Shown piece by piece: positions 1 through 64,000 of a stretch of 64,000 nt of DNA. Under the pieces are notes generated by a model. That model searched no databases, was not told the DNA's origin, and saw only the letters and a list, made by a program, of their open reading frames with translations. A program made the position numbers and the translations under genes. Origin of the DNA: Antiquaquibacter soli (GTDB lineage Bacteria > Actinomycetota > Actinomycetes > Actinomycetales > Microbacteriaceae); contig NZ_JAUQUB010000001.1 in NCBI RefSeq assembly GCF_030580675.1, positions 1,302,001-1,366,000 on the forward strand. The letters are read 5' to 3'. Each line of letters begins with the position of its first letter. Positions within the stretch are counted from its first letter, which is position 1.

Positions 1-312
1 GAGGCCGAGGAACAGGTTGTTCAGGCGGACCGAGAGCAGGTCGCCCTCGTGGATCGGGAACACGATGTACGCGACGATCGCGAGCACGCTTCCGATGATC
101 GAGACGAAGAACCACGCGGAAACGCGGCGCTCGGCCTGCTTCTCCTTCTCCGGGGAGAGGTCGGTGACGCGCGGGCGGAAGGGCGGGAAGCCCGGGTTCT
201 GCACCTCGTCGGCGACCACCACGGCAGTGCCGTGGGACGGCGGGTTCGCGCCGTGCTTCTCGACTGTCGAGCCGACGGCGGCGCCGTCAGTCGGGTCGTG
301 GTCCTTCGCCAT
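1..312 (-). CDS. qcrA: Rieske iron-sulfur subunit of the bcc complex, N-terminal part (cut by window edge)
   Basis: Only the first 104 codons are visible; the gene runs off the left edge. The ATG at 312 follows a GAAGGG ribosome site. The product has a charged, proline-rich cytoplasmic tail and a membrane segment at about residues 66-85, as in the N-terminal anchor region of actinobacterial QcrA. The Fe-S ligand domain lies outside the window. The assignment rests mainly on the neighbours: qcrC and ctaE precede it on the same strand, which is the usual actinobacterial ctaE-qcrC-qcrA order. The protein would carry electrons from menaquinol to cytochrome c in the membrane-bound bcc-aa3 supercomplex. 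Confidence 0.85.
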   Translation of the reverse strand, partial: MAKDHDPTDGAAVGSTVEKHGANPPSHGTAVVVADEVQNPGFPPFRPRVTDLSPEKEKQAERRVSAWFFVSIIGSVLAIVAYIVFPIHEGDLLSVRLNNLFLGL

Positions 313-342
313 TCTTATCCCTTCAACCGTCGAGCGGCGCTG

Positions 343-1131
343 CTAGTTGGACTTGGCCGTGAGCCACACGGTGATCGCGACGATCGCACCGAGTCCGAAG
401 ATCCAGATGAATAGGCCCTCCGACACGGGGCCCAGGTTGCCGAGTCCGAATCCGCCCACGGAGGGCTCTTCGTCGAGGAACTTGAGGTACGTGATGATGT
501 TCGCCTTGTCCTCGGGCGAGATGTTGTGGTCGTTGAACACCGGCATGTTCTGCGGGCCGGTGAGCATCGCCTCATAGACGTAGACGGCCTCGACGTCGGT
601 CAGCGGGGGAGCGAACTTGCCCTCCGTGAGAGCGCCGCCCGCACCCGCGACGTTGTGGCACATCGCGCAGTTGATGCGGAAGAGCTCGGCACCGATCGCG
701 GCGTCGCCGTCGCCCTGGAGGTACTTCTCGTCGGGGATGCTCGGGCCCGGGCCGCGGGAAGCCACGTAGGCGGCGAGGGCGGCGATCTGCTCCTCAGTGA
801 ACTGCGGGGGCTTCTGCTCGGCCTGCGGTCCTGTCGCGGCCATCGGCATGCGGCCCGTTCCGACCTGGAAGTCGACAGCGGCAGCACCGACGCCGACCAG
901 GCTGGGGGCCTGCGACGTACCCTGCAGGGCCATGCCGTGGCACGTCGCGCAGTTCGCGGCGAAGAGCTTGCCGCCCTCCTCCACGAGCGCGTCCTGGGCG
1001 GCTTGAGTCTCCGCCGTCGCGCTCGACGTGAAGAGCGCGTACGCGCCGCCGGAGGCCATGAGGCCGATGAGCAGGAGGGCGACGCTCGCCAGAGGATGAC
1101 GGCGGCCGGTCGCTTTCTTATTCTTCGCCAT
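343..1131 (-). CDS. qcrC: Diheme cytochrome c subunit of menaquinol-cytochrome c reductase
   Basis: 262 aa starting at ATG 1131 (MAKNKK...). An upstream in-frame extension is possible but would run into the ctaE end region. There is an N-terminal membrane anchor at about residues 14-35, two c-type heme motifs CATCH (61-65) and CAMCH (155-159) in two cytochrome c domains, and a C-terminal membrane helix from about residue 232. Two hemes on one anchored subunit are typical of the actinobacterial bcc complex, where QcrC replaces soluble cytochrome c and passes electrons directly to the aa3 oxidase. It lies 20 bases after ctaE and 30 bases before qcrA, so the three are probably one transcript. 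Confidence 0.95.
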   Translation of the reverse strand: MAKNKKATGRRHPLASVALLLIGLMASGGAYALFTSSATAETQAAQDALVEEGGKLFAANCATCHGMALQGTSQAPSLVGVGAAAVDFQVGTGRMPMAATGPQAEQKPPQFTEEQIAALAAYVASRGPGPSIPDEKYLQGDGDAAIGAELFRINCAMCHNVAGAGGALTEGKFAPPLTDVEAVYVYEAMLTGPQNMPVFNDHNISPEDKANIITYLKFLDEEPSVGGFGLGNLGPVSEGLFIWIFGLGAIVAITVWLTAKSN

Positions 1132-1151
1132 GATGCGTAGGGGTCCGATTC

Positions 1152-1787
1152 TTATCTCAGGATGTAGATGACGAGGAACAGGCCGATCCACACCACATCG
1201 ACGAAGTGCCAGTAGTAGGAAACGACGACAGCAGTCGTGGCCTCCTTGTGGCCGAAGCGCGTCACGGCGAAGGCCCGGCCGATGACCAGGAGGAAGGCGA
1301 TGAGTCCGCCCGTGACGTGGAGACCGTGGAATCCGGTCGTGATGTAGAACGCCGATCCGTAAGAGTCACTCGACAGGCTCACGTGCTCGCTCACGAGGAG
1401 CGCGTACTCGTAGATCTGGCCGACGACGAAGGTCGCGCCCATGGCGTAGGTGAGGAAGAACCACTCGACCATGCCCCACTGGCGGAACTGGAGGAGCGAA
1501 CCGGTGCGGCGAGGCTGCATGCGCTCGGCGGCGAAGACGCCGGCCTGCGCGGTGAAGGACGACAGCACGAGGATCGTGGTGTTGATGGCGGCGAACGTGA
1601 TGTTGAGCTTCGCCGTCTGGTCCGCCCACAGCTCCGGCGACGTCGCCTTGAGCGTGAAGTAGATGGCGAAGAGGCCCGCGAAGAACATCACCTCGCTGCC
1701 GAGCCACACGATCGTTCCGACCGCCACGGTGTTGGGGCGCTGGACTGCGGGTACTCCGGTCGAACGCGGGAGAGAAGCTGTGGTCAC
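1152..1787 (-). CDS. ctaE: Cytochrome c oxidase subunit III
   Basis: 211 aa with about five membrane helices. It has the subunit III layout: the stretch [17 protein letters not shown] in the first helix, and [10 protein letters not shown] and [14 protein letters not shown] near the C-terminus, which are family hallmarks. It is part of the aa3-type terminal oxidase in the cytoplasmic membrane. The start is GTG at 1787, preceded by GGGAGG, which can act as a ribosome site; CATAAT lies just upstream of that, so transcription may also begin at the start codon itself. First gene of the ctaE-qcrC-qcrA run, divergent from trpD. Confidence 0.95.
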
Positions 1788-1799
1788 CCTCCCATTATG
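1788..1799 (-). promoter_or_regulatory. Predicted ctaE -10 element
   Basis: On the minus strand CATAAT (1794-1799) is followed by six bases, GGGAGG, and then the GTG of ctaE. The spacing puts the predicted transcript start at or next to the start codon. No convincing -35 was seen. Confidence 0.45.
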
Positions 1800-1853
1800 G
1801 TCGATTTCCCAGACGGCGTTTTGTCATTCGCCAGGCCAGTCGCGCAGCCTCGT

Positions 1854-1865
1854 TAGGATTTGGCC
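1854..1865 (+). promoter_or_regulatory. Predicted trpD -10 element, leaderless spacing
   Basis: TAGGAT (1854-1859) lies six bases before ATG 1866. AGGA inside it could alternatively serve as a ribosome site at 7 bases. Either reading favours ATG 1866 over TTG 1860. Confidence 0.5.
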
Positions 1866-2921
1866 ATGGCGATCGAGAGAACCTGGCCCGACATCCTCGC
1901 AACGCTCGTCGATGGGCGCGATCTCTCGATCAGCGAGGCCGAGTGGGCCATGCAGTCCGTCATGGCGGGCGAGGCGACGTCCGCCCAGCTGGCCGGCCTT
2001 CTGGTCGCCCTGCGCGTCAAAGGCGAGACGGTCGACGAGATCGTCGGATTCCGGGATGCCGTGCTCGCAAACGCCCAGCCGCTGGCCGTCTCACCCGATG
2101 TACTCGACATCGTCGGCACCGGCGGCGACCCGTACGGCGCCGTCCTGAACATCTCGTCTGTCGCGTCCGTGATCGCAGCGGCAGCGGGCATCCCGGTCGT
2201 CAAGCACGGCAACCGCGGGGCGAGCTCCGCGTCGGGCGCGTCCGACGTGCTCTCCGCGCTCGGCCTCAACCTCGACCTCTCGCCCGAGCGCACGGCGCAA
2301 GTGCTCGACGAGGTGGGGGTCACCTTCGTGTTCGCGGCGCTCTTCCACCCGGGGTTCCGCCACGCGGGGCCCACGCGCAAGGAGCTCGGCATCTCGACGC
2401 TGTTCAACGTGCTCGGACCCCTGTGCAACCCGGCGCGACCGAACGCCTCGGCGGTCGGCGTGGCGAGCCTCGAGCGCGTTCCACTCGTGGTGGGCGTCTT
2501 CCAGACGCGCGGTGCGACCGCACTCGTCTACCGCGGGGATGACGGCATCGACAAACTCACGACGACCGGGCATAGCCACATCTGGGAGGTCACGCGGGGA
2601 GCGGTGACCGAACACGACCTCGATCCTGCGGAACTCGGCATCCCGCGCGCGCCGATCGAGGCGCTCCTCGGCAAGGACCCGGCCTATAACGCCGGCGTCG
2701 CGCGCGGAGTGCTCTCGGGGGAGCCGGGGCCGGTCCGCGACATCGTGCTGCTCAACGCGGCCGCGGGGCTCGTCTCGTGGGAGCTCTCGCGGGATCCCGA
2801 CCAGCTCCAGGAGCCGATCCTCGACCGGCTGCGGGCACAGTTCGATCGCGCCGCCTCCGTCGTCGACTCGGGCGCGGCCGCGGAGAAGCTCGAGGCCTGG
2901 GTCGCCGCGACGAACCGCTAG
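1866..2921 (+). CDS. trpD: Anthranilate phosphoribosyltransferase
   Basis: 351 aa. It joins anthranilate to PRPP in the second step of tryptophan synthesis. Seen: the PRPP-binding glycine loop GTGGD (84-88), KHGNRGASS (113-121), and NPARP further on, at the expected order and length for TrpD. The gene stands alone, away from other trp genes, and is divergent from ctaE, an arrangement I associate with Microbacteriaceae and related families. The 3' end overlaps the end of glpK by 3 bases in convergent orientation. ATG 1866 was chosen over the in-frame TTG at 1860 because of its spacing to TAGGAT/AGGA. Confidence 0.97.
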
Positions 2922-4420
2922 TCCTCGACCCAGTCGAGGGTCTTCGAGATCGCCTTGCGCCACTCGCGGAGCAGTCTCTCGCGGTCGTCGTCGGACATCG
3001 CGGGCTCCCACCGGCGGTCCTCCTGCCAGTTCGCCCGCAGTTCGTCGAGACCCGCCCAGAATCCGACCGAGAGTCCCGCGGCGTACGCCGCCCCGAGGGC
3101 CGTCGTCTCGGGCACGACGGGGCGCACGACAGGGACGCCGAGGATGTCGGCTTGGAACTGCATGAGCCTCTCGTTCGCGACCATCCCCCCGTCCACTTTG
3201 AGCTCGGTCAGCGGCACGCCGAAATCGGCGTCCGCGGCGTCCAGGACCTCGCGCGTCTGGAATGCCGTGGCCTCGAGGGCGGCGCGCGCGATGTGGCCCT
3301 TGTTCGCGAATCTCGTCAGGCCGAGGATGGCTCCCCGGGCATCCGGCCGCCAGTGGGGCGCGAAGAGACCGGAGAAGGCGGGGACGAAGTACACCCCGCC
3401 GTTATCGTCGACGCTCGAGGCGAGCTCCTCGACCTCGGCGGCGCTCGAGATGATGCCGAGATTGTCGCGGAGCCACTGGACGAGGGATCCCGTCACCGCG
3501 ATCGACCCCTCGAGGGCGTAGCGCGGGGGCTCGTCCTCGAGCCGGTAGGCGACGGTCGTGAGAAGCCCGTTGCCCGACCGCACGATCTCCTCACCCGTGT
3601 TGACGATGAGGAAATTCCCGGTGCCGTAGGTGTTCTTCGACTCTCCGGCGTCGAAAGCCGCCTGGCCGAACGTCGCCGCCTGCTGGTCGCCGAGGATGCC
3701 CGTGATGGGCACATCCCGCAGCAGCGAGCTCTTCTCGATCACCCCGAACGCATCCGAGGAGCTGCGGATCGCGGGGAGCATCGAGAGGGGGATCCCGAAC
3801 TCGGCTGCGATCTGCTCGTCCCACTCGCAGGAGCCGAGGTCCATGAGGAGGGTGCGGCTCGCGTTCGTGACATCCGTCGCGTGCACGCCGTCCTGCGTGC
3901 CGCCGGTGAGGTTCCAGAGCAGCCACGAGTCGGTCGTGCCGAAGAGCAGGTCGCCGGCCTCCGCGCGCTCCCGCGCCCCGTCGACGTTCTCGAGGATCCA
4001 CACGATCTTCGTGGCCGAGAAGTAGGTCGCCAGGGGAAGGCCGACGCGGTCCTTGAAACGATCGACGTCGCCGCGGGCCAGCCGGTCGACGATCGGCTGG
4101 GTGCGGGTGTCCTGCCAGACGATCGCGTTGTACACGGGCTCGCCCGTGTGGCGATCCCAGACGACGGCCGTCTCCCGCTGGTTGGTGATGCCGACGGCGG
4201 CGATGTCGTGGCGGGTGATGTCGGCCTTAGCGAGCGCGGTGCCGATGACCTCGCGGGTGTTGTTCCAGATCTCGACCGGGTCGTGCTCCACCCACCCGGC
4301 GCGGGGGAAGATCTGGCGGTGCTCGAGCTGGCCGACCGACACGACGCTGCCCGAGTGGTCGAAGACGATGGCCCGCGTGCTCGTCGTGCCCTGGTCGATC
4401 GCGAGGACGAAGGTGCTCAT
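2918..4420 (-). CDS. glpK: Glycerol kinase
   Basis: 500 aa, normal length for the FGGY-family glycerol kinase, which phosphorylates glycerol to glycerol 3-phosphate with ATP. Seen: the N-terminal phosphate-binding loop [10 protein letters not shown] (9-18), the substrate region [16 protein letters not shown] and YGTGNF in the middle, and KVDGGM with [10 protein letters not shown] near the C-terminus. ATG 4420 was chosen because the family starts there and because TACCCT lies six bases upstream. No glycerol facilitator or dehydrogenase is adjacent. Confidence 0.97.
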
Positions 4421-4432
4421 GGCTCGAGGGTA
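4421..4432 (-). promoter_or_regulatory. Predicted glpK -10 element, leaderless spacing
   Basis: TACCCT on the minus strand (4427-4432), then six bases, then ATG 4420. Confidence 0.45.
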
Positions 4433-4484
4433 CCCAGCAGGTGTGTCGGCTGCGGCATCGTTGCGCCAGGCGAGACGAATGTAC

Positions 4485-5747
4485 TCACGCGAGGCTGTCC
4501 GGACCGAGCTCCGAAGCCGACCGATGCCCGGAGAGCCCCAGGACGAGGTCGAACTCGGCGATGATGTTGCGCAGCACCGCCTCCGCGCCGGCCGCGCCGG
4601 CCACCGCCATTCCGTACACGTAGGGGCGGCCCACGAGTACTGCGTTGGCTCCTCGTGCGAGGGCCTTGGCGACATCGCTGCCCGACCGCACTCCGCTGTC
4701 GAGGAGCACCGGCATCCGACCGTTCACGCGATCGGCGATCGCGGGCAGTGCCGCGAACGAGCCGATCGCGCCGTCGATCTGGCGGCCGGCGTGGTTGCTC
4801 ACGACGATCCCGTCGACGCCGTAGTCGAGGGCGAGGGATGCGTCATCCGGGTGCTGGATGCCTTTGAGCAGGATCGGCAGGGTCGTGCGTCCGCGCAGGA
4901 ACGCGAGGTCGTTCCAGGTGAGGCTCGGCCGCGAGAAGACGTCCAGGAACGTCTCGACGGCGGCGCGGGGCGCGGGGGAGCGCAGGTTGCTGCCGAATCG
5001 GCCGGGGTGATTGCGAGACATCTCGACAAGTGTGCGGATAGTGGTCGGCGTGATTCTGGGCTTCGGGCCCGCCGCCGGGGGAGCGGCCAGGCGCTCGGAC
5101 ACGAGACGGGCGAACACCGGGTCGCTCGTGTACTGGGCGATCCCTTGGGCCCGGATGAACGGCAGGTAGGCGACGTCGAGGTCGCGGGGCCGCCAGCCGA
5201 GCATGTGGGTATCGAGGGTCACGACGATCGCTTGCGCACCGGTGCGCTCCGCCCGCGACACGAAGCTCTCCACCAGCTCGTCGTTGCTGCTCCAGTACAG
5301 CTGGAACCAGTGCGGCGAGCCGTCCATGCTCGTGGCCACCGTCTCCATCGGCACGGACGCCTGGCTCGAGAGCACGTAGGGGATCCCGAGCGCCCGAGCG
5401 GCAGCGGCGATCGCGAGGTCGGCGTCCGGATGCACGAGCTCGAGCACTCCGACGGGGGCGGCGAGAACGGGGGAGGGGTAGCGGTGCCCGAAGAGCTCCA
5501 CGGAGAGGTCGCGGGTCGAGACATCCCGCAGCACGCGGGGAACGAGGTGCACCGCGTCGAAGGCGGCGCGGTTGTTCGCCGCCGTGACCTCGGCTCCGCT
5601 CGATCCCGCCACGTACGCCCAGGCTGCGGGCGACATGGCACGGTGGGCGGCTGCCTCGAGCGCCTCCCAGGAGGCGGGGACCACGGGCATCCCGCCCTGG
5701 GCACCCGCCCGGTAGATCGCGGACTGGGTGTCGCGGCCGACGTTCAC
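4485..5747 (-). CDS. FMN-dependent alpha-hydroxy-acid oxidase (lactate 2-monooxygenase-like)
   Basis: 420 aa TIM-barrel flavoenzyme of the lactate/glycolate oxidase family. Seen: [48 protein letters not shown], the catalytic His/Arg segment [10 protein letters not shown] and the FMN phosphate loop [12 protein letters not shown]. The [12 protein letters not shown] and AQYTSDPVF segments resemble lactate 2-monooxygenases (lactate to acetate and CO2) more than plain lactate dehydrogenases, but sequence reading alone does not settle this. The start is GTG 5747 with GAGGAGA upstream. It sits alone between glpK and the ychJ-like gene. Confidence 0.85.
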
Positions 5748-5788
5748 AGAGCTCTCCTCACCATCGAGTGGTTCGAGACTAGCCGCCG

Positions 5789-7633
<1,845 letters not shown>

Positions 7634-7651
7634 CAGGGCAGCGCAGCTCGG

Positions 7652-7669
7652 CCGCTGAGCCTTCAGCGG
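7652..7669. terminator. Hairpin between convergent argG and tetR, possible two-way terminator
   Basis: CCGCTGA (7652-7658) and TCAGCGG (7663-7669) form a perfect 7-bp stem with loop GCCT. The downstream arm overlaps the last codons of the tetR gene. There is no clear T tract on either side, so termination is only suggested. Confidence 0.4.
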
Positions 7670-8247
7670 GTTGGCGATTCTTCGGGGCGAGCGACGCCAG
7701 CGAGCGCGCGGTCCACCACATCCGAGAGGAACGGGCGGCTCGCCGACTGGGCGTCGAATGCCACTCGCACCAGGACGGCGCCGGTCATGACTGCCAAGGG
7801 CACGTCGACGTCGCCGGGGGAGAGGTGCACCTCGAGCGCTCGGCGCAGCCCGGCGGTGCCGGTGTCGTAGAGACGCCGGCGAAGCTGATCGACAACGGGG
7901 TCTGACCCGGTTCGTTCGATGACCCCTCCGAGTATGCGCGCAAGGCGACCGGTGGAGAGGTCGGCGGCGAAGTCCTCGAGGGCGACGAGGAGGTCGGCTC
8001 GGAGGTCGCCGGTCGGTTGCGGATGGTGCGCCTCATCACAGATCAAGTCCACCGCATCACGGACGAGGTCGAGACGCTGCGGCCAGTAGGTGTAGATCGT
8101 TCCCCTGGCGTAGCCCGAGCGTCGGGCGATCTCGGCGTGGGTCACGTGCTCCCATCCATCGGCGAGGAGTACCTCCGCTGCGGCGGCGACGACGTCTCGC
8201 CGCGTGCGCGCGACCCGGGGGTCTGAGACTTCCGCTGTGCCGGCCAT
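7663..8247 (-). CDS. TetR-family transcriptional regulator
   Basis: 194 aa. The N-terminal TetR helix-turn-helix is clear (RRDVVAAAAEVLLADGWEHV, then AEIARRSGYARGTIYTYW), followed by a helical ligand domain. ATG 8247 was preferred over GTG 8253 because TAGACT lies exactly six bases upstream. It is divergent from the MBL hydrolase gene with 47 bases between starts, a layout in which TetR regulators commonly repress themselves and the neighbour. The intergenic region holds palindromic sequence that could be its operator. Ligand unknown. Confidence 0.9.
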   Translation of the reverse strand: MAGTAEVSDPRVARTRRDVVAAAAEVLLADGWEHVTHAEIARRSGYARGTIYTYWPQRLDLVRDAVDLICDEAHHPQPTGDLRADLLVALEDFAADLSTGRLARILGGVIERTGSDPVVDQLRRRLYDTGTAGLRRALEVHLSPGDVDVPLAVMTGAVLVRVAFDAQSASRPFLSDVVDRALAGVARPEESPTR

Positions 8248-8259
8248 TCCCACAGTCTA
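8248..8259 (-). promoter_or_regulatory. Predicted tetR -10 element, leaderless spacing
   Basis: TAGACT on the minus strand (8254-8259), six bases, then ATG 8247. It overlaps the palindrome GTCTAGAC (8255-8262). Confidence 0.45.
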
Positions 8260-8300
8260 GACAAAATAGGACAGTTGTGCTGTTAATAGACAACATGTCC
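8255..8300. promoter_or_regulatory. Candidate TetR operator region between tetR and the MBL gene
   Basis: Two symmetric elements are visible: the perfect palindrome GTCTAGAC (8255-8262), and GGACAGTTGT (8269-8278) against ACAACATGTCC (8290-8300), inverted arms that match apart from one inserted base. The second spans the region where a promoter for the MBL gene must lie (TTAATA 8283-8288, six bases before ATG 8295). Position and symmetry suit autoregulation. Confidence 0.45.
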
Positions 8301-9116
8301 AATAACTACTCCAGTGTTCACAGCAGCGGGATCGAGGTTTTCGCGCTTCCCACGGGGAGCTACTCCGCTCGCGCAGCGTTTGCCTTCCGCGGGGGTTCGT
8401 TCTTCGACCGTCGTCAGTTCGCCGCTACTGCTGTTCTCGTTCGGCATCCGTCGGGGGATCTGCTGATCGACGCCGGATTCGGCCGGGATTTCGAGCGGCA
8501 TCTCGAAATACTCCCGGCCTTCCGTCGATCTGCGCACACGGTGGGTGCCCCCGTCGTCGACCAGCTGATCGACGCGGGGTATGACCCGGGTCGATTGACG
8601 GCGATTCTCCTGACCCACTCGCACTGGGATCACGTGAGCGGCATCGCTGACCTTGACGTGCCGGTGCTGATCACCAGAGAGGAGATCGCCTACGCCGGCC
8701 GCGCAGCGGGTGACCGAGTCTTCAGCGAGGTATCCCGCGACCGGCGCCTCGTGACCTACGCCTTCGATGAAGGCCCCTTTGAGGGGTTCTCTGCCAGCTA
8801 CGACCACTACGGTGACGGCTCCCTCGTCGTTGTGCCGGCGGTGGGGCACACGTCCGGTTCAGTCATCGTCTTCGTGCGTACCTCGGCGGGGGAGCGGTTC
8901 GCCTTCATCGGCGACCTCGCCTGGCAGCTCGAGGCGGTCGAGCGCACGGTGGATCGTCCCTGGCTCATGAGGCGCCTGGCCGACAGCGACCCGGCGCGCA
9001 TCCGCGAGGACCTCCAGCGCATCTCCGGGCTGGCGGACCGCTACCACGTGATCCCTGCCCACGACGCTCGAGCGTTCCAGTCGGTGCCGGCGTTGAGCGG
9101 CGAGGCACTTCGTTGA
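8295..9116 (+). CDS. Metallo-beta-lactamase-fold hydrolase
   Basis: 273 aa. The zinc motif HSHWDH is complete (His108, His110, Asp112, His113), with GHTSGS (His185), GDLAW (Asp207) and a late His in PAHDAR, so a dinuclear metal site is likely. The N-terminal half (LIDAGFG...YDPGRLTAILLTHSHWDH) resembles the lactonase-like branch (AHL lactonase type) rather than RNA-processing or glyoxalase II members, but the substrate is unknown. ATG 8295 was chosen; GTG 8277 is an alternative. It overlaps the next gene by 4 bases, suggesting co-translation with the CMD protein. Confidence 0.85.
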   Translation: MSNNYSSVHSSGIEVFALPTGSYSARAAFAFRGGSFFDRRQFAATAVLVRHPSGDLLIDAGFGRDFERHLEILPAFRRSAHTVGAPVVDQLIDAGYDPGRLTAILLTHSHWDHVSGIADLDVPVLITREEIAYAGRAAGDRVFSEVSRDRRLVTYAFDEGPFEGFSASYDHYGDGSLVVVPAVGHTSGSVIVFVRTSAGERFAFIGDLAWQLEAVERTVDRPWLMRRLADSDPARIREDLQRISGLADRYHVIPAHDARAFQSVPALSGEALR

Positions 9117-9523
9117 GCGATCAGGATCGCCTCACCGCTGGTCGCGCCGTCTATGCTCGCAACTTCGGTGTTGACGACGCCACCGCCCAGCGCCTGATGG
9201 AGAGCCGGGCGGGTTCGGCCTTCGTGGCGGAGAGTTACGTCGCTGCCGGCGGACCCGGCTGGTCGGGAGTGCACTTGACCGACCGCGACCGAAGCGTGGC
9301 CACGATCGCCGCCCTCGTGGCCCAGGGGGTCACCGACGATCGACTCGCCGTCTACCTGCGGGTGGCGCGTCGAGAGGGCCTGGACGATGACGGCCTGACC
9401 GAACTCATGATCCTGCTCACCGCGTACGTCGGTCAGCCCTCGACATCGCTGGCCATGCGCGCGGTGCTGGGGAGTGGCAGCCAGGAGGGGCCACGGGGCT
9501 CCGACATACGCCACTTGACATAA
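9113..9523 (+). CDS. Carboxymuconolactone decarboxylase-family protein
   Basis: 136 aa. It matches the CMD family: RDRSVATIAALVAQGVTDDR, then a helical ...LTELMILLTAYVGQPST segment near the C-terminus. There is no CxxC, so it is not an AhpD-like peroxidase partner. The TTG start at 9113 overlaps the MBL stop (TTGA) and has GAGG seven bases upstream. CMD proteins classically act on gamma-carboxymuconolactone; pairing with an MBL lactonase-like enzyme suggests both act on a lactone or related ring compound, which is inference. Confidence 0.82.
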   Translation: MSDQDRLTAGRAVYARNFGVDDATAQRLMESRAGSAFVAESYVAAGGPGWSGVHLTDRDRSVATIAALVAQGVTDDRLAVYLRVARREGLDDDGLTELMILLTAYVGQPSTSLAMRAVLGSGSQEGPRGSDIRHLT

Positions 9524-9603
9524 TGTGCATTATCGGGTGAAGCAGGATGCTGCGAGAACCGCGTTTCGACCCCGGCCGGATCGCGCCGGCGCCCCGGGCA
9601 ACC

Positions 9604-10020
9604 TCAGGCTTGCTCGATGCGCAGCAGATTTCCGGCGGGATCCCGCACGGCGCAGTCCCGCTTGCCCCAGTCCTGATCCGTCGGTTCCTGGACGATGTCC
9701 GCGCCACCGGACTCCAGGACCTCAAAAAGTGATTGAAGGTCAGGAGTTCGCAATTGGATCCCCGCGTACGTGCCCTTGGCCATCATCTCGAGGATGGTCC
9801 GCCGCTCGTCGTCGCTGAGATTCGGGTCGGCCGTCGGCGGTTGCAGGACGATGGACGTGCCCGGCTGTCCGGGCGGGCCGACGGTGATCCACCGCATGTC
9901 CTGGTATCCGACATCGAGTCGCACCTCGAAGCCCAGCAGGTCGCGGTAGAACGCGAGCGAGGCCTCCGGGTCGGTGTGCGGGAGGAAACTGGCCGAGATC
10001 GTGAGTTCCATGCCGGTCAT
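9604..10020 (-). CDS. VOC-family (glyoxalase-like) protein
   Basis: 138 aa with the beta-alpha-beta-beta-beta layout of the vicinal oxygen chelate fold: LPHTDPEASLAFYRDLLGFEV at the N-terminus and WGKRDCAVRDPAGNLLRIEQ at the C-terminus. Substrate unknown. ATG 10020 overlaps the stop of the upstream AraC gene (ATGA), which supports that start over ATG 10011. Last gene of a five-gene overlapping run; pairing of a VOC protein with a small AraC regulator recurs in actinobacteria. Confidence 0.88.
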   Translation of the reverse strand: MTGMELTISASFLPHTDPEASLAFYRDLLGFEVRLDVGYQDMRWITVGPPGQPGTSIVLQPPTADPNLSDDERRTILEMMAKGTYAGIQLRTPDLQSLFEVLESGGADIVQEPTDQDWGKRDCAVRDPAGNLLRIEQA

Positions 10021-10442
10021 GCTAGAGCGGCGGCATCCGATCGCGCTTCTCGATTCCTGACCGGCCGCGTGATGACGCGCGTCGTGCACCCGGGAATGCC
10101 CGCCAGGGACGCCGCCTCCCGCCGGTAGACGCTCGGAGGCACGCCCACGAGTTCAGTGAACCTCGTGCTGAAGGTGCCGAGCGACGAGCATCCCACCGCG
10201 AAGCACACCTCGGTGACACTGAGCTCACCGCGGCGCAGTAGCGTCATCGCCCGCTCGATCCGTCGCGTCATGAGGTACGAGTACGGGGATTCTCCATACG
10301 CGAGCTTGAACTGGCGGCTCAGGTGGCCCGCGGACATGCCGACGCCGCGCGCGAGCGACTCGACGTCGAGCGGCATCGCGTACTCACGGTCGATACGATC
10401 GCGAACCTTCCGGAGCAGCGCGAGATCCGACAGCGTCGCCAT
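10017..10442 (-). CDS. AraC-type regulator consisting of the DNA-binding domain only
   Basis: 141 aa. Both helix-turn-helix units of the AraC/XylS domain fill residues about 5-105 (LDVESLARGVGMSAGHLSRQ and VTEVCFAVGCSSLGTFSTRF, then GVPPSVYRR). The sensor or oligomerisation domain normally present is missing; the C-terminal tail is short and unstructured in appearance. Such stand-alone forms (MarA/SoxS-like in architecture) are usually controlled by their own level. Its start overlaps the preceding stop by one base (TGATG), so it is co-translated with the UPF0303 gene. Confidence 0.88.
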   Translation of the reverse strand: MATLSDLALLRKVRDRIDREYAMPLDVESLARGVGMSAGHLSRQFKLAYGESPYSYLMTRRIERAMTLLRRGELSVTEVCFAVGCSSLGTFSTRFTELVGVPPSVYRREAASLAGIPGCTTRVITRPVRNREARSDAAALA

Positions 10443-10906
10443 CAGCGGTCCAAGAACCTGCGCAGCGCTTCCGCGGCCACCTCGTGGTCCACGACATCGG
10501 GCTCCCCCGACACCGTGATCGTGCCGATCACCAGTCCCCCGGCCCGCAGCGGGATCGAACCGCCGTGGGCGCGATACACGTCGGGGTTCAGTCCGAAGTC
10601 CTGCACGGATTGCCCGGATGCCTCGAGGCGCCGTCGCACCAAAAGCGAGGGTTCCTCGAAGTGACGGGCTACCGCGGCCTTGCCCTGGAGCCACGGATCG
10701 TTGTCCGGTCCCGTGGAGCCGAGGCGCGCGCGGAAAGCGAGGTCGTCCCGAACGACGACGTCGACCGAAAGGTTGAGCTCGCGCTCCGTGATGACCTCGA
10801 CGGCGCTCAGGCCCAGATCGACCGCCTCCTCATTACCGAACAGGCCGAGGTCGATGCGGGTGAGCTCCTCGAGCTCCTCGATGGTGAAATCGGGAAGGTC
10901 GGTCAT
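10442..10906 (-). CDS. UPF0303 / heme-degrading-domain (GlcG-like fold) protein
   Basis: 154 aa. Seen: LGLSAVEVITERELNLSVDV near the start, KAAVARHFEEPSLLVRRRLE, YRAHGGSIPLR and GLVIGTITVSG, the conserved core of UPF0303 proteins (same superfamily as HbpS/GlcG, profilin-like fold). Family members have been linked to heme or to tail-anchored protein handling; the function here is not known. It overlaps both neighbours by single bases (TGATG) in the SDR-Nudix-UPF0303-AraC-VOC operon. Confidence 0.82.
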   Translation of the reverse strand: MTDLPDFTIEELEELTRIDLGLFGNEEAVDLGLSAVEVITERELNLSVDVVVRDDLAFRARLGSTGPDNDPWLQGKAAVARHFEEPSLLVRRRLEASGQSVQDFGLNPDVYRAHGGSIPLRAGGLVIGTITVSGEPDVVDHEVAAEALRRFLDR

Positions 10907-11364
10907 CAGCAGGACGGCAACTGGCGGCGCACGAGGCTCACCAGCTCCTTCGGCTCGAAGGGCTCGTCAGTCGAGATGAGCTCGGCGAGGCTCCACCAGC
11001 GGTGTGCGAGCACGTCGATCCGCTCCTCATCCGTCCAGTGCTCGGAGGATGGGTCGAAGGCGTCGACGACCGCCGTGTAGAACTCGGCGTGGCCGGTGTC
11101 GTGGTCCGCGTCATCCCACTCGACATCGAAGTCGTGGGCCCAGACGGGCGCGCCCAGTTCGTCGATGCGCAAGCCGGTCTCCTCGAACAGCTCGCGCACG
11201 GCGGCCTCATGGTGAGACTCCCCCGGGTCCACTCCCCCGCCCGGCGTGATCCAGCGAGCCATTCCGCTCGAATCGGGCGCCGTCGTCAGGAACAGCAGGA
11301 TCCGGTCGTCCCGGTCGAAGAGCAGCACGCGGCTCGTGAGCCGGTGCACTCCGACCGCCTTCAT
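10906..11364 (-). CDS. Nudix hydrolase
   Basis: 152 aa. The Nudix box is complete at residues 43-65 (G-x5-E-x7-REL-x-EETGL), so a Mg-dependent cleavage of a nucleoside diphosphate-linked compound is expected. No feature seen that tells the substrate. One-base overlaps with the genes on both sides. Confidence 0.92.
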   Translation of the reverse strand: MKAVGVHRLTSRVLLFDRDDRILLFLTTAPDSSGMARWITPGGGVDPGESHHEAAVRELFEETGLRIDELGAPVWAHDFDVEWDDADHDTGHAEFYTAVVDAFDPSSEHWTDEERIDVLAHRWWSLAELISTDEPFEPKELVSLVRRQLPSC

Positions 11365-12137
11365 CAGCGCTGGAAGTCCGAGATGTCGCCGACGTACCGA
11401 GTGTGGTGTGCGGGAATCGGCTCGACCGCGGCGAGGGCGACCTCGGCCGCGAACTCCCCCACGTTGTAGAGGCGGCCGGCCGCCTCCTTGCGCGCCTCGA
11501 TGGCACCGGGGTTCGCCCGCTGCAGCAACGTCGCGGTGATCGTGCCCTCGATCATGTCGCCGGAGACGACGACGAACTCGATCCCGTCGGCCTCGAGCCC
11601 CGGGATGAGCTCCCGAAGCGCGTCCTCCCCCGCCCGCTTGCTGAGGGCGACCGGCAGGTACTCGGGCATCGTCTCCACCGTCTTGATGAAGTGGGCCTGG
11701 TGGCTCGTCACGAACACGATGCGCGACCCGCTGTCGAGGAGCGGGCGAACCGCCTGCAGGAAGTCGACCTGCGCGTCGCGGTTGAGCTTCATCGCGTAGT
11801 CCTCGGCCATGCCGCTCTCCATGCCGCCGGAGGCGTTCAGCACGAGGATGTCGAGGCCGCCGAAGGCGGATCGGATGGTCTGCACGAGCGCGGCCACCGA
11901 TTCCGGGTCGGTGAGGTCGGCACCCACGGCGATCGCCTCACCGCCGTTGCCGCTCAGCCGCTCGACGAGCTTGAGAGCACGTGCCTCCTTGTTGCGGTAG
12001 TTGATCGCGACGCGCGCGCCCGCCTCGGAGAAGTAGCTGATGGTATCGGCGCCGATGCCACGGGACGAGCCCGTGACGAGCACGCGCTTGCCCTCGAGGG
12101 AGCCAGGGGCCAGGGGATTCACTGCGGAGTCGCTCAC
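11364..12137 (-). CDS. SDR-family oxidoreductase with unusual Tyr/Lys spacing
   Basis: 257 aa from GTG 12137. The dinucleotide loop TGSSRGIG, the NAS(GG) motif and a catalytic-type Ser (FVTSHQ) are present. The active-site segment is EYLPVALSKRAGE: the tyrosine lies seven residues before the lysine, not four as in classical YxxxK enzymes. The reaction is therefore uncertain although NAD(P) binding is likely. First gene of the five-gene overlapping operon; TAGTCT lies eight bases upstream of the start. Divergent from nfeD. Confidence 0.85.
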   Translation of the reverse strand: MSDSAVNPLAPGSLEGKRVLVTGSSRGIGADTISYFSEAGARVAINYRNKEARALKLVERLSGNGGEAIAVGADLTDPESVAALVQTIRSAFGGLDILVLNASGGMESGMAEDYAMKLNRDAQVDFLQAVRPLLDSGSRIVFVTSHQAHFIKTVETMPEYLPVALSKRAGEDALRELIPGLEADGIEFVVVSGDMIEGTITATLLQRANPGAIEARKEAAGRLYNVGEFAAEVALAAVEPIPAHHTRYVGDISDFQR

Positions 12138-12227
12138 AGCAGTCGAGACTAGCAAGGAGCCCCCGTGCACCGCGCTCTCGGCAGGTGCTAGTTTCAATAG
12201 CGAACCGACACGCGAGAGGTGCCGCTC

Positions 12228-12695
12228 ATGCTTCTGGACTTCCTGACGACCTACGCCTGGATCGTCTGGCTGGCACTCATCCTGGTTTTCGTGATCATCG
12301 AGGTGACCACTCTCGAGTTCACTTTCCTCATGCTCGCCGTCGGCAGCCTGGGCGGGCTGGTCTCCGGGCTGCTGAACGCTCCCTGGTGGCTGCAGGTCAT
12401 CATTGCCGGTGTACTCTCGATCCTTCTGCTCTTCGTCGTCCGGCCGGCCTTGCTGCGAGCCCTCAAGCGCGGCGCCGACCCGGCCAAGAGCAACGTCGAG
12501 GCCCTCATCGGCCTGACCGGTGTCGTCACCAATGACTACTCCGGGAACGCGAGCCACGTGAAGCTCTCGAACGGCGACACCTGGACCGCTCGCCGTGACG
12601 ACCACGAACCCCTCGTCGAGGGACAGCGCATCACCGTGACCGCCATCGACGGAGCGACCGCCGTGGTCGCCCCAGTGGAAAGGACCGCCTCATGA
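12228..12695 (+). CDS. NfeD-like membrane protein
   Basis: 155 aa. Two or three membrane helices occupy the first 75 residues, followed by a soluble OB-fold domain (ALIGLTGVVTNDYSG, NGDTWTARRDD, GQRITVTAIDGATAVV). This is the short NfeD form, which works with an SPFH protein in membrane microdomains or membrane-protein quality control. ATG 12228 has GAGAGG eight bases upstream. It overlaps the SPFH gene by 4 bases (ATGA). Confidence 0.9.
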   Translation: MLLDFLTTYAWIVWLALILVFVIIEVTTLEFTFLMLAVGSLGGLVSGLLNAPWWLQVIIAGVLSILLLFVVRPALLRALKRGADPAKSNVEALIGLTGVVTNDYSGNASHVKLSNGDTWTARRDDHEPLVEGQRITVTAIDGATAVVAPVERTAS

Positions 12696-13606
12696 CCGAC
12701 GCCGGCCAGATCTTCGGCCAGTTGATCCTCATCATCCTGATCGCGATCGTCGCGATCTTCGTGCTGGTGATCCTGTTCCGCTCCATCCGGATCATCCCGC
12801 AGGCCAACGCCGGGATCGTCGAGCGCCTCGGCAAGTACCACAAGACGCTCATGCCCGGCCTCAACCTGCTCGTGCCGTTCATCGACCGGCTCCGTCCGCT
12901 CATCGACATGCGCGAGCAGGTGGTGTCCTTCCCACCCCAGCCGGTGATCACCGAGGACAACCTGGTCGTCTCGATCGACACCGTCGTCTACTTCCAGGTC
13001 ACGGATGCCCGTGCCGCGACCTACGAGATCGCGAACTATCTCGGCGCCGTCGAGCAGCTCACGACTACCACGCTGCGTAACGTCGTCGGTGGCCTCAACC
13101 TCGAAGAGGCGCTCACGAGCCGCGACAACATCAACGGCCAGTTGCGCGTCGTGCTCGATGAGGCGACCGGCAAGTGGGGCATCCGGGTCAGCCGCGTCGA
13201 GCTCAAGGCGATCGATCCGCCGGTGTCCATCCAGGACTCGATGGAGAAGCAGATGCGCGCCGAGCGGGACCGCCGCGCCGCCATCCTCACCGCCGAGGGA
13301 CTCAAGCAGTCGGAGATCCTCCAGGCCGAGGGCGCCCGGCAGGCCGAGATCCTCCGGGCGGAGGGCGACGCGAAGGCCCAGGTGCTGCGGGCGCAGGGTG
13401 AGGCCGAGGCCATCACCACGGTCTTCAACGCCATCCACACCGGCGACCCCGACAGCAAGCTGCTCGCCTACCAGTACCTCCAGACGCTCCCGAAGCTCGC
13501 GGAGGGAGAGTCGAACAAGCTCTGGATCATCCCGTCGGAGCTCACCGAGGCGCTCAAGGGGATCAGCGAAGGATTCTTCGGTGGCAAGGGTCCGGCGCCC
13601 AAGTAG
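12692..13606 (+). CDS. SPFH/Band 7 membrane protein (slipin or QmcA type)
   Basis: 304 aa. One N-terminal membrane helix (about 10-29), the SPFH domain (PQANAGIVERLGKYH through RVELKAIDPP), then a helical region with repeats of the kind ILxAEGxxQAxI (about residues 205-240) forming the usual coiled-coil, and a C-terminal YQYLQTLPKLA segment. SPFH proteins form large membrane-bound cages that scaffold proteases or microdomains. Its operon partner is nfeD. The 3' end overlaps the next start by 26 bases. Confidence 0.93.
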   Translation: MTDAGQIFGQLILIILIAIVAIFVLVILFRSIRIIPQANAGIVERLGKYHKTLMPGLNLLVPFIDRLRPLIDMREQVVSFPPQPVITEDNLVVSIDTVVYFQVTDARAATYEIANYLGAVEQLTTTTLRNVVGGLNLEEALTSRDNINGQLRVVLDEATGKWGIRVSRVELKAIDPPVSIQDSMEKQMRAERDRRAAILTAEGLKQSEILQAEGARQAEILRAEGDAKAQVLRAQGEAEAITTVFNAIHTGDPDSKLLAYQYLQTLPKLAEGESNKLWIIPSELTEALKGISEGFFGGKGPAPK

Positions 13607-14363
13607 CGCCGGCTCGCACTACCTCTCCCCCGCCCGACCCCGGGTGCTCGCGCACCGCGGCCTCGCCGTCGACGCACCCGAGAACACGTTGCTCGCGTTC
13701 GCGCACGCGATTGGGGCCGGAGCGGAGTACGTGGAGACGGACATCCAGGCGAGCCTCGACGGCGTCGCGGTGGTATGCCACGACCAGGACCTCAAGCGAG
13801 TCGCTGGTCGCGACATCCGGGTCGAGCAGCTGACGCTCGCCGAGCTGCGCCGCATCGACCTGGGCGAGGGCCAGTCGTTCTGCTCGCTCGCGGAGGCGCT
13901 CGACGCGTTCCCCGAGACCCGGTTCAACATCGACCTCAAGGCGATAGGCGCCGTCGCGCCGGCTGCGAAGGCGATTCGCGATCTCGGCGCGCTCGACCGC
14001 GTCCTCGTGACGTCGTTCAGCGAGGCGCGCCGGCAGGCGGGCGTCGCCCTCCTGCCCGGAGTGGCGTCGAGTGCCTCGGCGTCCCGCTTCCTTGCCGCAC
14101 TGCTGTCCGCACGGTCCGGAGCGCGGCTCGCGACGGCGCGGGCCCTGCGCGGGCTCGTCGCGGTGCAGGTGCCCGAACGGGCGGCGGGCATCCGGGTCAC
14201 GACCCCGCGAATCATCGAGCGGCTTCACGACGCGGGCGTCGAGGTGCACATCTGGACCGTCAACGACCCGATCCGGATGCGCGAACTGCTCGATCTCGGG
14301 GTCGACGGAATCGTCACCGACCGCGCCGATCTCGCGCTCGAGGTCGTCCGATCGCGGTCGTGA
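13581..14363 (+). CDS. Glycerophosphodiester phosphodiesterase
   Basis: 260 aa, GDPD TIM-barrel. Seen: HRG (25-27), ENT (34-36), ETDIQ (52-56) and HDQDLKR (67-73), covering the catalytic His pair and the metal-binding acids, then NIDLK and a C-terminal WTVNDP...GVDGIVTD. It cleaves glycerophosphodiesters to glycerol 3-phosphate and an alcohol. No signal peptide is seen, so it is probably cytoplasmic. The start GTG 13581 lies inside the SPFH gene with GAAGGA seven bases upstream; other starts would cut into the conserved HRG motif region. Confidence 0.9.
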   Translation: MARVRRPSSAGSHYLSPARPRVLAHRGLAVDAPENTLLAFAHAIGAGAEYVETDIQASLDGVAVVCHDQDLKRVAGRDIRVEQLTLAELRRIDLGEGQSFCSLAEALDAFPETRFNIDLKAIGAVAPAAKAIRDLGALDRVLVTSFSEARRQAGVALLPGVASSASASRFLAALLSARSGARLATARALRGLVAVQVPERAAGIRVTTPRIIERLHDAGVEVHIWTVNDPIRMRELLDLGVDGIVTDRADLALEVVRSRS

Positions 14364-14400
14364 ACTGACGCGCGGACCCTTGTTCGCTGTGAGCTCGCTG

Positions 14401-14448
14401 TCAACCCGGAGGGGTTGAAAGGTTATGCCCAGCTAGGTGGTTTATAAC
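14401..14448 (+). promoter_or_regulatory. rbpA promoter region with inverted repeat
   Basis: TCAACCC (14401-14407) and GGGTTGA (14412-14418) form a perfect 7-bp inverted repeat with spacer GGAG. A -10-like TATAAC follows at 14443-14448, and the repeat sits at or just upstream of where a -35 would lie. It may be a regulator site, or a weak terminator for the gene upstream. Confidence 0.45.
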
Positions 14449-14481
14449 TGTGAGCTGACCGCGACAGAAGGAGGCCACACA

Positions 14482-14856
14482 ATGGCAGACCGGAGCTTGC
14501 GCGGGATGAGACTCGGAACCCAGAGCTTACAGAGCGAAGAGGGTGTGGAGTTCTCCCCGCGAGTGAAGAGTGTTTACCGCGCCGCAGACGGGACCACCTT
14601 CGAGGTGGTGTTCGCCGCAGACGCAGAGATCCCGCCCGTATGGGAGTCGCCCAAGACGGGCCAGGAGGGCGTGCTGCTCACGAGCGAAGGCAAGCCCGTC
14701 GAGCTCGAGCAGGCGGACGTGAAGGCGCCCCGCAGCCACTGGGACATGCTGCTCGAGCGGCGCACGCGAGCGGAGCTCGAGGAGCTCCTCCAGGAGCGGC
14801 TCGACTACCTCCGCGCTCGGCGCGGACAGGACAAGTCGGACGCCATCGGAGCCTGA
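14482..14856 (+). CDS. rbpA: RNA polymerase-binding protein RbpA
   Basis: 124 aa. Seen: the N-terminal MADRSLRGMRLG, the core FEVVFAADAEIPPVWE, and the sigma-interacting segment RSHWDMLLERRTRAELEELL. RbpA binds the principal sigma factor and RNA polymerase and stabilises the open complex; it is restricted to Actinobacteria. No cysteine occurs anywhere in the protein, so the zinc site described for the Streptomyces homologue is absent. Strong ribosome site AAGGAGG eight bases before ATG 14482. Confidence 0.96.
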   Translation: MADRSLRGMRLGTQSLQSEEGVEFSPRVKSVYRAADGTTFEVVFAADAEIPPVWESPKTGQEGVLLTSEGKPVELEQADVKAPRSHWDMLLERRTRAELEELLQERLDYLRARRGQDKSDAIGA

Positions 14857-14863
14857 AAGCCCC

Positions 14864-16429
14864 TTACGTCAACGCCTCGTCGCCCTCTCGGCGGCGGGGC
14901 GTTCTCGTTGCCCGGGCCGAGAGGCCGGCCACGACGATGGCGCCGAGTCCGAGCCCCGCGACGAACCACTCGACCTGACGACCGAGGAGCACTGCCGGTG
15001 TCGTCGTGGTGGAGAGCGGGACCTCCTCGACCATCGAGCCAGGCTCGAACCACGGTAGTCGAGAGATCGTGCTGCCATCGGGCGCGATCATCGCGCTGAT
15101 GCCCACCGTCGAGATGTTCACGACCGTTCGTCCCAGCTCGATCGCCCGGATGCGCGCCGTGGCGAGCTGCTGAACGCTCTCGTCGGTGCGGCCGAAGTCC
15201 GCGTTGTTGGAGGACGCGAAGATGATCTCGGCTCCCTGCTCGACCGACTCGGTGAGGATCTGATCGTCGACGATGTCGAAGCAGATGTTGATCCCCGCGA
15301 TCACGCCTCCGATGTCGACCACGTTGTCCGTCGTCCCCGGCGTGTACTCCCGCTGGATGAGGTCGATGAGGTCGGGCGCAAACGGTCGCCAGAAGGACCG
15401 ATCCGGGATGTACTCGCCGAACGGGACCGGGTGCTTCTTGTCGTAGTAGTCGAGGGCGCCCTCCCCCGACTGCCACAGCACGGCCGTGTTGTAGAAGCGG
15501 CCGTCACGCTCGCTGACTCCCTGGGCGACGAGCGGGGCATCCATCTGCTCGGACACGAACTCGAAGACCGCGGTCGTCGTGGGATCCCGCAGCGGGTCTC
15601 GGTAGGTGGTGCCCTCCGGCCACACGACCACATCGACCGGGGTGCCGAAGAGCGGCTCGGTCGCGTCGAGCTGAGCCTGGAGCAGCTCGCCCGCGTCGGC
15701 GCCGTCGAAGTAGCCGGCTCGACCGTTGCCCTGAACTGCGGCGACCGTCATCGTGCCCGACGAGGCGACCGGGTACAGGGGGGCGACGAGCACGGCGGTC
15801 GCGAGTCCTACGGGAGCGGCGATCCTCGAGATGACGGGCAGTCCGGTCATCCGGACCGACTCGATGGCGATCGCGACGAGGAGCACCATGAGGAAGCTCA
15901 CTCCCGAGACGCCCACCCAGCTGAACAGCGGGGCGAACGGGCCCTCCGACTGCGAGAGCGCGACCCTCCCCCACGCGAAGCCGCCGTACGGCCACACGCT
16001 CGCCCACGCCTCCCGTGCGGTCCAGACACCGGCCAGCGCGACGGGGAGGAGCCCGAGGCGTCCCGCCGTCGAGGGGAAGGCGATCGGGATCCAGCGGTAG
16101 GCGAGACTGATCGCGACGGCACCGCCCGCGAAGAACAACGACTCCAGGACGGCGAGGGCCGACATCGGAAGGGGCCCGAGGAACAGGGCCGCCCACTGGA
16201 TGTGGGTGAAGTAGAACGCGGCTCCCGCAAGAAAGCCGACGAGGATCGCCGACGCGATCCGTCGGCCGACGAGACTCACGAGCACGAGCGCGATTCCGAC
16301 GAGGGTGAGCGGCCAGACGTCCTTGTCGGGGAAGCCGGCATCGAGGATCGGCCCCGAGGCAGCGGCGACGAGCACGGCGGCCCACAGCGGCAGGATCGGC
16401 TTCACGACCCGAGGATATTCCGCGCTCAT
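14864..16429 (-). CDS. lnt: Apolipoprotein N-acyltransferase
   Basis: 521 aa. The N-terminal half has about seven membrane helices, followed by a periplasm-side nitrilase-type domain. The catalytic triad is visible: Glu272 (WPEGTTY), Lys331 or 332 (YYDKKHPVPFGEY) and Cys383 (INICFDIV). It adds the third acyl chain to lipoproteins. ATG 16429 overlaps the helicase stop (ATGA), implying co-translation. The FKBP lipoprotein upstream on the same strand is a possible substrate. Confidence 0.94.
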   Translation of the reverse strand: MSAEYPRVVKPILPLWAAVLVAAASGPILDAGFPDKDVWPLTLVGIALVLVSLVGRRIASAILVGFLAGAAFYFTHIQWAALFLGPLPMSALAVLESLFFAGGAVAISLAYRWIPIAFPSTAGRLGLLPVALAGVWTAREAWASVWPYGGFAWGRVALSQSEGPFAPLFSWVGVSGVSFLMVLLVAIAIESVRMTGLPVISRIAAPVGLATAVLVAPLYPVASSGTMTVAAVQGNGRAGYFDGADAGELLQAQLDATEPLFGTPVDVVVWPEGTTYRDPLRDPTTTAVFEFVSEQMDAPLVAQGVSERDGRFYNTAVLWQSGEGALDYYDKKHPVPFGEYIPDRSFWRPFAPDLIDLIQREYTPGTTDNVVDIGGVIAGINICFDIVDDQILTESVEQGAEIIFASSNNADFGRTDESVQQLATARIRAIELGRTVVNISTVGISAMIAPDGSTISRLPWFEPGSMVEEVPLSTTTTPAVLLGRQVEWFVAGLGLGAIVVAGLSARATRTPRRREGDEALT

Positions 16430-18855
16430 GCGACGGAACTGTACGCCACGATTCCCCGGCGGATCGCGTCGAGGGCGGTGCGAGCGGTTCGTCCTACCTC
16501 GCCGTCGGCGACCACCGAGAGCTGGTCGAGCAGGTCGATCGTCTGCTTCGTCCACCGGACGAAGTCGCCCGCCGCCAGATCGGCCTCCTGGAGCACGTGG
16601 TCGAGGGAGGTGCCGTTCGCCCAGCGGTACATGGCGAGTGCGAGACCCGTCGCGAGCGGCTGGCTGCCCGGCAGGCGGTGGCGGCGCTCCAGATCGTCCA
16701 GCTCGGCCCACAGCGTGCCCGTGCGATCGAAGGCCTCGCGGAACCGACCTCGCGGCAGGTGGCGGTCCCCCAGCTGGCCCTCCTCGCGCCTCGGATCATA
16801 CACGAACGTCGTCGCGAGAGCGGCGACGGAGGGGGCGTCGAGGCCGTCCCAGTAGCCCCGGCGCAGCGACTCCGCGACGAGAAGGTCTCGCTCGCCGTAG
16901 ATCCGCCGCAGCATCCGGCCATCAGGACTGAGCGCAAGCTCGCCGGTCTTGGCCACCACCAGATAGCCGAGCTCGGTGAGCACCTCGGAGACTCGGTCGA
17001 AGATCTTCGCGACCGCGCCCGTGCGGGTGCGGATCTGCGCAGCGATCTGGTCCGTCTCCCGCTTGAGACGGAACCAGCGCTCGGCCCACCGCGCATGCGA
17101 CTCGCGCTCGGGGCACGCGTGGCAGGGGTGCTGCTTCATCCGACGACGCAGCTCCGCGAGATGGCGCTGCCGCCGGTCGCGCTCCCCCCGGCTCGCGGTG
17201 CTCGGAATGCCCTTCCGCTCGAGATCCGTGAGCTCGCGCCGGATCGACGAGTACTCCGCGAAGTCTCCGAGGTGGCATGTCATCGACTTCGCGTAGCCGG
17301 CGAGCGACTCCTCCTGCGACCGGACCTTGCGGGCGAGGTCGACAACGGCGCGGTCGGCCTGGAACTGCGCGAAGCTCGACTCGAGGATCTCCCGGGTGCG
17401 GGAGCGGCCGAACTGCGAGATGAGATTCACCGCCATGTTGTACGTCGGGACGAAGCTCGAATTGAGGGGATACGTGCGCCGCGAGGCGAGCGATGCGACC
17501 GCCTGCGGATCGAGGCCGTCGACCCACTGGATGACCGAGTGCCCCTCCACGTCGATGCCCCGACGTCCCGCGCGACCTGTCAGCTGCGTGTACTCCCCCG
17601 GGGTGATCGGCACTCGAGCTTCGCCGTTGAACTTCTCGAGCTTCTCGAGCACGACGGTCCGCGCAGGCATGTTGATCCCGAGCGCGAGCGTCTCTGTTGC
17701 GAACACCGCCTTGACGAGCTTCTTCTGGAACAGCTCCTCCACGACCTCCTTGAACGCGGGCAGCAGGCCCGCGTGGTGCGCCGCGACCCCGCGCTCGAGG
17801 CCGGAGAGCCAGTCCCAGTAGCCCAGGACCGCGAGGTCCTCGTCGAGCAGTGTGCGGCACCGCTCCTCGACGATCTCGCGGATCTCGTCCCGCTCCGCGG
17901 TCGTGGTGAGCCGGATGCCCGCTCGCAGCACCTGCGAGACCGCCTGGTCGCATCCAGCCCGACTGAAGATGAAGAAGATCGCGGGCAGGAGGTTCTTCGA
18001 CTCGAGCAGTCGGACGACCTCCTGCCGGGGCATCCGCTGATTCTCGGGCCGGCCGCCGCGCGAGTGGTAGCGCCCCACGTCCTTCATCTGGCGGGAGTTC
18101 AGCGTCCGCCCCCCGTACCGGGCCATCTGCACGAGTTCGGGGTTCACTCGGTTGGTGGCGGCGAGGCCCGACGAGTCGAACAGGTCGATGAGCTTGGTCC
18201 GCATGAGGATGTGCTGGTCGAGGGGCACGGGGCGCTCCTCGGAGACGATCACCGCGGTGTCGCCGCGGACCGCCTGGAGCCAGTCGCCGAACTCCTCGGC
18301 GTTCGAGACCGTCGCGCTCAGCGACACCATGCGGACGCGGAGGGGCAGGTGGATGATGACCTCCTCCCACACCGCCCCTCGGAACCGGTCGGCGAGGAAG
18401 TGCACCTCGTCCATGACGACGTACTCCAGGTCGCGAAGCAGGTCGGAGTCGGCGTACAGCATGTTGCGGAGAACCTCGGTCGTCATCACGACGATCCGAG
18501 CCGACGAGTTGACGTTCGTGTCGCCCGTGAGCAGCCCCACCGACTCGGCGCCGTACTCGGCGACGAGCTCCTGGAACTTCTGGTTGCTGAGCGCCTTCAT
18601 CGGGGCGGTGTAGAAGACCTTGCCCCGCTCCCCCTGCATCGCCTGGAAGACGGCGAACTCCGCGACGATCGTCTTGCCGGCGCCGGTCGGTGCGGCGACG
18701 AGAACGCTCTTGCCGTCCTCCAACTGGGCGCAGGCCTCGATCTGGAAGGGATCCATGTCGAACCTCAAGCGCGCGCGGAACGCCTCGAGCACCGGGTGCC
18801 CGCTGCGTCGGCGGGATGCCGCGTACCGCTCCGCGGGCGAAAGCTGGTCGGTCAT
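16426..18855 (-). CDS. helY: Ski2-like DExH RNA helicase (HelY type)
   Basis: 809 aa. Motif I APTGAGKT (55-62), DEVH (149-152), SLSATVSN, and in the second RecA domain ATETLALGINMPART and QLTGRAGRRGID, followed by the long C-terminal region with a cysteine-bearing stretch (CHACPERESHARWAERWFR) seen in HelY/Mtr4-like proteins. ATP-dependent unwinding of RNA is expected. ATG 18855 has TAGGCT seven bases upstream, so besides read-through from tatC it may have its own promoter. Coupled to lnt downstream. Confidence 0.93.
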   Translation of the reverse strand: MTDQLSPAERYAASRRRSGHPVLEAFRARLRFDMDPFQIEACAQLEDGKSVLVAAPTGAGKTIVAEFAVFQAMQGERGKVFYTAPMKALSNQKFQELVAEYGAESVGLLTGDTNVNSSARIVVMTTEVLRNMLYADSDLLRDLEYVVMDEVHFLADRFRGAVWEEVIIHLPLRVRMVSLSATVSNAEEFGDWLQAVRGDTAVIVSEERPVPLDQHILMRTKLIDLFDSSGLAATNRVNPELVQMARYGGRTLNSRQMKDVGRYHSRGGRPENQRMPRQEVVRLLESKNLLPAIFFIFSRAGCDQAVSQVLRAGIRLTTTAERDEIREIVEERCRTLLDEDLAVLGYWDWLSGLERGVAAHHAGLLPAFKEVVEELFQKKLVKAVFATETLALGINMPARTVVLEKLEKFNGEARVPITPGEYTQLTGRAGRRGIDVEGHSVIQWVDGLDPQAVASLASRRTYPLNSSFVPTYNMAVNLISQFGRSRTREILESSFAQFQADRAVVDLARKVRSQEESLAGYAKSMTCHLGDFAEYSSIRRELTDLERKGIPSTASRGERDRRQRHLAELRRRMKQHPCHACPERESHARWAERWFRLKRETDQIAAQIRTRTGAVAKIFDRVSEVLTELGYLVVAKTGELALSPDGRMLRRIYGERDLLVAESLRRGYWDGLDAPSVAALATTFVYDPRREEGQLGDRHLPRGRFREAFDRTGTLWAELDDLERRHRLPGSQPLATGLALAMYRWANGTSLDHVLQEADLAAGDFVRWTKQTIDLLDQLSVVADGEVGRTARTALDAIRRGIVAYSSVA

Positions 18856-18868
18856 TGGCTCCAGCCTA
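18856..18868 (-). promoter_or_regulatory. Predicted helY -10 element, leaderless spacing
   Basis: TAGGCT on the minus strand (18863-18868) overlaps the end of tatC; seven bases separate it from ATG 18855. Confidence 0.4.
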
Positions 18869-19657
18869 AGCGGCGAGGGACTCCTCGAGCTCTGTCGCCC
18901 GGCGCGCCACCCTCCGATCGTGGAACCAGGCAACGCCCCAGGCGCTGAAGTACAGCAGGACCATCGGGATGGCGAGGAGGAACATCGAGATCACGTCGGC
19001 GGCCGGCGTCGCGAGGGCGGTGAAGAGGGTGATCACGAGCACGGCGACGCGCCAGCCCTTGATGATCGAGGCCGCTGAGAGGACGCCGACGAAGTTCAGG
19101 AGCACGAGGAATACCGGGAGCACGAAGCCGATGCCCACGGCGAGGACGAGCTTGATCACGAAGTCGTAGTAGACGCGCGCGTCGAGGTAGGTCGCCTCCT
19201 GCTCGGCCGAGAACGAGGTGAGCAGCAGGACCATGTGCGGAAAGACGAGCCACCCCGCGAACGCTCCGGCGAAGAAGAGCGGAACTGCGCTGAAGAAAAA
19301 GCCGAACGTGTAGCGCTTCTCCTTCTGGGTCAGGCCCGGCACGAGGAAGGCGAAGACCTGGTAGAGCCAGATCGGGCTCGCGATCACGATGGCGATCGTC
19401 ACGGCGATCGAGATGCGCAGATCGAAGGCGCCCGTCACCGTCGTGTAGACGATCGTCGCGTTGCGCTCCTCCGCGATCTGGTTGATGGGCACCCGGATGG
19501 CGTCGATGACGAAGGGTGCGAGCAAAAAGCCCGCGACGGCGGCGAGGAGGATCGCGATCGCCGAGATGACAAGTCGCTTGCGCAGCTCGCGGAGGTGCTC
19601 GCCGAGCGACATCCGCTCGTCGCTCTTGTTGCGCCACCGCCCGGATCGGGTGGCCAC
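18866..19657 (-). CDS. tatC: Twin-arginine translocase subunit TatC
   Basis: 263 aa with six membrane helices. Seen: MSLGEHLRELRKRL at the first cytoplasmic segment (residues 16-29), FAFLVPGLTQKEKR in the first cytoplasmic loop, and FVLPVFLVLLNFVGVLS in a later helix. TatC recognises the twin-arginine signal and forms the core of the Tat pore with TatA. The GTG at 19657 is 5 bases after the tatA stop; ATG 19612 is a shorter alternative. Confidence 0.96.
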   Translation of the reverse strand: MATRSGRWRNKSDERMSLGEHLRELRKRLVISAIAILLAAVAGFLLAPFVIDAIRVPINQIAEERNATIVYTTVTGAFDLRISIAVTIAIVIASPIWLYQVFAFLVPGLTQKEKRYTFGFFFSAVPLFFAGAFAGWLVFPHMVLLLTSFSAEQEATYLDARVYYDFVIKLVLAVGIGFVLPVFLVLLNFVGVLSAASIIKGWRVAVLVITLFTALATPAADVISMFLLAIPMVLLYFSAWGVAWFHDRRVARRATELEESLAA

Positions 19658-19662
19658 GCGGG

Positions 19663-19908
19663 TCAGGACTTCGGCTTGGGCGTGCTCTTGGTCGAGATGA
19701 CGCCGGGAGCGGCCTCAGCGTCGGCCGCGGCATCCTCGACCACGGTTGCGTCGCCGTTCTCGTCCTTCATCGTCTTGACCTCGCTGCGGAAGATGCGCAT
19801 CGACTGACCGATGCTGCGCGCGAGACCGGGGAGCTTCGGCGCTCCGAACAGCAGAAGCACGATGACGAGGATGACGACGAGGTGCCATCCGGTGAGGTTT
19901 CCCAGCAT
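19663..19908 (-). CDS. tatA: Twin-arginine translocase subunit TatA
   Basis: 81 aa. A single N-terminal helix (about 6-21), the hinge FGAPKLPGLARSIGQS, an amphipathic helix and a charged, unordered tail. It forms the Tat channel together with TatC encoded directly downstream. No TatB gene is seen, as is usual where TatA serves both roles. Confidence 0.95.
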   Translation of the reverse strand: MLGNLTGWHLVVILVIVLLLFGAPKLPGLARSIGQSMRIFRSEVKTMKDENGDATVVEDAAADAEAAPGVISTKSTPKPKS

Positions 19909-19943
19909 GCTCTGACCGCTTTCTCGGAGAGGACGGAATGGTG

Positions 19944-20300
19944 TTACGCCTTATCGTACCAATCGGCGGGCCACGGACCGGCAGCCGCCTCCGGGCCGGT
20001 GATGCGGCGGGCGCGGTCGAGCCGACGCTCACGACGGACGCGGCGGCGCTCCCGTCGAGCACAGCGGCGGGCGTCCTCGCGCGCGCGCGCATCGCTCACC
20101 GCGGCGAGGACGGCGAGCTGCGGCCGCACGAGCTCCGCATCCGCCGCATCCAGGATGGCCCCGCGTTCCGCGAGATCGGCGACATCGCCGAGCAGGCGCA
20201 AGAACTTGCGGAACAGCCACCATGCGAGTGTGGCGAGAACGACCACCAGAACTAGGACGAGCCCCGACCACAGCAGCACCCAGCCCCACCAATCGATCAC
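19944..20300 (-). CDS. Small membrane-anchored protein, function unknown
   Basis: 118 aa from GTG 20300. One strongly hydrophobic helix at about residues 5-30 (WVLLWSGLVLVLVVVLATLA), then an amphipathic stretch (LLGDVADLAERGAILDAA) and an Arg/Glu-rich segment (about 75-100) likely helical. The GTG overlaps the pafC stop (GTGA), so it is co-translated with PafC and followed by tatA. I recognise no family. Confidence 0.78.
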   Translation of the reverse strand: MIDWWGWVLLWSGLVLVLVVVLATLAWWLFRKFLRLLGDVADLAERGAILDAADAELVRPQLAVLAAVSDARAREDARRCARRERRRVRRERRLDRARRITGPEAAAGPWPADWYDKA

Positions 20301-21280
20301 GGTCGGCTCGAGTACCGCGCCGCACCGGCCGCGGCCCACTCGGCCACGACCGCTCGCGCCTCCGGCGGTGCGACCACTGTCGCGACCCCGGACATCCCGG
20401 CCATGAGCCGCTTGAGGCCGTGATAGTGCGAGACCCGGATGCTCGTGCGCACGCGATCTCCCACGTCGGTGCGCTCGGCGCCCTCGGGGATGTAGTCCGC
20501 CAGCAGGGCTACGGCGCCGGCGGCGATGTCGATCGTGACCGTGAGGTCGTCGGCCGAGCCCTCGAACAGGGTGTCCGGAAGGGTGACGTCGGTCGCTCCG
20601 TGGGCGATGGGCTTCTCGGTGATCCGCGGGCTGGAGATGCGGTCGAGGCGGAACGTGCGGACGGCCTCGCGCAAGTGGCACCAGCCCCGGAGGTACCAGT
20701 CGGCGTCGACCGACTCCACGCGCAGCGGATCGACGAGCCGGTGCTCCGACTCCCCTCTGGAGTTGAGGTAGTCGAACTCGAGCTGGACGCCGCGCTCGAC
20801 GGACTCTCGAGCGAGCGCCAGGGTCTCGTCGGACTCCGAGGCCTCCACGGCGACCGGGCTCGGCACCGCCGATGCTCCTCGCGAGAGCTTCGACATGAGC
20901 GTCGCGATCGCGGTGCGGTCGGAGTGCTCTGGCAGCGCCGAGAGGTACTGGAGCCCCGCGATGAGCGCAGCGGCCTCCCGGGCCGAGAACCGCGGGGAGT
21001 CGTCGATCGCCACCATGTTGGTGAGCACGATCTGGTCGTTGTCCTCGAAGTCGTCCCACGCGATATCGAAGAGATCGCCGTGCTGGTACATCGCCGTCTC
21101 TCCGGGGATGCCCGACACGCCGATCAGGCGCACAGCATCCCGGATCTGCTCCGCCGGGACTCCGAAGTGCTCGGCGACCTCGGTGACGCTCACGCGGTCG
21201 TGGTCCATGAGGTAGGGCACGAGAGAGAGCAGGAACGCGAGCTTGTCCTGCGCGCGCTGGGGCTGGGGGCGATCAGCCAT
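20297..21280 (-). CDS. pafC: WYL-domain regulator PafC
   Basis: 327 aa. N-terminal winged-helix segment (KLAFLLSLVPYLMDHDRVSVTEVAEHFG) and a WYL domain (ADWYLRGWCHLREAVRTFRLDRI), then the WCX extension. In mycobacteria PafB and PafC form a heterodimer that activates the LexA-independent DNA-damage response. The start overlaps the pafB end by 8 bases. No pup, dop, pafA or proteasome gene is next to it here. Confidence 0.93.
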   Translation of the reverse strand: MADRPQPQRAQDKLAFLLSLVPYLMDHDRVSVTEVAEHFGVPAEQIRDAVRLIGVSGIPGETAMYQHGDLFDIAWDDFEDNDQIVLTNMVAIDDSPRFSAREAAALIAGLQYLSALPEHSDRTAIATLMSKLSRGASAVPSPVAVEASESDETLALARESVERGVQLEFDYLNSRGESEHRLVDPLRVESVDADWYLRGWCHLREAVRTFRLDRISSPRITEKPIAHGATDVTLPDTLFEGSADDLTVTIDIAAGAVALLADYIPEGAERTDVGDRVRTSIRVSHYHGLKRLMAGMSGVATVVAPPEARAVVAEWAAAGAARYSSRP

Positions 21281-22262
21281 GGTCGGCCGCCGTTCTGTCG
21301 AGTCGCGAGCGGACCGCGTCGCGGAGGGAGGGCGGGGAGAGCACGAGGACCTCCGGCCCAAACGCCGCGAGCTCGTCCGCGAGGATGTTCTCGTCGGTGT
21401 AGTGCAGCTCGAGCGAGTTGTCGTCGACCGATCGGGTTCCACGCCGCTTGCCGAGTCGGGTCGCGGCATCGCTGCCCGGCTCGACTTCGACGACGGCGAG
21501 ACGCTCCTCCCAGACCGCTTCCAGGCCGGCGAGAGCCTCGGCCGAGGGGTCGAGCTCGGGGGCGACGAACGAGCGGGTCGTGGTCTCCACCGGACTCACG
21601 ATGCGACGGAGCAGGAACGTGCGGGTGGTCCCGGACTCCGGCTCGTCCGCGTAGAGGTGCCACCGCCCCTGGTGCTGGACGAGGGCGAGGGGGTTGACGG
21701 TGCGCACGCGGGGCGCCTCCTCACCCGGCTTGAGGTAGGAGAAGCGCACCTGCAGGTGCCGCTCGAGGGCGTCGCTGAGCGGCTCGAAGGCCGCCTCGCG
21801 CACGCGCACCCGGGGGGCGTAGCCGAGCACCGGCTCCGTCGTCGTCACGCCGAGCGAGCGCAGCTTCATGATCGCACGACGGGACTGGCCCGACAGGGAG
21901 CCCTCGCGCCACACCATCGCCGCGAGGTTGAGCAGCGTCGTCTCCTCCGGGGAGAAGCGCACGTCGCTCGGCAGCTGGTAGGCCCCCCGCGGGATGCGGT
22001 ACCGGAGGTTCTGATTGTTGCCCGACTGACCGGGGGCTTCGATCGTCTCCAACGGCACTCCGAGCTCTCGGATGTCGTCCTTGTCGCGCTCGAACTGGCG
22101 CTCGAGGTTGGAGTTGTCGCCGGAGGCCGAGTACTTCTGCCGGTAGCCCTGAACGGTCGACAGTATCTCGGTCTTGGTGAGCCCCGCATCGGTCGCGAGC
22201 AGCGCGAGGACGAGGCTGAACAGCCTCTCCTCGACGGGGATCCTCTGCGATGAACTGGCCAC
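21273..22262 (-). CDS. pafB: WYL-domain regulator PafB
   Basis: 329 aa. N-terminal helix-turn-helix (PVEERLFSLVLALLATDAGLTKTEIL), FERDKDDIRELGVPLE linker, and the WYL core (GRWHLYADEPESGTTRTFLLRRI). Partner of PafC. The start was set at GTG 22262: AGGA lies six bases upstream, inside a TAGGAT hexamer. An in-frame GTG at 22289 is possible. It heads the run pafB-pafC-small membrane protein-tatA-tatC-helY-lnt. Confidence 0.92.
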   Translation of the reverse strand: MASSSQRIPVEERLFSLVLALLATDAGLTKTEILSTVQGYRQKYSASGDNSNLERQFERDKDDIRELGVPLETIEAPGQSGNNQNLRYRIPRGAYQLPSDVRFSPEETTLLNLAAMVWREGSLSGQSRRAIMKLRSLGVTTTEPVLGYAPRVRVREAAFEPLSDALERHLQVRFSYLKPGEEAPRVRTVNPLALVQHQGRWHLYADEPESGTTRTFLLRRIVSPVETTTRSFVAPELDPSAEALAGLEAVWEERLAVVEVEPGSDAATRLGKRRGTRSVDDNSLELHYTDENILADELAAFGPEVLVLSPPSLRDAVRSRLDRTAADHG

Positions 22263-22317
22263 GGTCAATCCTAAAGTGTTGTCTGACACCCGGCCTGTGT
22301 CGTGCTGTCTGGTGGTG

Positions 22318-23223
22318 CTACTCCGCGATGCCGAGCACGTCAATAACGTAGACGAGCGTCGAGTCCCCCGGGGCGACAATGAGCAATTGCGATCCGACCG
22401 GGGCGCCGACAATGGCGTCCTTGACGGCCCCGGTGATCGTCGTGCCGGTCGAGTCGGCGCCGTCGAGCGGGACGATCTTCGGCGAAGCGGTCCACGTCGA
22501 CTCGGTCACTGATGCGGCTCCCCACGCCACCGTGGAGTAGTGGATCACGACGGAGTCGCCGTCCTCGACGACGGTACCGGAACCCCGCTTGAGGAAGTCA
22601 GCGCGGAAGTCGGTGAGCGGGGTGTCGGGGAAGGTGAATCCCGGCTGGCCGTTCGGCGCGAGCACGATCGCGGGCATCCCGTCCTGAGCGATCTGGTCGG
22701 CCCCGTTGGCCCGACCGAGGAAGGCGTCGGTGACGTCGGTGACGACGACGAGCGTGGCATCCGGGGCGATGCTGCCGCCGATGCCCTCCTCGCCGAAGAG
22801 CTGCTGGTTGGTGCCGGTCATGACGACGCGCGAGCCCACCTCGGCGCACGCGAGGGCGTCCGCGAACGGGAGCACGAAGTCGGTCGAGCTCGCGAGCAGG
22901 GGAACGGCAACGAGCGGGGAATCGCCGCCGAGGGCCTCCCCGGTCTCACCGTCGTAGACGCTCACGGTGCCGTACGCGATGCCGCCGGGCGGGACATCCT
23001 TGCCGTCTCCCTCGCGGATCTGCGCGGTCTCCGCCTTCGTCGACACGAGCGGCGTCGGGAACTCGGCGGCGGGGTCCTTGCCGAAGCTGCCTTCGGCCGT
23101 CACGAGCGCGGCGTTGCCGCTCGGCCCGCAGTCGGCGAACGTCGACGGGCTCGACGCGCACGCCGACAGGGAAACGAGCACACCGGCGGACACGACGATG
23201 CTGGCGAGCTTGCGCACTGACAC
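22318..23223 (-). CDS. FKBP-type peptidyl-prolyl isomerase lipoprotein
   Basis: 301 aa. A signal peptide ends in a lipobox LSAC with Cys22, so the mature protein is lipid-anchored outside the cell. Two FKBP-like halves follow; the C-terminal one (DSVVIHYSTVAWG...ESTW, GAVKDAIVGAPVGSQLLIVAP, LVYVIDVLGI) is the clearer. It would assist folding of exported proteins. GTG 23223 has AAGGAG four bases upstream; GTG 23217 would give ten. Between the tRNA methyltransferase and pafB. Confidence 0.9.
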   Translation of the reverse strand: MSVRKLASIVVSAGVLVSLSACASSPSTFADCGPSGNAALVTAEGSFGKDPAAEFPTPLVSTKAETAQIREGDGKDVPPGGIAYGTVSVYDGETGEALGGDSPLVAVPLLASSTDFVLPFADALACAEVGSRVVMTGTNQQLFGEEGIGGSIAPDATLVVVTDVTDAFLGRANGADQIAQDGMPAIVLAPNGQPGFTFPDTPLTDFRADFLKRGSGTVVEDGDSVVIHYSTVAWGAASVTESTWTASPKIVPLDGADSTGTTITGAVKDAIVGAPVGSQLLIVAPGDSTLVYVIDVLGIAE

Positions 23224-23272
23224 GGTTCTCCTTGAGGGGTTCGGCGCGGTGGGGTTCGGCACCGCAAACACT

Positions 23273-25905
<2,633 letters not shown>

Positions 25906-25912
25906 TCCTTCG

Positions 25913-26764
25913 CTACAGCGGGTTCAGGATGCCGAGCGACAGCAGCACGAGGAGCGTCGCCCCGAGCAGGATCCGGTAGATCACGAACGGCAGGAACGAC
26001 CGCTTCTCGATGTAGCGCATCAGGAAGGCGATGACCGCGTAGCCCACGACGAACGCGACCACGGTCGCGACGCCGGTCTCGGCGTAGCCGTAGGCGCCCT
26101 CGGGTTCGCCGAAGCTGTGCACGAGCTCGTAGAGACCGCTGCCGAACACCGCCGGGATGGCGAGCAGGAAGCCGTAGCGCGCAGCGGCGGGTCGCGTGTA
26201 GCCGAGCGCCCGACCCGCGGTCATCGTCGCGCCGGAGCGGGAGACGCCGGGGATGAGCGCGAGCATCTGCGCCACGCCGATGATGACGCCGTCGCGGTAG
26301 CTCAGGTCGAGGATCGACTTCTCGCGCTTCGCGAGCAGGTCGACGACTCCGAGGATGATGCCGAAGACGATGAGTACGATCGCGACGAGCCACAGGGACC
26401 GGAAGACCGAGCGGATGTAGTCCTGCGCGAAGTAGCCGACGAGCACGATCGGGATTGTGCCGATGATGATCAACCAGCCGAGGCGCACGTCGGGGTGCGA
26501 CCGGTCGATGACCTCGGCGTGGGCCCCCTTCTGCCCACCGAACTGCTGGAACCACCGCGTGATGATGCGCACGATGTCCCGGCGGAAGTACAGCAGGACC
26601 GCGAGCTCGGTGCCGAGCTGGGTGATCGCGGTGAAGGTCGCCCCCGGGTCCTGCGCGGAGGGCAGGAACTCGCCCGCGATGCGCAGGTGCGCGCTGGAGG
26701 AGATCGGCAGGAACTCCGTGAGGCCCTGGATGAGGCCGAGGATGATCGCCTCGATGAAGCCCAT
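25913..26764 (-). CDS. uppP: Undecaprenyl-diphosphate phosphatase
   Basis: 283 aa, about eight membrane helices. Both active-site signatures are present: [14 protein letters not shown] (14-27) and PGVSRSGAT (172-180). It recycles undecaprenyl diphosphate for peptidoglycan and other wall polymers and its overproduction gives bacitracin resistance in other bacteria. ATG 26764, 12 bases after the M20 gene on the same strand. It converges with the PAC2 gene. Confidence 0.96.
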
Positions 26765-26776
26765 GGAACGGATCTC

Positions 26777-28081
26777 CTAGTAGGTCAGCAGCAGGTCGGT
26801 CAGAACCCGCCTGCCAAAGACTAGTGCGTCGAGCGGGACCCGCTCGTCCACCCCGTGGAACATCGCGGGGAAGTCGAGCTCGGGCGGGAGCTGCAGGGGC
26901 GCGAAGCCGTAGCCGCGGATGCCGAGCTTCGCGAGCGCCTTGTTGTCGGTGCCCCCCGACAGGAGGTAGGGCAGCACCGGGGCGCCCGGGTCGTGGACTC
27001 CGAGCGCGGAGACCATCGCGTCGACGAGGGGGCCGTCGAACGTGTTCTCCAGGCCGATGTCCCGGTGCAGCACGACGATCTCGATGTCGTCGCCGACGAG
27101 GCCGCGGATCTCCTCGAGAACCGCATCCTCGTCTCCGGCGAGCGTGCGGATGTCGACGAGCGCCTCCGCGGTATCCGGGATGACGTTGTGCTTGTAGCCG
27201 GCCTTCAGCAGCGTCGGGTTGCTCGTCGTCCGCAGTGTCGCCTGGATGAACCCCGCCGCCGTCCCCGTCGACAGCACGAGCTCGTCCGGACCCACTCGCT
27301 CGGGGTCGACGCCCATGATCCGCGCGAGCTCCCCCAGGAGCTGCTCGGTCGTCGCCGTGAGCTGAACCGGCCACTCCCGGGAGCCGATCGCGGCGATCGC
27401 GTGAGCGAGCTTCGTGACGGCGTTGTCGCGGATGACGCGGCTGCCGTGAGCGGCGGTGCCGCGAGCCACGAGCTTGATCCAGACGAGGGCCTTCTCCCCC
27501 GTCTGCAGCAGGTAGGAGCGCCGTCCGTTCAGGTGAACCGAGTAGCCGCCGACCTCGCTGATGGCCTCGATAGCCCCCTCGAAGAGGTCGGGGCGGTGAT
27601 CGACGACGTAGTGCGAGCCGAACACTCCCCCGTTCTCCTCGTCGGAGAAGAACGCGACGACCAGGTCGCGCTCGGGCTGCCGACCGCTCCCGAGGATGTC
27701 CTGCAGCGCGGCGACGATCATCGCGTCCATGTTCTTCATGTCGACGGCGCCGCGCCCCCACAGCATCCCGTCCCGAACGGTGCCCCCGAACGGGTCCACC
27801 GTCCAGTTCGTCGGGTCGGCCGGGACGACGTCGGTGTGGCCGTGCACGACGAGCGCCGGCTTGGACGGGTTGCGACCCGGTACGCGCGCGAGAACGCTCG
27901 TGCGACCGGTCGCGGCATCCACGTATTCCGTCGTCAGGCCGAGGTCCTCGAGGAGCGCGCCCAAGTACTCGGCGGCGTCGGTCTCGCCATTCGAGCGCCC
28001 CTCGCCGTAGTTCGTGGTATCGAAGCGGATGAGCTCCTGGGCGATTCGGGCGGTCGAGTCCAACTCGTCACGGGGTGGCAT
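26777..28081 (-). CDS. M20/M25/M40-family metallo-hydrolase
   Basis: 434 aa. Metal-site motifs of M20 peptidases are present: HGHTDVVP (80-87), GRGAVDMK with Asp114, SDEENGG with Glu148 and Glu149, and a late His. A dimerisation domain separates the two halves. Dipeptidase, ArgE-like and acetyl-amino-acid hydrolases all share this pattern; the substrate is open. ATG 28081 lies six bases after a TAGCGT hexamer. Confidence 0.9.
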   Translation of the reverse strand: MPPRDELDSTARIAQELIRFDTTNYGEGRSNGETDAAEYLGALLEDLGLTTEYVDAATGRTSVLARVPGRNPSKPALVVHGHTDVVPADPTNWTVDPFGGTVRDGMLWGRGAVDMKNMDAMIVAALQDILGSGRQPERDLVVAFFSDEENGGVFGSHYVVDHRPDLFEGAIEAISEVGGYSVHLNGRRSYLLQTGEKALVWIKLVARGTAAHGSRVIRDNAVTKLAHAIAAIGSREWPVQLTATTEQLLGELARIMGVDPERVGPDELVLSTGTAAGFIQATLRTTSNPTLLKAGYKHNVIPDTAEALVDIRTLAGDEDAVLEEIRGLVGDDIEIVVLHRDIGLENTFDGPLVDAMVSALGVHDPGAPVLPYLLSGGTDNKALAKLGIRGYGFAPLQLPPELDFPAMFHGVDERVPLDALVFGRRVLTDLLLTY

Positions 28082-28093
28082 TCGACCACGCTA
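28082..28093 (-). promoter_or_regulatory. Predicted -10 element of the M20 gene, leaderless spacing
   Basis: TAGCGT on the minus strand (28088-28093), six bases, ATG 28081. Confidence 0.45.
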
Positions 28094-28145
28094 TCAGCGT
28101 GCTATTCTCTTTCTTCGGTAGTCCTGATGAAGGACGATCCACTGC

Positions 28146-28230
28146 GCGCGGATGGCGGAATTGGCAGACGCGCTAGCTTGAGGTGCTAGTGCCCGTATAG
28201 GGCGTGGGGGTTCAAGTCCCCCTTCGCGCA
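28146..28230 (+). tRNA. tRNA-Leu (anticodon GAG)
   Basis: An 85-base class II tRNA. The acceptor arm pairs GCGCGGA (28146-28152) with TTCGCGC (28223-28229, one G-T pair) and the discriminator base is A. The anticodon loop TTGAGGT sits on stem CTAGC/GCTAG and reads GAG, so it decodes CTC/CTT. The long variable arm (TGCCCGTATAGGGCG) is typical of leucine tRNAs, and the T-arm is GGGGG-TTCAAGT-CCCCC. CCA is not encoded. Confidence 0.96.
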
Positions 28231-28239
28231 CACACGACT

Positions 28240-28270
28240 GAAGGCGTCACCCTAGGGTGGCGCCTTCCGT
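28240..28270 (+). terminator. Strong hairpin after tRNA-Leu
   Basis: GAAGGCGTCACCC (28240-28252) pairs with GGGTGGCGCCTTC (28255-28267) with one T-G pair, giving up to 13 bp; the innermost pairs must open to leave a loop CTAG. CGTCGTTT follows. It ends ten bases after the tRNA and could also serve the convergent endonuclease-family gene. Confidence 0.75.
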
Positions 28271-28316
28271 CGTTTCGCGATCCAGGACGGACCGCTGGAG
28301 GCCTCGGGTCGCCGCC

Positions 28317-29018
28317 CTACTCTTTCCCCGCGCGCTTGTAGTCGGGGTCGCCGTAGGAGGCGGTCACGAGGATCGGGATGTGGTCGCTCGACCCGCGGGC
28401 GAGCGTCTCGACGCTCTCGATCGTGAAGCCCTGCGACGTCACGAAGTCGAAGTGTCCGCGGAAGAACTTGTACGCCGTGTACGTCCTCCGGTCGCTCAGC
28501 GAGAGGTCGTACCCCGTCTTCGCGACGCGCTCGCCGAGGTCGTCCTTGAACAGCGGGTAGTTGTAGTCGCCCACCATGATGATGGGTGCGCCGGAGCCGA
28601 GCTGCTGGAGGAGCTCGTGCGCCGCCGTGATCTGCTCGCGTCGGAGCGAGTTGAGCGCCGTCAGGGGGGCCGCGTGGAATGACGCGAGCACGAGCTCGTG
28701 ACCGCTCTCGCGGTCGACGAGGCGGGAGCCGACGAGTCGCTCGGGCGTCGGCGAGAAGATGAGGTCGTGGAGCGACTTCTTCAGCTGGTAGGAGCGGGTC
28801 TCGAGGTGCTCGTAGCGCTCCTTGCGGTAGTAGACCGCCAGACCCAGGCGGTTGTTCTGGGTCGACCCCGCCAGGTGGAGCCCGCCGATCTCCGTCGGCA
28901 GGTCGCTCGAGAACGCCTCTTGCAAGCAAATCGCATCGAGATCCGCCGTCTCGGAGAGAGCGGCGAGCTCGCCGATCGCGCGGTGCTTTCGGAGGTTGTA
29001 ACTGATGACCCGGATCAC
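28317..29018 (-). CDS. Endonuclease/exonuclease/phosphatase-family protein
   Basis: 233 aa. The EEP motifs are present: SYNLRKH with the Asn, CLQE with the Glu, GDYNYPL with Asp and Asn, and the terminal SDHIPI with the Asp-His pair, so a Mg-dependent phosphodiesterase or phosphatase is expected. No signal peptide is seen. Substrate (DNA, phosphoinositide-like or other) cannot be told. Start GTG 29018. Confidence 0.87.
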   Translation of the reverse strand: MIRVISYNLRKHRAIGELAALSETADLDAICLQEAFSSDLPTEIGGLHLAGSTQNNRLGLAVYYRKERYEHLETRSYQLKKSLHDLIFSPTPERLVGSRLVDRESGHELVLASFHAAPLTALNSLRREQITAAHELLQQLGSGAPIIMVGDYNYPLFKDDLGERVAKTGYDLSLSDRRTYTAYKFFRGHFDFVTSQGFTIESVETLARGSSDHIPILVTASYGDPDYKRAGKE

Positions 29019-29055
29019 TGAACCGATTCTCTCTTCTCGAAACGAAGACTCCAGC

Positions 29056-30324
29056 CTAAGTCTCCGGATGGGTGTTCGGTGCGGAGCGCCCGCGGGATAG
29101 GAAACGGTAGGCGACCCCGATCACGAGCACGGCGGCCCCGACCGCGATCGAGCCCCACGGGAGCGTCGCGACGAGCGCGAGGCACCCGGCCCCACCCGTG
29201 ACCGCGAGCACGCGCGGGAAGCGACGCTGGACGGACGGCTGGGTGAGCGCGGCCGCGTTCGCGACGAGGTAGTAGACGAGGACCCCGAACGAGGAGAAGC
29301 CGATCGCCCCGCGCAGATCCACAACCGCGATGACGGCGCACACCACGACCGCCAGCACGATCTCGGCGCGGTGCGGCACCGAGTATCTCGGATGCACCGC
29401 CGCCAACCAGCGCGGCAGGTCCCCCTCGCGCGCCATCGCCAGCGTCGTCCTGCCGATCCCGGCGATGAGCGCGAGCAGCGCCCCGAGCGAGGCGGCGGCG
29501 GCCCCGAGCCGCACGACGGGACCCGCCCAGCCCCACCCCGCGGCCTCGACGGCGTCCTCGAGCGGGGTCGCGCTCGCCGCGGTGCCGGCCGAGCCGAGCA
29601 TCCCGAGCACCGCGACGGCAACGGCGGCGTAGACCACGACCGCGAGCCCGAGAGCGAGGACGACGGCGCGCGGGATCGTCCGGGCCGGGTCGACGACCTC
29701 CTCCCCGAGCGTCGCGACGCGCGCGTAGCCGGCGAACGCGAAGAACAGCAGTCCGGCCGACTGCAGGATGCCGTACGGTCCGCTCGCGACGAGGTCGAGC
29801 GGTGCGGACAGCGCAGGCAACCCCGACGCCGCCCCGGCTGCCACGACGCCGGCGAGGACCACGAGCACGATGGCGACGAGGATCCGGGTGGCGAGGGCGG
29901 TTCGCGTGATGCCGAGAAGATTGACTCCTGCGAGACCGAGGACAGCGACGATCGCGACAGGCCGCTCCCAGCCCGCCGGAGCCGCATAGGCGGCGAACGT
30001 CATGGCCATCGCGGCGCAGCTCGCCGTCTTTCCGATGACGAACCCCCACCCCGCGAGAAATCCCCACCACGGACCGAGCCGCTCTCGACCGTAGACGTAC
30101 GCGCCCCCGGCGACGGGGTAGACCGCCGCGAGCTGCGCGGTAGAGGTGGCATTGCCGAGGGCGACGACCGCGGCGATCGCGAGACCGATGAGCAGTCCGT
30201 TGCCCGCGGCTTGCGCAGCGGGCGAGAACGCGGCGAAGACCCCCGCGCCGATCATCGAACCCAATCCGATGAGGGTCGCGTCCGTGAGACCCAGGCGTCG
30301 GCTCAGAGCGGGCGGGGAGGTCAC
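29056..30324 (-). CDS. APC-family amino acid permease
   Basis: 422 aa with about 12 membrane helices. The first helix holds the APC substrate loop IGLGSMIGAGVFAAF, and FAFAGYARVATLGEEVVDPARTIPRA follows at helix 6 and beyond. Transport of an amino acid or amine by proton symport is expected; substrate unknown. GTG 30324 lies six bases after TAGGGT. Confidence 0.88.
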   Translation of the reverse strand: MTSPPALSRRLGLTDATLIGLGSMIGAGVFAAFSPAAQAAGNGLLIGLAIAAVVALGNATSTAQLAAVYPVAGGAYVYGRERLGPWWGFLAGWGFVIGKTASCAAMAMTFAAYAAPAGWERPVAIVAVLGLAGVNLLGITRTALATRILVAIVLVVLAGVVAAGAASGLPALSAPLDLVASGPYGILQSAGLLFFAFAGYARVATLGEEVVDPARTIPRAVVLALGLAVVVYAAVAVAVLGMLGSAGTAASATPLEDAVEAAGWGWAGPVVRLGAAAASLGALLALIAGIGRTTLAMAREGDLPRWLAAVHPRYSVPHRAEIVLAVVVCAVIAVVDLRGAIGFSSFGVLVYYLVANAAALTQPSVQRRFPRVLAVTGGAGCLALVATLPWGSIAVGAAVLVIGVAYRFLSRGRSAPNTHPET

Positions 30325-30336
30325 ACGCGCACCCTA
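30325..30336 (-). promoter_or_regulatory. Predicted -10 element of the APC permease gene, leaderless spacing
   Basis: TAGGGT on the minus strand (30331-30336), six bases, GTG 30324. Confidence 0.45.
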
Positions 30337-30384
30337 CCCGGTGCGGGCGAACCGTTGGTGAACGGCCCGACCCGCTGTCGCCCT

Positions 30385-30404
30385 CCCCCGTTCGGGGGTA
30401 GCGT
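30385..30404 (+). promoter_or_regulatory. Inverted repeat and -10-like hexamer before the 50-aa gene
   Basis: CCCCCG (30385-30390) and CGGGGG (30393-30398) form a perfect inverted repeat, directly followed by TAGCGT (30399-30404). The layout suggests a promoter with an adjacent protein site, or a hairpin ending transcripts from upstream. Confidence 0.35.
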
Positions 30405-30429
30405 GGATCGCAAACCCGGAGGAGGAACC

Positions 30430-30582
30430 ATGAGCGACACGACAGCCCCGGTCCCGGAGCGCAGCACGCGCGACGCCTCGCACCACCCCCGCCACCGCCG
30501 CGACGACGTGCCGGTCGACGGCGTCCGAGAGCCGGACATCACGGAGTTCGGGGAGAATCCCGACACCGAGCTCGCCAGCTGA
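30430..30582 (+). CDS. Small hydrophilic protein of unknown function (50 aa)
   Basis: 50 aa, MSDTTAPVPERS..., with no hydrophobic segment and many Arg, His, Asp and Pro residues, so probably disordered. The case for a real gene is a strong purine-rich ribosome site GGAGGAGGAACC directly before ATG 30430 and its own upstream TAGCGT. The C-terminal DITEFGENPDTELAS segment looks conserved in kind, but I cannot name a family. Confidence 0.65.
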   Translation: MSDTTAPVPERSTRDASHHPRHRRDDVPVDGVREPDITEFGENPDTELAS

Positions 30583-30597
30583 GGCGAGGCGCGGTCG

Positions 30598-31509
30598 CTA
30601 GACGAATCGGATGCTCGACGCGAGCCTCGTGCGCACGTCGAAGAGCTCGTTCCCGCCGATGGGGGCCGCGCCGGCGATCCCGCCACGAAGGAGGGTCCCG
30701 AGAACGGATCGACGGACCGCGACGACGGCGGCGCCCCGCACCGAGCCGAGGGAGGCGATCGGCTCGTCGAGCGAGTCATCCGGAAGCACGACGACGAGTC
30801 CGGTGACCTTCACCCGCGCCTGACGCGAGAGAGCCTTCGCGCGCGCGGCGAGGTCGTGCACCGGGCGCTCATGACCGACCGCCTCGCCGATGAGCTCCCC
30901 GCGGCGCACCCGTACCGGTCCGCCGAAGTCCTCCGAGAGCAGGGCCCACAGACCCGTCGGGCCCAGCACGACGTGGTCGAGCTTGTCCTCGGGGTGGCCC
31001 GTCGCCACGTCGTGCCAGATGGTGAATCCGATGCCGAGGCCGCCGAGGATGCGAGCCGTCGCCTCCTCGGCGAGAGCGTCGGCGAGGGTGCGACGGATCT
31101 CCCGCGGTGCCGAGCGCACGAGTGCCGGATCGTAGGGGTCGTCGATGTCGACGCCCCGGCCGACCCACTCCCGCAACTGCTCGAGGTAGCGCTCGCGCCG
31201 CCAGCCGCCCGGATGCCCGTACGATCGTGCGCGCGGGCGGGTGTCCTGGCGCGGAGCAGTGGGGTTGGCGGTATAGACGGGGTGCCCCTCGGTGCCGGAG
31301 CGACCGGCGTCGTAGGCGGCGCGGTCCTCGACGGTGCCCACTCGCTCCCACGCGAGCTGCACCGCCGTGAAGCGCGCGGGATCGCCCCCGGTGTCCGGGT
31401 GGGTCTCCCGCAGCGCCTTCCGGAAGGCCCGCCGCAGCTCCTCCTGGGACGCGGATGCCGCGACCCCGAGCACCTCGTAGGGGCTCGAGTTCAGCGGGCT
31501 CTCGGGCAT
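30598..31509 (-). CDS. DnaJ-domain protein fused to a NERD (nuclease-related) domain
   Basis: 303 aa. Residues about 9-70 form a J domain with the HPD motif at 37-39, the part that stimulates DnaK ATPase. After a linker, residues about 145-250 show a NERD-like pattern (ALAEEATARILGGL, KLDHVVLGPTGLWALLSED). There is no G/F region, zinc domain or client-binding domain, so it is not a general DnaJ. Combination suggests a chaperone-recruiting protein acting on nucleic acid, which is inference. ATG 31509 is six bases from TATCCT. Confidence 0.82.
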   Translation of the reverse strand: MPESPLNSSPYEVLGVAASASQEELRRAFRKALRETHPDTGGDPARFTAVQLAWERVGTVEDRAAYDAGRSGTEGHPVYTANPTAPRQDTRPRARSYGHPGGWRRERYLEQLREWVGRGVDIDDPYDPALVRSAPREIRRTLADALAEEATARILGGLGIGFTIWHDVATGHPEDKLDHVVLGPTGLWALLSEDFGGPVRVRRGELIGEAVGHERPVHDLAARAKALSRQARVKVTGLVVVLPDDSLDEPIASLGSVRGAAVVAVRRSVLGTLLRGGIAGAAPIGGNELFDVRTRLASSIRFV

Positions 31510-31521
31510 CGGCTCAGGATA
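31510..31521 (-). promoter_or_regulatory. Predicted -10 element of the DnaJ-NERD gene, leaderless spacing
   Basis: TATCCT on the minus strand (31516-31521), six bases, ATG 31509. Confidence 0.45.
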
Positions 31522-31558
31522 CCCAATTCGTGCTGAGCCATTCTCCAGCCTGGGGACG

Positions 31559-31570
31559 TAGATTGGTGAC
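31559..31570 (+). promoter_or_regulatory. Predicted -10 element of the glutathione peroxidase gene, leaderless spacing
   Basis: TAGATT (31559-31564), six bases, GTG 31571. Confidence 0.45.
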
Positions 31571-32053
31571 GTGACCACGATCAACGAGATCCCCCTCACC
31601 ACGATCGACGGCGAGACGACGACTCTCGCCGAGTACCGCGACAAGGTGCTCCTCATCGTCAACGTCGCCTCCCGCTGCGGCCTCGCGCCCCAGTACGAGC
31701 AGCTCGAGGAGCTTCAGCGCACCTACGGGGAGCGCGGCTTCACGGTGCTCGGGTTCCCCAGCAACCAGTTCCTGCAGGAGCTGTCGACCGAGGACGCCAT
31801 CAAGGAGTACTGCTCGACGACGTGGGGCGTCACGTTCCCGATGTTCGAGAAGGTGCGGCTCAACGGCAAGAAGGCGCACCCCCTCTACCAGGAGCTCACC
31901 CGCACCCCCGACGCCGCCGGGAAGGCGGGCAGGGTGAAGTGGAACTTCGAGAAGTTCGTCATCACCCCGTCGGGCGACGTGCACCGTTTCCGCCCCGATG
32001 TGCTCCCCGACGACCCCGCGATCGTGTCGGTGATCGAGGAGAACCTGCCGTGA
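31571..32053 (+). CDS. Glutathione peroxidase-family thiol peroxidase
   Basis: 160 aa. Active-site residues are present: peroxidatic Cys36 (NVASRCGL), Gln66 (FPSNQF), Trp124 and Asn125 (VKWNFEKF). Cys81 (KEYCSTTWG) is in the resolving position, so the enzyme probably uses thioredoxin rather than glutathione, which Actinobacteria lack. Start GTG 31571. It overlaps the next gene by 4 bases (GTGA), forming a three-gene run with the acetyltransferase and phosphatase. Confidence 0.93.
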   Translation: MTTINEIPLTTIDGETTTLAEYRDKVLLIVNVASRCGLAPQYEQLEELQRTYGERGFTVLGFPSNQFLQELSTEDAIKEYCSTTWGVTFPMFEKVRLNGKKAHPLYQELTRTPDAAGKAGRVKWNFEKFVITPSGDVHRFRPDVLPDDPAIVSVIEENLP

Positions 32054-32337
32054 CCGCTCGAGAACTCAGCCACGAGCCCGACGAGCAGCGCTACACGCTC
32101 CGTCTCGACGGGCGCGTCGCGGCCATCGCCGACTACCGGGTCAACGGCAACTCCATCTCCTTCCACCACACCTACACCCAGCCGAACCTCCGCGGTCGAG
32201 GTCTCGCGGGCGAGGTCGTGTCGTTCGCCATGGACGACGTAGAGAAGAATTCCACCCGGCGCGTGGTTCCGATGTGCTGGTACGTCGCCGACTGGTTCGA
32301 CGAGCATCCTGAGCGCGCGGGCCTGCTGACCCGCTGA
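32050..32337 (+). CDS. Small GNAT-type N-acetyltransferase (YjdJ-like)
   Basis: 95 aa from GTG 32050. It matches the short GNAT family (Acetyltransf_CG): RYTLRLDGRVAAIADYRV, SISFHHTYTQPNLRGRGLAG containing the acetyl-CoA loop (R-G-R-G-L-A), and VVPMCWYVADWFDEHPE. Substrate unknown. Overlaps both neighbours (GTGA upstream, TGATG downstream). Confidence 0.87.
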   Translation: MTARELSHEPDEQRYTLRLDGRVAAIADYRVNGNSISFHHTYTQPNLRGRGLAGEVVSFAMDDVEKNSTRRVVPMCWYVADWFDEHPERAGLLTR

Positions 32338-33014
32338 TGAGGCTGCTCCTGGTCAGGCACGGGCAGACGCCGAGCAACGTCGCCGGTCTCCTCGACACGG
32401 CAGCGCCAGGACCGGGCCTCACCGAGCTCGGTCATCGCCAGGCGGCGGAGATCCCGGATGCTCTGCGCTCCGATCCCGTCGACGGCGTCTGGGTGAGCTC
32501 TCTCCGGCGGACGCACCTCACCGCGGCACCGCTCGCCGCCGATCGTGGCCTCGAGGCGATCGAACTCCCCGGCATCCACGAGATCGCCGCCGGCGAGCTC
32601 GAGCTGCGTCGGGATCATGAGGCGGTACGCGTCTACCTCGAGACGGTGTTCTCGTGGGGACTGGGCGGACTCGACGTCCGCATGCCCGGAGGCGAGGACG
32701 GGCACGAATTCTTCGAGCGGTTCGACTCGTCCATCGCTCGGGTAGAGGCCAGTGGTGCCGGCGCCGCGGTCGTGGTCAGCCACGGGGCGGCCATCCGTGT
32801 CTGGGTCGCCGGTCGCGCCATCAATGTGCCGCCGTCGTTCGCCGCAGAGCACGACATCCAGAACACCGGTGTCGTCGAGCTCGACGGATCGAGCGACGCA
32901 GGCTGGACCCTGCTGTCGTGGCAGGGAACGCCCGTGGGCGGTTCCGACCTCATCGACGAGGACGCCGCCGACCCGACCGGCGAGTCGATCGACGACGCCC
33001 TCGACGAGGAGTGA
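32337..33014 (+). CDS. Histidine phosphatase-family protein
   Basis: 225 aa. RHG motif at 7-9 (LLVRHGQT), second basic site SSLRRTHLTA, and the VVSHGAAIR motif with the second catalytic His. A phosphomonoesterase on a small molecule is expected. The C-terminal acidic tail (about 200-225) is unlike the family core. Ends convergently 3 bases from the membrane-protein gene on the other strand. Confidence 0.9.
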   Translation: MRLLLVRHGQTPSNVAGLLDTAAPGPGLTELGHRQAAEIPDALRSDPVDGVWVSSLRRTHLTAAPLAADRGLEAIELPGIHEIAAGELELRRDHEAVRVYLETVFSWGLGGLDVRMPGGEDGHEFFERFDSSIARVEASGAGAAVVVSHGAAIRVWVAGRAINVPPSFAAEHDIQNTGVVELDGSSDAGWTLLSWQGTPVGGSDLIDEDAADPTGESIDDALDEE

Positions 33015-33017
33015 GCC

Positions 33018-33539
33018 CTAGCGCTTGCGCTCGGTCTGCCGGAACAGGACCCCGGTGATGAGGAAGCCCGCACCGAGTGCGATCGTGACGATCTCGCCGA
33101 ACTGGCCGAGCGAGAACAGGCCCGCGCGCGACAGGAGGAACAGCGCGGCGATGATGGCCGTCACGACGAACGCGATCGCTGAGCGGTTGACGATCTCCCG
33201 CCCGGTGTAGAGCACGATCGCCCCGACGAGAGTGCCGAGCGCGGCGAGAACGATCCCGATGGTTCCCACTACCCCCGGAACCGCGATGCCCACGTTGGTC
33301 AGGACGAGGATCGCCCAGCCGAGCGCACCGGCGAAGAGGGCGACCTTGGTCACGGCGCTGGTGACGGCACCGAGGGCGAGGATCACCAGGCCCACCGTGA
33401 TCGCCGCGTAGGCGATCGGGTAGAGCCACGGAACAGAGACGCCGACGAACGGCAGCAGGGCGGCGAGCAGGAGCGCAGCTCCCGCGACGATGAAGGCGAT
33501 GCCGGCAGTGGCGCGGCGGGATCGGGAGAGAGCAGCCAT
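33018..33539 (-). CDS. Membrane protein of unknown function (about six helices)
   Basis: 173 aa. Short basic N-terminus (MAALSRSRRA), then about six hydrophobic helices in pairs, ending with a charged FRQTERKR tail. The paired-helix pattern resembles HdeD/DUF308 proteins but I cannot assign it. ATG 33539 is seven bases from TAGGTT. Confidence 0.75.
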   Translation of the reverse strand: MAALSRSRRATAGIAFIVAGAALLLAALLPFVGVSVPWLYPIAYAAITVGLVILALGAVTSAVTKVALFAGALGWAILVLTNVGIAVPGVVGTIGIVLAALGTLVGAIVLYTGREIVNRSAIAFVVTAIIAALFLLSRAGLFSLGQFGEIVTIALGAGFLITGVLFRQTERKR

Positions 33540-33552
33540 GGCCTACAACCTA
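33540..33552 (-). promoter_or_regulatory. Predicted -10 element of the membrane-protein gene, leaderless spacing
   Basis: TAGGTT on the minus strand (33547-33552), seven bases, ATG 33539. Confidence 0.4.
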
Positions 33553-34311
33553 CTCGTGCGCGAACCACGGGGGATAGACCGCGACCTTCGGTCGGAACGG
33601 CGACCCGGCCAGCATCCCTCGCACGTCATCGCGCGCGGGCTCGTGGGCGACCCCGATGAGCTGGATCGCCGAGAGCTCGACGCGGTCGGGGGCGAGCGCC
33701 TCGGCGGCGGCGCGGGCTTCCGGGTCGTCGTGCAGCCGCACGAGCATCCGTTCGGCCTCCGCCCCGCTGGCGAAGCGGGTGTAGGTGCCGGCGGCGTCCC
33801 CGTCGGCGATGACCGCGTCCGGGCCGAGCGCGGCCACCGTCGAGACGAGCACGACGAAGTCGGCGGGCACGGATGCCCGTGCCGCCGCCGACCAGCGGGG
33901 CTCCGCCGCTCCCCCGCGCAACTGCGCCCACGTGTCCGAGTCGGGTGCGAGGCTGAAGGCGACGAATCGGTCGACCCGGGAGCCGGGCGCCACCTCCGCT
34001 GTGGCGCGCAACTCGCGGGCAAGATCAGAGCTCACGTCGACGACCGGCTCGGCACCCGCCACGAGAGCACCCGACTCGAGGATCGCGGGCAGGTTACGGA
34101 GGTGCGTGACGTGGTAGACGCGCAGCTCCCCCGTCCTCAGCATCGCCGGCCGCGACGAGGCCGAGGACCTCGACGCGCTCGACGATCGTGGCGAGTCAGC
34201 GGTGGACCGCGGTGCTCGGACGGGCGCTGCGCGGCGTGCGGGCTGCGGCTTCTCCTTCGGGAAGCACACGTCGCACATCGTGCCCTCCAGGCCGTGGATG
34301 CACTCGCTCAT
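33550..34311 (-). CDS. DarT-like (DUF4433) protein with N-terminal Cys/His motif
   Basis: 253 aa. Residues 66-81 (YHVTHLRNLPAILESG) match the N-terminal signature of DarT, the thymidine ADP-ribosyltransferase that modifies single-stranded DNA; the later DFVVLVSTVAAL...VIADGDAAGTYTRF segment also fits. Residue Glu212 (RVELSAIQLIGV) lies where the catalytic Glu is expected, but the KRRxQAEFLV surround of typical DarT is not conserved. A Cys4-His6-Cys13-Cys16 cluster and a Ser-rich linker precede the domain. No macro-domain antitoxin (DarG) gene lies next to it. Confidence 0.75.
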   Translation of the reverse strand: MSECIHGLEGTMCDVCFPKEKPQPARRAAPVRAPRSTADSPRSSSASRSSASSRPAMLRTGELRVYHVTHLRNLPAILESGALVAGAEPVVDVSSDLARELRATAEVAPGSRVDRFVAFSLAPDSDTWAQLRGGAAEPRWSAAARASVPADFVVLVSTVAALGPDAVIADGDAAGTYTRFASGAEAERMLVRLHDDPEARAAAEALAPDRVELSAIQLIGVAHEPARDDVRGMLAGSPFRPKVAVYPPWFAHE

Positions 34312-34398
34312 CGCTGTGCCCGAGCCGAGGAGGCGGGAGAGCGGTCAGGGCGGGGGCTGGCGGTGGGACTCACCCTCCCATCCTCGCACCGGCTCCGA

Positions 34399-34410
34399 TA
34401 CGGTAATGCC
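34399..34410 (+). promoter_or_regulatory. Predicted -10 element of the HdeD-like gene, leaderless spacing
   Basis: TACGGT (34399-34404), six bases, ATG 34411. Confidence 0.45.
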
Positions 34411-35064
34411 ATGACTGATTCCAGCTCGCCTTCGTCTCCCGTCACCGACCCCGCCGAGGAGATCTCCGAGGAGCTCTCCGAGCCCCTCGCGGAGCTCAGC
34501 ATCGGCCCGTGGTGGTGGGTGCTCATCCGCGGCATCCTGGCCGTCGCCTTCGGGGTCATCGCCCTGTTCTCGCCGGGTGCGGCCCTCTGGGCGATCGCCA
34601 TCGTGTTCGGCGCCTACGCGATCGTCGACGGGATCACCGAGATCGCGCACGCCGTGCACGTGCGCAAGACGCTCAAGCGCTGGGGCTGGCTGCTGTTCGC
34701 CGGAATCGTCTCGGTCCTGGCGGGCATCGCGGCCCTCGTGCTGCCCGGGCTCGCGGCGGCGTTCGGCGCCCTCTTCCTCATCTGGACGATCGTCTTCTAC
34801 AACGTCATGCACGGCGCAACGGTCATCGGCTCCGCCTCGGGTGCCGAGGCGAAGGGCAGGGGCTGGGCGATCTTCGCGGGAGTCGCGAGCATCGCGTTCG
34901 GCGTCATCCTCGCGATCCTGACGTTCGTGACGCCCGGTGCGGCCATCCTCGGCCTCATCTTCGCTGTCGGCATCTACGCGATCGTCTTCGGCGTGATGCT
35001 CGCCGTTGCCGCGATCACTGCTCGCGCGAGCGGCAAGAAGAACCTCACGGTGCAGTCGGTCTGA
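34411..35064 (+). CDS. HdeD-family (DUF308) membrane protein
   Basis: 217 aa. An acidic N-terminus of about 30 residues, then six membrane helices in three pairs, each pair ending with an F-x-P-G-A or L-P-G-L turn (ALFSPGAALWAIAIVFGAYA; VLPGLAAAFGALFLIW; FVTPGAAILGLIFAVGIYA), the DUF308 repeat. HdeD is tied to acid resistance in E. coli; here the role is unknown. Confidence 0.87.
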   Translation: MTDSSSPSSPVTDPAEEISEELSEPLAELSIGPWWWVLIRGILAVAFGVIALFSPGAALWAIAIVFGAYAIVDGITEIAHAVHVRKTLKRWGWLLFAGIVSVLAGIAALVLPGLAAAFGALFLIWTIVFYNVMHGATVIGSASGAEAKGRGWAIFAGVASIAFGVILAILTFVTPGAAILGLIFAVGIYAIVFGVMLAVAAITARASGKKNLTVQSV

Positions 35065-35066
35065 TG

Positions 35067-35082
35067 CGGATCAGCTGATCCG
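35067..35082. repeat. Perfect 16-bp palindrome after the HdeD-like gene
   Basis: CGGATCAGCTGATCCG is fully self-complementary and begins two bases after the stop codon. It has no loop, so it may be a protein site or part of the 3' end of the transcript. Confidence 0.5.
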
Positions 35083-35093
35083 ACTCATCGGAT

Positions 35094-35135
35094 GCTCGGG
35101 CGTCGGGGCTTCGCTCCGGCGCCCGAGCGCGTTTC
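35094..35135. terminator. Hairpin between HdeD-like and DUF5997 genes
   Basis: GCTCGGGCGTCGG (35094-35106) pairs with CCGGCGCCCGAGC (35116-35128) over 13 bp with one T-G pair; loop of nine. GCGTTT follows on the plus strand. Probably ends the HdeD transcript and perhaps the convergent one. Confidence 0.65.
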
Positions 35136-35529
35136 AACGCCCGCCGCCCCCGCCGCGCAACTCGCGCTTCGCCGCTCGCTCCGATTTGACGCGCGCGTTC
35201 TCCTCCTGAACCCCGGCGTGGGTGGCGCGCTCCGCGACGAGCCACTCGGGCTTGTGCTCGAGGAGCGCTTTGATCTCGGCAGTAGTCATGACGTCAGGGG
35301 CGCCTGCGCGGGCGAGCCCCGACGTGGAGATCCCGAGCTTCTGGGCGACGACCTGCTTCGGGTGCGGACCGTTGCGTCGGAGCTCGTCGAGCCACTCGGG
35401 CGGCGACTCCAGGAGCTCGGCGAGCTGGGCGCGAGTGATCTCCCCCTCGCGGAAGCTCTCGGGGGTGGCGGGCAGGTAGATCCCGAGCTTCTTCGCCGCG
35501 GTCGCGGGCTTCATGGTCTGTTCCGGCAC
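35134..35529 (-). CDS. DUF5997-family protein
   Basis: 131 aa. MKPATAAKKLGIYLPATPESF followed by two similar units ending in LLESPPEWLDELRRNGPHP and LLEHKPEWLVAERATH: each has a helical segment and a PEWL motif, suggesting an internal duplication. The family is actinobacterial and without known function. A basic C-terminal tail ends in a glycine run. GTG 35529 was chosen because TACCCT lies six bases upstream; ATG 35514 is an alternative. Confidence 0.82.
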   Translation of the reverse strand: MPEQTMKPATAAKKLGIYLPATPESFREGEITRAQLAELLESPPEWLDELRRNGPHPKQVVAQKLGISTSGLARAGAPDVMTTAEIKALLEHKPEWLVAERATHAGVQEENARVKSERAAKRELRGGGGGR

Positions 35530-35551
35530 GCCTCAAGGGTAGCCTGATCGC
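35530..35551. promoter_or_regulatory. Symmetric divergent promoter with overlapping -10 hexamers
   Basis: The 22 bases between the two GTG codons consist of six bases, the decamer AGGGTAGCCT (35536-35545) and six bases. On the plus strand the decamer gives TAGCCT (35540-35545), six bases from GTG 35552. On the minus strand it gives TACCCT (35541-35536), six bases from GTG 35529. The two hexamers share the central TA. Confidence 0.6.
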
Positions 35552-36217
35552 GTGGCAGAGCCCTTCGTCGTCGCGTTCGTGCTGGGGGTCACCCCCGGCA
35601 AGTGGGCGCGCATCTGGGAGGAGCGGCTGCCGGAGCATCCGCTCTTCCTCGAGCCGCTCGCGCCCGGCGACGCGCTCGCCGGAATCGAGGCAGGCACTGT
35701 GCACGCGGCGTTCGTCAGATTGCCCGTGGACGACGCCGAATTGAGTTCGATCCCCCTCTACGAGGAGCAGCCGGTCGTCGTCATGCCGAAGGACCACGTT
35801 CTCTCGGTGCTGGATGCGGTCTCCCCTGCCGACCTCTCCGACGAGACTCTGCTCGACGGCGAGTGGACGGAGACGATCGAACTCGTCGCAGCGAACGTCG
35901 GGGTCGCGACCATGCCCCAGTCGGTGGCCCGCGCGCTGAGTCGGCGGGATGTCGTGACCCGTCCCGCCGTCGAGGCGCCGACCACGCGCGTTGCGCTCGT
36001 CTGGCGGACGGATGCCGCGACCCTCCTCACCGAGGAGTTCATCGGCATCGTGCGCGGCCGCACGGCCAACAGCTCGCGCGGGTCGGCGAAGGAGGCATCT
36101 GCGGAACCGCCTCCCCGGAGGGACCCGACGCCGCGCCGAGCGACGAAGCCGGGGCGCACGTCGAAGGTCACGCCGACTCCGCGGGGAAAGCGACCCAAAC
36201 GACCTAAGGGGCGCTGA
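35552..36217 (+). CDS. LysR-type effector-binding domain protein without helix-turn-helix
   Basis: 221 aa. Residues 1-165 read as a periplasmic-binding-like LysR substrate domain (FVVAFVLGVTPGKW, LEPLAPGDALAGIEAGTVHAAFVRLP, IPLYEEQPVVVMPKDHVL, ELVAANVGVATMPQSVAR). The usual N-terminal DNA-binding domain is absent. Instead there is a C-terminal tail rich in Lys, Arg and Pro (about 165-221) that could contact nucleic acid or nothing at all. Paired head to head with DUF5997, a pairing I have the impression recurs in related genomes. Confidence 0.8.
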   Translation: MAEPFVVAFVLGVTPGKWARIWEERLPEHPLFLEPLAPGDALAGIEAGTVHAAFVRLPVDDAELSSIPLYEEQPVVVMPKDHVLSVLDAVSPADLSDETLLDGEWTETIELVAANVGVATMPQSVARALSRRDVVTRPAVEAPTTRVALVWRTDAATLLTEEFIGIVRGRTANSSRGSAKEASAEPPPRRDPTPRRATKPGRTSKVTPTPRGKRPKRPKGR

Positions 36218-36629
36218 TCCCGAAGAGCCCGATGATGAGGCCCATCACGAGGATCGTGACGAGCTCGTGGCCGATGGTGAGCGTCGTGAGGCTGGCGGGT
36301 CGGCGCTCGAAGGCGTCGTGCGTGATCACGCGGGCGGCCGTGAACCCCGCCCACAGGATCGTCGCCGTGACGAGCGTGTTGACGAGGAAGTTGCCGCCGT
36401 AGAAGTTCTGGGCGATCGCGGCTGCCCCGGCGAGGACGAGTGCCGTGACGAAGCTCACGATGACGGTCACGATGATCGCGCCCACTCCGTTGCCCATCGT
36501 GGACTCGTCGATCTTCGCCAGTCGCATCCAGCGGCGTCCGAAGACCGCTTTCGCGTACCAGATCGAGCCGACCACCATGCTGGAGACTGTCGCGAGGACG
36601 ACCGCGAGCCAGTTGATCTCGGGGACCAT
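36204..36629 (-). CDS. DUF1761-type membrane protein
   Basis: 141 aa with four membrane helices: INWLAVVLATVSSMVVGSIWYAKAVFG at the start, the usual DUF1761 hallmark, then GAIIVTVIVSFVTALVLAG, a NTLVTATILWAGFTAARV segment and a short last helix. Function unknown. ATG 36629 with AGGAGG six bases upstream. It overlaps the LysR-like gene end by 14 bases convergently. Confidence 0.82.
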   Translation of the reverse strand: MVPEINWLAVVLATVSSMVVGSIWYAKAVFGRRWMRLAKIDESTMGNGVGAIIVTVIVSFVTALVLAGAAAIAQNFYGGNFLVNTLVTATILWAGFTAARVITHDAFERRPASLTTLTIGHELVTILVMGLIIGLFGISAP

Positions 36630-36694
36630 GAAGCACCTCCTTGTGTTCGATGGCGCCAGGGTAGCGCGCGGCATGCCCGCCGGAACAGACCGGC

Positions 36695-37093
36695 TCAGCC
36701 GGATGGTGTCCCCTCCCCGTGCTCGCTTACGTAGGCGTCGAAGTCGCCCTGTGACTGGAGGATGCAGAAACGGTTGCCTTCCGGATCGGCCAGCCTGACC
36801 CACGAAGTGCCCGTGGGTGTCGGAAGCTCGGTAGCGCCGAGGTCGAGAGCGCGGCGAACACTGTCGTCCCGGTCATCCGGACGCAGGTCCAGATGAAAGC
36901 GGTCTCGCCCCGTCCCGGCTGTGTCGCCGGGTGCGAACAGCAGGCGCGGGCCCGATCCGGTGGGGTCCCCGATCTCTACTGAATCGGTGTGATTGGGCAT
37001 CACGACGTAGTCGAGCAGTTCCGCCCAGAAACGAGACAGCCGGGCGGGGTCTCGAGCCTCGATGGTCACGGTATGGACCCACAACTCTGCCAT
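36695..37093 (-). CDS. VOC-family (glyoxalase-like) protein
   Basis: 132 aa. VHTVTIEARDPARLSRFWAELLDY at the start, HLDLRPDD in the middle and WVRLADPEGNRFCILQ near the end are standard VOC elements. It resembles the glyoxalase-like group (Glyoxalase_6). No metal-site or substrate call is possible. Start ATG 37093; no good promoter hexamer seen. Confidence 0.85.
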   Translation of the reverse strand: MAELWVHTVTIEARDPARLSRFWAELLDYVVMPNHTDSVEIGDPTGSGPRLLFAPGDTAGTGRDRFHLDLRPDDRDDSVRRALDLGATELPTPTGTSWVRLADPEGNRFCILQSQGDFDAYVSEHGEGTPSG

Positions 37094-37188
37094 CGCCCCA
37101 CTGTGGCGAAGTGGCGTCGGCGGATCAAGGGCTTGGCCAGGCGGTGGGACGATCGCCGGGCGCGATGCGTGGGGAGAGTACGACACGT

Positions 37189-37207
37189 CCATCGAAGCTG
37201 TGTTCTC
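37189..37207 (+). promoter_or_regulatory. LexA-like box upstream of the small membrane-protein gene
   Basis: CCATCGAAGCTGTGTTC (37189-37205) differs in one base from the element before imuA'. The core TCGAAGCTGTGTTCTC (37192-37207) matches 13 of 16 positions of the actinobacterial SOS box TCGAAC-N4-GTTCGA. It lies about 24 bases before the TACGGT -10 of the gene at 37243. Confidence 0.45.
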
Positions 37208-37230
37208 TTCAGGTCGGGTCCCTCAGCCGC

Positions 37231-37242
37231 TACGGTGGGCGG
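37231..37242 (+). promoter_or_regulatory. Predicted -10 element of the small membrane-protein gene, leaderless spacing
   Basis: TACGGT (37231-37236), six bases, GTG 37243. Confidence 0.45.
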
Positions 37243-37590
37243 GTGACAGTCTCTCCCGCTCCGCGGCGGGGCGCCCGGCTCGGCGGCTGGGCCCTCGTGC
37301 TCGCGATCCTCGGCCCGCTCTGGCTGGCGCTCACCGGGGTGCTCTTCGTTGCCGCCTTCAGCGGCCCGGACGCCGTGGGGTGGGCTGCCACTGCCCTCTT
37401 CTTTCTCGGCTTTTTGGTGATTCCCGGCTCGGGACTGGTCGCCGTCGGGCTCGGCATCGCCGCCCTCGCGGCCAATCGTGCAGCGGGCAAGGTCATGGGC
37501 AGCCTCGCACTTCTGATTGTCGTCGGGGCGATCGTGCTCGTGGTCTGGGTGATCACCTCGGGCATCGCGAGCGGCTTCTCGCTCGTGTAG
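37243..37590 (+). CDS. Small membrane protein of unknown function
   Basis: 115 aa, three hydrophobic segments (about 15-40, 50-75 and 85-112) after a basic N-terminus (PAPRRGARLGG). Resembles DUF4190-like small actinobacterial membrane proteins in general layout, with no recognisable motif. GTG 37243. Its upstream LexA-like box and its position just before imuA' hint at DNA-damage control. Confidence 0.75.
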   Translation: MTVSPAPRRGARLGGWALVLAILGPLWLALTGVLFVAAFSGPDAVGWAATALFFLGFLVIPGSGLVAVGLGIAALAANRAAGKVMGSLALLIVVGAIVLVVWVITSGIASGFSLV

Positions 37591-37639
37591 GCGTCGAGCG
37601 GCTCGACACGCCGACCACTGTCGGTGGCGATTGACACCA

Positions 37640-37655
37640 TCGAAGCTATGTTCGA
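37640..37655 (+). promoter_or_regulatory. LexA (SOS) box before imuA'
   Basis: TCGAAGCTATGTTCGA matches the actinobacterial SOS box TCGAAC-N4-GTTCGA at 15 of 16 defined or free positions. TATGTT (37647-37652) inside it could be the -10, so LexA binding would block the promoter. It starts 26 bases before the chosen GTG. Confidence 0.75.
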
Positions 37656-37665
37656 CCATGGAAGG

Positions 37666-38382
37666 GTGTCCACCGCCCTCGCTTCGCCGACCCCGCCCGG
37701 GCAGTCCGCTGCTCAGGTGGAGGAGTTGCGGGCGCGCATCCGGCAGATGCAGTCGACGAAGCTCGAGAGCCGGGGCATCCCCACTCACCCCGCGATCGCC
37801 GAACTGCTGCCCGGCGGCGGGCTCAAGCAGGGTGCCGCCTACTCGGTTGACCGCTCGGCGATGCTGCTCATGACCCTCCTCGCCGCGCCGTCGGCTGCGG
37901 GGCTCTGGTGCGCGGTCGTCGGGGTTCCCGAGTTCGGCGTCGAGGCGGCGGCCCAATTCGGCATCGACCTCGAGCGGCTCGTGCTGATCCCGCATCCCGG
38001 CGACCAGTGGCTCGCGGTCACGGCCGCTGTCGCCGACGTCATGGGCGTCGTGGTGACTCGTCCCCCCGCCCGGTCGAGCGACTCGAGCGTGGCCCGGCTC
38101 ACGGCTCGGCTGCGCCAGAACGGTACGACCCTGCTCGTGCTCGGCGCCTGGCCCCAGACCGAGGCCATGCTCTCCCTGAGCGACACGCGATGGCACGGCA
38201 TCGGAGAGGGGCACGGCCACCTCTCCGCCCGTGAGGCCACCGTCACGGTATCGAGCCGCACCGCGGGCCGCCCCCGCAGCGCACGGGTGTGGCTACCTGC
38301 GGCCGATGCGACGGTGAGCCGCGTGACGTCGGCCTCGAGACCTGTCGCAGTTCCCGTCCCGCCTCTCCGGGTGGCGGGATGA
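37666..38382 (+). CDS. imuA': ImuA'-like mutasome protein
   Basis: 238 aa. Weak RecA-like remnant: VEELRARIRQMQ, LPGGGLKQGAAYSV (in place of a Walker A), CAVVGVPEFGVEAAAQFGIDLERLVLIPHPG and DVMGVVVTRPP. The pattern and its place before imuB and dnaE2 identify the actinobacterial ImuA' protein, which couples damage tolerance polymerases to the clamp and RecA. GTG 37666 was chosen; ATG 37648 lies within the LexA box. It overlaps imuB by 4 bases (ATGA). Confidence 0.83.
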   Translation: MSTALASPTPPGQSAAQVEELRARIRQMQSTKLESRGIPTHPAIAELLPGGGLKQGAAYSVDRSAMLLMTLLAAPSAAGLWCAVVGVPEFGVEAAAQFGIDLERLVLIPHPGDQWLAVTAAVADVMGVVVTRPPARSSDSSVARLTARLRQNGTTLLVLGAWPQTEAMLSLSDTRWHGIGEGHGHLSAREATVTVSSRTAGRPRSARVWLPAADATVSRVTSASRPVAVPVPPLRVAG

Positions 38383-39929
38383 CCGCTCCCCCGCTCGAGC
38401 CGCCCCGGGTCATCGTGCTCTGGTGCCCCGACTGGCCGGTCACGGCAGCGCGCACCGCCGCCGGGCTCGGACCCGAAGCACCGGTCGCCCTCGTCGACAA
38501 AGGCCGTGTGCTCGCGTCATCGCCCGCCGCTCGGGCGGAGTCGGTGCGCCGCGGCATCCGGGTTCGGGAAGCCCAGGCGCACTGCCCCGACCTCGTCGTC
38601 CTCGAGTACGACGCGGCCCTCGACGCGCGGGCCTTCGAGCCGCTCGTCGCCGCCATCGAGGAGCTCACGCCCGGAGTCCAGGTGCTGCGCCCGGGGATGT
38701 GCGCCGTGCGCGTGCGCGGCGCGGCGCGCTACTACGGGGGCGAGCGCGCCGCGGCCCTCGCACTCGTGTCGCGGCTCGACGAGCTTGGCGCGGGCGGAGC
38801 ACGGGCGGGAGTCGCCGACGGCATCTTCACCGCCGAGCAGTCGGCGCGGCGCGCCGCCGAGCGCGTCGGGATCGTGCCCGCGGGCTCGGCTCGGCAGTTC
38901 CTCGACCCGCTCGATGTGGGGCTCCTCGAGGAAGCGGGAGCGGAACCCGCTACGAGCACCGTCACCCTGTTGCGGCGGCTGGGCATCCGTACGCTCGGGC
39001 AGTTCGCGGCGCTCCCGCCCTCGGACGTGCGCACTCGCTTCGGGGTGCAGGGCGCTCGGCTGCACGCGCTCGCGGCGGGCAGCGACAGCTGGCCGCTCGT
39101 CCCCCGCACTCCCCCGGACGACCTCGAGGCGGTCGTCGACTTCGAGCCGGCCCTCGAACTCGTCGAGCAGGTCGCGTTCGGGATCCGCACCGCCGCCGAG
39201 CGCTTCGTCGACGAACTCGTCGCGCGCCGACTCGTGGTGACCGCGATTCGCGTCGTGCTGCGCTCCGACTCGGGCGAGACGGCGGAGCGCACGTGGCAGC
39301 ATCCCCGGTCCTTTTCCCCCGGTGACATCGTCGACCGCGTGCGCTGGCAGGCCTCCTCGGCGCAGTTGAGCGCCGGCATCACCCGCGTCGCGATCGCTCC
39401 AGAGGCCGTCGATGCGATCTCCCACCACGAGTCCGGGCTGTGGGGCTCGGGGCCGGATGAGCGCATCCACCACTCGCTGTCGCGCGTGCAGAGCATGCTC
39501 GGTCACGGCGCCGTGCTCATGCCCCGCGTCGGCGGCGGTCGCACCCTCGCCGACCGGCAGCGACTCGTCGCGTGGGGCGACCCCGCGGGCACCGCCACCG
39601 TGCGCGAGCCGTGGCCGGGTCAGCTGCCGGCGCCGCTGCCGGCGAGCGTCTTCACTCCGCGTCACCCGGTCGCCGTCGTCGATGCCGCGGGCGAACCCGT
39701 GATCGTGGGCTCGCGCGGCATGCCCTCGAGTGCCCCCGCCCGGCTCACCTCGGGTACGCGCACCCTCGAGCTCGGGGCCTGGGCGGGGCCCTGGCCGCTC
39801 GACGAGCGCTGGTGGGCTCCGGGGCAGGCCAGCCGCGCGTGGCGCTTCCAGGCGGTCGACTCGACGGGATGCGCGTGGCTGCTCGTGCTCGACGAAGCGG
39901 GCTGGTGGGTGGAGGCGCGCTATGACTAG
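38379..39929 (+). CDS. imuB: ImuB, Y-family polymerase-like adaptor
   Basis: 516 aa. Y-family fold with the catalytic acids lost: the DxD of DinB is replaced by VLWCPDWPVTAA, and the second acidic pair by VRVRGAARYYGGER. This is the ImuB hallmark; the protein is thought to be an inactive adaptor joining DnaE2 to the beta clamp. Helix-hairpin-helix region (TLLRRLGIRTLGQFAALPP) and a little-finger domain follow. Last segment has a WAGPWPLDERWW motif. Lies between imuA' and dnaE2. Confidence 0.92.
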   Translation: MTAPPLEPPRVIVLWCPDWPVTAARTAAGLGPEAPVALVDKGRVLASSPAARAESVRRGIRVREAQAHCPDLVVLEYDAALDARAFEPLVAAIEELTPGVQVLRPGMCAVRVRGAARYYGGERAAALALVSRLDELGAGGARAGVADGIFTAEQSARRAAERVGIVPAGSARQFLDPLDVGLLEEAGAEPATSTVTLLRRLGIRTLGQFAALPPSDVRTRFGVQGARLHALAAGSDSWPLVPRTPPDDLEAVVDFEPALELVEQVAFGIRTAAERFVDELVARRLVVTAIRVVLRSDSGETAERTWQHPRSFSPGDIVDRVRWQASSAQLSAGITRVAIAPEAVDAISHHESGLWGSGPDERIHHSLSRVQSMLGHGAVLMPRVGGGRTLADRQRLVAWGDPAGTATVREPWPGQLPAPLPASVFTPRHPVAVVDAAGEPVIVGSRGMPSSAPARLTSGTRTLELGAWAGPWPLDERWWAPGQASRAWRFQAVDSTGCAWLLVLDEAGWWVEARYD

Positions 39930-39940
39930 GGATGATCGTC

Positions 39941-42900
39941 ATGGGCTGGAGTAACCCGCCGATCCCGTGGTCGGAGTTCGAGAAGGGGCTCTCCGATCTC
40001 TCTCGACCCGGCACGGCACCCCCGCTGGGCGCCGATGGCGGCGACAGCCCTGCCTGGTCGCCCAAGCGCAAGGCGTACCGGCCGCCCGAGGGTTTCACCG
40101 CCGCTGCCGACGTCGTGCCCTACGCGGAGCTGCACGCGCACTCGAGCTTCAGCTTCCTCGACGGTGCCACGATGCCGGAGAAGATGGCCGAGGAAGCCGC
40201 CCGACTCGGGCTCACCGCCCTCGCGCTCACCGACCACGACGGACTGTACGGCACTGTGCGCATGGCCGAGGCCGCCGCCGAGCTGGGCGTCGCCACCATC
40301 ATCGGCGCGGAGCTCTCGCTCGGGCTCGGGGGGCCGCAGAACGGCGTCCCCGACCCGGAGGGCTCGCACCTGCTCGTGCTCGCGCGCCAGGAGGAGGGCT
40401 ACCACCGACTCGCCTCAGCGATCACCGCGGGCCAGCTCGCCGGCGGCGAGAAGGGCCGACCGGTCTACGACCTGGAAGAGCTCGCCGCCCTGGCGGAGGG
40501 CCACTGGCTCGTCCTCACCGGCTGTCGCAAGGGTGCTGTGCGGCAAGCGCTCGAGAGCGGACCGGATGCCGCGGGCCTCGAGCTCGACCGTCTCCTCGGG
40601 CTGTTCGGCCCCGAGAACGTCGCCGTCGAGCTCTTCGACCACGGCAACCCGCTCGACAGCGCGCACAACGACTCCCTGGCCTCCCTCGCCTCCGACCGCG
40701 GTCTGCGCGTCGTCGCGACGAGCAATGCCCACTACGCCTCCCCCGAGCAGCACCGGCTGCACACCGCCCTCGCCGCTGTCCGCGCGCGGCGCAGCCTCGA
40801 CGAGATGGACGGCTGGCTGCCTGCCGCCGGACAAGCGCACTTGCGCTCCGGCGCCGAGATGGCCGCGCGATTCGCGCGCTACCCGGGAGCGGTCGAGAAC
40901 ACCGTCGAGATCGCCCGCGAGCTCGCGTTCGAGCTACGGCGCGCCAAGCCCGCCCTGCCCGACCAGGAGGTTCCCGAGGGGCACACCCCGGCGAGCTACC
41001 TGCGCGAGCTCGTCTGGGCGGGGGCACCGAAGCGGCTCCCCGCGCTCACCGACGACGTGCGGGCGCGCATCGAGCGCGAGCTCGACATCATCGAGGAGAA
41101 GGGCTTCCCCGGGTACTTCCTGATCGTGTGGGACATCGTCCGCTTCGCTCGGGAGCGGGGCATCCTGTGCCAGGGGCGCGGTTCGGCCGCGAGCTCCGTC
41201 GTCTGCTACCTGCTGGAGATCACCGCCGTCGACCCGATCCGCTACAAGCTGCCCTTCGAGCGCTTCATCTCGACCATGCGCGAGGAGGAGCCCGACATCG
41301 ACGTCGACTTCGACTCCGATCGGCGCGAGGAGGTCATCCAGTACGTCTTCGAGAAGTACGGCAGGCGCAACGCGGCGCAAGTGTGCAACGTCATCCAGTA
41401 CCGGCCGAAGTTCGCGGTGCGCGACATGGCCAAAGCGCTCGGCCACTCGCCCGGCCAGCAGGACGCCTGGTCGAAGCAGGTCGAGCGCTGGGGCGCTCTC
41501 GTCTCGAGCCAGGATCACGACATCCCCGAGCAGGTCGTCGACCTCGCGATGGAGGTCATGACCTTCCCCCGTCACCTCGGCATCCACTCGGGCGGCATGG
41601 TCCTCACCCAGCGCCCGGTCGGCGAGGTGGTGCCGATCGAGCACGCGCGCAGGGACGGCCGCACGGTCGTGCAGTGGGACAAGGACGACTGCGCGTGGAT
41701 GGGACTCGTCAAGTTCGACCTCCTGGGACTCGGGATGCTCTCCGCCCTGCAGTACTCGTTCGACATCGTCCGCGACGCCCTCGGCGAGGAGCTCGACCTC
41801 GACTCGATCCCCAAGGAGGAGCAGGGCGTCTACGACCAGCTCTGCCGTGCTGACGCGATCGGCGTCTTCCAGGTGGAGAGTCGCGCGCAACTAGGACTGC
41901 TGCCGCGACTGCAGCCGCGCGAGTTCTACCACCTCGTCGTGGAGATCGCCCTCGTGCGACCCGGTCCCATCCAGGGCGGTGCCGTGCATCCCTACGTGCG
42001 GCGCAAGATGGGCGAGGAGCCGATCACCTACCTGCATCCGAACCTCGTCGAGCCGCTCGAGCGCACCCTCGGTGTGCCGATCTTCCAGGAGCAGCTCATG
42101 CAGATCGCCGTCGCGGTGGGCGGTTGCACCCCCGACGACGCCGACCACCTCCGGCGGGCGATGGGCTCCAAGCGCGGCGTCGAGAAGATCTCCAAGCTCA
42201 AGGAGAAGCTGTACGAGGGCATGGCCGCCAACGGCATCACGGGTGCCGACGCCGACTCGATCTATGCGCGCATCCAGGCTTTCGCGGGTTTCGGGTTCGC
42301 CGAGAGCCACGCGCTCAGCTTCGGCCTGCTCGTCTACGCGAGCGCCTGGATGCGCCTGCACTACCCGGGGGCGTTCCTCGCGGCGCTGCTCCGGGCCCAG
42401 CCGATGGGCTTCTATTCTCCGCAGAGCCTCGTCGCGGATGCCCGCCGCCACGGTGTCGACGTGCTGCGGCCCGACATCCAGCTCTCCGGTGCCCAGGCCG
42501 GCCTCGAGCCGACGGTGCAGAGACCCGTCGCGACGGGCGACCCGCACTGCCTGGACAGGGAGCAGCCCCCCGTCGGGCCCTTTGACCGCAGCGCTCCCTT
42601 CGACACCGACGACCACCGTCGGGATGGCGCCTTCGCCGTCCGGCTCGGCCTCGACGAGGTCGGGGGCATCAGCACCGCCGTCGCGACGCGCATCGTCGAG
42701 GAGCGGGAGCGGGGAGGCGCCTACCGGGACATGAACGATCTCGTCCGCCGGACCGGGCTGACGACCGCTCAGCTCGAGTCGCTCGCGGCAGCGGGCGCCT
42801 TCGACGGCTTCGGACTCTCGCGTCGCGAAGCGCTGTGGAACGCGGGTAATGCCGCGCAGGACCGTCCCGAGTTCCTCGAGGGCTCCATCGTCGCGGTGCA

Positions 42901-43336
42901 GCCGCCGCTGTTCGCGATGCCGAGCGAGGTCGAGGAAGTGATGAGCGATCTGTGGTCGACGGGGATCTCCACAGACAGCCACCCCGTGGCGCACCTGCGA
43001 TCGTCGCTGCGGGAGGAGGGCATCCTGTCCGCTGCAGAGCTCGCGACGGCGGAGCCCGGGCGCCGGGTGCGCGTCGCGGGAGTGGTCACCCACCGCCAGC
43101 GGCCCGCGACAGCGAGCGGTATCACGTTCATCAACCTCGAGGACGAGACCGGCTTCATGAACATCATCTGCAGCACGGGGGTCTGGGGCCGTCATCGTCG
43201 GGTCTTCCGCGAAGCCCCCGCCCTCGTCGTGCGCGGGATGCTCGAGCGCTCCGCTGAGGGGGTCACCAACATCGTCGCCGACCACGTGGAGCACCTCGGG
43301 ATGGTCCCGCGGACCCGCTCGCGGGATTTCCGATAG
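39941..43336 (+). CDS. dnaE2: Error-prone DNA polymerase III alpha subunit
   Basis: 1131 aa. N-terminal PHP domain (AELHAHSSFSFLDGA, 63-77), the polymerase active site with CQGRGSAASSVVCY and the acidic PDIDVDFDSDRREEV, a helix-hairpin-helix region, and a C-terminal OB fold (RVRVAGVVTHRQRPATASG). DnaE2 makes the mutagenic step of translesion synthesis together with ImuA' and ImuB. ATG 39941 was preferred over 39932 because AGGGA lies nine bases upstream. No separate box seen, so probably transcribed from the imuA' promoter. Confidence 0.95.
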   Translation: MGWSNPPIPWSEFEKGLSDLSRPGTAPPLGADGGDSPAWSPKRKAYRPPEGFTAAADVVPYAELHAHSSFSFLDGATMPEKMAEEAARLGLTALALTDHDGLYGTVRMAEAAAELGVATIIGAELSLGLGGPQNGVPDPEGSHLLVLARQEEGYHRLASAITAGQLAGGEKGRPVYDLEELAALAEGHWLVLTGCRKGAVRQALESGPDAAGLELDRLLGLFGPENVAVELFDHGNPLDSAHNDSLASLASDRGLRVVATSNAHYASPEQHRLHTALAAVRARRSLDEMDGWLPAAGQAHLRSGAEMAARFARYPGAVENTVEIARELAFELRRAKPALPDQEVPEGHTPASYLRELVWAGAPKRLPALTDDVRARIERELDIIEEKGFPGYFLIVWDIVRFARERGILCQGRGSAASSVVCYLLEITAVDPIRYKLPFERFISTMREEEPDIDVDFDSDRREEVIQYVFEKYGRRNAAQVCNVIQYRPKFAVRDMAKALGHSPGQQDAWSKQVERWGALVSSQDHDIPEQVVDLAMEVMTFPRHLGIHSGGMVLTQRPVGEVVPIEHARRDGRTVVQWDKDDCAWMGLVKFDLLGLGMLSALQYSFDIVRDALGEELDLDSIPKEEQGVYDQLCRADAIGVFQVESRAQLGLLPRLQPREFYHLVVEIALVRPGPIQGGAVHPYVRRKMGEEPITYLHPNLVEPLERTLGVPIFQEQLMQIAVAVGGCTPDDADHLRRAMGSKRGVEKISKLKEKLYEGMAANGITGADADSIYARIQAFAGFGFAESHALSFGLLVYASAWMRLHYPGAFLAALLRAQPMGFYSPQSLVADARRHGVDVLRPDIQLSGAQAGLEPTVQRPVATGDPHCLDREQPPVGPFDRSAPFDTDDHRRDGAFAVRLGLDEVGGISTAVATRIVEERERGGAYRDMNDLVRRTGLTTAQLESLAAAGAFDGFGLSRREALWNAGNAAQDRPEFLEGSIVAVQPPLFAMPSEVEEVMSDLWSTGISTDSHPVAHLRSSLREEGILSAAELATAEPGRRVRVAGVVTHRQRPATASGITFINLEDETGFMNIICSTGVWGRHRRVFREAPALVVRGMLERSAEGVTNIVADHVEHLGMVPRTRSRDFR

Positions 43337-43370
43337 ATGACGTTTAGTTACCGGTTTGGGAAACTATGGC

Positions 43371-43395
43371 GGACTGGGGGTGGTCCTGCTATAAC
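43371..43395 (+). promoter_or_regulatory. Predicted cspA promoter
   Basis: TATAAC at 43390-43395 is the likely -10; the -35 is not clear. GGAC and GTCC (43371-43374, 43383-43386) form a short inverted repeat between. A leader of about 75 bases would precede cspA, as is common for cold-shock genes. Confidence 0.45.
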
Positions 43396-43477
43396 CTTGG
43401 CTCACGTCCGCTCGCTTCCGGGTGCGCGGGTGTGGCCTCGACTGTCGGGGCCGTAGGAACGCTCCTGGAGGAGTTAC

Positions 43478-43681
43478 ATGGCACTAGGTACCGTCAAGTG
43501 GTTCAACGCGGAAAAGGGCTTTGGTTTCATCGCCCCTGAGGACGGAAGTCCTGACGTGTTCGCCCACTACTCGGCCATCCAGTCGAACGGCTACCGGTCG
43601 CTCGACGAGAACCAGAAGGTCGAGTTCGACATCACCCAGGGACCCAAGGGTCCCCAGGCGGAGAACATCCGCCCCCTCTGA
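43478..43681 (+). CDS. cspA: Cold-shock protein (CspA family)
   Basis: 67 aa. Complete cold-shock domain with RNP1 KGFGFIAP and RNP2 DVFAHYSAI. It binds single-stranded RNA and DNA and acts as an RNA chaperone. Strong ribosome site GGAGGAG six bases before the ATG, and a hairpin terminator 80 bases after the stop. Confidence 0.97.
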
Positions 43682-43761
43682 TCTTGCTTCCCACCCGCAC
43701 CGCCGCATCATTGCCCCGCAATGTCGCGGATCGGCGGTTCTGGGTATCAGTTCAGTAAGGA

Positions 43762-43797
43762 GAACGCCTCGGAGAGATCCGGGGCGTTCTTCATTTC
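43762..43797 (+). terminator. Rho-independent-type terminator after cspA
   Basis: GAACGCCTCGG (43762-43772) and CCGGGGCGTTC (43779-43789) form an 11-bp stem with one T-G pair and loop AGAGAT, followed by TTCATTTCT. One of the few hairpins in the window with a T-rich tail. Confidence 0.8.
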
Positions 43798-43834
43798 TCC
43801 GGAGCTCTCCGGCGGGGTGCGCCCTCAAGGCGCG

Positions 43835-45625
43835 TCAGGAGCGGAGACCGCGCCGCAGGAAGTCGATGCGCGCCTGCAGTTGGGTGACGGATGCCTGGGC
43901 GACCGCCGGTCCCCCGCAGATGCGCCGCAGCTCGGCGTGGATGAGGGCGTGCGGCTCGCCGGAGAGCTTCGCCCGCATGCCGACGAGCGAGTTCAGCAGC
44001 GTGCGCTGCTCCCGCAGTGTGCGATACAGCGGCGGTGGCTGCTCGGGCTGCTGCGCCTTCTCCTCCTCCGTCACGAAGGCAGCCCGACGCTGCTGCCGCC
44101 GGTGGCGCTGCCTCAAGAGTTCGCGCACCTGATCAGGTTCGAGGATGCCCGGCAGCCCGAGGAAGTCCAGCTCCTCGTCACTGCCGGTGAATGCGGCGGC
44201 ACCGAACTCGTCGCCGTCGAAGAGCACCTTGTCGAAGTTGGCGTCGGACTCGATCGCCTCCCACGTGAACTCCTCCGCGAGCTGGTCCTTCGAGTCCTGC
44301 TCCCGGTTCTCCCGATCCAGCAGGTCGTCGTCGAGGAGCTGGTCGTCGGCGCGCTCCCGATCGAGGGCGTGGTCGCGCTCGAGCTCGAGCTGGGAGGCGA
44401 GCGAGAGCAGCGAGGGGACGGTGGGGATGAACACGGACGCCGTCTCGCCGCGGCGGCGGGCCCGGACGAACCGCCCGATCGCTTGCGCGAAGTAGAGCGG
44501 CGTCGAGGCCGACGTCGCGTACACCCCGACCGCGAGCCGCGGCACGTCGACGCCCTCCGACACCATTCGAACCGCGACCATCCACCGCCGTGTGTTGCCC
44601 GCGAACTCCTCGATGCGCGCCGAGGACTCCTTCTCGTCGGAGAGCACGACGGTCGCCTGCTCCCCGGTGATGCCCTGCAGCAGGGCGGCGTAGGCGCGCG
44701 CGGCCCGCTGGTCGGTCGCGATGACGAGGCCACCGGCATCCGGAATCGAGTGCCGCACCTCGGTGAGCCGCACGTCCGCGGCCCTCAACACCGCCTGGAT
44801 CCACTCTCCGCCGGGGTCCAGCGCCGTTCGCCACGCCTGGGCGGTGACGTCCTTGGTGTCCCCTTCCCCGAGCCGGGCCTCCATCTCGTCGCCCATGCGG
44901 GTGCGCCAGCGCATCTTGCCCGCGTAGGCCATGAACATCACCGGTCGCACGACGCCGTCGGCGAGTGCCCGCCCGTAGCCGTAGTTGTAGTCGGTCTGGG
45001 ACGTGCGGATGCCTTTCTCGTCGCGCACGTAGCTGACGAACGGGATGGGGGCAGTGTCGCTGCGGAACGGCGTGCCCGTGAGCGAGAGGCGGCGGGTCGC
45101 CGGATCGAACGCCTCCCGGATCGCATCGCCCCAGCTGAGCGCGTCACCGCCGTGGTGGACCTCGTCGAGGATCACGAGCGTGCGACCCGACTCGGTGATC
45201 TCCCGATGGAGGGATGCCCGCACCGCCACTTGCGCGTAGGTGACGGCCATGCCGTGGTACCGCCGGCCGCCCCACGCGTCTCCGTTGGAGTAACCCGGAT
45301 CGAGCCGGAGGCCCACGCGGTGCGCCGCGTCGGCCCACTGCCGCTTGAGGTGATCGGTGGGGGCGACGACGGTGACCCGGTCGACAACGCGCCGCGCGAT
45401 GAGCTCGACCGCGAGTCTCAGCGCGAACGTCGTCTTGCCGGCGCCCGGTGTCGCGGCGGCGAGGAAGTCGCGCGGTTCGCGCTCGAAGTACAGGTCGAGG
45501 GCCTCGGCCTGCCATGCGCGGAGCTTCGACGCGGTGCCGCGGGCGGCCCGCTCGGGGTATGAGGGTGAGAGGTGCTCCGCCGCGAAGGTTCCGACCGTGG
45601 GGCCGGGCAGGGAGGGAGTGCTCAC
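43835..45625 (-). CDS. DEAD/DEAH-box SF2 helicase
   Basis: 596 aa from GTG 45625. Walker A ATPGAGKTT (58-66), DEVH (154-157), LTGTPFRSD, and in domain 2 VIATDQRAARAYA, VSEGVDVPRLAVGVYAT and QAIGRFVRARR. An acidic stretch rich in Asp and Glu (about residues 400-470) and a long C-terminal helical region follow. Resembles type-III restriction-like/RadD-like helicases. No nuclease or methylase partner is adjacent, so a general repair role is as likely as defence. Confidence 0.88.
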   Translation of the reverse strand: MSTPSLPGPTVGTFAAEHLSPSYPERAARGTASKLRAWQAEALDLYFEREPRDFLAAATPGAGKTTFALRLAVELIARRVVDRVTVVAPTDHLKRQWADAAHRVGLRLDPGYSNGDAWGGRRYHGMAVTYAQVAVRASLHREITESGRTLVILDEVHHGGDALSWGDAIREAFDPATRRLSLTGTPFRSDTAPIPFVSYVRDEKGIRTSQTDYNYGYGRALADGVVRPVMFMAYAGKMRWRTRMGDEMEARLGEGDTKDVTAQAWRTALDPGGEWIQAVLRAADVRLTEVRHSIPDAGGLVIATDQRAARAYAALLQGITGEQATVVLSDEKESSARIEEFAGNTRRWMVAVRMVSEGVDVPRLAVGVYATSASTPLYFAQAIGRFVRARRRGETASVFIPTVPSLLSLASQLELERDHALDRERADDQLLDDDLLDRENREQDSKDQLAEEFTWEAIESDANFDKVLFDGDEFGAAAFTGSDEELDFLGLPGILEPDQVRELLRQRHRRQQRRAAFVTEEEKAQQPEQPPPLYRTLREQRTLLNSLVGMRAKLSGEPHALIHAELRRICGGPAVAQASVTQLQARIDFLRRGLRS

Positions 45626-45683
45626 TTGATAAGACGTTACCCGAGCCCGGTGACACCGATCGCGAGCGGGAGGGGTGAAGGTC

Positions 45684-46928
45684 TCAATCCCGCTGCCCGA
45701 GTCGCGGCCGCTCGTGGGGGCGGTGCCCGAGAAGTCGGGCGGGGGTGACGGCACCGCGGCCGAACCGCTCGCTCGCGGCATCCATGACGTTCTCTGCGTC
45801 GCGCCAGCCCTCGCTCTCGTCCCAGAGGGCGGGCAGCAGCCCGTCGGGATCGAGGAGATGCTCCGCGCGCACGCCGACGAGCCGCACCGGGCGGTCGGTG
45901 CGCAGCGAGTCGTAGATGTCGCGCACCTCGTCATAGATCTGCCGGCCGAGGTCGGTGGGTTCGGCGATGGTGCGGGATCGGGTGATGGTCGTGAAGTCCT
46001 CGAAGCGCAGCTTGAGCACGACGGTGCGCGCGCGCACGCCGTGCCGACGCAGTCGTACCGCCACCATGTTCGCCATGCGCAGGAGTTCGCGATGGATGAC
46101 CGACGCGTCCGTGACGTCCGTCGAGAAAGTCATCTCGTGGCCGACGCTCTTTTCCTCGGCACCGCCCTCGACGCGGCGGGGGTCGCGGCCCCACGCGAGT
46201 TCGAACAGCCGCCGGCCCGCCGAGTCGCCGAGCAGGCGGACGAGCTGCTCGACCGGCGTGCTTGCGAGGTCGCCGATGGTGTGGAAGCCGCGGGAGCGCA
46301 GGAGCTCCTCAGACTTGGCCCCGACTCCCCAGAGCTTCGCGATCGGGAGCGGGTGGAGGAAGTCGACAGTACCCTCAGCGGGGATGACGAGGAGCCCGTC
46401 GGGCTTGGACATGCCGGAGGCCACCTTCGCCACGAACTTCGTCGCCGCTGCGCCGACGGAGCAGATGAGACCTGTCTCGGCGCGCACCCGGCGCCTCAGG
46501 AGCTGCGCGACCTGGAGGGGCGAGCCGAAGACGGTGCGGGCTCCGGAGACATCGAGGAACGCCTCGTCGATGCCCAGCCTCTCGACGGCCGGCGTGAGCT
46601 CGTCGCAGATTGCGAAGACCTGCTTCGAGTAGTGCTGGTAGCGGTCGTAGTGCGGTTCGAGGATGATCGCCTGGGGGCACCGGCGGAGAGCGATCGCCAT
46701 GGGCAGCGCCGAGTTGACCCCGAACTTGCGGGCCTCGTAGGTCGCCGCCGTGACGATCGACCTCGGCGAGTCGTGGCCCACGATGACGGGTTTGCCGACG
46801 AGCTCGGGGTGGTCGAGGAGCTCCACGGAGGCGAAGAACGCGTCCATGTCGACGTGAAGGATGGGCGCGCTCGTCGAGTCGACGTCGTCAGCGGTGACCT
46901 GGCGGTCCCTGCCGTCCTGCTTGCCCAT
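45684..46928 (-). CDS. dinB: DNA polymerase IV (Y family)
   Basis: 414 aa. Active site intact: HVDMDAFFAS with Asp27, and GIDEAFLDVSG with Asp121 and Glu122. Helix-hairpin-helix and little-finger domains follow; GRGAVTPARLLG sits near the C-terminus. Error-prone translesion polymerase. The 20 residues before the catalytic core are variable and may not all be translated. No SOS box was seen upstream. Confidence 0.94.
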   Translation of the reverse strand: MGKQDGRDRQVTADDVDSTSAPILHVDMDAFFASVELLDHPELVGKPVIVGHDSPRSIVTAATYEARKFGVNSALPMAIALRRCPQAIILEPHYDRYQHYSKQVFAICDELTPAVERLGIDEAFLDVSGARTVFGSPLQVAQLLRRRVRAETGLICSVGAAATKFVAKVASGMSKPDGLLVIPAEGTVDFLHPLPIAKLWGVGAKSEELLRSRGFHTIGDLASTPVEQLVRLLGDSAGRRLFELAWGRDPRRVEGGAEEKSVGHEMTFSTDVTDASVIHRELLRMANMVAVRLRRHGVRARTVVLKLRFEDFTTITRSRTIAEPTDLGRQIYDEVRDIYDSLRTDRPVRLVGVRAEHLLDPDGLLPALWDESEGWRDAENVMDAASERFGRGAVTPARLLGHRPHERPRLGQRD

Positions 46929-46964
46929 GGGGTCATTGTCTCAGGGGCCGCCGACGACGGCATG

Positions 46965-47002
46965 AGGAAGGGGGCGGGTGCCGAAGCGCCCGCCCCCTTC
47001 CT
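46965..47002 (-). terminator. Hairpin after the GlsB-like gene, UUCG tetraloop
   Basis: A 17-bp stem (46965-46981 with 46986-47002, one T-G pair) is among the longest in the window. On the minus strand the loop is TTCG closed by C-G, an unusually stable form in RNA. It starts ten bases after the stop codon of the minus-strand gene. There is no T tract. Confidence 0.7.
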
Positions 47003-47011
47003 GCAGCGTTG

Positions 47012-47275
47012 CTATCGACGGCGTCCCGAGAGAGCGCCGAAGATCGCGAGCACGATGAGCGCGCCGACGACCGCCCAGAACCAGGAGACGAGCGACCAGA
47101 AGCCGTTCGCGTCGAGGAGGTTCTGCCCGAAGAACAGCTGCGAGATCCACCCGCCCAGGAGTGCTCCGATGACGCCGAGCACGATCGTCAGGAACCACCC
47201 GACGCGCTGGCGCAGGATGAGCTTGGCGATGACGGCGGCAATGATGCCGAGGATGAGGACGGAAAACCAACCCAT
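47012..47275 (-). CDS. GlsB/YeaQ-type small membrane stress protein
   Basis: 87 aa, three membrane helices. MGWFSVLILGIIAAVIAKLIL, the glycine-rich GVIGALLGGWISQLFFG segment and a last helix define the transglycosylase-associated protein family. Often induced by stress; molecular role unknown. ATG 47275 with GGGAG seven bases upstream. Confidence 0.88.
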   Translation of the reverse strand: MGWFSVLILGIIAAVIAKLILRQRVGWFLTIVLGVIGALLGGWISQLFFGQNLLDANGFWSLVSWFWAVVGALIVLAIFGALSGRRR

Positions 47276-47402
47276 GACATGACTCCCAAAACGTGAGTTC
47301 TGCGGGGCCGGATCGGACCCCGCGCGATCAGCTTGGCAGCCCGGGCGATCCGGCGACAACCTCTGGTGGCGATCGGCGCGCTTAGTGAGTAATGCTGGAC
47401 TC

Positions 47403-48164
47403 ATGACTCAGCAGCACCCGTGGAGCAGGTACGTCGCGATCGGCGACTCCTTCACCGAGGGCATCGGCGATCCCGAGCCCCAGAGCCCCGGCGGTCACCG
47501 TGGCTGGGCGGACCGCGTCGCGGAAGTTCTCAGCGAGAAGACCGATGACTTCGCCTACGCCAACCTCGCCATCCGAGGCCGACTGCTCCAGCAGATCGCC
47601 GACGAGCAGGCCGATGCCGCGCTCGAGCTCAAGCCCGACCTCATCAGCGTGTCGGCCGGTGGCAACGACATCATCCGCCCCGGCACGGACCCCGACGATG
47701 TCGCCGATCGGTTCGAGTCCCTCATCGAGCGGCTCCGCAGCGATGGCGCGACGGTCGTCATGTTCAACGGCCCCGACATCGGCATGACGCCCGTGCTGAG
47801 GCGCGTTCGCGGTAAGGTCGCGATCTACAACGAGAACCTCCGCGCGATCGCGCAGCGCCACGATGCGATCGTCGCCGACATGTGGGCGCTCCGGGAGCTC
47901 TCCGATCCCCGCATGTGGGCGCCGGACCGGTTGCACTTCTCCCCCGTCGGCCACCACACCATCGCGAGGATGGTGCTGCGCTCGCTCAACGTCGACAACG
48001 ATCTCGAGCCCTACAAGCCCGAGCCGCTGCCGAAGGTCTCGTGGCGTCAGGCGCGCGTCGAGGACGTCGGCTGGGCCCGCGAGTACCTCGTGCCGTGGGT
48101 GCTGCGCCGCGTCCGCCACCAGTCCTCGGGCGACAACGTCACGGCGAAGCGACCGGGCTTCTAG
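47403..48164 (+). CDS. SGNH/GDSL-family hydrolase
   Basis: 253 aa. Catalytic blocks: GDSFTEG with Ser16, AGGND with Asn, and DRLHFSPVGH with the Asp/His pair. There is no signal peptide, so a cytoplasmic esterase or lipase on an unknown ester is expected. The C-terminal about 60 residues (basic) are beyond the SGNH core. It abuts the desaturase gene convergently (1 base apart). Confidence 0.92.
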   Translation: MTQQHPWSRYVAIGDSFTEGIGDPEPQSPGGHRGWADRVAEVLSEKTDDFAYANLAIRGRLLQQIADEQADAALELKPDLISVSAGGNDIIRPGTDPDDVADRFESLIERLRSDGATVVMFNGPDIGMTPVLRRVRGKVAIYNENLRAIAQRHDAIVADMWALRELSDPRMWAPDRLHFSPVGHHTIARMVLRSLNVDNDLEPYKPEPLPKVSWRQARVEDVGWAREYLVPWVLRRVRHQSSGDNVTAKRPGF

Positions 48165-49271
48165 TCACGCGAGGCCGCTGTACCCGACTCGACCGGCGGC
48201 GGGGCACGCGAACGGGTCGCGGTCCGCGCCGAGCCCGACAGCGTTGAGGTGCCGGATGACTATCGCGTACGACCGCAGGATCGATACCTCGGTGTACGGG
48301 ATGCCGCGGCTCTCGCAGAACTCGCGCACGATCTCCCCCGCCCGTCGCAGGTGCGGTCTCGGCATGCTCGGGAACAGGTGGTGCTCGACCTGGAAGTTGA
48401 GCCCTCCCATGAACTGGGTGACCCACGCTCCTCCCCCGATGTTGCGGCTCGTGAGCACCTGGCGGCGGAGGAAGTCGACCTTCGAGTCTCGCGGGAGGAT
48501 GGGCATCCCCTTGTGGTTGGGAGCAAAGGACGCGCCCATGTACAGGCCGAACACGGCCAGTTGGACGCCCAGGAAGGCGAAGGCCATGCCGAGTGGCAGG
48601 ATCGCGAAGACCGCCCCCACGTAGAGCACGTTTCGGGTGAGCAGGAGGGTGATCTCGAGGGCCCGCTTGTCGACCTTGCCCGGCGAGAAGACGGTGAGGA
48701 ACGCATGACGGTGCAGGTTCACGCCCTCCAGGAGCAGGGCCGGGAAGAACAACCACCCCTGCCGGGTCTGCAGGAACCGGCCGAGTCGCGTGCGGGCGGT
48801 GGCATCCGACTCCTGGAAGACGATGAAGTCCGGCAGGATGTCGGGGTCCTTGCCGACCGTGTTGGGGTTGGCGTGGTGGCGGGTGTGCTTAGCCATCCAC
48901 CACGAGTAGCTGATGCCCACGACGAGGTCGGACAGGATGCGCCCTCCGGTGTCATTGGCGCGACCGGACGAGAACACCTGCCGGTGCGCGAACTCGTGCG
49001 TGACGAACGCGAACTGCGTGAAGAGGATGCCCATGGCCGCAGCGACGAGCAGGGTGAACCAGGTGTCCCTCAGCATCACTACCCCGAACCAGGCGGCGAC
49101 CATGCCGGTCGTGATCGCGAGCACCACGACGAGGTAGAAGACCCGGTTGCGGCGCAGCAGGCCCGCGTCGCGGACGGTGTTCAGGAGCGCGGAGAACTCG
49201 GAGACGGGGTTGCCGACCCCGCGCGGTCCGGTACGGATGATTCGGGTGGACGGGGACGAAGCAGCAGTCAC
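48165..49271 (-). CDS. Membrane fatty acid desaturase
   Basis: 368 aa. Three histidine boxes: HEFAH (92-96), HTRHH (129-133) and QVEHH (294-298), with about four membrane helices between them, as in acyl-lipid and acyl-CoA desaturases. It introduces a double bond using a di-iron centre. The QxEHH form of the third box is shared with front-end desaturases, though bond position cannot be told. GTG 49271 with GAGG four bases upstream. Confidence 0.92.
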   Translation of the reverse strand: MTAASSPSTRIIRTGPRGVGNPVSEFSALLNTVRDAGLLRRNRVFYLVVVLAITTGMVAAWFGVVMLRDTWFTLLVAAAMGILFTQFAFVTHEFAHRQVFSSGRANDTGGRILSDLVVGISYSWWMAKHTRHHANPNTVGKDPDILPDFIVFQESDATARTRLGRFLQTRQGWLFFPALLLEGVNLHRHAFLTVFSPGKVDKRALEITLLLTRNVLYVGAVFAILPLGMAFAFLGVQLAVFGLYMGASFAPNHKGMPILPRDSKVDFLRRQVLTSRNIGGGAWVTQFMGGLNFQVEHHLFPSMPRPHLRRAGEIVREFCESRGIPYTEVSILRSYAIVIRHLNAVGLGADRDPFACPAAGRVGYSGLA

Positions 49272-49406
49272 GTGACCTCAGAAGTTCGAATGACTTCACA
49301 GCCACAGGGAGCGAGCGGAGTGCTCAGATAGTGCGAGCCTATCCCGGGGCGCGGAGCCGGCCCGACCGCGTCGGGTCATTCCCAGGTGCTTCCCACGAAG
49401 GGAGGG

Positions 49407-50633
49407 CTAGAACAGCAGAGCCGGATGAGTGAGCCGCCACCACGGCCCGGGGTCGGAGATGTCGCCGTCGAGCTCGAGCGGCACGACGACCGTCTTCGGG
49501 CCGACCGTGAAGGTGATCGAACCGACCTCCTCGCCATCCTCGGCGAGGTGCACGGGGTCGAGCGTCGGTGCCGCAGAGACGGAGCTGCCCGTCCACGCCA
49601 CGACGCTCGCCGGCTCCGCGGGGACGGCGTTCGCTCGGTCGCCCCACTCGGTCTCGTACGTGCCGGCGACCTCGTCGGGCACGGCGAGCGGGATCGATTG
49701 GAACCCCGAATCGGCCTGGGCGAGCATCCCGCGGATCGCCGCGTTGATGGTGTCGTGGTCCGGTCCGCCGAGCACGACACCGACGATGGTGATGGGCTCG
49801 TCGGCGACGACGATGTCCTGGGCGAACAGCAGGCACGCACCCGATTCGTCGAGGGTGCCGGTCTTGATGCCGTCGACGCCATCGACGCCGAGGAGGCCGT
49901 TGCGGTTGACCACCGGCCCCACGCCGGGCACCTCGGTCGTCGGTGTCGCGACGATCTCCGCGACGACGGGGTTGGCGACGGCGAGCTTAGCGATCGCGAT
50001 GAGGTCGGAGACCGTGCTCGAGTTGGACGGCTGGATGCCCGTCGCATCGACGATCGTCGTGCCGGTGAGCCCGTTCCGGCCGAGCCAGTCGCGCGCGGCA
50101 TCCACGTACGCGGCCTCGCTGCCGAACGCCCACGCCGCGAGGGACTGCGCGTAGTTGTTCGCGGAGGCCATGAGGGCGAGCTGCATCATCCCGCGCTGGG
50201 TCACCTGCAGGCCCACGGAGACGGGGGCCACGATGCCGTCCTGGGCGAGCATGTCGGCGTAGAACTGCACGTCCCGCTCGGCGAGGGTCGCGGTGGGCCC
50301 CTGCTCCCCCGGGGCGAGCGGGTGCGCTTCGAGCACGACGAGAGCGGTGACGACCTTCGTGATGGAGGCGATCGGGAGCGGATCGGCGGTTCCCGCGCTC
50401 GCGAGCACGCCGTCGTACCCGACGGCGCCGAAGCCCGCGGCCCCGTAGGGCGGGAAGTCGATGACAGGCACCGTCGGCTGCTGGACCTCGATCGCGGAGA
50501 CCGTCGGAGTGGTCTCGTGAAGAGGCGCGAGCAGGGTGAGCGGCAGGTAGAAGCCCGCCGCGAGCACCAGGCCGGCTCCTCCGAACACCGCGATCCGGCG
50601 GCGACGGTAGATCTGTCGTCGGGTCAGCGGCAT
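49407..50633 (-). CDS. D-alanyl-D-alanine carboxypeptidase (S11 family)
   Basis: 408 aa. N-terminal membrane anchor (about 14-36), then the penicillin-binding motifs SITK with Ser90 and Lys93, SAN at 157-159 and KTG at 257-259. It trims the terminal D-Ala of peptidoglycan stem peptides outside the cell. The C-terminal domain (about 290-408) is a beta domain. ATG 50633 is six bases from TAGCAT. Confidence 0.93.
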   Translation of the reverse strand: MPLTRRQIYRRRRIAVFGGAGLVLAAGFYLPLTLLAPLHETTPTVSAIEVQQPTVPVIDFPPYGAAGFGAVGYDGVLASAGTADPLPIASITKVVTALVVLEAHPLAPGEQGPTATLAERDVQFYADMLAQDGIVAPVSVGLQVTQRGMMQLALMASANNYAQSLAAWAFGSEAAYVDAARDWLGRNGLTGTTIVDATGIQPSNSSTVSDLIAIAKLAVANPVVAEIVATPTTEVPGVGPVVNRNGLLGVDGVDGIKTGTLDESGACLLFAQDIVVADEPITIVGVVLGGPDHDTINAAIRGMLAQADSGFQSIPLAVPDEVAGTYETEWGDRANAVPAEPASVVAWTGSSVSAAPTLDPVHLAEDGEEVGSITFTVGPKTVVVPLELDGDISDPGPWWRLTHPALLF

Positions 50634-50645
50634 CGGGCCATGCTA
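50634..50645 (-). promoter_or_regulatory. Predicted -10 element of the carboxypeptidase gene, leaderless spacing
   Basis: TAGCAT on the minus strand (50640-50645), six bases, ATG 50633. It partly overlaps no gene, lying in the 22-base gap after the permease stop. Confidence 0.45.
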
Positions 50646-50655
50646 ACCGAGGAGC

Positions 50656-52197
50656 CTAGGCGCGCCCTCCGTCGACGGACCGGCGCGGCGGCGTGACCTC
50701 CTCCGGCACGAGCACCGCTGTCGACTCGTTGAGCGTCTCGCCCCGGAAGAACGGCTTCGCGCGCGGGAAGAACGACCACACGACCATGAGCACGACGCCG
50801 AGGGCGAGCGAGCCGATGCCGACGACGAACACTCCGCCGATGCCGAAGAGCACCGTATATCCGTACTCGGGGCTCGCCATGTCGATGGCGGAGAACACGA
50901 AGGCCGCCGTGAGCATGAGCGCGCCGGCGAGCGGGAAGACGAGGCGGAAGACGACGTTACGGGCCGAGTCGAAGAGCGAGCGTCGGAAGTACCACACGCA
51001 AGCGAAGCCCGTGATTGCGTAGTAGAACGCGATCGCGAGGCCGAGCGACAGGATCGTGTCCTGGAGGAAGTCCTCGCTGATGATGGTCATGCCGACGTAG
51101 AACACAGTCGCGACGATGCCCATGACGATCGTCGAGAACGCGGGCGTCAGGTACTTCGGGTGGACCATCCCGAACCGCTTCGGCAGGGCCCGGTAGGCCG
51201 CCATCGCGAGCGTCCCGCGCGCGGTCGGCAGGATCGTGGTCTGCGTGGATGACACGGCCGACACCATGACCGCGATGACGAGCAACCACGCCCACGGGCC
51301 GAAGAGCACGTCCTTGAGCGCGAAGAACACGTCGTCGGCGTTGCCCTCGTTGCCGAGCCCGAGTCCGGTGTCGCCGAGCCCCGCGTACGCCATCGCTGCG
51401 ACGGTGACGCCGACGTAGGTGACGAGGAGGATCACCGTCGAGAGGATCGCCGCGCGACCGGGGGTGCGCTCGGGGTCCTTCGTCTCCTCGTTGAGAGCGA
51501 GGCACGTGTCCCAGCCCCAGTAGATGAAGAGGGCGAGAAGGATGGCCTGGACGAACCCGGAGGCCGATTCGAACGCGAACGGGTTGAACCAGTCGAGGGT
51601 CGGCGTCGTGGCTTCTTCGGGGGCGGTGCCGGTGGCGATGGAGACGACCGCCGCGATGACGAAGACCGCGAGAGCGAGGTACTGGATGCCGAGAAGCACG
51701 TTCTGCAGCTTCTCCCCGATCTCGGTGCCGCGGTAGCTGATGAAGGTCATGAGCGCGATGAAGACGACGCCCGTCGCGGTGACGACGACGGTGTTCTGCG
51801 CGATGTCCTCGTTGATCAGCAGCCAGAAGTACTTGCCGCCGATCTGGGCGAGGTTCGCGAGCACGACCATCCCCGCGACGGCGACGCCCCAGCCGCCCAT
51901 CCAGCCGACCCACGGCCCGAACGCCTTGGTCGCCCACGTGAACGTCGTGCCGCAGTCGGGGACGTCGCGGTTGAGCTCGCGGTAGGCGAAGGCCACGAGG
52001 AGCATGGGGACGAAGGCGAGGATGAAGGCGATCGGAGCCTGCGCGCCGACCGCGAGCACGACGAAGCCGAGCGTCGCGGCGAGCGAGTACACCGGTGCAG
52101 TGGACGCGAGACCGATGACTGTGGAGCCGACGAGGCCGAGCGTGCCCGTGGCGAGGCCCTTGCCCGGGGCCGTCTCGGTGGGGGTGGACTGGCTCAT
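50656..52197 (-). CDS. APC-family amino acid permease
   Basis: 513 aa with about 12-14 membrane helices. The first helix carries the substrate-site loop GSTVIGLASTAPVYSLA, and LFIYWGWDTCLALNEETKDPERTPGRA follows helix 6. Larger than the other APC permease in the window and from a different branch. ATG 52197 with GAGGAGG upstream. Substrate unknown. Confidence 0.9.
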   Translation of the reverse strand: MSQSTPTETAPGKGLATGTLGLVGSTVIGLASTAPVYSLAATLGFVVLAVGAQAPIAFILAFVPMLLVAFAYRELNRDVPDCGTTFTWATKAFGPWVGWMGGWGVAVAGMVVLANLAQIGGKYFWLLINEDIAQNTVVVTATGVVFIALMTFISYRGTEIGEKLQNVLLGIQYLALAVFVIAAVVSIATGTAPEEATTPTLDWFNPFAFESASGFVQAILLALFIYWGWDTCLALNEETKDPERTPGRAAILSTVILLVTYVGVTVAAMAYAGLGDTGLGLGNEGNADDVFFALKDVLFGPWAWLLVIAVMVSAVSSTQTTILPTARGTLAMAAYRALPKRFGMVHPKYLTPAFSTIVMGIVATVFYVGMTIISEDFLQDTILSLGLAIAFYYAITGFACVWYFRRSLFDSARNVVFRLVFPLAGALMLTAAFVFSAIDMASPEYGYTVLFGIGGVFVVGIGSLALGVVLMVVWSFFPRAKPFFRGETLNESTAVLVPEEVTPPRRSVDGGRA

Positions 52198-52266
52198 GCG
52201 GCCTCCTCATCGTCGGGGATACCGCGAGCCTAGCCCGGTCGCCGCGGTCGCGGCGCCAGGTCGTCG

Positions 52267-52278
52267 TAGGGTCGTCCC
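52267..52278 (+). promoter_or_regulatory. Predicted -10 element of the phosphotransferase gene, leaderless spacing
   Basis: TAGGGT (52267-52272), six bases, ATG 52279. Confidence 0.45.
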
Positions 52279-53196
52279 ATGCCGGTCTCCCTCTTCGAGC
52301 GCGCTCCGATCGAGCGGTACGGCGAGGCGAAGGCGGCGTGGGAGGCCGAGGCGGCGGGGCTCGTCGCCACGATGCTCGAGCGCTGGAGGCTCACGCCCGG
52401 CGCGGCGTTCACGGGCGGCGAGGCGGGCGCGGTGCTCGCGGTGACGACCGCGGACGGGCGGGACGCGGTGCTCAAGGTCGGCTTCCCCCATCACGAGGCC
52501 GTCGGCGAGGCGCTCGCACTCGAGGCGTGGTCGCCCGGGCTCGCACCGCGGGTGCTCCGGCAGGACGCGTGGACGTGGTCGATGCTGCTCGAGCGCGTGC
52601 ATCCGGGTACGCCTCTCTCCCGCGCCGGGCTACCCGCGGCCGACGCGATCGCGGTCGCAGGAGGACTACTGGCTCGGCTGCACACTCATTCGGTGCCGGA
52701 GGGCGTCCCGGCGATCGCCGACGTGGTGGGAATCTGGCTCGACAACGCGGAGCCCGTCGTGGCGCGGACGGATGCCCCGGCAGACCTCGTCGCGGCGGTG
52801 CGCGCCGCGCTCGCCGACGCCGTGGAACTCCTGCACTCCGACCGCGCCAGCGCGTTCCTCCACGGGGACGCGAACCCCGGCAATCTCCTGCTCTCGACGC
52901 GCGGAGTCTGGCAGGCGATCGACCCGAAGCCGATGGTCGGTGACGCGGAGTTCGACCTCGCCCCCGCGGCCGAGCAGATCGGCGATCCGTGGGCGCACGT
53001 CGACCCGGCGCCGGTGGCGCGGCATCACCTGGACTCGCTCGTGGCCGCGACCGGCTCCGATCGATCGCGCGCACTGAGGTGGGCCGTGGTGCGGTCGGCT
53101 CTCGACGTGGTGTGGGCGTGGGGCGACGGCAACGCCACGTCCGCGACGGCGGCCGCCCGCCGACTCATGACGTGGAGAGAGCTCAGCGCGTCCTGA
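52279..53196 (+). CDS. Aminoglycoside/hydroxyurea phosphotransferase-like kinase
   Basis: 305 aa. Seen: GRDAVLKVGFPHHEA with the ATP-binding Lys, MLLERVHPGTPL, the catalytic loop HGDANPGNLLL, and IDPKPMVGDAEFDLA with the metal-binding Asp. This matches the APH(6)/hydroxyurea-resistance kinase family. Resistance to a drug is possible, but chromosomal members may act on metabolites. It overlaps the SpoU-type methyltransferase convergently by 14 bases. Confidence 0.88.
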   Translation: MPVSLFERAPIERYGEAKAAWEAEAAGLVATMLERWRLTPGAAFTGGEAGAVLAVTTADGRDAVLKVGFPHHEAVGEALALEAWSPGLAPRVLRQDAWTWSMLLERVHPGTPLSRAGLPAADAIAVAGGLLARLHTHSVPEGVPAIADVVGIWLDNAEPVVARTDAPADLVAAVRAALADAVELLHSDRASAFLHGDANPGNLLLSTRGVWQAIDPKPMVGDAEFDLAPAAEQIGDPWAHVDPAPVARHHLDSLVAATGSDRSRALRWAVVRSALDVVWAWGDGNATSATAAARRLMTWRELSAS

Positions 53197-53986
53197 GCGC
53201 GAACAGCGCGACGGCGCTCGCCGACGCGACGTTGAGCGAGTCGACTCCGTGCGCCATGGGGATCGTCACGACACTGTCCGCTGCCGCTAGGGCCGCTCGG
53301 GAGAGGCCGTCGCCCTCCGTCCCGAGCAGGAGGGCGACGCGATCGGGTGGGTCCGCGGCGAACTCGTCGAGCGTCACGGCATCGTCTGCGAGAGCGAGGG
53401 CGGCGATGTGGAACCCTGCCTCGTGCAGCTGCTCCGCACCGAGCGGCCAGTCGTCGAGGCGGGTCCACGGAACCTGCAGCACGGTGCCCATGCTCACTCG
53501 AACGCTGCGGCGGTAGAGCGGGTCGGCGCAGCGCGGGGTGATGAGCACGGCATCCGCGCCGAGTCCTGCGACCGACCGGAAGATCGCGCCGACGTTGGTG
53601 TGATCGACGACGTCTTCGATGACGACGACGCGACGGGCGTCGCGCAGCACCTCGGCCGCGGCGGGCAGCGGCGGGCGGTGCATCGCCGCAAGCACTCCGC
53701 GGTGCAGCGTGAACCCGATGAGCGACTCGAGGATGCCCGGCTCCCCCACGAACACGGGCACGTCGTAGGGCTCGAGCAGGGGTGCCACGTCGTCGACCCA
53801 TTGCTCCAGGACGAGCGCCGATCGCGGCCGGTGCCCCGCCGCGAGGGCGCGCGCGAGCACCTTGGTCGACTCGGCGATGTAGAGCCCGCCCGCCGGTTCT
53901 GACAGTCGACGCAGCACGACGTCGGTGAGGTCGCGGTAGTCGCGGAGCCGGGGGTCTGCGGGGTCCGCGATGCGCTCGACGTGCAT
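53183..53986 (-). CDS. SpoU/TrmH-family RNA methyltransferase
   Basis: 267 aa from ATG 53986. N-terminal substrate-binding part, then the SPOUT domain with VVIEDVVDHTNVGAIFRSVAGLGAD (motif 1), LLLGTEGDGLS (motif 2) and IPMAHGVDSLNVASASAVALF (motif 3). It 2'-O-methylates ribose in rRNA or tRNA; target unknown. Divergent from the sirtuin gene. Confidence 0.93.
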   Translation of the reverse strand: MHVERIADPADPRLRDYRDLTDVVLRRLSEPAGGLYIAESTKVLARALAAGHRPRSALVLEQWVDDVAPLLEPYDVPVFVGEPGILESLIGFTLHRGVLAAMHRPPLPAAAEVLRDARRVVVIEDVVDHTNVGAIFRSVAGLGADAVLITPRCADPLYRRSVRVSMGTVLQVPWTRLDDWPLGAEQLHEAGFHIAALALADDAVTLDEFAADPPDRVALLLGTEGDGLSRAALAAADSVVTIPMAHGVDSLNVASASAVALFALRTR

Positions 53987-54080
53987 CCGCCGCGCCCCCT
54001 TCCGATGCCGGACTGCCAGCGAGTGGAAACATACCGGAAAACTTCGGTGCCTAGGCTGGAGGGGCACGGAAGGAGTACCC

Positions 54081-54920
54081 ATGACGACGCAGTCGCTCGC
54101 GACGGAGGCATCGCCCCAGGTCGAGGCCGCCGTCGAGGTGCTCCGGGGGCGAACGGTCGCCGTGCTGACGGGGGCGGGCGTGAGCACCGACTCGGGCATC
54201 CCCGACTACCGCGGGGAGGGCGCTCCGGTGCGGACCCCGATGACCTTCCAGCAGTTCCTCGGCGACTCCGACTACCGCAAGCGGTACTGGGCGGGCAGCC
54301 ACCTCGGCTGGAAGCGCTTCGACTCCGCCGAGCCGAACGCCGGTCACCGCGCGCTCGCCGACATGGAGGCGGCGGGCTTCGTCGACGGCGTCATCACGCA
54401 GAACGTCGACGGATTGCACCTCCGCGCGGGCTCGCGGCACGTCGTCGACCTCCACGGAACCATGGATCGGGTCCGGTGCCTGACGTGCGGCCAGTTCTAC
54501 GCCCGCGCCAGCATCGCCGACCGACTCGCGGCGGACAACCCGTGGCTCGAGGCGGGCGAGAACATCACCCTCTCCCCCGACGGCGACGTGCAGATCGATG
54601 ACGTCGACGCCGTCGTGGTGCCCGACTGCAGCGTGTGCGGCGGCGTGCTCAAGCCCGACGTCGTGTTCTTCGGCGAGTTCGTGCCCCGCGAGAAGTTCGA
54701 GGAGGCGCGGGCTCTCGTCCACCGAGCCGGCGCTCTCGTGATCGCGGGGTCGTCCCTTGTGGTGAACTCCGGAATCCGGCTGCTCGACCAGGCGACCCGC
54801 CGCAAGCTGCCCGTCGTGATCATCAACCGCGGCGTCACGAAGGGCGATCCGCGGGCGAGCGTTAAGATCGAGGCGGGAACGTCCGAGACGCTCGTGGAGC
54901 TGCTCGAGCGGCTGGCCTAG
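54081..54920 (+). CDS. Sir2-family NAD-dependent protein deacylase
   Basis: 279 aa. NAD loop GAGVSTDSGIPDYRG (31-45), TQNVDGLH, catalytic His125 (LHGTMDRVRC), and four zinc ligands Cys133, Cys136, Cys183 and Cys186. The region between cysteine pairs is longer than usual, containing an acidic insert (about 155-182). A sirtuin with a zinc ribbon of this kind is of SIR2_M2/M3 or related class. TAGGCT at 54052-54057 is the likely -10, and AAGGAG precedes the ATG. Confidence 0.93.
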   Translation: MTTQSLATEASPQVEAAVEVLRGRTVAVLTGAGVSTDSGIPDYRGEGAPVRTPMTFQQFLGDSDYRKRYWAGSHLGWKRFDSAEPNAGHRALADMEAAGFVDGVITQNVDGLHLRAGSRHVVDLHGTMDRVRCLTCGQFYARASIADRLAADNPWLEAGENITLSPDGDVQIDDVDAVVVPDCSVCGGVLKPDVVFFGEFVPREKFEEARALVHRAGALVIAGSSLVVNSGIRLLDQATRRKLPVVIINRGVTKGDPRASVKIEAGTSETLVELLERLA

Positions 54921-54943
54921 CCCCGCGTTCCCGGAAGGGAACC

Positions 54944-55582
54944 GTGCTCCTCTACCTCGTGCGCCACGGCGAGACCGACTGGAACCTCCAGCGACGCATC
55001 CAGGGCAGTACCGACATCCCGCTCAACGACACCGGTCGCGAGCAGGCCCGCGCCACGGCTCGACTGCTCGCCCGTCGCCCGTGGGACGCGATCTACTCGA
55101 GCCCGCTGTCGAGGGCCTTCGAGACCGGAGCGATCATCGCCGAGGAGCTCGGTCTGCCCGGCCCCACCGCCGTGGATGCCCTCGTGGAGCGCGCCTACGG
55201 CGACGCCGAGGGGCTGGCCGACCCGGAGCTGTCGGCGCGCTTCCCGGGGGATGCACCGGTCCCCGGTCGGGAGTCGCGCGACGAGGTCGTCGCCCGGGTC
55301 TTCCCCGCGCTCATGGAGCTCGCCGAGCGTCACAGCGGGGAGGCGATCCTCGTGGTGAGCCATGGCGGCGTCATCCGCTCGATTCTCGCGACCGTCGACC
55401 CGGAGGGCCGGCATGGACCGATCACGAACGGTTCGGTTCACAGCCTGCGGCACGAGGACGGCTCGTTCCGGCTGATCGCCTTCAACGATCCGCTCGACGC
55501 GGAGTCGCTCGCGAACGGATCGGACCCGCTCGACGACCAGAACCCGATCGAGCGCCGCGACCCGGCGGGAGCGAGCGCGTGA
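54944..55582 (+). CDS. Histidine phosphatase-family protein
   Basis: 212 aa from GTG 54944. LYLVRHGETDWNLQRRIQG carries the catalytic RHG; LVVSHGGVIRS holds the second His. Closer to phosphoglycerate-mutase-like phosphatases (CobC-type) than the other member in this window. GGAAGGGA upstream. Overlaps the YbaK gene by 4 bases (GTGA). Confidence 0.92.
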   Translation: MLLYLVRHGETDWNLQRRIQGSTDIPLNDTGREQARATARLLARRPWDAIYSSPLSRAFETGAIIAEELGLPGPTAVDALVERAYGDAEGLADPELSARFPGDAPVPGRESRDEVVARVFPALMELAERHSGEAILVVSHGGVIRSILATVDPEGRHGPITNGSVHSLRHEDGSFRLIAFNDPLDAESLANGSDPLDDQNPIERRDPAGASA

Positions 55583-56043
55583 GCGACGCGCGCGCAGCGG
55601 CCTTCGCGGAGCGGCTCGCCGGCCTCGGCGTGGTCATCGAGCCGCGGGAGATGGACGAGTCGACGCACACGGCGAAGCAGGCGGCGGACGCGATCGGATG
55701 CTCGGTCGCCGCGATCGTCAAGAGCCTCGTGCTCGTCGCCGACGGGGAGCCGCTCCTCGTGCTCGCCTCCGGGCCCAACCGCGTCGACCTCGATCGCGTG
55801 GGCCAGCACGTCGGCGCGCCCGTCGCGATGGCCGACGCCGACACGGTCAAGCGAGCGACGGGGTCGAGCATCGGCGGGGTTCCGCCGCTCGGGCATCCCG
55901 CTCCCCTGCGCACGATCATGGACGAGTCGCTGCTCGACCAGCCCGTGGTGTGGGCTGCGGCGGCGAGTGCCCGCTCGGTGTTCGGCATCGAGCCCCACCG
56001 CCTCGCCGAGCTCACCGCAGCCGAGGTTGCGCGAGTCAGCTGA
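55579..56043 (+). CDS. YbaK/EbsC-family aminoacyl-tRNA deacylase
   Basis: 154 aa from GTG 55579. AKQAADAIGCSVAAIVKSLVLVADG carries the conserved catalytic Lys, followed by TGSSIGGVPPLGH and ARSVFGIEPHRLAELT. It removes mischarged amino acids from tRNA in trans (Cys-tRNAPro or Pro-tRNACys types). Starts within the end of the phosphatase gene. Confidence 0.92.
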   Translation: MSDARAAAFAERLAGLGVVIEPREMDESTHTAKQAADAIGCSVAAIVKSLVLVADGEPLLVLASGPNRVDLDRVGQHVGAPVAMADADTVKRATGSSIGGVPPLGHPAPLRTIMDESLLDQPVVWAAAASARSVFGIEPHRLAELTAAEVARVS

Positions 56044-56046
56044 TGC

Positions 56047-56072
56047 TACGGTATTGGTAGGACCACCTACCA
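56047..56072 (+). promoter_or_regulatory. Promoter and candidate GntR operator of the catabolic locus
   Basis: TACGGT (56047-56052) is the likely -10, starting three bases after the ybaK stop. It is followed by TGGTAGGACCACCTACCA (56055-56072), with perfect 7-bp arms TGGTAGG and CCTACCA. It contains TGGTNNNACCA, like operators of FadR-type GntR regulators. The predicted transcript start (about 56059) lies inside. Confidence 0.65.
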
Positions 56073-56091
56073 CAACGATGGAGTTGAACTC

Positions 56092-57513
56092 GTGATCACT
56101 GTTGCCTCTGTCGACGCCCGCGTGACGCACGTGTCCACCCGGATCCCCTTCCGTTACGGCATCGCCGAGATGGTCGCCGCTCCGCACGTCGTCGTCGAGC
56201 TCAGCGTGAGCGACGGGGATCGCGTCGCTCGGGGCTGGGCGTCGGAGCACCTGCCCCCGAAGTGGTTCACGAAGGACCCCGACAGTCTCTTCGTCGACGA
56301 GATCGCCGACATGGTCGGGGTGATCCTGCACGCCGTCGACGCGTCGCGCGGCAGGTCGGGCGGGTCGGCGTTCGAGGTGTGGCGTGTCATCGATGAGTCG
56401 CAGCAGTCGTGGGCTGCGGACGAGGGCATCCCCGGCCTCCTCGCCGGTCTCGGCACGGCGCTCGTGGAGCGTGCCCTCATCGACGCGGTGTGCCGCCTCG
56501 AGGGGGTGCCTTTCGGCGAGGCGCTGCGGTCCGGAGCGCTCGGCTGGGAGCCGGCGGTCCTGCATCCCGAACTCGCGGGCCGGCCGGCGGCCGACCTCCT
56601 GCCTCGACCGGGAGCTCCGGAGATCGCGATCCGGCACACGGTGGGCCTGTCCGACGCGCTCACCGACGATGAGGTCGTGGATGCTCCCGCCGACGGGCTC
56701 CCGGTGAGCCTCGATTCCGTGCTCGCTCGCTACGGTGTCACACACCTCAAGATCAAGACGGCGGGACGGCTCGACGACGACATCCCGCGGCTGCATCGCA
56801 TCCTCGACGTGATGGGGGCCGCCGGCATCGACCCGGTGCTCACCATCGACGGCAACGAGTCGATGCGCACCGCCGAGCATCTCGTCGAGTGGGCGCGGGG
56901 GCTCCTCGCCGACGATCGGCTCGCCCCGGTCGTGCGTGACCGTCTCGTGGCCGTCGAGCAGCCCTTCCACCGCTCGATCGCGCTCGGCGTGGAAGCCGCC
57001 GCTGCGCTTGAGGCGCTCCGCGGTGAGGTCGCGGTCATCATCGACGAATCGGATGACGCCGTGACGACGGTTCGCGCCGGCATGGACCTCGGCTACGCGG
57101 GCGGAACCTACAAGGGCTGCAAGGGAGTGTTCCGTGGTCTCGCGAACGCCGCGCTCGCGGGGTCCCGTGGGGGCGGAGCGGTGCTCACCGCCGAGGACCT
57201 GTCGACGGTCCCCCCGCTCACGGTCGCGCAGGATCTCGTCGTTGCGCACGCCATGGGCCTCACCCATATCGAGCGCAACGGCCACCACTACTTCGGTCGG
57301 CTCGCGCCGCTCGGGGATGAGGTCGAGGAGACCGCGCTCGCGGCGCACCCCGACCTCTACGAGCGATCCGACGGCGGCCGGGTGCGGCTGCGCATCGCCC
57401 ACGGCTCCGTTGCGCTCGGCACCCTCCTGGAGTCTCCGTTCGGCTTCTCCGGAGAGCTCGATGTCTCCGGGCTCGAACCTCTCTCGGTGGCCGCGGCAAC
57501 CCGGGGGATGTGA
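56092..57513 (+). CDS. Enolase-superfamily enzyme (muconate cycloisomerase/mandelate racemase type)
   Basis: 473 aa from GTG 56092. Barrel residues are in place: KIK with Lys220 and Lys222, metal ligands Asp253 (TIDGNES), Glu289 (VEQPF) and Asp318 (IIDESDD), and a general-base Lys341 or Lys344 (YKGCKG). Lys on both faces is the pattern of the muconate-lactonizing subgroup, which includes dehydratases, cycloisomerases and racemases. About 100 aa longer than typical members, mainly in the first 180 residues and the C-terminus. First gene of the locus, directly downstream of the candidate operator. Confidence 0.88.
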   Translation: MITVASVDARVTHVSTRIPFRYGIAEMVAAPHVVVELSVSDGDRVARGWASEHLPPKWFTKDPDSLFVDEIADMVGVILHAVDASRGRSGGSAFEVWRVIDESQQSWAADEGIPGLLAGLGTALVERALIDAVCRLEGVPFGEALRSGALGWEPAVLHPELAGRPAADLLPRPGAPEIAIRHTVGLSDALTDDEVVDAPADGLPVSLDSVLARYGVTHLKIKTAGRLDDDIPRLHRILDVMGAAGIDPVLTIDGNESMRTAEHLVEWARGLLADDRLAPVVRDRLVAVEQPFHRSIALGVEAAAALEALRGEVAVIIDESDDAVTTVRAGMDLGYAGGTYKGCKGVFRGLANAALAGSRGGGAVLTAEDLSTVPPLTVAQDLVVAHAMGLTHIERNGHHYFGRLAPLGDEVEETALAAHPDLYERSDGGRVRLRIAHGSVALGTLLESPFGFSGELDVSGLEPLSVAAATRGM

Positions 57514-57520
57514 GGCCGTC

Positions 57521-58219
57521 GTGAGCGAGGACACTGAACGGCGGGCGTTCACCATCGTCCCGATCCCCCACGTCGATGTGCACGAGGCGGTGCTCGAGCA
57601 GCTCAAGCAACTCGTCGCACAATCGCGCAAGGGCGACCGACTCCCTGCCGAGCGAGACCTCGCCGAGCAGTTCGGGGTCAGCCGCGTCTCCTTGCGGACG
57701 GCCCTGCGCTCCCTCGAGAGCATGGGTCGCATCGAGATCCGACGCGGCGCCGGCAGCTTCGTCGTCAACCCGGAGTCGAGCCCGATCACGGCGTGGCTCA
57801 AGGAGCTCGAGCCGGTCGGCGAGGACTTCCTCAACCACCTGGTCGAGGTGCGCGCGGCCGTCGAGGACCGTGTGCTGGTGCTCGCGCACCGGGCGGCACC
57901 CGACTACTCGCTCCTCGCGGCACTCCTCGACACGATCGAGCACGGTTTCGACGCGGTCGATCTCGACGCCGGCAGCCTCGATGTCCGGTTCGAGGCGATG
58001 CTCGGTCGACTCACGGCCAATCCCCTGCTCATCGAGCTCCAGAAGTCGGTGCACGAGCTGTGGGTCGAGGCCTGGGGCGCCGTCGGGATGGCTCCCGGGG
58101 ACCCGGTCGCCCTCCTCGGCGAGCACCGGCTGATCCTCGACGCCCTCGTCGGCGGCGACCTCCCTCGCGCGCGCGAGCTCATGGCCGGGCACGTCGATCG
58201 GCACGTCGCGACCCGCTGA
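57521..58219 (+). CDS. GntR-family regulator (FadR/FCD type)
   Basis: 232 aa from GTG 57521. Winged helix with RLPAERDLAEQFGVSRVSLRTALRSLE and GAGSFVV, then an all-helical FCD-type ligand domain (VEVRAAVEDRVLVLAHR, LGEHRLILDALVGGDLPRARELMAGHVDRHV). FCD domains commonly bind sugar acids or carboxylates through a metal. Seven bases after the enolase-type gene, so it likely controls the locus and its own expression through the repeat at 56055. Confidence 0.93.
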   Translation: MSEDTERRAFTIVPIPHVDVHEAVLEQLKQLVAQSRKGDRLPAERDLAEQFGVSRVSLRTALRSLESMGRIEIRRGAGSFVVNPESSPITAWLKELEPVGEDFLNHLVEVRAAVEDRVLVLAHRAAPDYSLLAALLDTIEHGFDAVDLDAGSLDVRFEAMLGRLTANPLLIELQKSVHELWVEAWGAVGMAPGDPVALLGEHRLILDALVGGDLPRARELMAGHVDRHVATR

Positions 58220-58258
58220 TCGGCTCCGATCGGGAGTGCGGACGCCCCGGACGGCGGG

Positions 58259-58302
58259 TTGTGCACAATCGGTTGCGCTACTAGTGCGTTCTGTGCTGTA
58301 AT
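58259..58302 (+). promoter_or_regulatory. Internal promoter region with palindrome
   Basis: TTGTGCACAA (58259-58268) is a perfect palindrome. TTGCGC (58273-58278) and TGTAAT (58297-58302), 18 bases apart, could be the -35 and -10. The site lies just upstream of the -35, where activators often bind. Followed by CTCTCG/CGAGAG (58305-58317). Confidence 0.45.
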
Positions 58303-58331
58303 CGCTCTCGGCGAGAGAGGACCAGCCTTCG

Positions 58332-59390
58332 ATGACGAACACCACCGACACTCGGTCGGCCGCCCTGGCGGTCCTTCACGAGGGCACGGTCATCCCCGCC
58401 CACCCGCTCGCCCTGACCGCCGAGCGCCGTCTCGACGGTGCCCGGCAGCGGGCCCTCAGCCGGTACTACCTGGATGCGGGTGCCGGCGGCCTCGCGGTCG
58501 GAGTGCACACCACCCAGTTCGCGATCCGGGAGCACGGACTCTTCGAGCCCGTACTCGAGATCTCCGCCGGGGTAGCCGCGGACTGGACCGACCGGCCCAT
58601 CGCCCTCGTCGCGGGCGTCGTGGGAGACACCGAGCAAGCGGTGACCGAGGCCCGACTCGCGCGCAGCTTCGGGTACACCGCGGTCATCCTCAATGTCGCC
58701 GCGTGGAAGGGGCGCCCGGAGTCCGACATCCTCGAGCACTGCCGCGCGGTCGCCGCCGAGATGCCCGTCGTCGGATTCGCCCTCCTGCCCGAAGTCGGCG
58801 GCTTCCACCTGAGCTACGAGTTCTGGTACCGGTTCGCGCAGATCGAGAACGTCGTCGCCATCAAGCTCGCGCCCTTCAACCGGTACCGCACCCTCGACAT
58901 CGTGCGCGCCGTCGTCGCGGCCCGAGCCGAGGACCGCATCGCCCTGTACACCGGCAATGACGACCACATCGTGCTGGACCTCCTGCAACCCTTCGTCATC
59001 CCTCGTGACGGCGAGCTCGTCCCCGTCTCCATCGTGGGCGGGCTCCTCGGCCACTGGAGCGTCTGGACCCGGGCTGCGGTGGAGCAGTTCGAGCGCATCC
59101 GAGCGGCTCGCGGCCAGGCCGTGAGCGCGGAGCTGCTCGGCCTCGACTCGCGCGTGACCGACTGCAACGAGGCGATCTACGACGCCCTCAACGATTTCGC
59201 CGGGTGCATCCCCGGCTGCCTCGAGGTGCTCCGACGGCAGGGCCTCGTCGAGGGCACGTGGTGCCTCGACGAGGCCGAAGTGCTCTCCCCCGGCCAGCTC
59301 GAGGAGATCGATCGGGTGTACTCCGTGCATCCCGACCTCAATGACGACGGCTTCGTCGCCCGCCACCTCGAGCGCTGGCTCGCCGACTAG
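58332..59390 (+). CDS. DapA-like (class I aldolase) enzyme
   Basis: 352 aa, longer than typical DapA/NAL proteins (about 300). TIM barrel with the Schiff-base Lys178 (AIKLAPFNRY). The tyrosine that acts in dihydrodipicolinate synthase (VLYNVP-like strand) seems absent: the corresponding stretch is VVGFALLPEVGG. It probably cleaves or dehydrates a 2-oxo acid, as relatives do in sugar-acid breakdown. Ribosome site GAGAGGA ten bases upstream. Followed by the oxidoreductase after 27 bases. Confidence 0.85.
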   Translation: MTNTTDTRSAALAVLHEGTVIPAHPLALTAERRLDGARQRALSRYYLDAGAGGLAVGVHTTQFAIREHGLFEPVLEISAGVAADWTDRPIALVAGVVGDTEQAVTEARLARSFGYTAVILNVAAWKGRPESDILEHCRAVAAEMPVVGFALLPEVGGFHLSYEFWYRFAQIENVVAIKLAPFNRYRTLDIVRAVVAARAEDRIALYTGNDDHIVLDLLQPFVIPRDGELVPVSIVGGLLGHWSVWTRAAVEQFERIRAARGQAVSAELLGLDSRVTDCNEAIYDALNDFAGCIPGCLEVLRRQGLVEGTWCLDEAEVLSPGQLEEIDRVYSVHPDLNDDGFVARHLERWLAD

Positions 59391-59417
59391 ACCACCGAAG
59401 CGAAGGAACTGCACCCC

Positions 59418-60473
59418 ATGACGACCGAGACCGCCCTGCTCACGCGGGACGACCTTCCCGAGACCTTTGCCGACGTGGACTCGCTCGACGAGTTCATGAG
59501 CCGGCCCACCCCGGAGACGGTGCGAGACCTCGCCGAGCTCGAGGGCGACGTCATCATCCTCGGCGTCGCCGGCAAGATGGGAATGGGACTCGCGAGGATG
59601 ATCAAGCGCGCCGCACCCGGCAAGCGCGTCATCGGCGTCGCGCGCTTCTCCGACGAGGGCTCCGCGGAGTGGCTGAACCGGTTCGGCGTCGAGACGATCA
59701 GGGCAGACCTGCTCGACCGCGAGGCGGTCCAGGCGCTGCCGAAGGTCCCCAACGTGATCTACATGGCGGGACTGAAGTTCGACTTCCGCGGCCGCGAGGA
59801 CTTCCTGTGGGCGATGAACACCCTCGTGCCCGCCCACGTCGCCGACGCCTACCGCGACAGCCGAATCGTCGCTCTCTCGACCATCCACGTCTATCCCTGG
59901 TCCGACCCCCGCAGGGGCGGCGTAACCGAGGATGAGCCGCCTCTGGCCCGACCCGGGGAGTATGCCAACTCGGTCGTCGGCCGGGAGCGCACCTTCCAGT
60001 ACTTCTCCGGCCTGCACGGGACGCCGGGGCGGATCGTGCGATTCGTCTACGCGATCGACATGCGCTACGGGGTGCTCCAGGAGATCGCGACGTGGGTTCG
60101 GGACGGCGTGCCCATCCCTCTCGCCACCGGCAACGTCAACATCCAGTGGCAGGGCGACGCGATCAACCACTTCGCCCGACTGCTGCTGCACTGCGAGACC
60201 CCCTCGACGCCGATCAACATCGGTGGACCCGAGTGCGTGAGCGTGCGGCACGTCGCGATCGAGTTCGGCAAGCTCCTCGGCGTCGAGCCGGTCTTCGAGG
60301 GCGAGGAGAGCGATCACGCGCTGTTCGTCAACTGCGACGCTGCCGCCGAGCTACTCGGCAATCCGACCGTCCCCGTGGCGACCATGATCCGCTGGGTCGC
60401 GGACTGGGTGGCCGCAGGCAAGCCCCTGTACGGCAAGCCGAGCAAGTTCCAGGTGCGAACCGGGATCTTCTGA
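59418..60473 (+). CDS. NAD-dependent epimerase/dehydratase-family protein lacking the catalytic Lys
   Basis: 351 aa extended-SDR fold. Dinucleotide loop ILGVAGKMGMG (GxxGxxG, about residues 47-57), VIYMAG, and STIHVYPW with a Ser/Thr. The active-site Tyr is in PGEYANSVVGRE, but the residue four on is Val rather than Lys. The later RFVYAIDMRYGVLQ and VNIQWQGDAINHFARLLLH fit sugar-nucleotide-type members. The reaction is open; redox chemistry on a sugar acid is plausible. Confidence 0.83.
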   Translation: MTTETALLTRDDLPETFADVDSLDEFMSRPTPETVRDLAELEGDVIILGVAGKMGMGLARMIKRAAPGKRVIGVARFSDEGSAEWLNRFGVETIRADLLDREAVQALPKVPNVIYMAGLKFDFRGREDFLWAMNTLVPAHVADAYRDSRIVALSTIHVYPWSDPRRGGVTEDEPPLARPGEYANSVVGRERTFQYFSGLHGTPGRIVRFVYAIDMRYGVLQEIATWVRDGVPIPLATGNVNIQWQGDAINHFARLLLHCETPSTPINIGGPECVSVRHVAIEFGKLLGVEPVFEGEESDHALFVNCDAAAELLGNPTVPVATMIRWVADWVAAGKPLYGKPSKFQVRTGIF

Positions 60474-60508
60474 CCATCACCGTCGCACCACCTCGAAAGG
60501 ACACGCTC

Positions 60509-61678
60509 GTGCTCTCCGGCATCCGGGTCATCAGCTTCACCCACTTCCTCCAGGGCCCGTCGGCGAGCCAGATCCTCGCGGACCTCGGCGCCGACGTCAT
60601 CAAGGTCGAGCCCCACGGCGGCGCCTTCGAGCGCAACTGGACCGCGCCAGGGCGCTTCATCGAGGGCGAGAGCCCGTTCTTCGCGCTCGGCAACCGCAAC
60701 GTCCGCAGCATCGTGATCGACCTCAAGCACGAGCAGTCCGCGGAGGTCCTCCGCGACCTCCTCGCCGACGCGGATGTGCTCATCGAGAGCTTCCGCCCCG
60801 GCACGCTCGATCGGCTCGGGCTCGGCTTCGACGTGCTGCACGAGCTGAATCCGCGGCTCGTCTACGCGTCGCTCTCGGGATACGGAACCTCGGGGCCCTA
60901 CGTCGACCGACCGGGACAGGACGTGCTGCTGCAGGCGCTGTCCGGACTCGCGGCCGCGACGGGTCGGGCGGGGCAGGACCCGACTCCGGTCGGCGCGTGC
61001 GTCGTCGACCAGCACGCCGCCGTGCTCGGAGCCCTCGGCATCCTCGCGGCCCTCCACGGACGGGAGCGCACCGGTCGCGGCGTCAAGGTCGAGAGCAACC
61101 TGCTCAACGCGGCTCTCGACCTCCAGATCGAGCCACTCACCTATGCCCTCAACGGCTTCGAGCCGGAGCGATCGGCGGAGGGGATCTCGTCCGCCTTCTA
61201 CAAGGCACCCTACGGGGTCTTCGCGACGGCCGACGGCCACCTGTGCATCTCGCTGACGACAACCGCCGCCCTCGCGCGGGTGTTCGACGACGAGTGGTTC
61301 GCGACGATCGCGCCCGCAGACGAATGGGAGCAGCGCGACACCATCAACGCCCGCGTCGCCGATCATGTGCGGCGCCGCTCGACCGCCGAGTGGGAGGCGC
61401 ACTTCACCACCGAGAAGATGTGGTTCGCGCCGGTTCAGGACTACGACGCCGTGATCGCGGACCCCCAGGTGCTCCACAACGACAGCTTCGACGAGTACCA
61501 GCACCCGCGCGCGGGCACCCTGCGGGTGCTCAAGCACGCCGTCACCTATGACGGAGTGCGGCCGGGCATCCGCACTCCCCCGCCGGAGCTCGGAGAGCAG
61601 ACCCGAGAGGTGCTCGCGGGGCTCGGGTACTCAGACCACGCGATCGACGCGCTCATCGAGTCGAAGGCTCTCGCGTGA
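60509..61678 (+). CDS. Class III (CaiB/BaiF) CoA-transferase
   Basis: 389 aa from GTG 60509. FLQGPSASQILADLGADVIKVEPHGGAF and ESFRPGTLDRLGLGFD at the N-terminus; the catalytic Asp138 is in PGQDVLLQALSG. These enzymes move CoA between acyl groups through an Asp-anhydride intermediate. AAAGGA lies eight bases upstream. Overlaps the hydratase gene by 4 bases (GTGA), so the two are probably made together and act in succession. Confidence 0.92.
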   Translation: MLSGIRVISFTHFLQGPSASQILADLGADVIKVEPHGGAFERNWTAPGRFIEGESPFFALGNRNVRSIVIDLKHEQSAEVLRDLLADADVLIESFRPGTLDRLGLGFDVLHELNPRLVYASLSGYGTSGPYVDRPGQDVLLQALSGLAAATGRAGQDPTPVGACVVDQHAAVLGALGILAALHGRERTGRGVKVESNLLNAALDLQIEPLTYALNGFEPERSAEGISSAFYKAPYGVFATADGHLCISLTTTAALARVFDDEWFATIAPADEWEQRDTINARVADHVRRRSTAEWEAHFTTEKMWFAPVQDYDAVIADPQVLHNDSFDEYQHPRAGTLRVLKHAVTYDGVRPGIRTPPPELGEQTREVLAGLGYSDHAIDALIESKALA

Positions 61679-62460
61679 GCGACTCGGTGCTGCTGAGCCG
61701 GGAGCCGGGCATCCTGATCATCGAGCTCGCCCGGCATCAGAAGCGCAACGCGATCACCTCCGAGATGATCGACGCCCTGGCCGCCGCGGTCGCGGCCGCC
61801 GAGAAGGAGGGCGTCGCCGTCATCGTGCTGCGCGGCGCCCCTGGCTTCTTCAGTGCCGGGGCGGACATCGCAGGCTACGCGGACGCCCGCGGCGATGCCG
61901 CCTCGCTCGCCGACTTCACGGCCCGAGCCAAGGCGCTGTGCACGTCGCTCACGACCTCCCCCGCGATCGTCATCGCGGCGGTCGACGGTGTGGCCATGGG
62001 CGGGGGGTTCGAGCTAGTGCTCTCCGCCGACCTCGTTCTCGCGACCGACCGCAGCCGCTTCGGCCTCCCGGAGATCACCCTCGGTCTCATCCCCGGCTGG
62101 GGAGGTACGCAGCGCCTCACACGATTCCTCGGCCCCAACCGCACGAAGGAGGCGGTGCTGACCGCGACCCCGCTCGACGCGCAGCAGGCTCGAGAGGGCG
62201 GCATCGTCTCTCGGGTCGTCGCGGTGGACGAGTTGGATGCCGCGGCGCTCGACCTCGCCCGCTCCCTCGCCGCCCGGGCCCCCCTCGCTCTCGCCGCGGC
62301 CAAGGCTGCCGTCACGGCGGCCTACGACCCGGAGCACGGCGCCGACACGGGTAGCGGCCTGGAGACCGAGCACCTCCTGCGCTTGTTCGCTAGTGCCGAT
62401 GGCCAGGAGGGCGTGGCGGCGTTCGTCGAGAAGCGCCCGCCGATCTTCACCGGACGATAG
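61675..62460 (+). CDS. Enoyl-CoA hydratase/isomerase-family protein
   Basis: 261 aa. Both glutamates of crotonase hydratases are present: Glu113 (GGGFEL) and Glu133 (LPEITLGLIPGWGGTQRL). The oxyanion hole segment SAGADIAGY is normal. It would add water to, or remove it from, the CoA ester formed by the upstream transferase. Confidence 0.93.
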   Translation: MSDSVLLSREPGILIIELARHQKRNAITSEMIDALAAAVAAAEKEGVAVIVLRGAPGFFSAGADIAGYADARGDAASLADFTARAKALCTSLTTSPAIVIAAVDGVAMGGGFELVLSADLVLATDRSRFGLPEITLGLIPGWGGTQRLTRFLGPNRTKEAVLTATPLDAQQAREGGIVSRVVAVDELDAAALDLARSLAARAPLALAAAKAAVTAAYDPEHGADTGSGLETEHLLRLFASADGQEGVAAFVEKRPPIFTGR

Positions 62461-62469
62461 GAGCACGCC

Positions 62470-63837
62470 GTGACGACCACCGCTGGACTCGACCGCTGGA
62501 AGCTCTCAAGCGTCTACCCCGTCGAACACGGCCTGCCCGTGCTCGCCGAGGTCGACGTCGTCGTCGTGGGCGCGGGGGCCGCCGGCGTCGCGGCGGCGAC
62601 CGTGTGCGCGGAGCAGGGCCTCAGCGTGATCGTCGTGGAGCGCTACGGGTTCGCGGGCGGCGCCGCGGTCGCGGGGATGAGCGGGACGATCTGCGGGCTG
62701 TACCTCGCGAGCGAGTCCGCCGGCTCCCCCGAGCAGGTCGTCTTCGGGTTCACCGAGCGCTTCCGCGCCGGCCTCGAGGCCCGCGGCGGTCTCACCGCTC
62801 CCCAGCGCTACGGGAAGACCTTCACCGTCGCGCACGACCCGCAGCGCTGGCGCGAGGTAGCGGACGACCTCATGTACGCCGCGGGAGTGCGCATCCTGTT
62901 CCACACGGCGCTCACGGGCGTGATCATGGCCGGCGACGAGCACCGCGGCGTCGTCGTCGAGTCCAATGCGGGGAGCATCGCGATCCACGCCCGGCGCACG
63001 ATCGATGCCTCGGGGGATGCCGCGGCCGTCGCCCGCGCCGGGTGGCCGTACTTCTTCGGGGACAACGGCCGCATCCAGAACCCCACGATGTTCTTCCGTC
63101 TCGGCAGCGTCGACGAGGAGGCCTTCTGGCGCGAGTACGGCGACGACACGATCTGCCCGCCGTGGTTGAGCGAGCGCATCGTCGCCGAGCGCGCCGCCGG
63201 GTACGACCTCCCGCGCGACAAGATCTGGATCTTCCGCACTCCGCGCAGCGGGGAGCTGCTTGTGAACGCGACCCGCCTGGCGGACAGCGACGGCCGCATG
63301 CTCAACGTCATCGACCCCGAGGACTTCACGATCGCGGAGCTCCTCGGCCGCAAGCAGGTGCGCAGCTACGCCGACTTCCTTCAGCGCACGGTGGGCGGAC
63401 TCGACTCGAGCTTCGTCGTCGACACCGGGGTCGAGGCGGGGGTTCGCCAGACGCGGAGCATCGTGGCCGCCGAGATGCTCACCAACGAGCACGTGGTCCA
63501 GTGCGCCAAGCCCGCGGACGGCATCGTCCGCTCGCCTTGGCCCATCGAGCTGCACGACGGCGCCCGGCCCAAGCTGCACTGGCTCCTCGACGACTACTAC
63601 GAGGTGCCCTACCTCTCCCTCGTGCCGGAGCGCGGTGAGGGAGTCATCGTCGCGGGGCGATGCCTCGGCGCCCAGCACGAGGCACTCGCCTCGGCGCGGG
63701 TCACCGCGCAGTGCTTCGAGTACGGTCACGCGGCGGCGGTCGCGACGGTCCTGTCGCTGTCGACGGGCGCGCGCTACCGCGACGTGGATGCCCGTGAGAT
63801 CCGCGCCCGGATGATCGCGGGCGGCAGTGCCCTCTGA
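62470..63837 (+). CDS. FAD-dependent oxidoreductase (FAD_oxidored type)
   Basis: 455 aa from GTG 62470. Rossmann loop VVGAGAAGVAAA (33-44), ERYGFAGGAAVAGMSG after the second strand, TIDASGDAAAVARAG and a late GRCLGAQHEALASARVTAQC that closes over FAD. The HAAAVATVLSL tail is typical of the family with fumarate-reductase-like fold. Substrate unknown. Last complete gene of the locus. Confidence 0.88.
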   Translation: MTTTAGLDRWKLSSVYPVEHGLPVLAEVDVVVVGAGAAGVAAATVCAEQGLSVIVVERYGFAGGAAVAGMSGTICGLYLASESAGSPEQVVFGFTERFRAGLEARGGLTAPQRYGKTFTVAHDPQRWREVADDLMYAAGVRILFHTALTGVIMAGDEHRGVVVESNAGSIAIHARRTIDASGDAAAVARAGWPYFFGDNGRIQNPTMFFRLGSVDEEAFWREYGDDTICPPWLSERIVAERAAGYDLPRDKIWIFRTPRSGELLVNATRLADSDGRMLNVIDPEDFTIAELLGRKQVRSYADFLQRTVGGLDSSFVVDTGVEAGVRQTRSIVAAEMLTNEHVVQCAKPADGIVRSPWPIELHDGARPKLHWLLDDYYEVPYLSLVPERGEGVIVAGRCLGAQHEALASARVTAQCFEYGHAAAVATVLSLSTGARYRDVDAREIRARMIAGGSAL

Positions 63838-63858
63838 GGAGGACCGGCGCACGTCGAG

Positions 63859-63871
63859 TAGCATCGGCGTC
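63859..63871 (+). promoter_or_regulatory. Predicted -10 element of the LacI gene, leaderless spacing
   Basis: TAGCAT (63859-63864), seven bases, GTG 63872. Confidence 0.45.
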
Positions 63872-64000
63872 GTGGCCCGACTCAAGGATGTTGCCCAGCT
63901 CGCGCAGGTGTCGGTCTCCGTCGCGTCGCGCGTGCTGAACAACGACGAGGGTGCCCGCATCAACGCCGACACGCGCAAGCGCGTCTTCGAGGCGGCCGAG
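63872..64000 (+). CDS. LacI-family transcriptional regulator, N-terminal part (cut by window edge)
   Basis: 43 codons are visible: VARLKDVAQLAQVSVSVASRVLNNDE..., the LacI helix-turn-helix with the recognition helix SVSVASRVLN and start of the hinge region. The ligand domain lies beyond the edge. LacI regulators usually sense sugars, which fits the neighbouring locus. It has its own predicted promoter. Confidence 0.92.
   Translation, partial: MARLKDVAQLAQVSVSVASRVLNNDEGARINADTRKRVFEAAE

Follow-up and report, generated by a model that had tools for sequence, protein, structure and literature searches.

The oxidative uronate pathway is made up of Udh, Gci, KdgD and a semialdehyde dehydrogenase, Udh belonging to the SDR superfamily and Gci to the enolase superfamily. 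Non-phosphorylative sugar-acid pathways (the Weimberg/Dahms routes and their hexonate relatives), as outlined in a review (PMC9795676), proceed by oxidation and dehydration (in some cases by enolase-superfamily enzymes), after which the 2-keto-3-deoxy acid is handled by a DHDPS/NAL or FAH enzyme. KdgD, of the DHDPS/NAL type, conserves a Lys and a catalytic Tyr, according to another study (PMC5114784). The paper on the oxidative deoxyribose/deoxyribonate pathway, likewise a sugar-acid route, mentions glyceryl-CoA and a CoA-transferase (PMC6365646). As for uptake, the B. subtilis importer YesOPQ may play a role, perhaps a marginal one, in the use of rhamnogalacturonan I (PMC5730181).

Here we describe a gene cluster at the right end of a window of 64,000 nucleotides of the Antiquaquibacter soli contig NZ_JAUQUB010000001.1, in which the SDR, enolase and DHDPS/NAL superfamilies of the uronate pathway also occur together. 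However, the Tyr of KdgD is replaced by Ala, the enolase-like protein (ENO) lies below all Pfam and NCBIfam models and there are extra CoA genes. Compared with the Weimberg/Dahms and hexonate routes, the families are very distant, the Tyr of the DapA-like protein and the Lys of the SDR are missing, a CoA-transferase and a crotonase are added, and the operon contains no ALDH gene. We believe, with a probability of about one half for this explanation as a whole, that the genes in the window are the left half of a single catabolic regulon for the non-phosphorylative breakdown of an imported oligosaccharide or glycoside, with a CoA branch.

Gene content and conservation of the cluster

By ORF calls, eight plus-strand genes, all in the same direction, occupy positions 56092-64000, the last being cut by the window edge. 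Seven of them score above a Pfam gathering cut-off (GntR/FCD, DHDPS, Epimerase, CoA_transf_3, ECH_1, FAD_oxidored and LacI) and ENO was recognized by alignment and fold, in agreement with the families named in an earlier, sequence-only reading. The gaps from the DapA-like to the FAD gene are of 35 bp or less, and the CoA-transferase and crotonase ORFs overlap. The widest gap between cluster genes (112 bp) lies 5' of the DapA-like gene and contains a LacI-type operator. None of the catabolic enzymes attains an NCBIfam equivalog cut-off, and PDB searches with the ENO, DapA-like, SDR and FAD proteins gave distant relatives or none. Among the matches listed, no published description of the cluster was found by title or abstract start.

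The order ENO-(GntR)-DAPA-SDR-CAIB-ECH-FAD-(LacI) is kept in five of the 18 scanned loci, all actinobacterial (L009, L010, L012, L013 and L022), with the GntR gene in two of them (L009 and L010) and LacI at the same place in four. All five meet a DUF6807-GFO pair coming from the opposite strand, and in L012 and L022 a glycosidase-like gene lies directly 5' of ENO. Because this order is kept in five other actinobacterial loci, the grouping is not due to chance. Of the 18 other ENO-bearing genomes, 14 have DAPA and 15 have SDR, the two being adjacent in all 14 that have both; these totals leave aside L026, which has 38 matching residues and comes from the isolate of L014, and L007, which belongs to the genome of L012. 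A verrucomicrobial MAG (L063) keeps the FAD, crotonase, DapA and SDR genes, but the CoA-transferase that lies between its crotonase and DAPA genes is non-homologous (PF01144), an argument that CoA activation is important in its own right. The other 12 SDR-bearing loci, 10 of them with DAPA, yielded no relatives of the CoA genes, and on the SDR tree these genes coincide exactly with one clade. L022, where several genes are split over frames, was excluded from this tree and from the ENO, DAPA and SDR alignments, its DAPA residue being read apart (L034).

The surroundings vary. In the genome G076 the CoA genes form a unit separate from DAPA-SDR. L070, which has no CoA genes, carries ALDH and Fe-ADH along with DAPA-SDR; L078, also without them, joins DAPA-SDR with a GarD/UxaA-type (galactarate/altronate-type) dehydratase and GH4, and L077 has DAPA-SDR with ALDH, and GH4 too. 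Xylose-isomerase-like barrel genes adjoin in L008, L018, L025 and L070. The glycosidase-like gene, ENO, LacI, DUF6807, GFO and ABC genes are all retained in L011 and L024, whose genomes (L024 from a 2.4-Mb MAG) gave no match to DAPA or SDR at E<=1e-15; therefore, ENO can probably work without these two. Sulfatase-like genes, common in Verrucomicrobia, lie near DAPA-SDR in some members of that group and were disregarded as evidence.

Active-site residues of the enzymes

ENO (56092..57513, 473 aa) has no match at E<=0.001 among the Pfam and NCBIfam models, those of the enolase superfamily included, and a single-sequence PDB search gave zero matches at E<=10. A profile search of the PDB returned marginal enolase-superfamily matches only (best E 0.0037), and of two relatives scanned with Pfam one reached 20.3 bits against the MR_MLE_C cut-off of 29.4 and the other had no match. 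The AlphaFold2 model (pLDDT 90.5) predicts a two-domain fold with a barrel, for which the best Foldseek target (E 9.8e-14) is an enolase-superfamily chain; the 50 matches listed are, by their titles, enolase-superfamily chains or similar isomerases, with 12-19% identity and TM-scores of 0.50-0.60 by query length and 0.60-0.74 by target length among them. Since 17 relatives can be aligned across nearly the full length and the predicted fold matches enolase-superfamily structures, we consider ENO a real gene. According to database records, family members occur in actinobacteria, Verrucomicrobia, Thermomicrobiales, Hydrogenedentota and one haloarchaeal MAG.

The residues of ENO that are invariant in the 18-row alignment include K220, K222, D253, E289, D318, K341, K344, E368, D369 and E394. 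The enolase superfamily has metal ligands D, E and D/E at the ends of strands 3, 4 and 5, and D253, E289 and D318, which in the model lie at or near strand ends (strands assigned by eye), fit these places. In the muconate-lactonising subgroup strand 2 has a KxK motif and strand 6 a Lys, matched here by K220-x-K222 and K341. MR/GlucD-type sugar-acid dehydratases have instead a His-Asp pair on strands 7 and 6, where alignment and model place E368-D369 and K341. That ENO dehydrates a sugar acid, as the sequence-only reading proposed, is thus only a possibility, as the conserved acid/base residues look muconate-lactonising and not of the His-Asp type.

The DapA-like (DHDPS/NAL) putative lyase (58332..59390, 352 aa; PF00701, 37 bits, cut-off 22.1) has the Schiff-base Lys, K178, in 14 of 14 rows, and the corresponding residue of the DapA encoded elsewhere in this genome is its Lys. 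The catalytic Tyr of strand 5 is replaced by Ala150, an assignment obtained alike with three modes of MAFFT, with hmmsearch and with hhalign. Phe149 was ruled out as the Tyr position by alignment with the genome's own DapA, which gives residue 150. Across the aligned loci the residue is Ala in the window, Ser in one locus and Tyr in others. None of the six aligned loci with a CaiB-type gene retains the Tyr, whereas it is present where the other CoA-transferase occurs and in the seven aligned loci without CoA genes; L035 has Tyr. The extended SDR (59418..60473, 351 aa; PF01370 (Epimerase), 37.9 bits, cut-off 20.9) preserves the Gly-rich NAD-binding motif (GVAGKMG), and of its YxxxK motif Y182 is present in 17 of 17 rows and the Lys in none. 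Its place is taken by Val (Val186 in the window) in the seven rows with CoA genes and by Cys in the other 10, and Val186 shares its alignment column with the Lys of TerB. Because the DapA-like protein lacks its catalytic Tyr and the SDR its catalytic Lys, the reactions assumed for them may not occur.

The class III (CaiB-type) CoA-transferase, CAIB (60509..61678, 389 aa; PF02515, 330 bits), has Asp167 aligned with an Asp of SUGCT, the residue that is catalytic in this class; SUGCT, a dicarboxylate-type transferase, is also its best solved match. The carnitine-like parallel drawn at the outset is weak, the score being 114 bits where the NCBIfam equivalog for L-carnitine CoA-transferase requires 413. 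Both catalytic Glu of crotonase hydratases (E113 and E133) are present in the crotonase/enoyl-CoA hydratase (61675..62460, 261 aa; PF00378, 199 bits). The FAD-dependent oxidoreductase (62470..63837, 455 aa; PF12831, 372 bits) had zero matches in a single-sequence PDB search at E<=1e-5, and among 299 genomes it was found at E<=1e-90 only in the three that bear ENO.

Operators and the genes past the right edge

The GntR-FCD regulator (57521..58219, 232 aa) has PF00392 and PF07729 above cut-off. A candidate GntR/FadR-type operator, the palindrome TGGTAGG-ACCA-CCTACCA, which we take to be FadR-type, lies 5' of ENO (56055..56072); ENO is probably under GntR control. L009 has a longer form 5' of ENO; in L010 it was not found, though the GntR gene is present. 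The window includes the N-terminal part of the LacI-family regulator (63872..64000, on to 64885; start about 63872, with an earlier GTG at 63827), whose full-length gene (L002:10872-11882) has LacI and Peripla_BP_3 domains. A predicted LacI-type operator, TGCACAATCGGTTGCGCT, stands 5' of the DapA-to-FAD genes (58262..58279). Scored with a matrix built from relatives alone, it reaches 25.7 bits, the highest value in 96 kb, and just two sites of the 3.2-Mb genome, this one included, have 0-1 mismatch. A further copy of the operator lies between the binding-protein and glycosidase-like genes. The operator stands 5' of DAPA in the window, L009, L012, L013 and L022, close to where the glycosidase-like gene begins in the window's own genome, L012, L022, L011, L024 and L084, and 5' of the binding-protein (SBP) gene in L082, L083, L011 and L024; no site of at least 20 bits was found in L010, L008, L063 or L085. 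In G076 it lies immediately 5' of CAIB, which makes the CoA genes part of the sugar regulon. The palindromic operator common to these units is what a LacI regulon should have, and we give about even odds, as part of the whole explanation, to importer, glycosidase and DapA-to-FAD genes being under the LacI repressor through it.

Transport genes had been suspected beyond the right edge, and two ABC permeases and a YesO-like SBP do lie just past it, together with DUF6807, Gfo/Idh and an 814-aa putative glycosidase. The nearest solved chain of the SBP is YesO (query residues 29-423, E 1.5e-49), and other related chains are presumably oligogalacturonide binders. The pectic ligand is a prediction, and similarity to YesO is a poor guide to the exact one. 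The model of the 814-aa protein (pLDDT 69; TM-scores about 0.25-0.32 by query length among the matches listed) suggests a putative (alpha/alpha)6 glycosidase-like protein. This gene is absent (E<=1e-15) from G683 and G076, both with the full CoA set, and in G680 it lies ~0.9 Mb away from the locus.

Readings of the pathway

The regulon reading has its observed basis in gene content, kept order, a common operator sequence, co-occurrence and retained or lost catalytic residues, from which we infer substrate, reactions and their order. The ABC importer, whose binding protein is of the YesO type, would take up an oligosaccharide or glycoside, preferably a pectin-derived one containing uronate or rhamnose (pectin-like or deoxyhexose), and the (alpha/alpha)6 glycosidase-like protein would free a sugar. 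Gfo/Idh and/or the SDR may convert this to a sugar acid or lactone, which ENO would isomerise or dehydrate by Lys/Lys acid-base chemistry, the DapA-like Schiff-base enzyme then splitting or dehydrating the keto-deoxy product. The FAD enzyme might oxidise or reduce a resulting acid, which the CaiB-type transferase would activate with CoA and the crotonase hydrate or dehydrate. Weighing against this reading are the lost Tyr and Lys, the absence of the His-Asp pair from ENO, the retention of ENO in L011 and L024 with no DAPA or SDR match, the genomes in which the glycosidase-like gene is missing or distant, the loci with no operator of at least 20 bits and the operon's lack of ALDH. It is possible, and we suggest it tentatively, that this is a previously undescribed CoA-dependent sugar-acid pathway from which the sugar skeleton exits as a CoA ester and not as pyruvate plus aldehyde, with a new ENO family invisible to Pfam, a Lys-less SDR and a DapA-like protein without Tyr in the CaiB-type branch. 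The sequence-only reading has thus stood as regards one regulon, transport genes and enzymes deviating from their families (ENO, DapA-like and SDR). Dehydration by ENO, cleavage by the DapA-like protein, whose catalytic Tyr is Ala, and action of the CoA enzymes on the cleavage product, as opposed to some other portion of the imported compound, stay at the level of suggestions.

The same regulon could instead serve an acylated or decorated glycoside in two branches, ENO, SDR and the DapA-like protein degrading the sugar and the CaiB-type, crotonase and FAD enzymes the released non-sugar acid. The missing CoA-gene relatives in the 12 other SDR-bearing loci would be expected of an add-on, and the separate CoA unit of G076 and the dicarboxylate-type match of CAIB also fit. 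However, the CoA genes follow one SDR clade exactly, the loss of the DAPA Tyr in the CaiB-type loci suggests one connected route and no esterase Pfam domain is present among the eight genes, so we find this rather doubtful. That the CoA genes are a separate locus merely adjoining the sugar genes is hardly credible: most DAPA-SDR loci did yield no relatives of them, but order is kept in five other loci, the genes overlap or are closely spaced, and the operator 5' of CAIB in G076 and the substitute CoA-transferase of L063 also speak against it. On this point the gene-order comparison proposed with the sequence-only reading sided with a single locus.

An unlikely alternative is a variant of the oxidative uronate pathway, in which the SDR would serve as a uronate dehydrogenase, ENO would be a lactone cycloisomerase and the DapA-like protein a keto-deoxyglucarate dehydratase, the CoA enzymes finishing a C5 acid. 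It shares the three superfamilies, and the galactarate/altronate-type dehydratase of L078, the ALDH of L070 and L077 and the relationship of the SBP to YesO and presumed oligogalacturonide binders are in its favor. Yet the solved or curated relatives that were compared are remote in sequence, the Tyr that KdgD enzymes conserve is Ala and the window operon has no ALDH. Still less probable is a 3-keto-glycoside route. Here C3 of the glycoside would be oxidised by Gfo/Idh or by the FAD enzyme and the aglycone removed by elimination, through DUF6807 or an isomerase-like barrel, which would leave the keto-sugar to be processed by ENO, the SDR and the DapA-like protein. The adjoining Gfo/Idh, DUF6807 and xylose-isomerase-like genes would suit it, as would GH4, a redox glycosidase family, in L077 and L078, but the Gfo/Idh protein scores 41.8 against a cut-off of 750 with the glycoside 3-dehydrogenase model, and the 814-aa protein could already explain the bond cleavage.

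If the regulon reading is true, it adds to the enolase superfamily a family missed by Pfam and NCBIfam and ties sugar-acid breakdown to CoA chemistry. The loci, which differ in whether the Tyr is retained, in which of two unrelated CoA-transferases they have and in whether CoA genes are present at all, would also form a natural series for a stepwise test of how the reaction changes. The operator offers a direct handle, as the sugar that releases LacI would be the inducer, probably pointing to the class of substrate.

Gene order and distribution of the locus

The window spans G000:C1:1302001-1366000 of a 3.2-Mb genome, and ORF and domain analysis bore out the eight genes of the sequence-only reading: a divergent enolase-superfamily protein (ENO), a GntR-FCD regulator, a DapA-like putative lyase (DAPA), an extended SDR, a class III CoA-transferase (CAIB), a crotonase (ECH), an FAD oxidoreductase (FAD) and a LacI regulator. 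That reading had also guessed at transport genes past the right edge, rightly as it turned out when this flank was examined in steps of 8 kb, then 19 kb, then 5 kb. LacI ends at window position 64885 and is followed, on the opposite strand, by DUF6807, Gfo/Idh/MocA (GFO), two ABC permeases and a solute-binding protein (SBP), past which an 814-aa putative glycosidase is encoded on the + strand.

The closest relative is locus L009 from a Leifsonia MAG (ENO 70%, SDR 86%), on which grounds the genome was taken to be Microbacteriaceae-like. The gene-order comparison proposed in the earlier reading showed the arrangement of the window, ENO-(GntR)-DAPA-SDR-CAIB-ECH-FAD-(LacI), kept in five loci (L009, L010, L012, L013 and L022), in all of which opposite-strand DUF6807 and Gfo/Idh come next. 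GntR lies behind ENO only in L009 and L010, and LacI is absent from its usual place in the latter. A gene of the 814-aa type is found upstream of ENO in L012, L022, L011, L024 and L021; at 39% or above, 7 of the 18 further genomes with ENO have it (G681, G682, G691, G692, G694, G679 and G680, in the last about 0.9 Mb away), and it was not found at E<=1e-15 in G683 and G076, both with the full CoA set. An actinomycete MAG carries a GH38 alpha-mannosidase gene between the 814-aa-type gene and ENO (L024:6926-9976). In Homoserinibacter gongjuensis (L022:7507-17000) the glycosidase-like, ENO, SDR, ECH and FAD genes are each divided between two or more tblastn pieces or frames, which reflects sequencing error or decay.

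ENO is rare, being found in 3/299 sampled genomes of the family (our own counted) and, among 394 of the class, in our own only. A scan of one genome per species (84,980 species) with two peptide patterns, which misses relatives without these patterns, gave 18 ENO loci, labelled actinobacteria (L009-L013, L022, L024), Verrucomicrobia (L014, L016, L017, L020, L021, L023, L025, L026), Thermomicrobiales (L018), Hydrogenedentota (L019) and a haloarchaeal MAG (L015). As many of these records are MAGs, an isolated case such as L015 could stem from mis-binning. Of the 18 further genomes with ENO (G076 and 17 that the scan yielded), 14 have a DAPA relative and 15 an SDR relative at E<=1e-15, and the two genes are neighbours in all 14 having both; outside the actinobacteria, ENO lies within 10 kb of them in G691 only. 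Within the family, DAPA (E<=1e-30) is present in 5/299 genomes, that is, 3/3 with ENO and 2/296 without it. At E<=1e-90, FAD marks the same three of the 299 genomes as ENO (two relatives at 68-70%), and CAIB nine, the three ENO genomes at >=64% and six others at 41-43%. A MetE-like family (PF01717; 54-66% mutual identity) adjoins DAPA-SDR in one verrucomicrobial MAG (L063:11275-12435) and directly precedes ENO in two other such MAGs (L020:1-855, L023:8908-9927); because of this proximity it may be a further pathway member, perhaps for methyl or alkyl transfer.

Candidate operators

When 96 kb of this locus were scanned with a matrix trained on five sites from relatives, none from the genome of the window, two LacI-type operator candidates exceeded 25 bits, one before DAPA (58262-58279) and one between SBP and the 814-aa gene (L002:17148, on the stretch reaching past the right edge). 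The next-best site had 14.5 bits, and 20 mononucleotide shuffles peaked at 10.1-18.5. A degenerate pattern, drawn with these two sites already known, matched with 0-1 mismatch only there in the 3.2 Mb; at <=3 mismatches it did not outperform its reversed control (23 vs 33 hits). Sites of at least 20 bits were present in 9 of 13 related loci scanned, including L009, L013 and L082, which had supplied training sites, and G076, where the site lies directly before CAIB (L081:9772); the matrix scan found none in L010, L008, L063 and L085. Pseudactinotalea has additional sites of 24.5 bits (L013:5175) and 19.4 bits (L013:8114), next to an ADP-ribosylglycohydrolase-like gene and not far from a PhyH-like one, which may widen the regulon there. 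A second palindrome, TGGTAGG-ACCA-CCTACCA, precedes ENO in the window; it occurs in 2/3 loci with GntR behind ENO, in a longer version in L009.

Folds and catalytic residues

ENO matched nothing in Pfam or NCBIfam at E<=0.001 or in the PDB at E<=10; one of two relatives scanned reached MR_MLE_C at 20.3 bits, under the cut-off of 29.4. Its model (mean pLDDT 90.5, from 18 aligned sequences) had 50 listed structural matches, whose titles name enolase-superfamily chains or isomerases of this type; the best has E 9.8e-14, identities are 12-19% and TM-scores by query length 0.50-0.60. K220, K222, D253, E289, D318 and K341 are invariant, and the model places them at the ends of strands or close by, in the order of the muconate-lactonising type; no His-Asp pair as in known sugar-acid dehydratases was seen in ENO. 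An ENO-family gene adjoins a second enolase-superfamily gene of a distant family at L017:4083-6831, and a distant ENO-like gene lies close to a DAPA fragment at L072:708-2099.

Lys178 of DAPA is kept in 14/14 alignment rows. Three MAFFT modes, hmmsearch and hhalign against the own-genome DapA placed residue 150 at the catalytic Tyr position; one phmmer alignment, of the window DAPA alone, placed Phe149 there instead. Ala occupies position 150 in the window DAPA and in L009, L010, L012, L013 and L034 (the L022 genome); the residue is Ser in L008, and Tyr in L035 and seven other aligned rows, likewise in L042 and L077, and in L078 as read from its stretch AFYMQ, which the pattern search overlooked. 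The Lys and the Tyr are both conserved among KdgD enzymes (PMC5114784). SDR retains GxxGxxG and Tyr182; the YxxxK Lys is missing in 17/17 rows, being Val in the seven with CoA genes and Cys in the other ten. CAIB Asp167 and crotonase Glu113/Glu133 are present.

A probable regulon, its CoA genes and its possible substrate

In the window and the five same-order loci, CAIB, ECH and FAD belong to a single block with DAPA-SDR; in G076 they stand apart from that pair. The verrucomicrobial MAG G695 has the order FAD (49%), crotonase (33%), CoA-transferase family I (PF01144), DAPA (60%), SDR (69%), and this swap of transferase superfamily is taken to indicate a functional need for CoA activation. In the SDR tree of 19 rows the seven with CoA genes lie on one side of a branch (support 100/100). 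For the remaining 12, tblastn (E<=1e-5) found no relatives of CAIB, ECH, FAD or the family I transferase at the locus, four of these loci ending early at contig ends (L064, L067, L071, L080); L067 has an FAD-type gene from another family. Genes beside such DAPA or SDR copies fit oxidative sugar-acid pathways: ALDH, iron ADH and a xylose-isomerase-like barrel (L070); Gfo/Idh, GH4, ABC genes and a galactarate/altronate-type dehydratase (L078); Gfo/Idh, a serine-dehydratase-type gene, ALDH and GH4 (L077); and in G679 an FAH-family gene adjoining a second SDR (L079). L070:9283-14966 is the second DAPA-SDR pair of G695, a natural comparison with its CoA-type copy. What speaks most against a single obligatory pathway is that L011 and L024 have ENO, LacI, DUF6807, GFO and ABC genes and lack those from DAPA to FAD at the locus, their genomes giving no match to DAPA or SDR at E<=1e-15.

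The best solved relatives of SBP are YesO (E 1.5e-49), 4r6k, 4ovj and 2uvg/2uvh, the last being oligogalacturonide-binding proteins. YesOPQ of B. subtilis may contribute, perhaps marginally, to rhamnogalacturonan I use (PMC5730181). The relative of the 814-aa protein in L007 had no Pfam match at E<=0.001. In the model of the 814-aa protein itself (pLDDT 69) the N-terminal portion is rich in beta structure and the C-terminal portion is helical and may be read as an (alpha/alpha)6 barrel, and its listed structural matches, all of low TM-score, include dextran dextrinase, GH63, GH78 rhamnosidases, GH116 and disaccharide phosphorylases. Among the literature matches listed (titles and abstract openings, most subscription papers lying outside this scope) no description of the gene set was found. 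We believe, at a probability of about 0.9, that the locus is one conserved regulon, and give the reaction scheme of a CoA-linked sugar-acid pathway roughly even odds. Taken together, the SBP relatives and the 814-aa structural matches lean weakly towards a pectin-like or rhamnose-containing oligosaccharide as its substrate.
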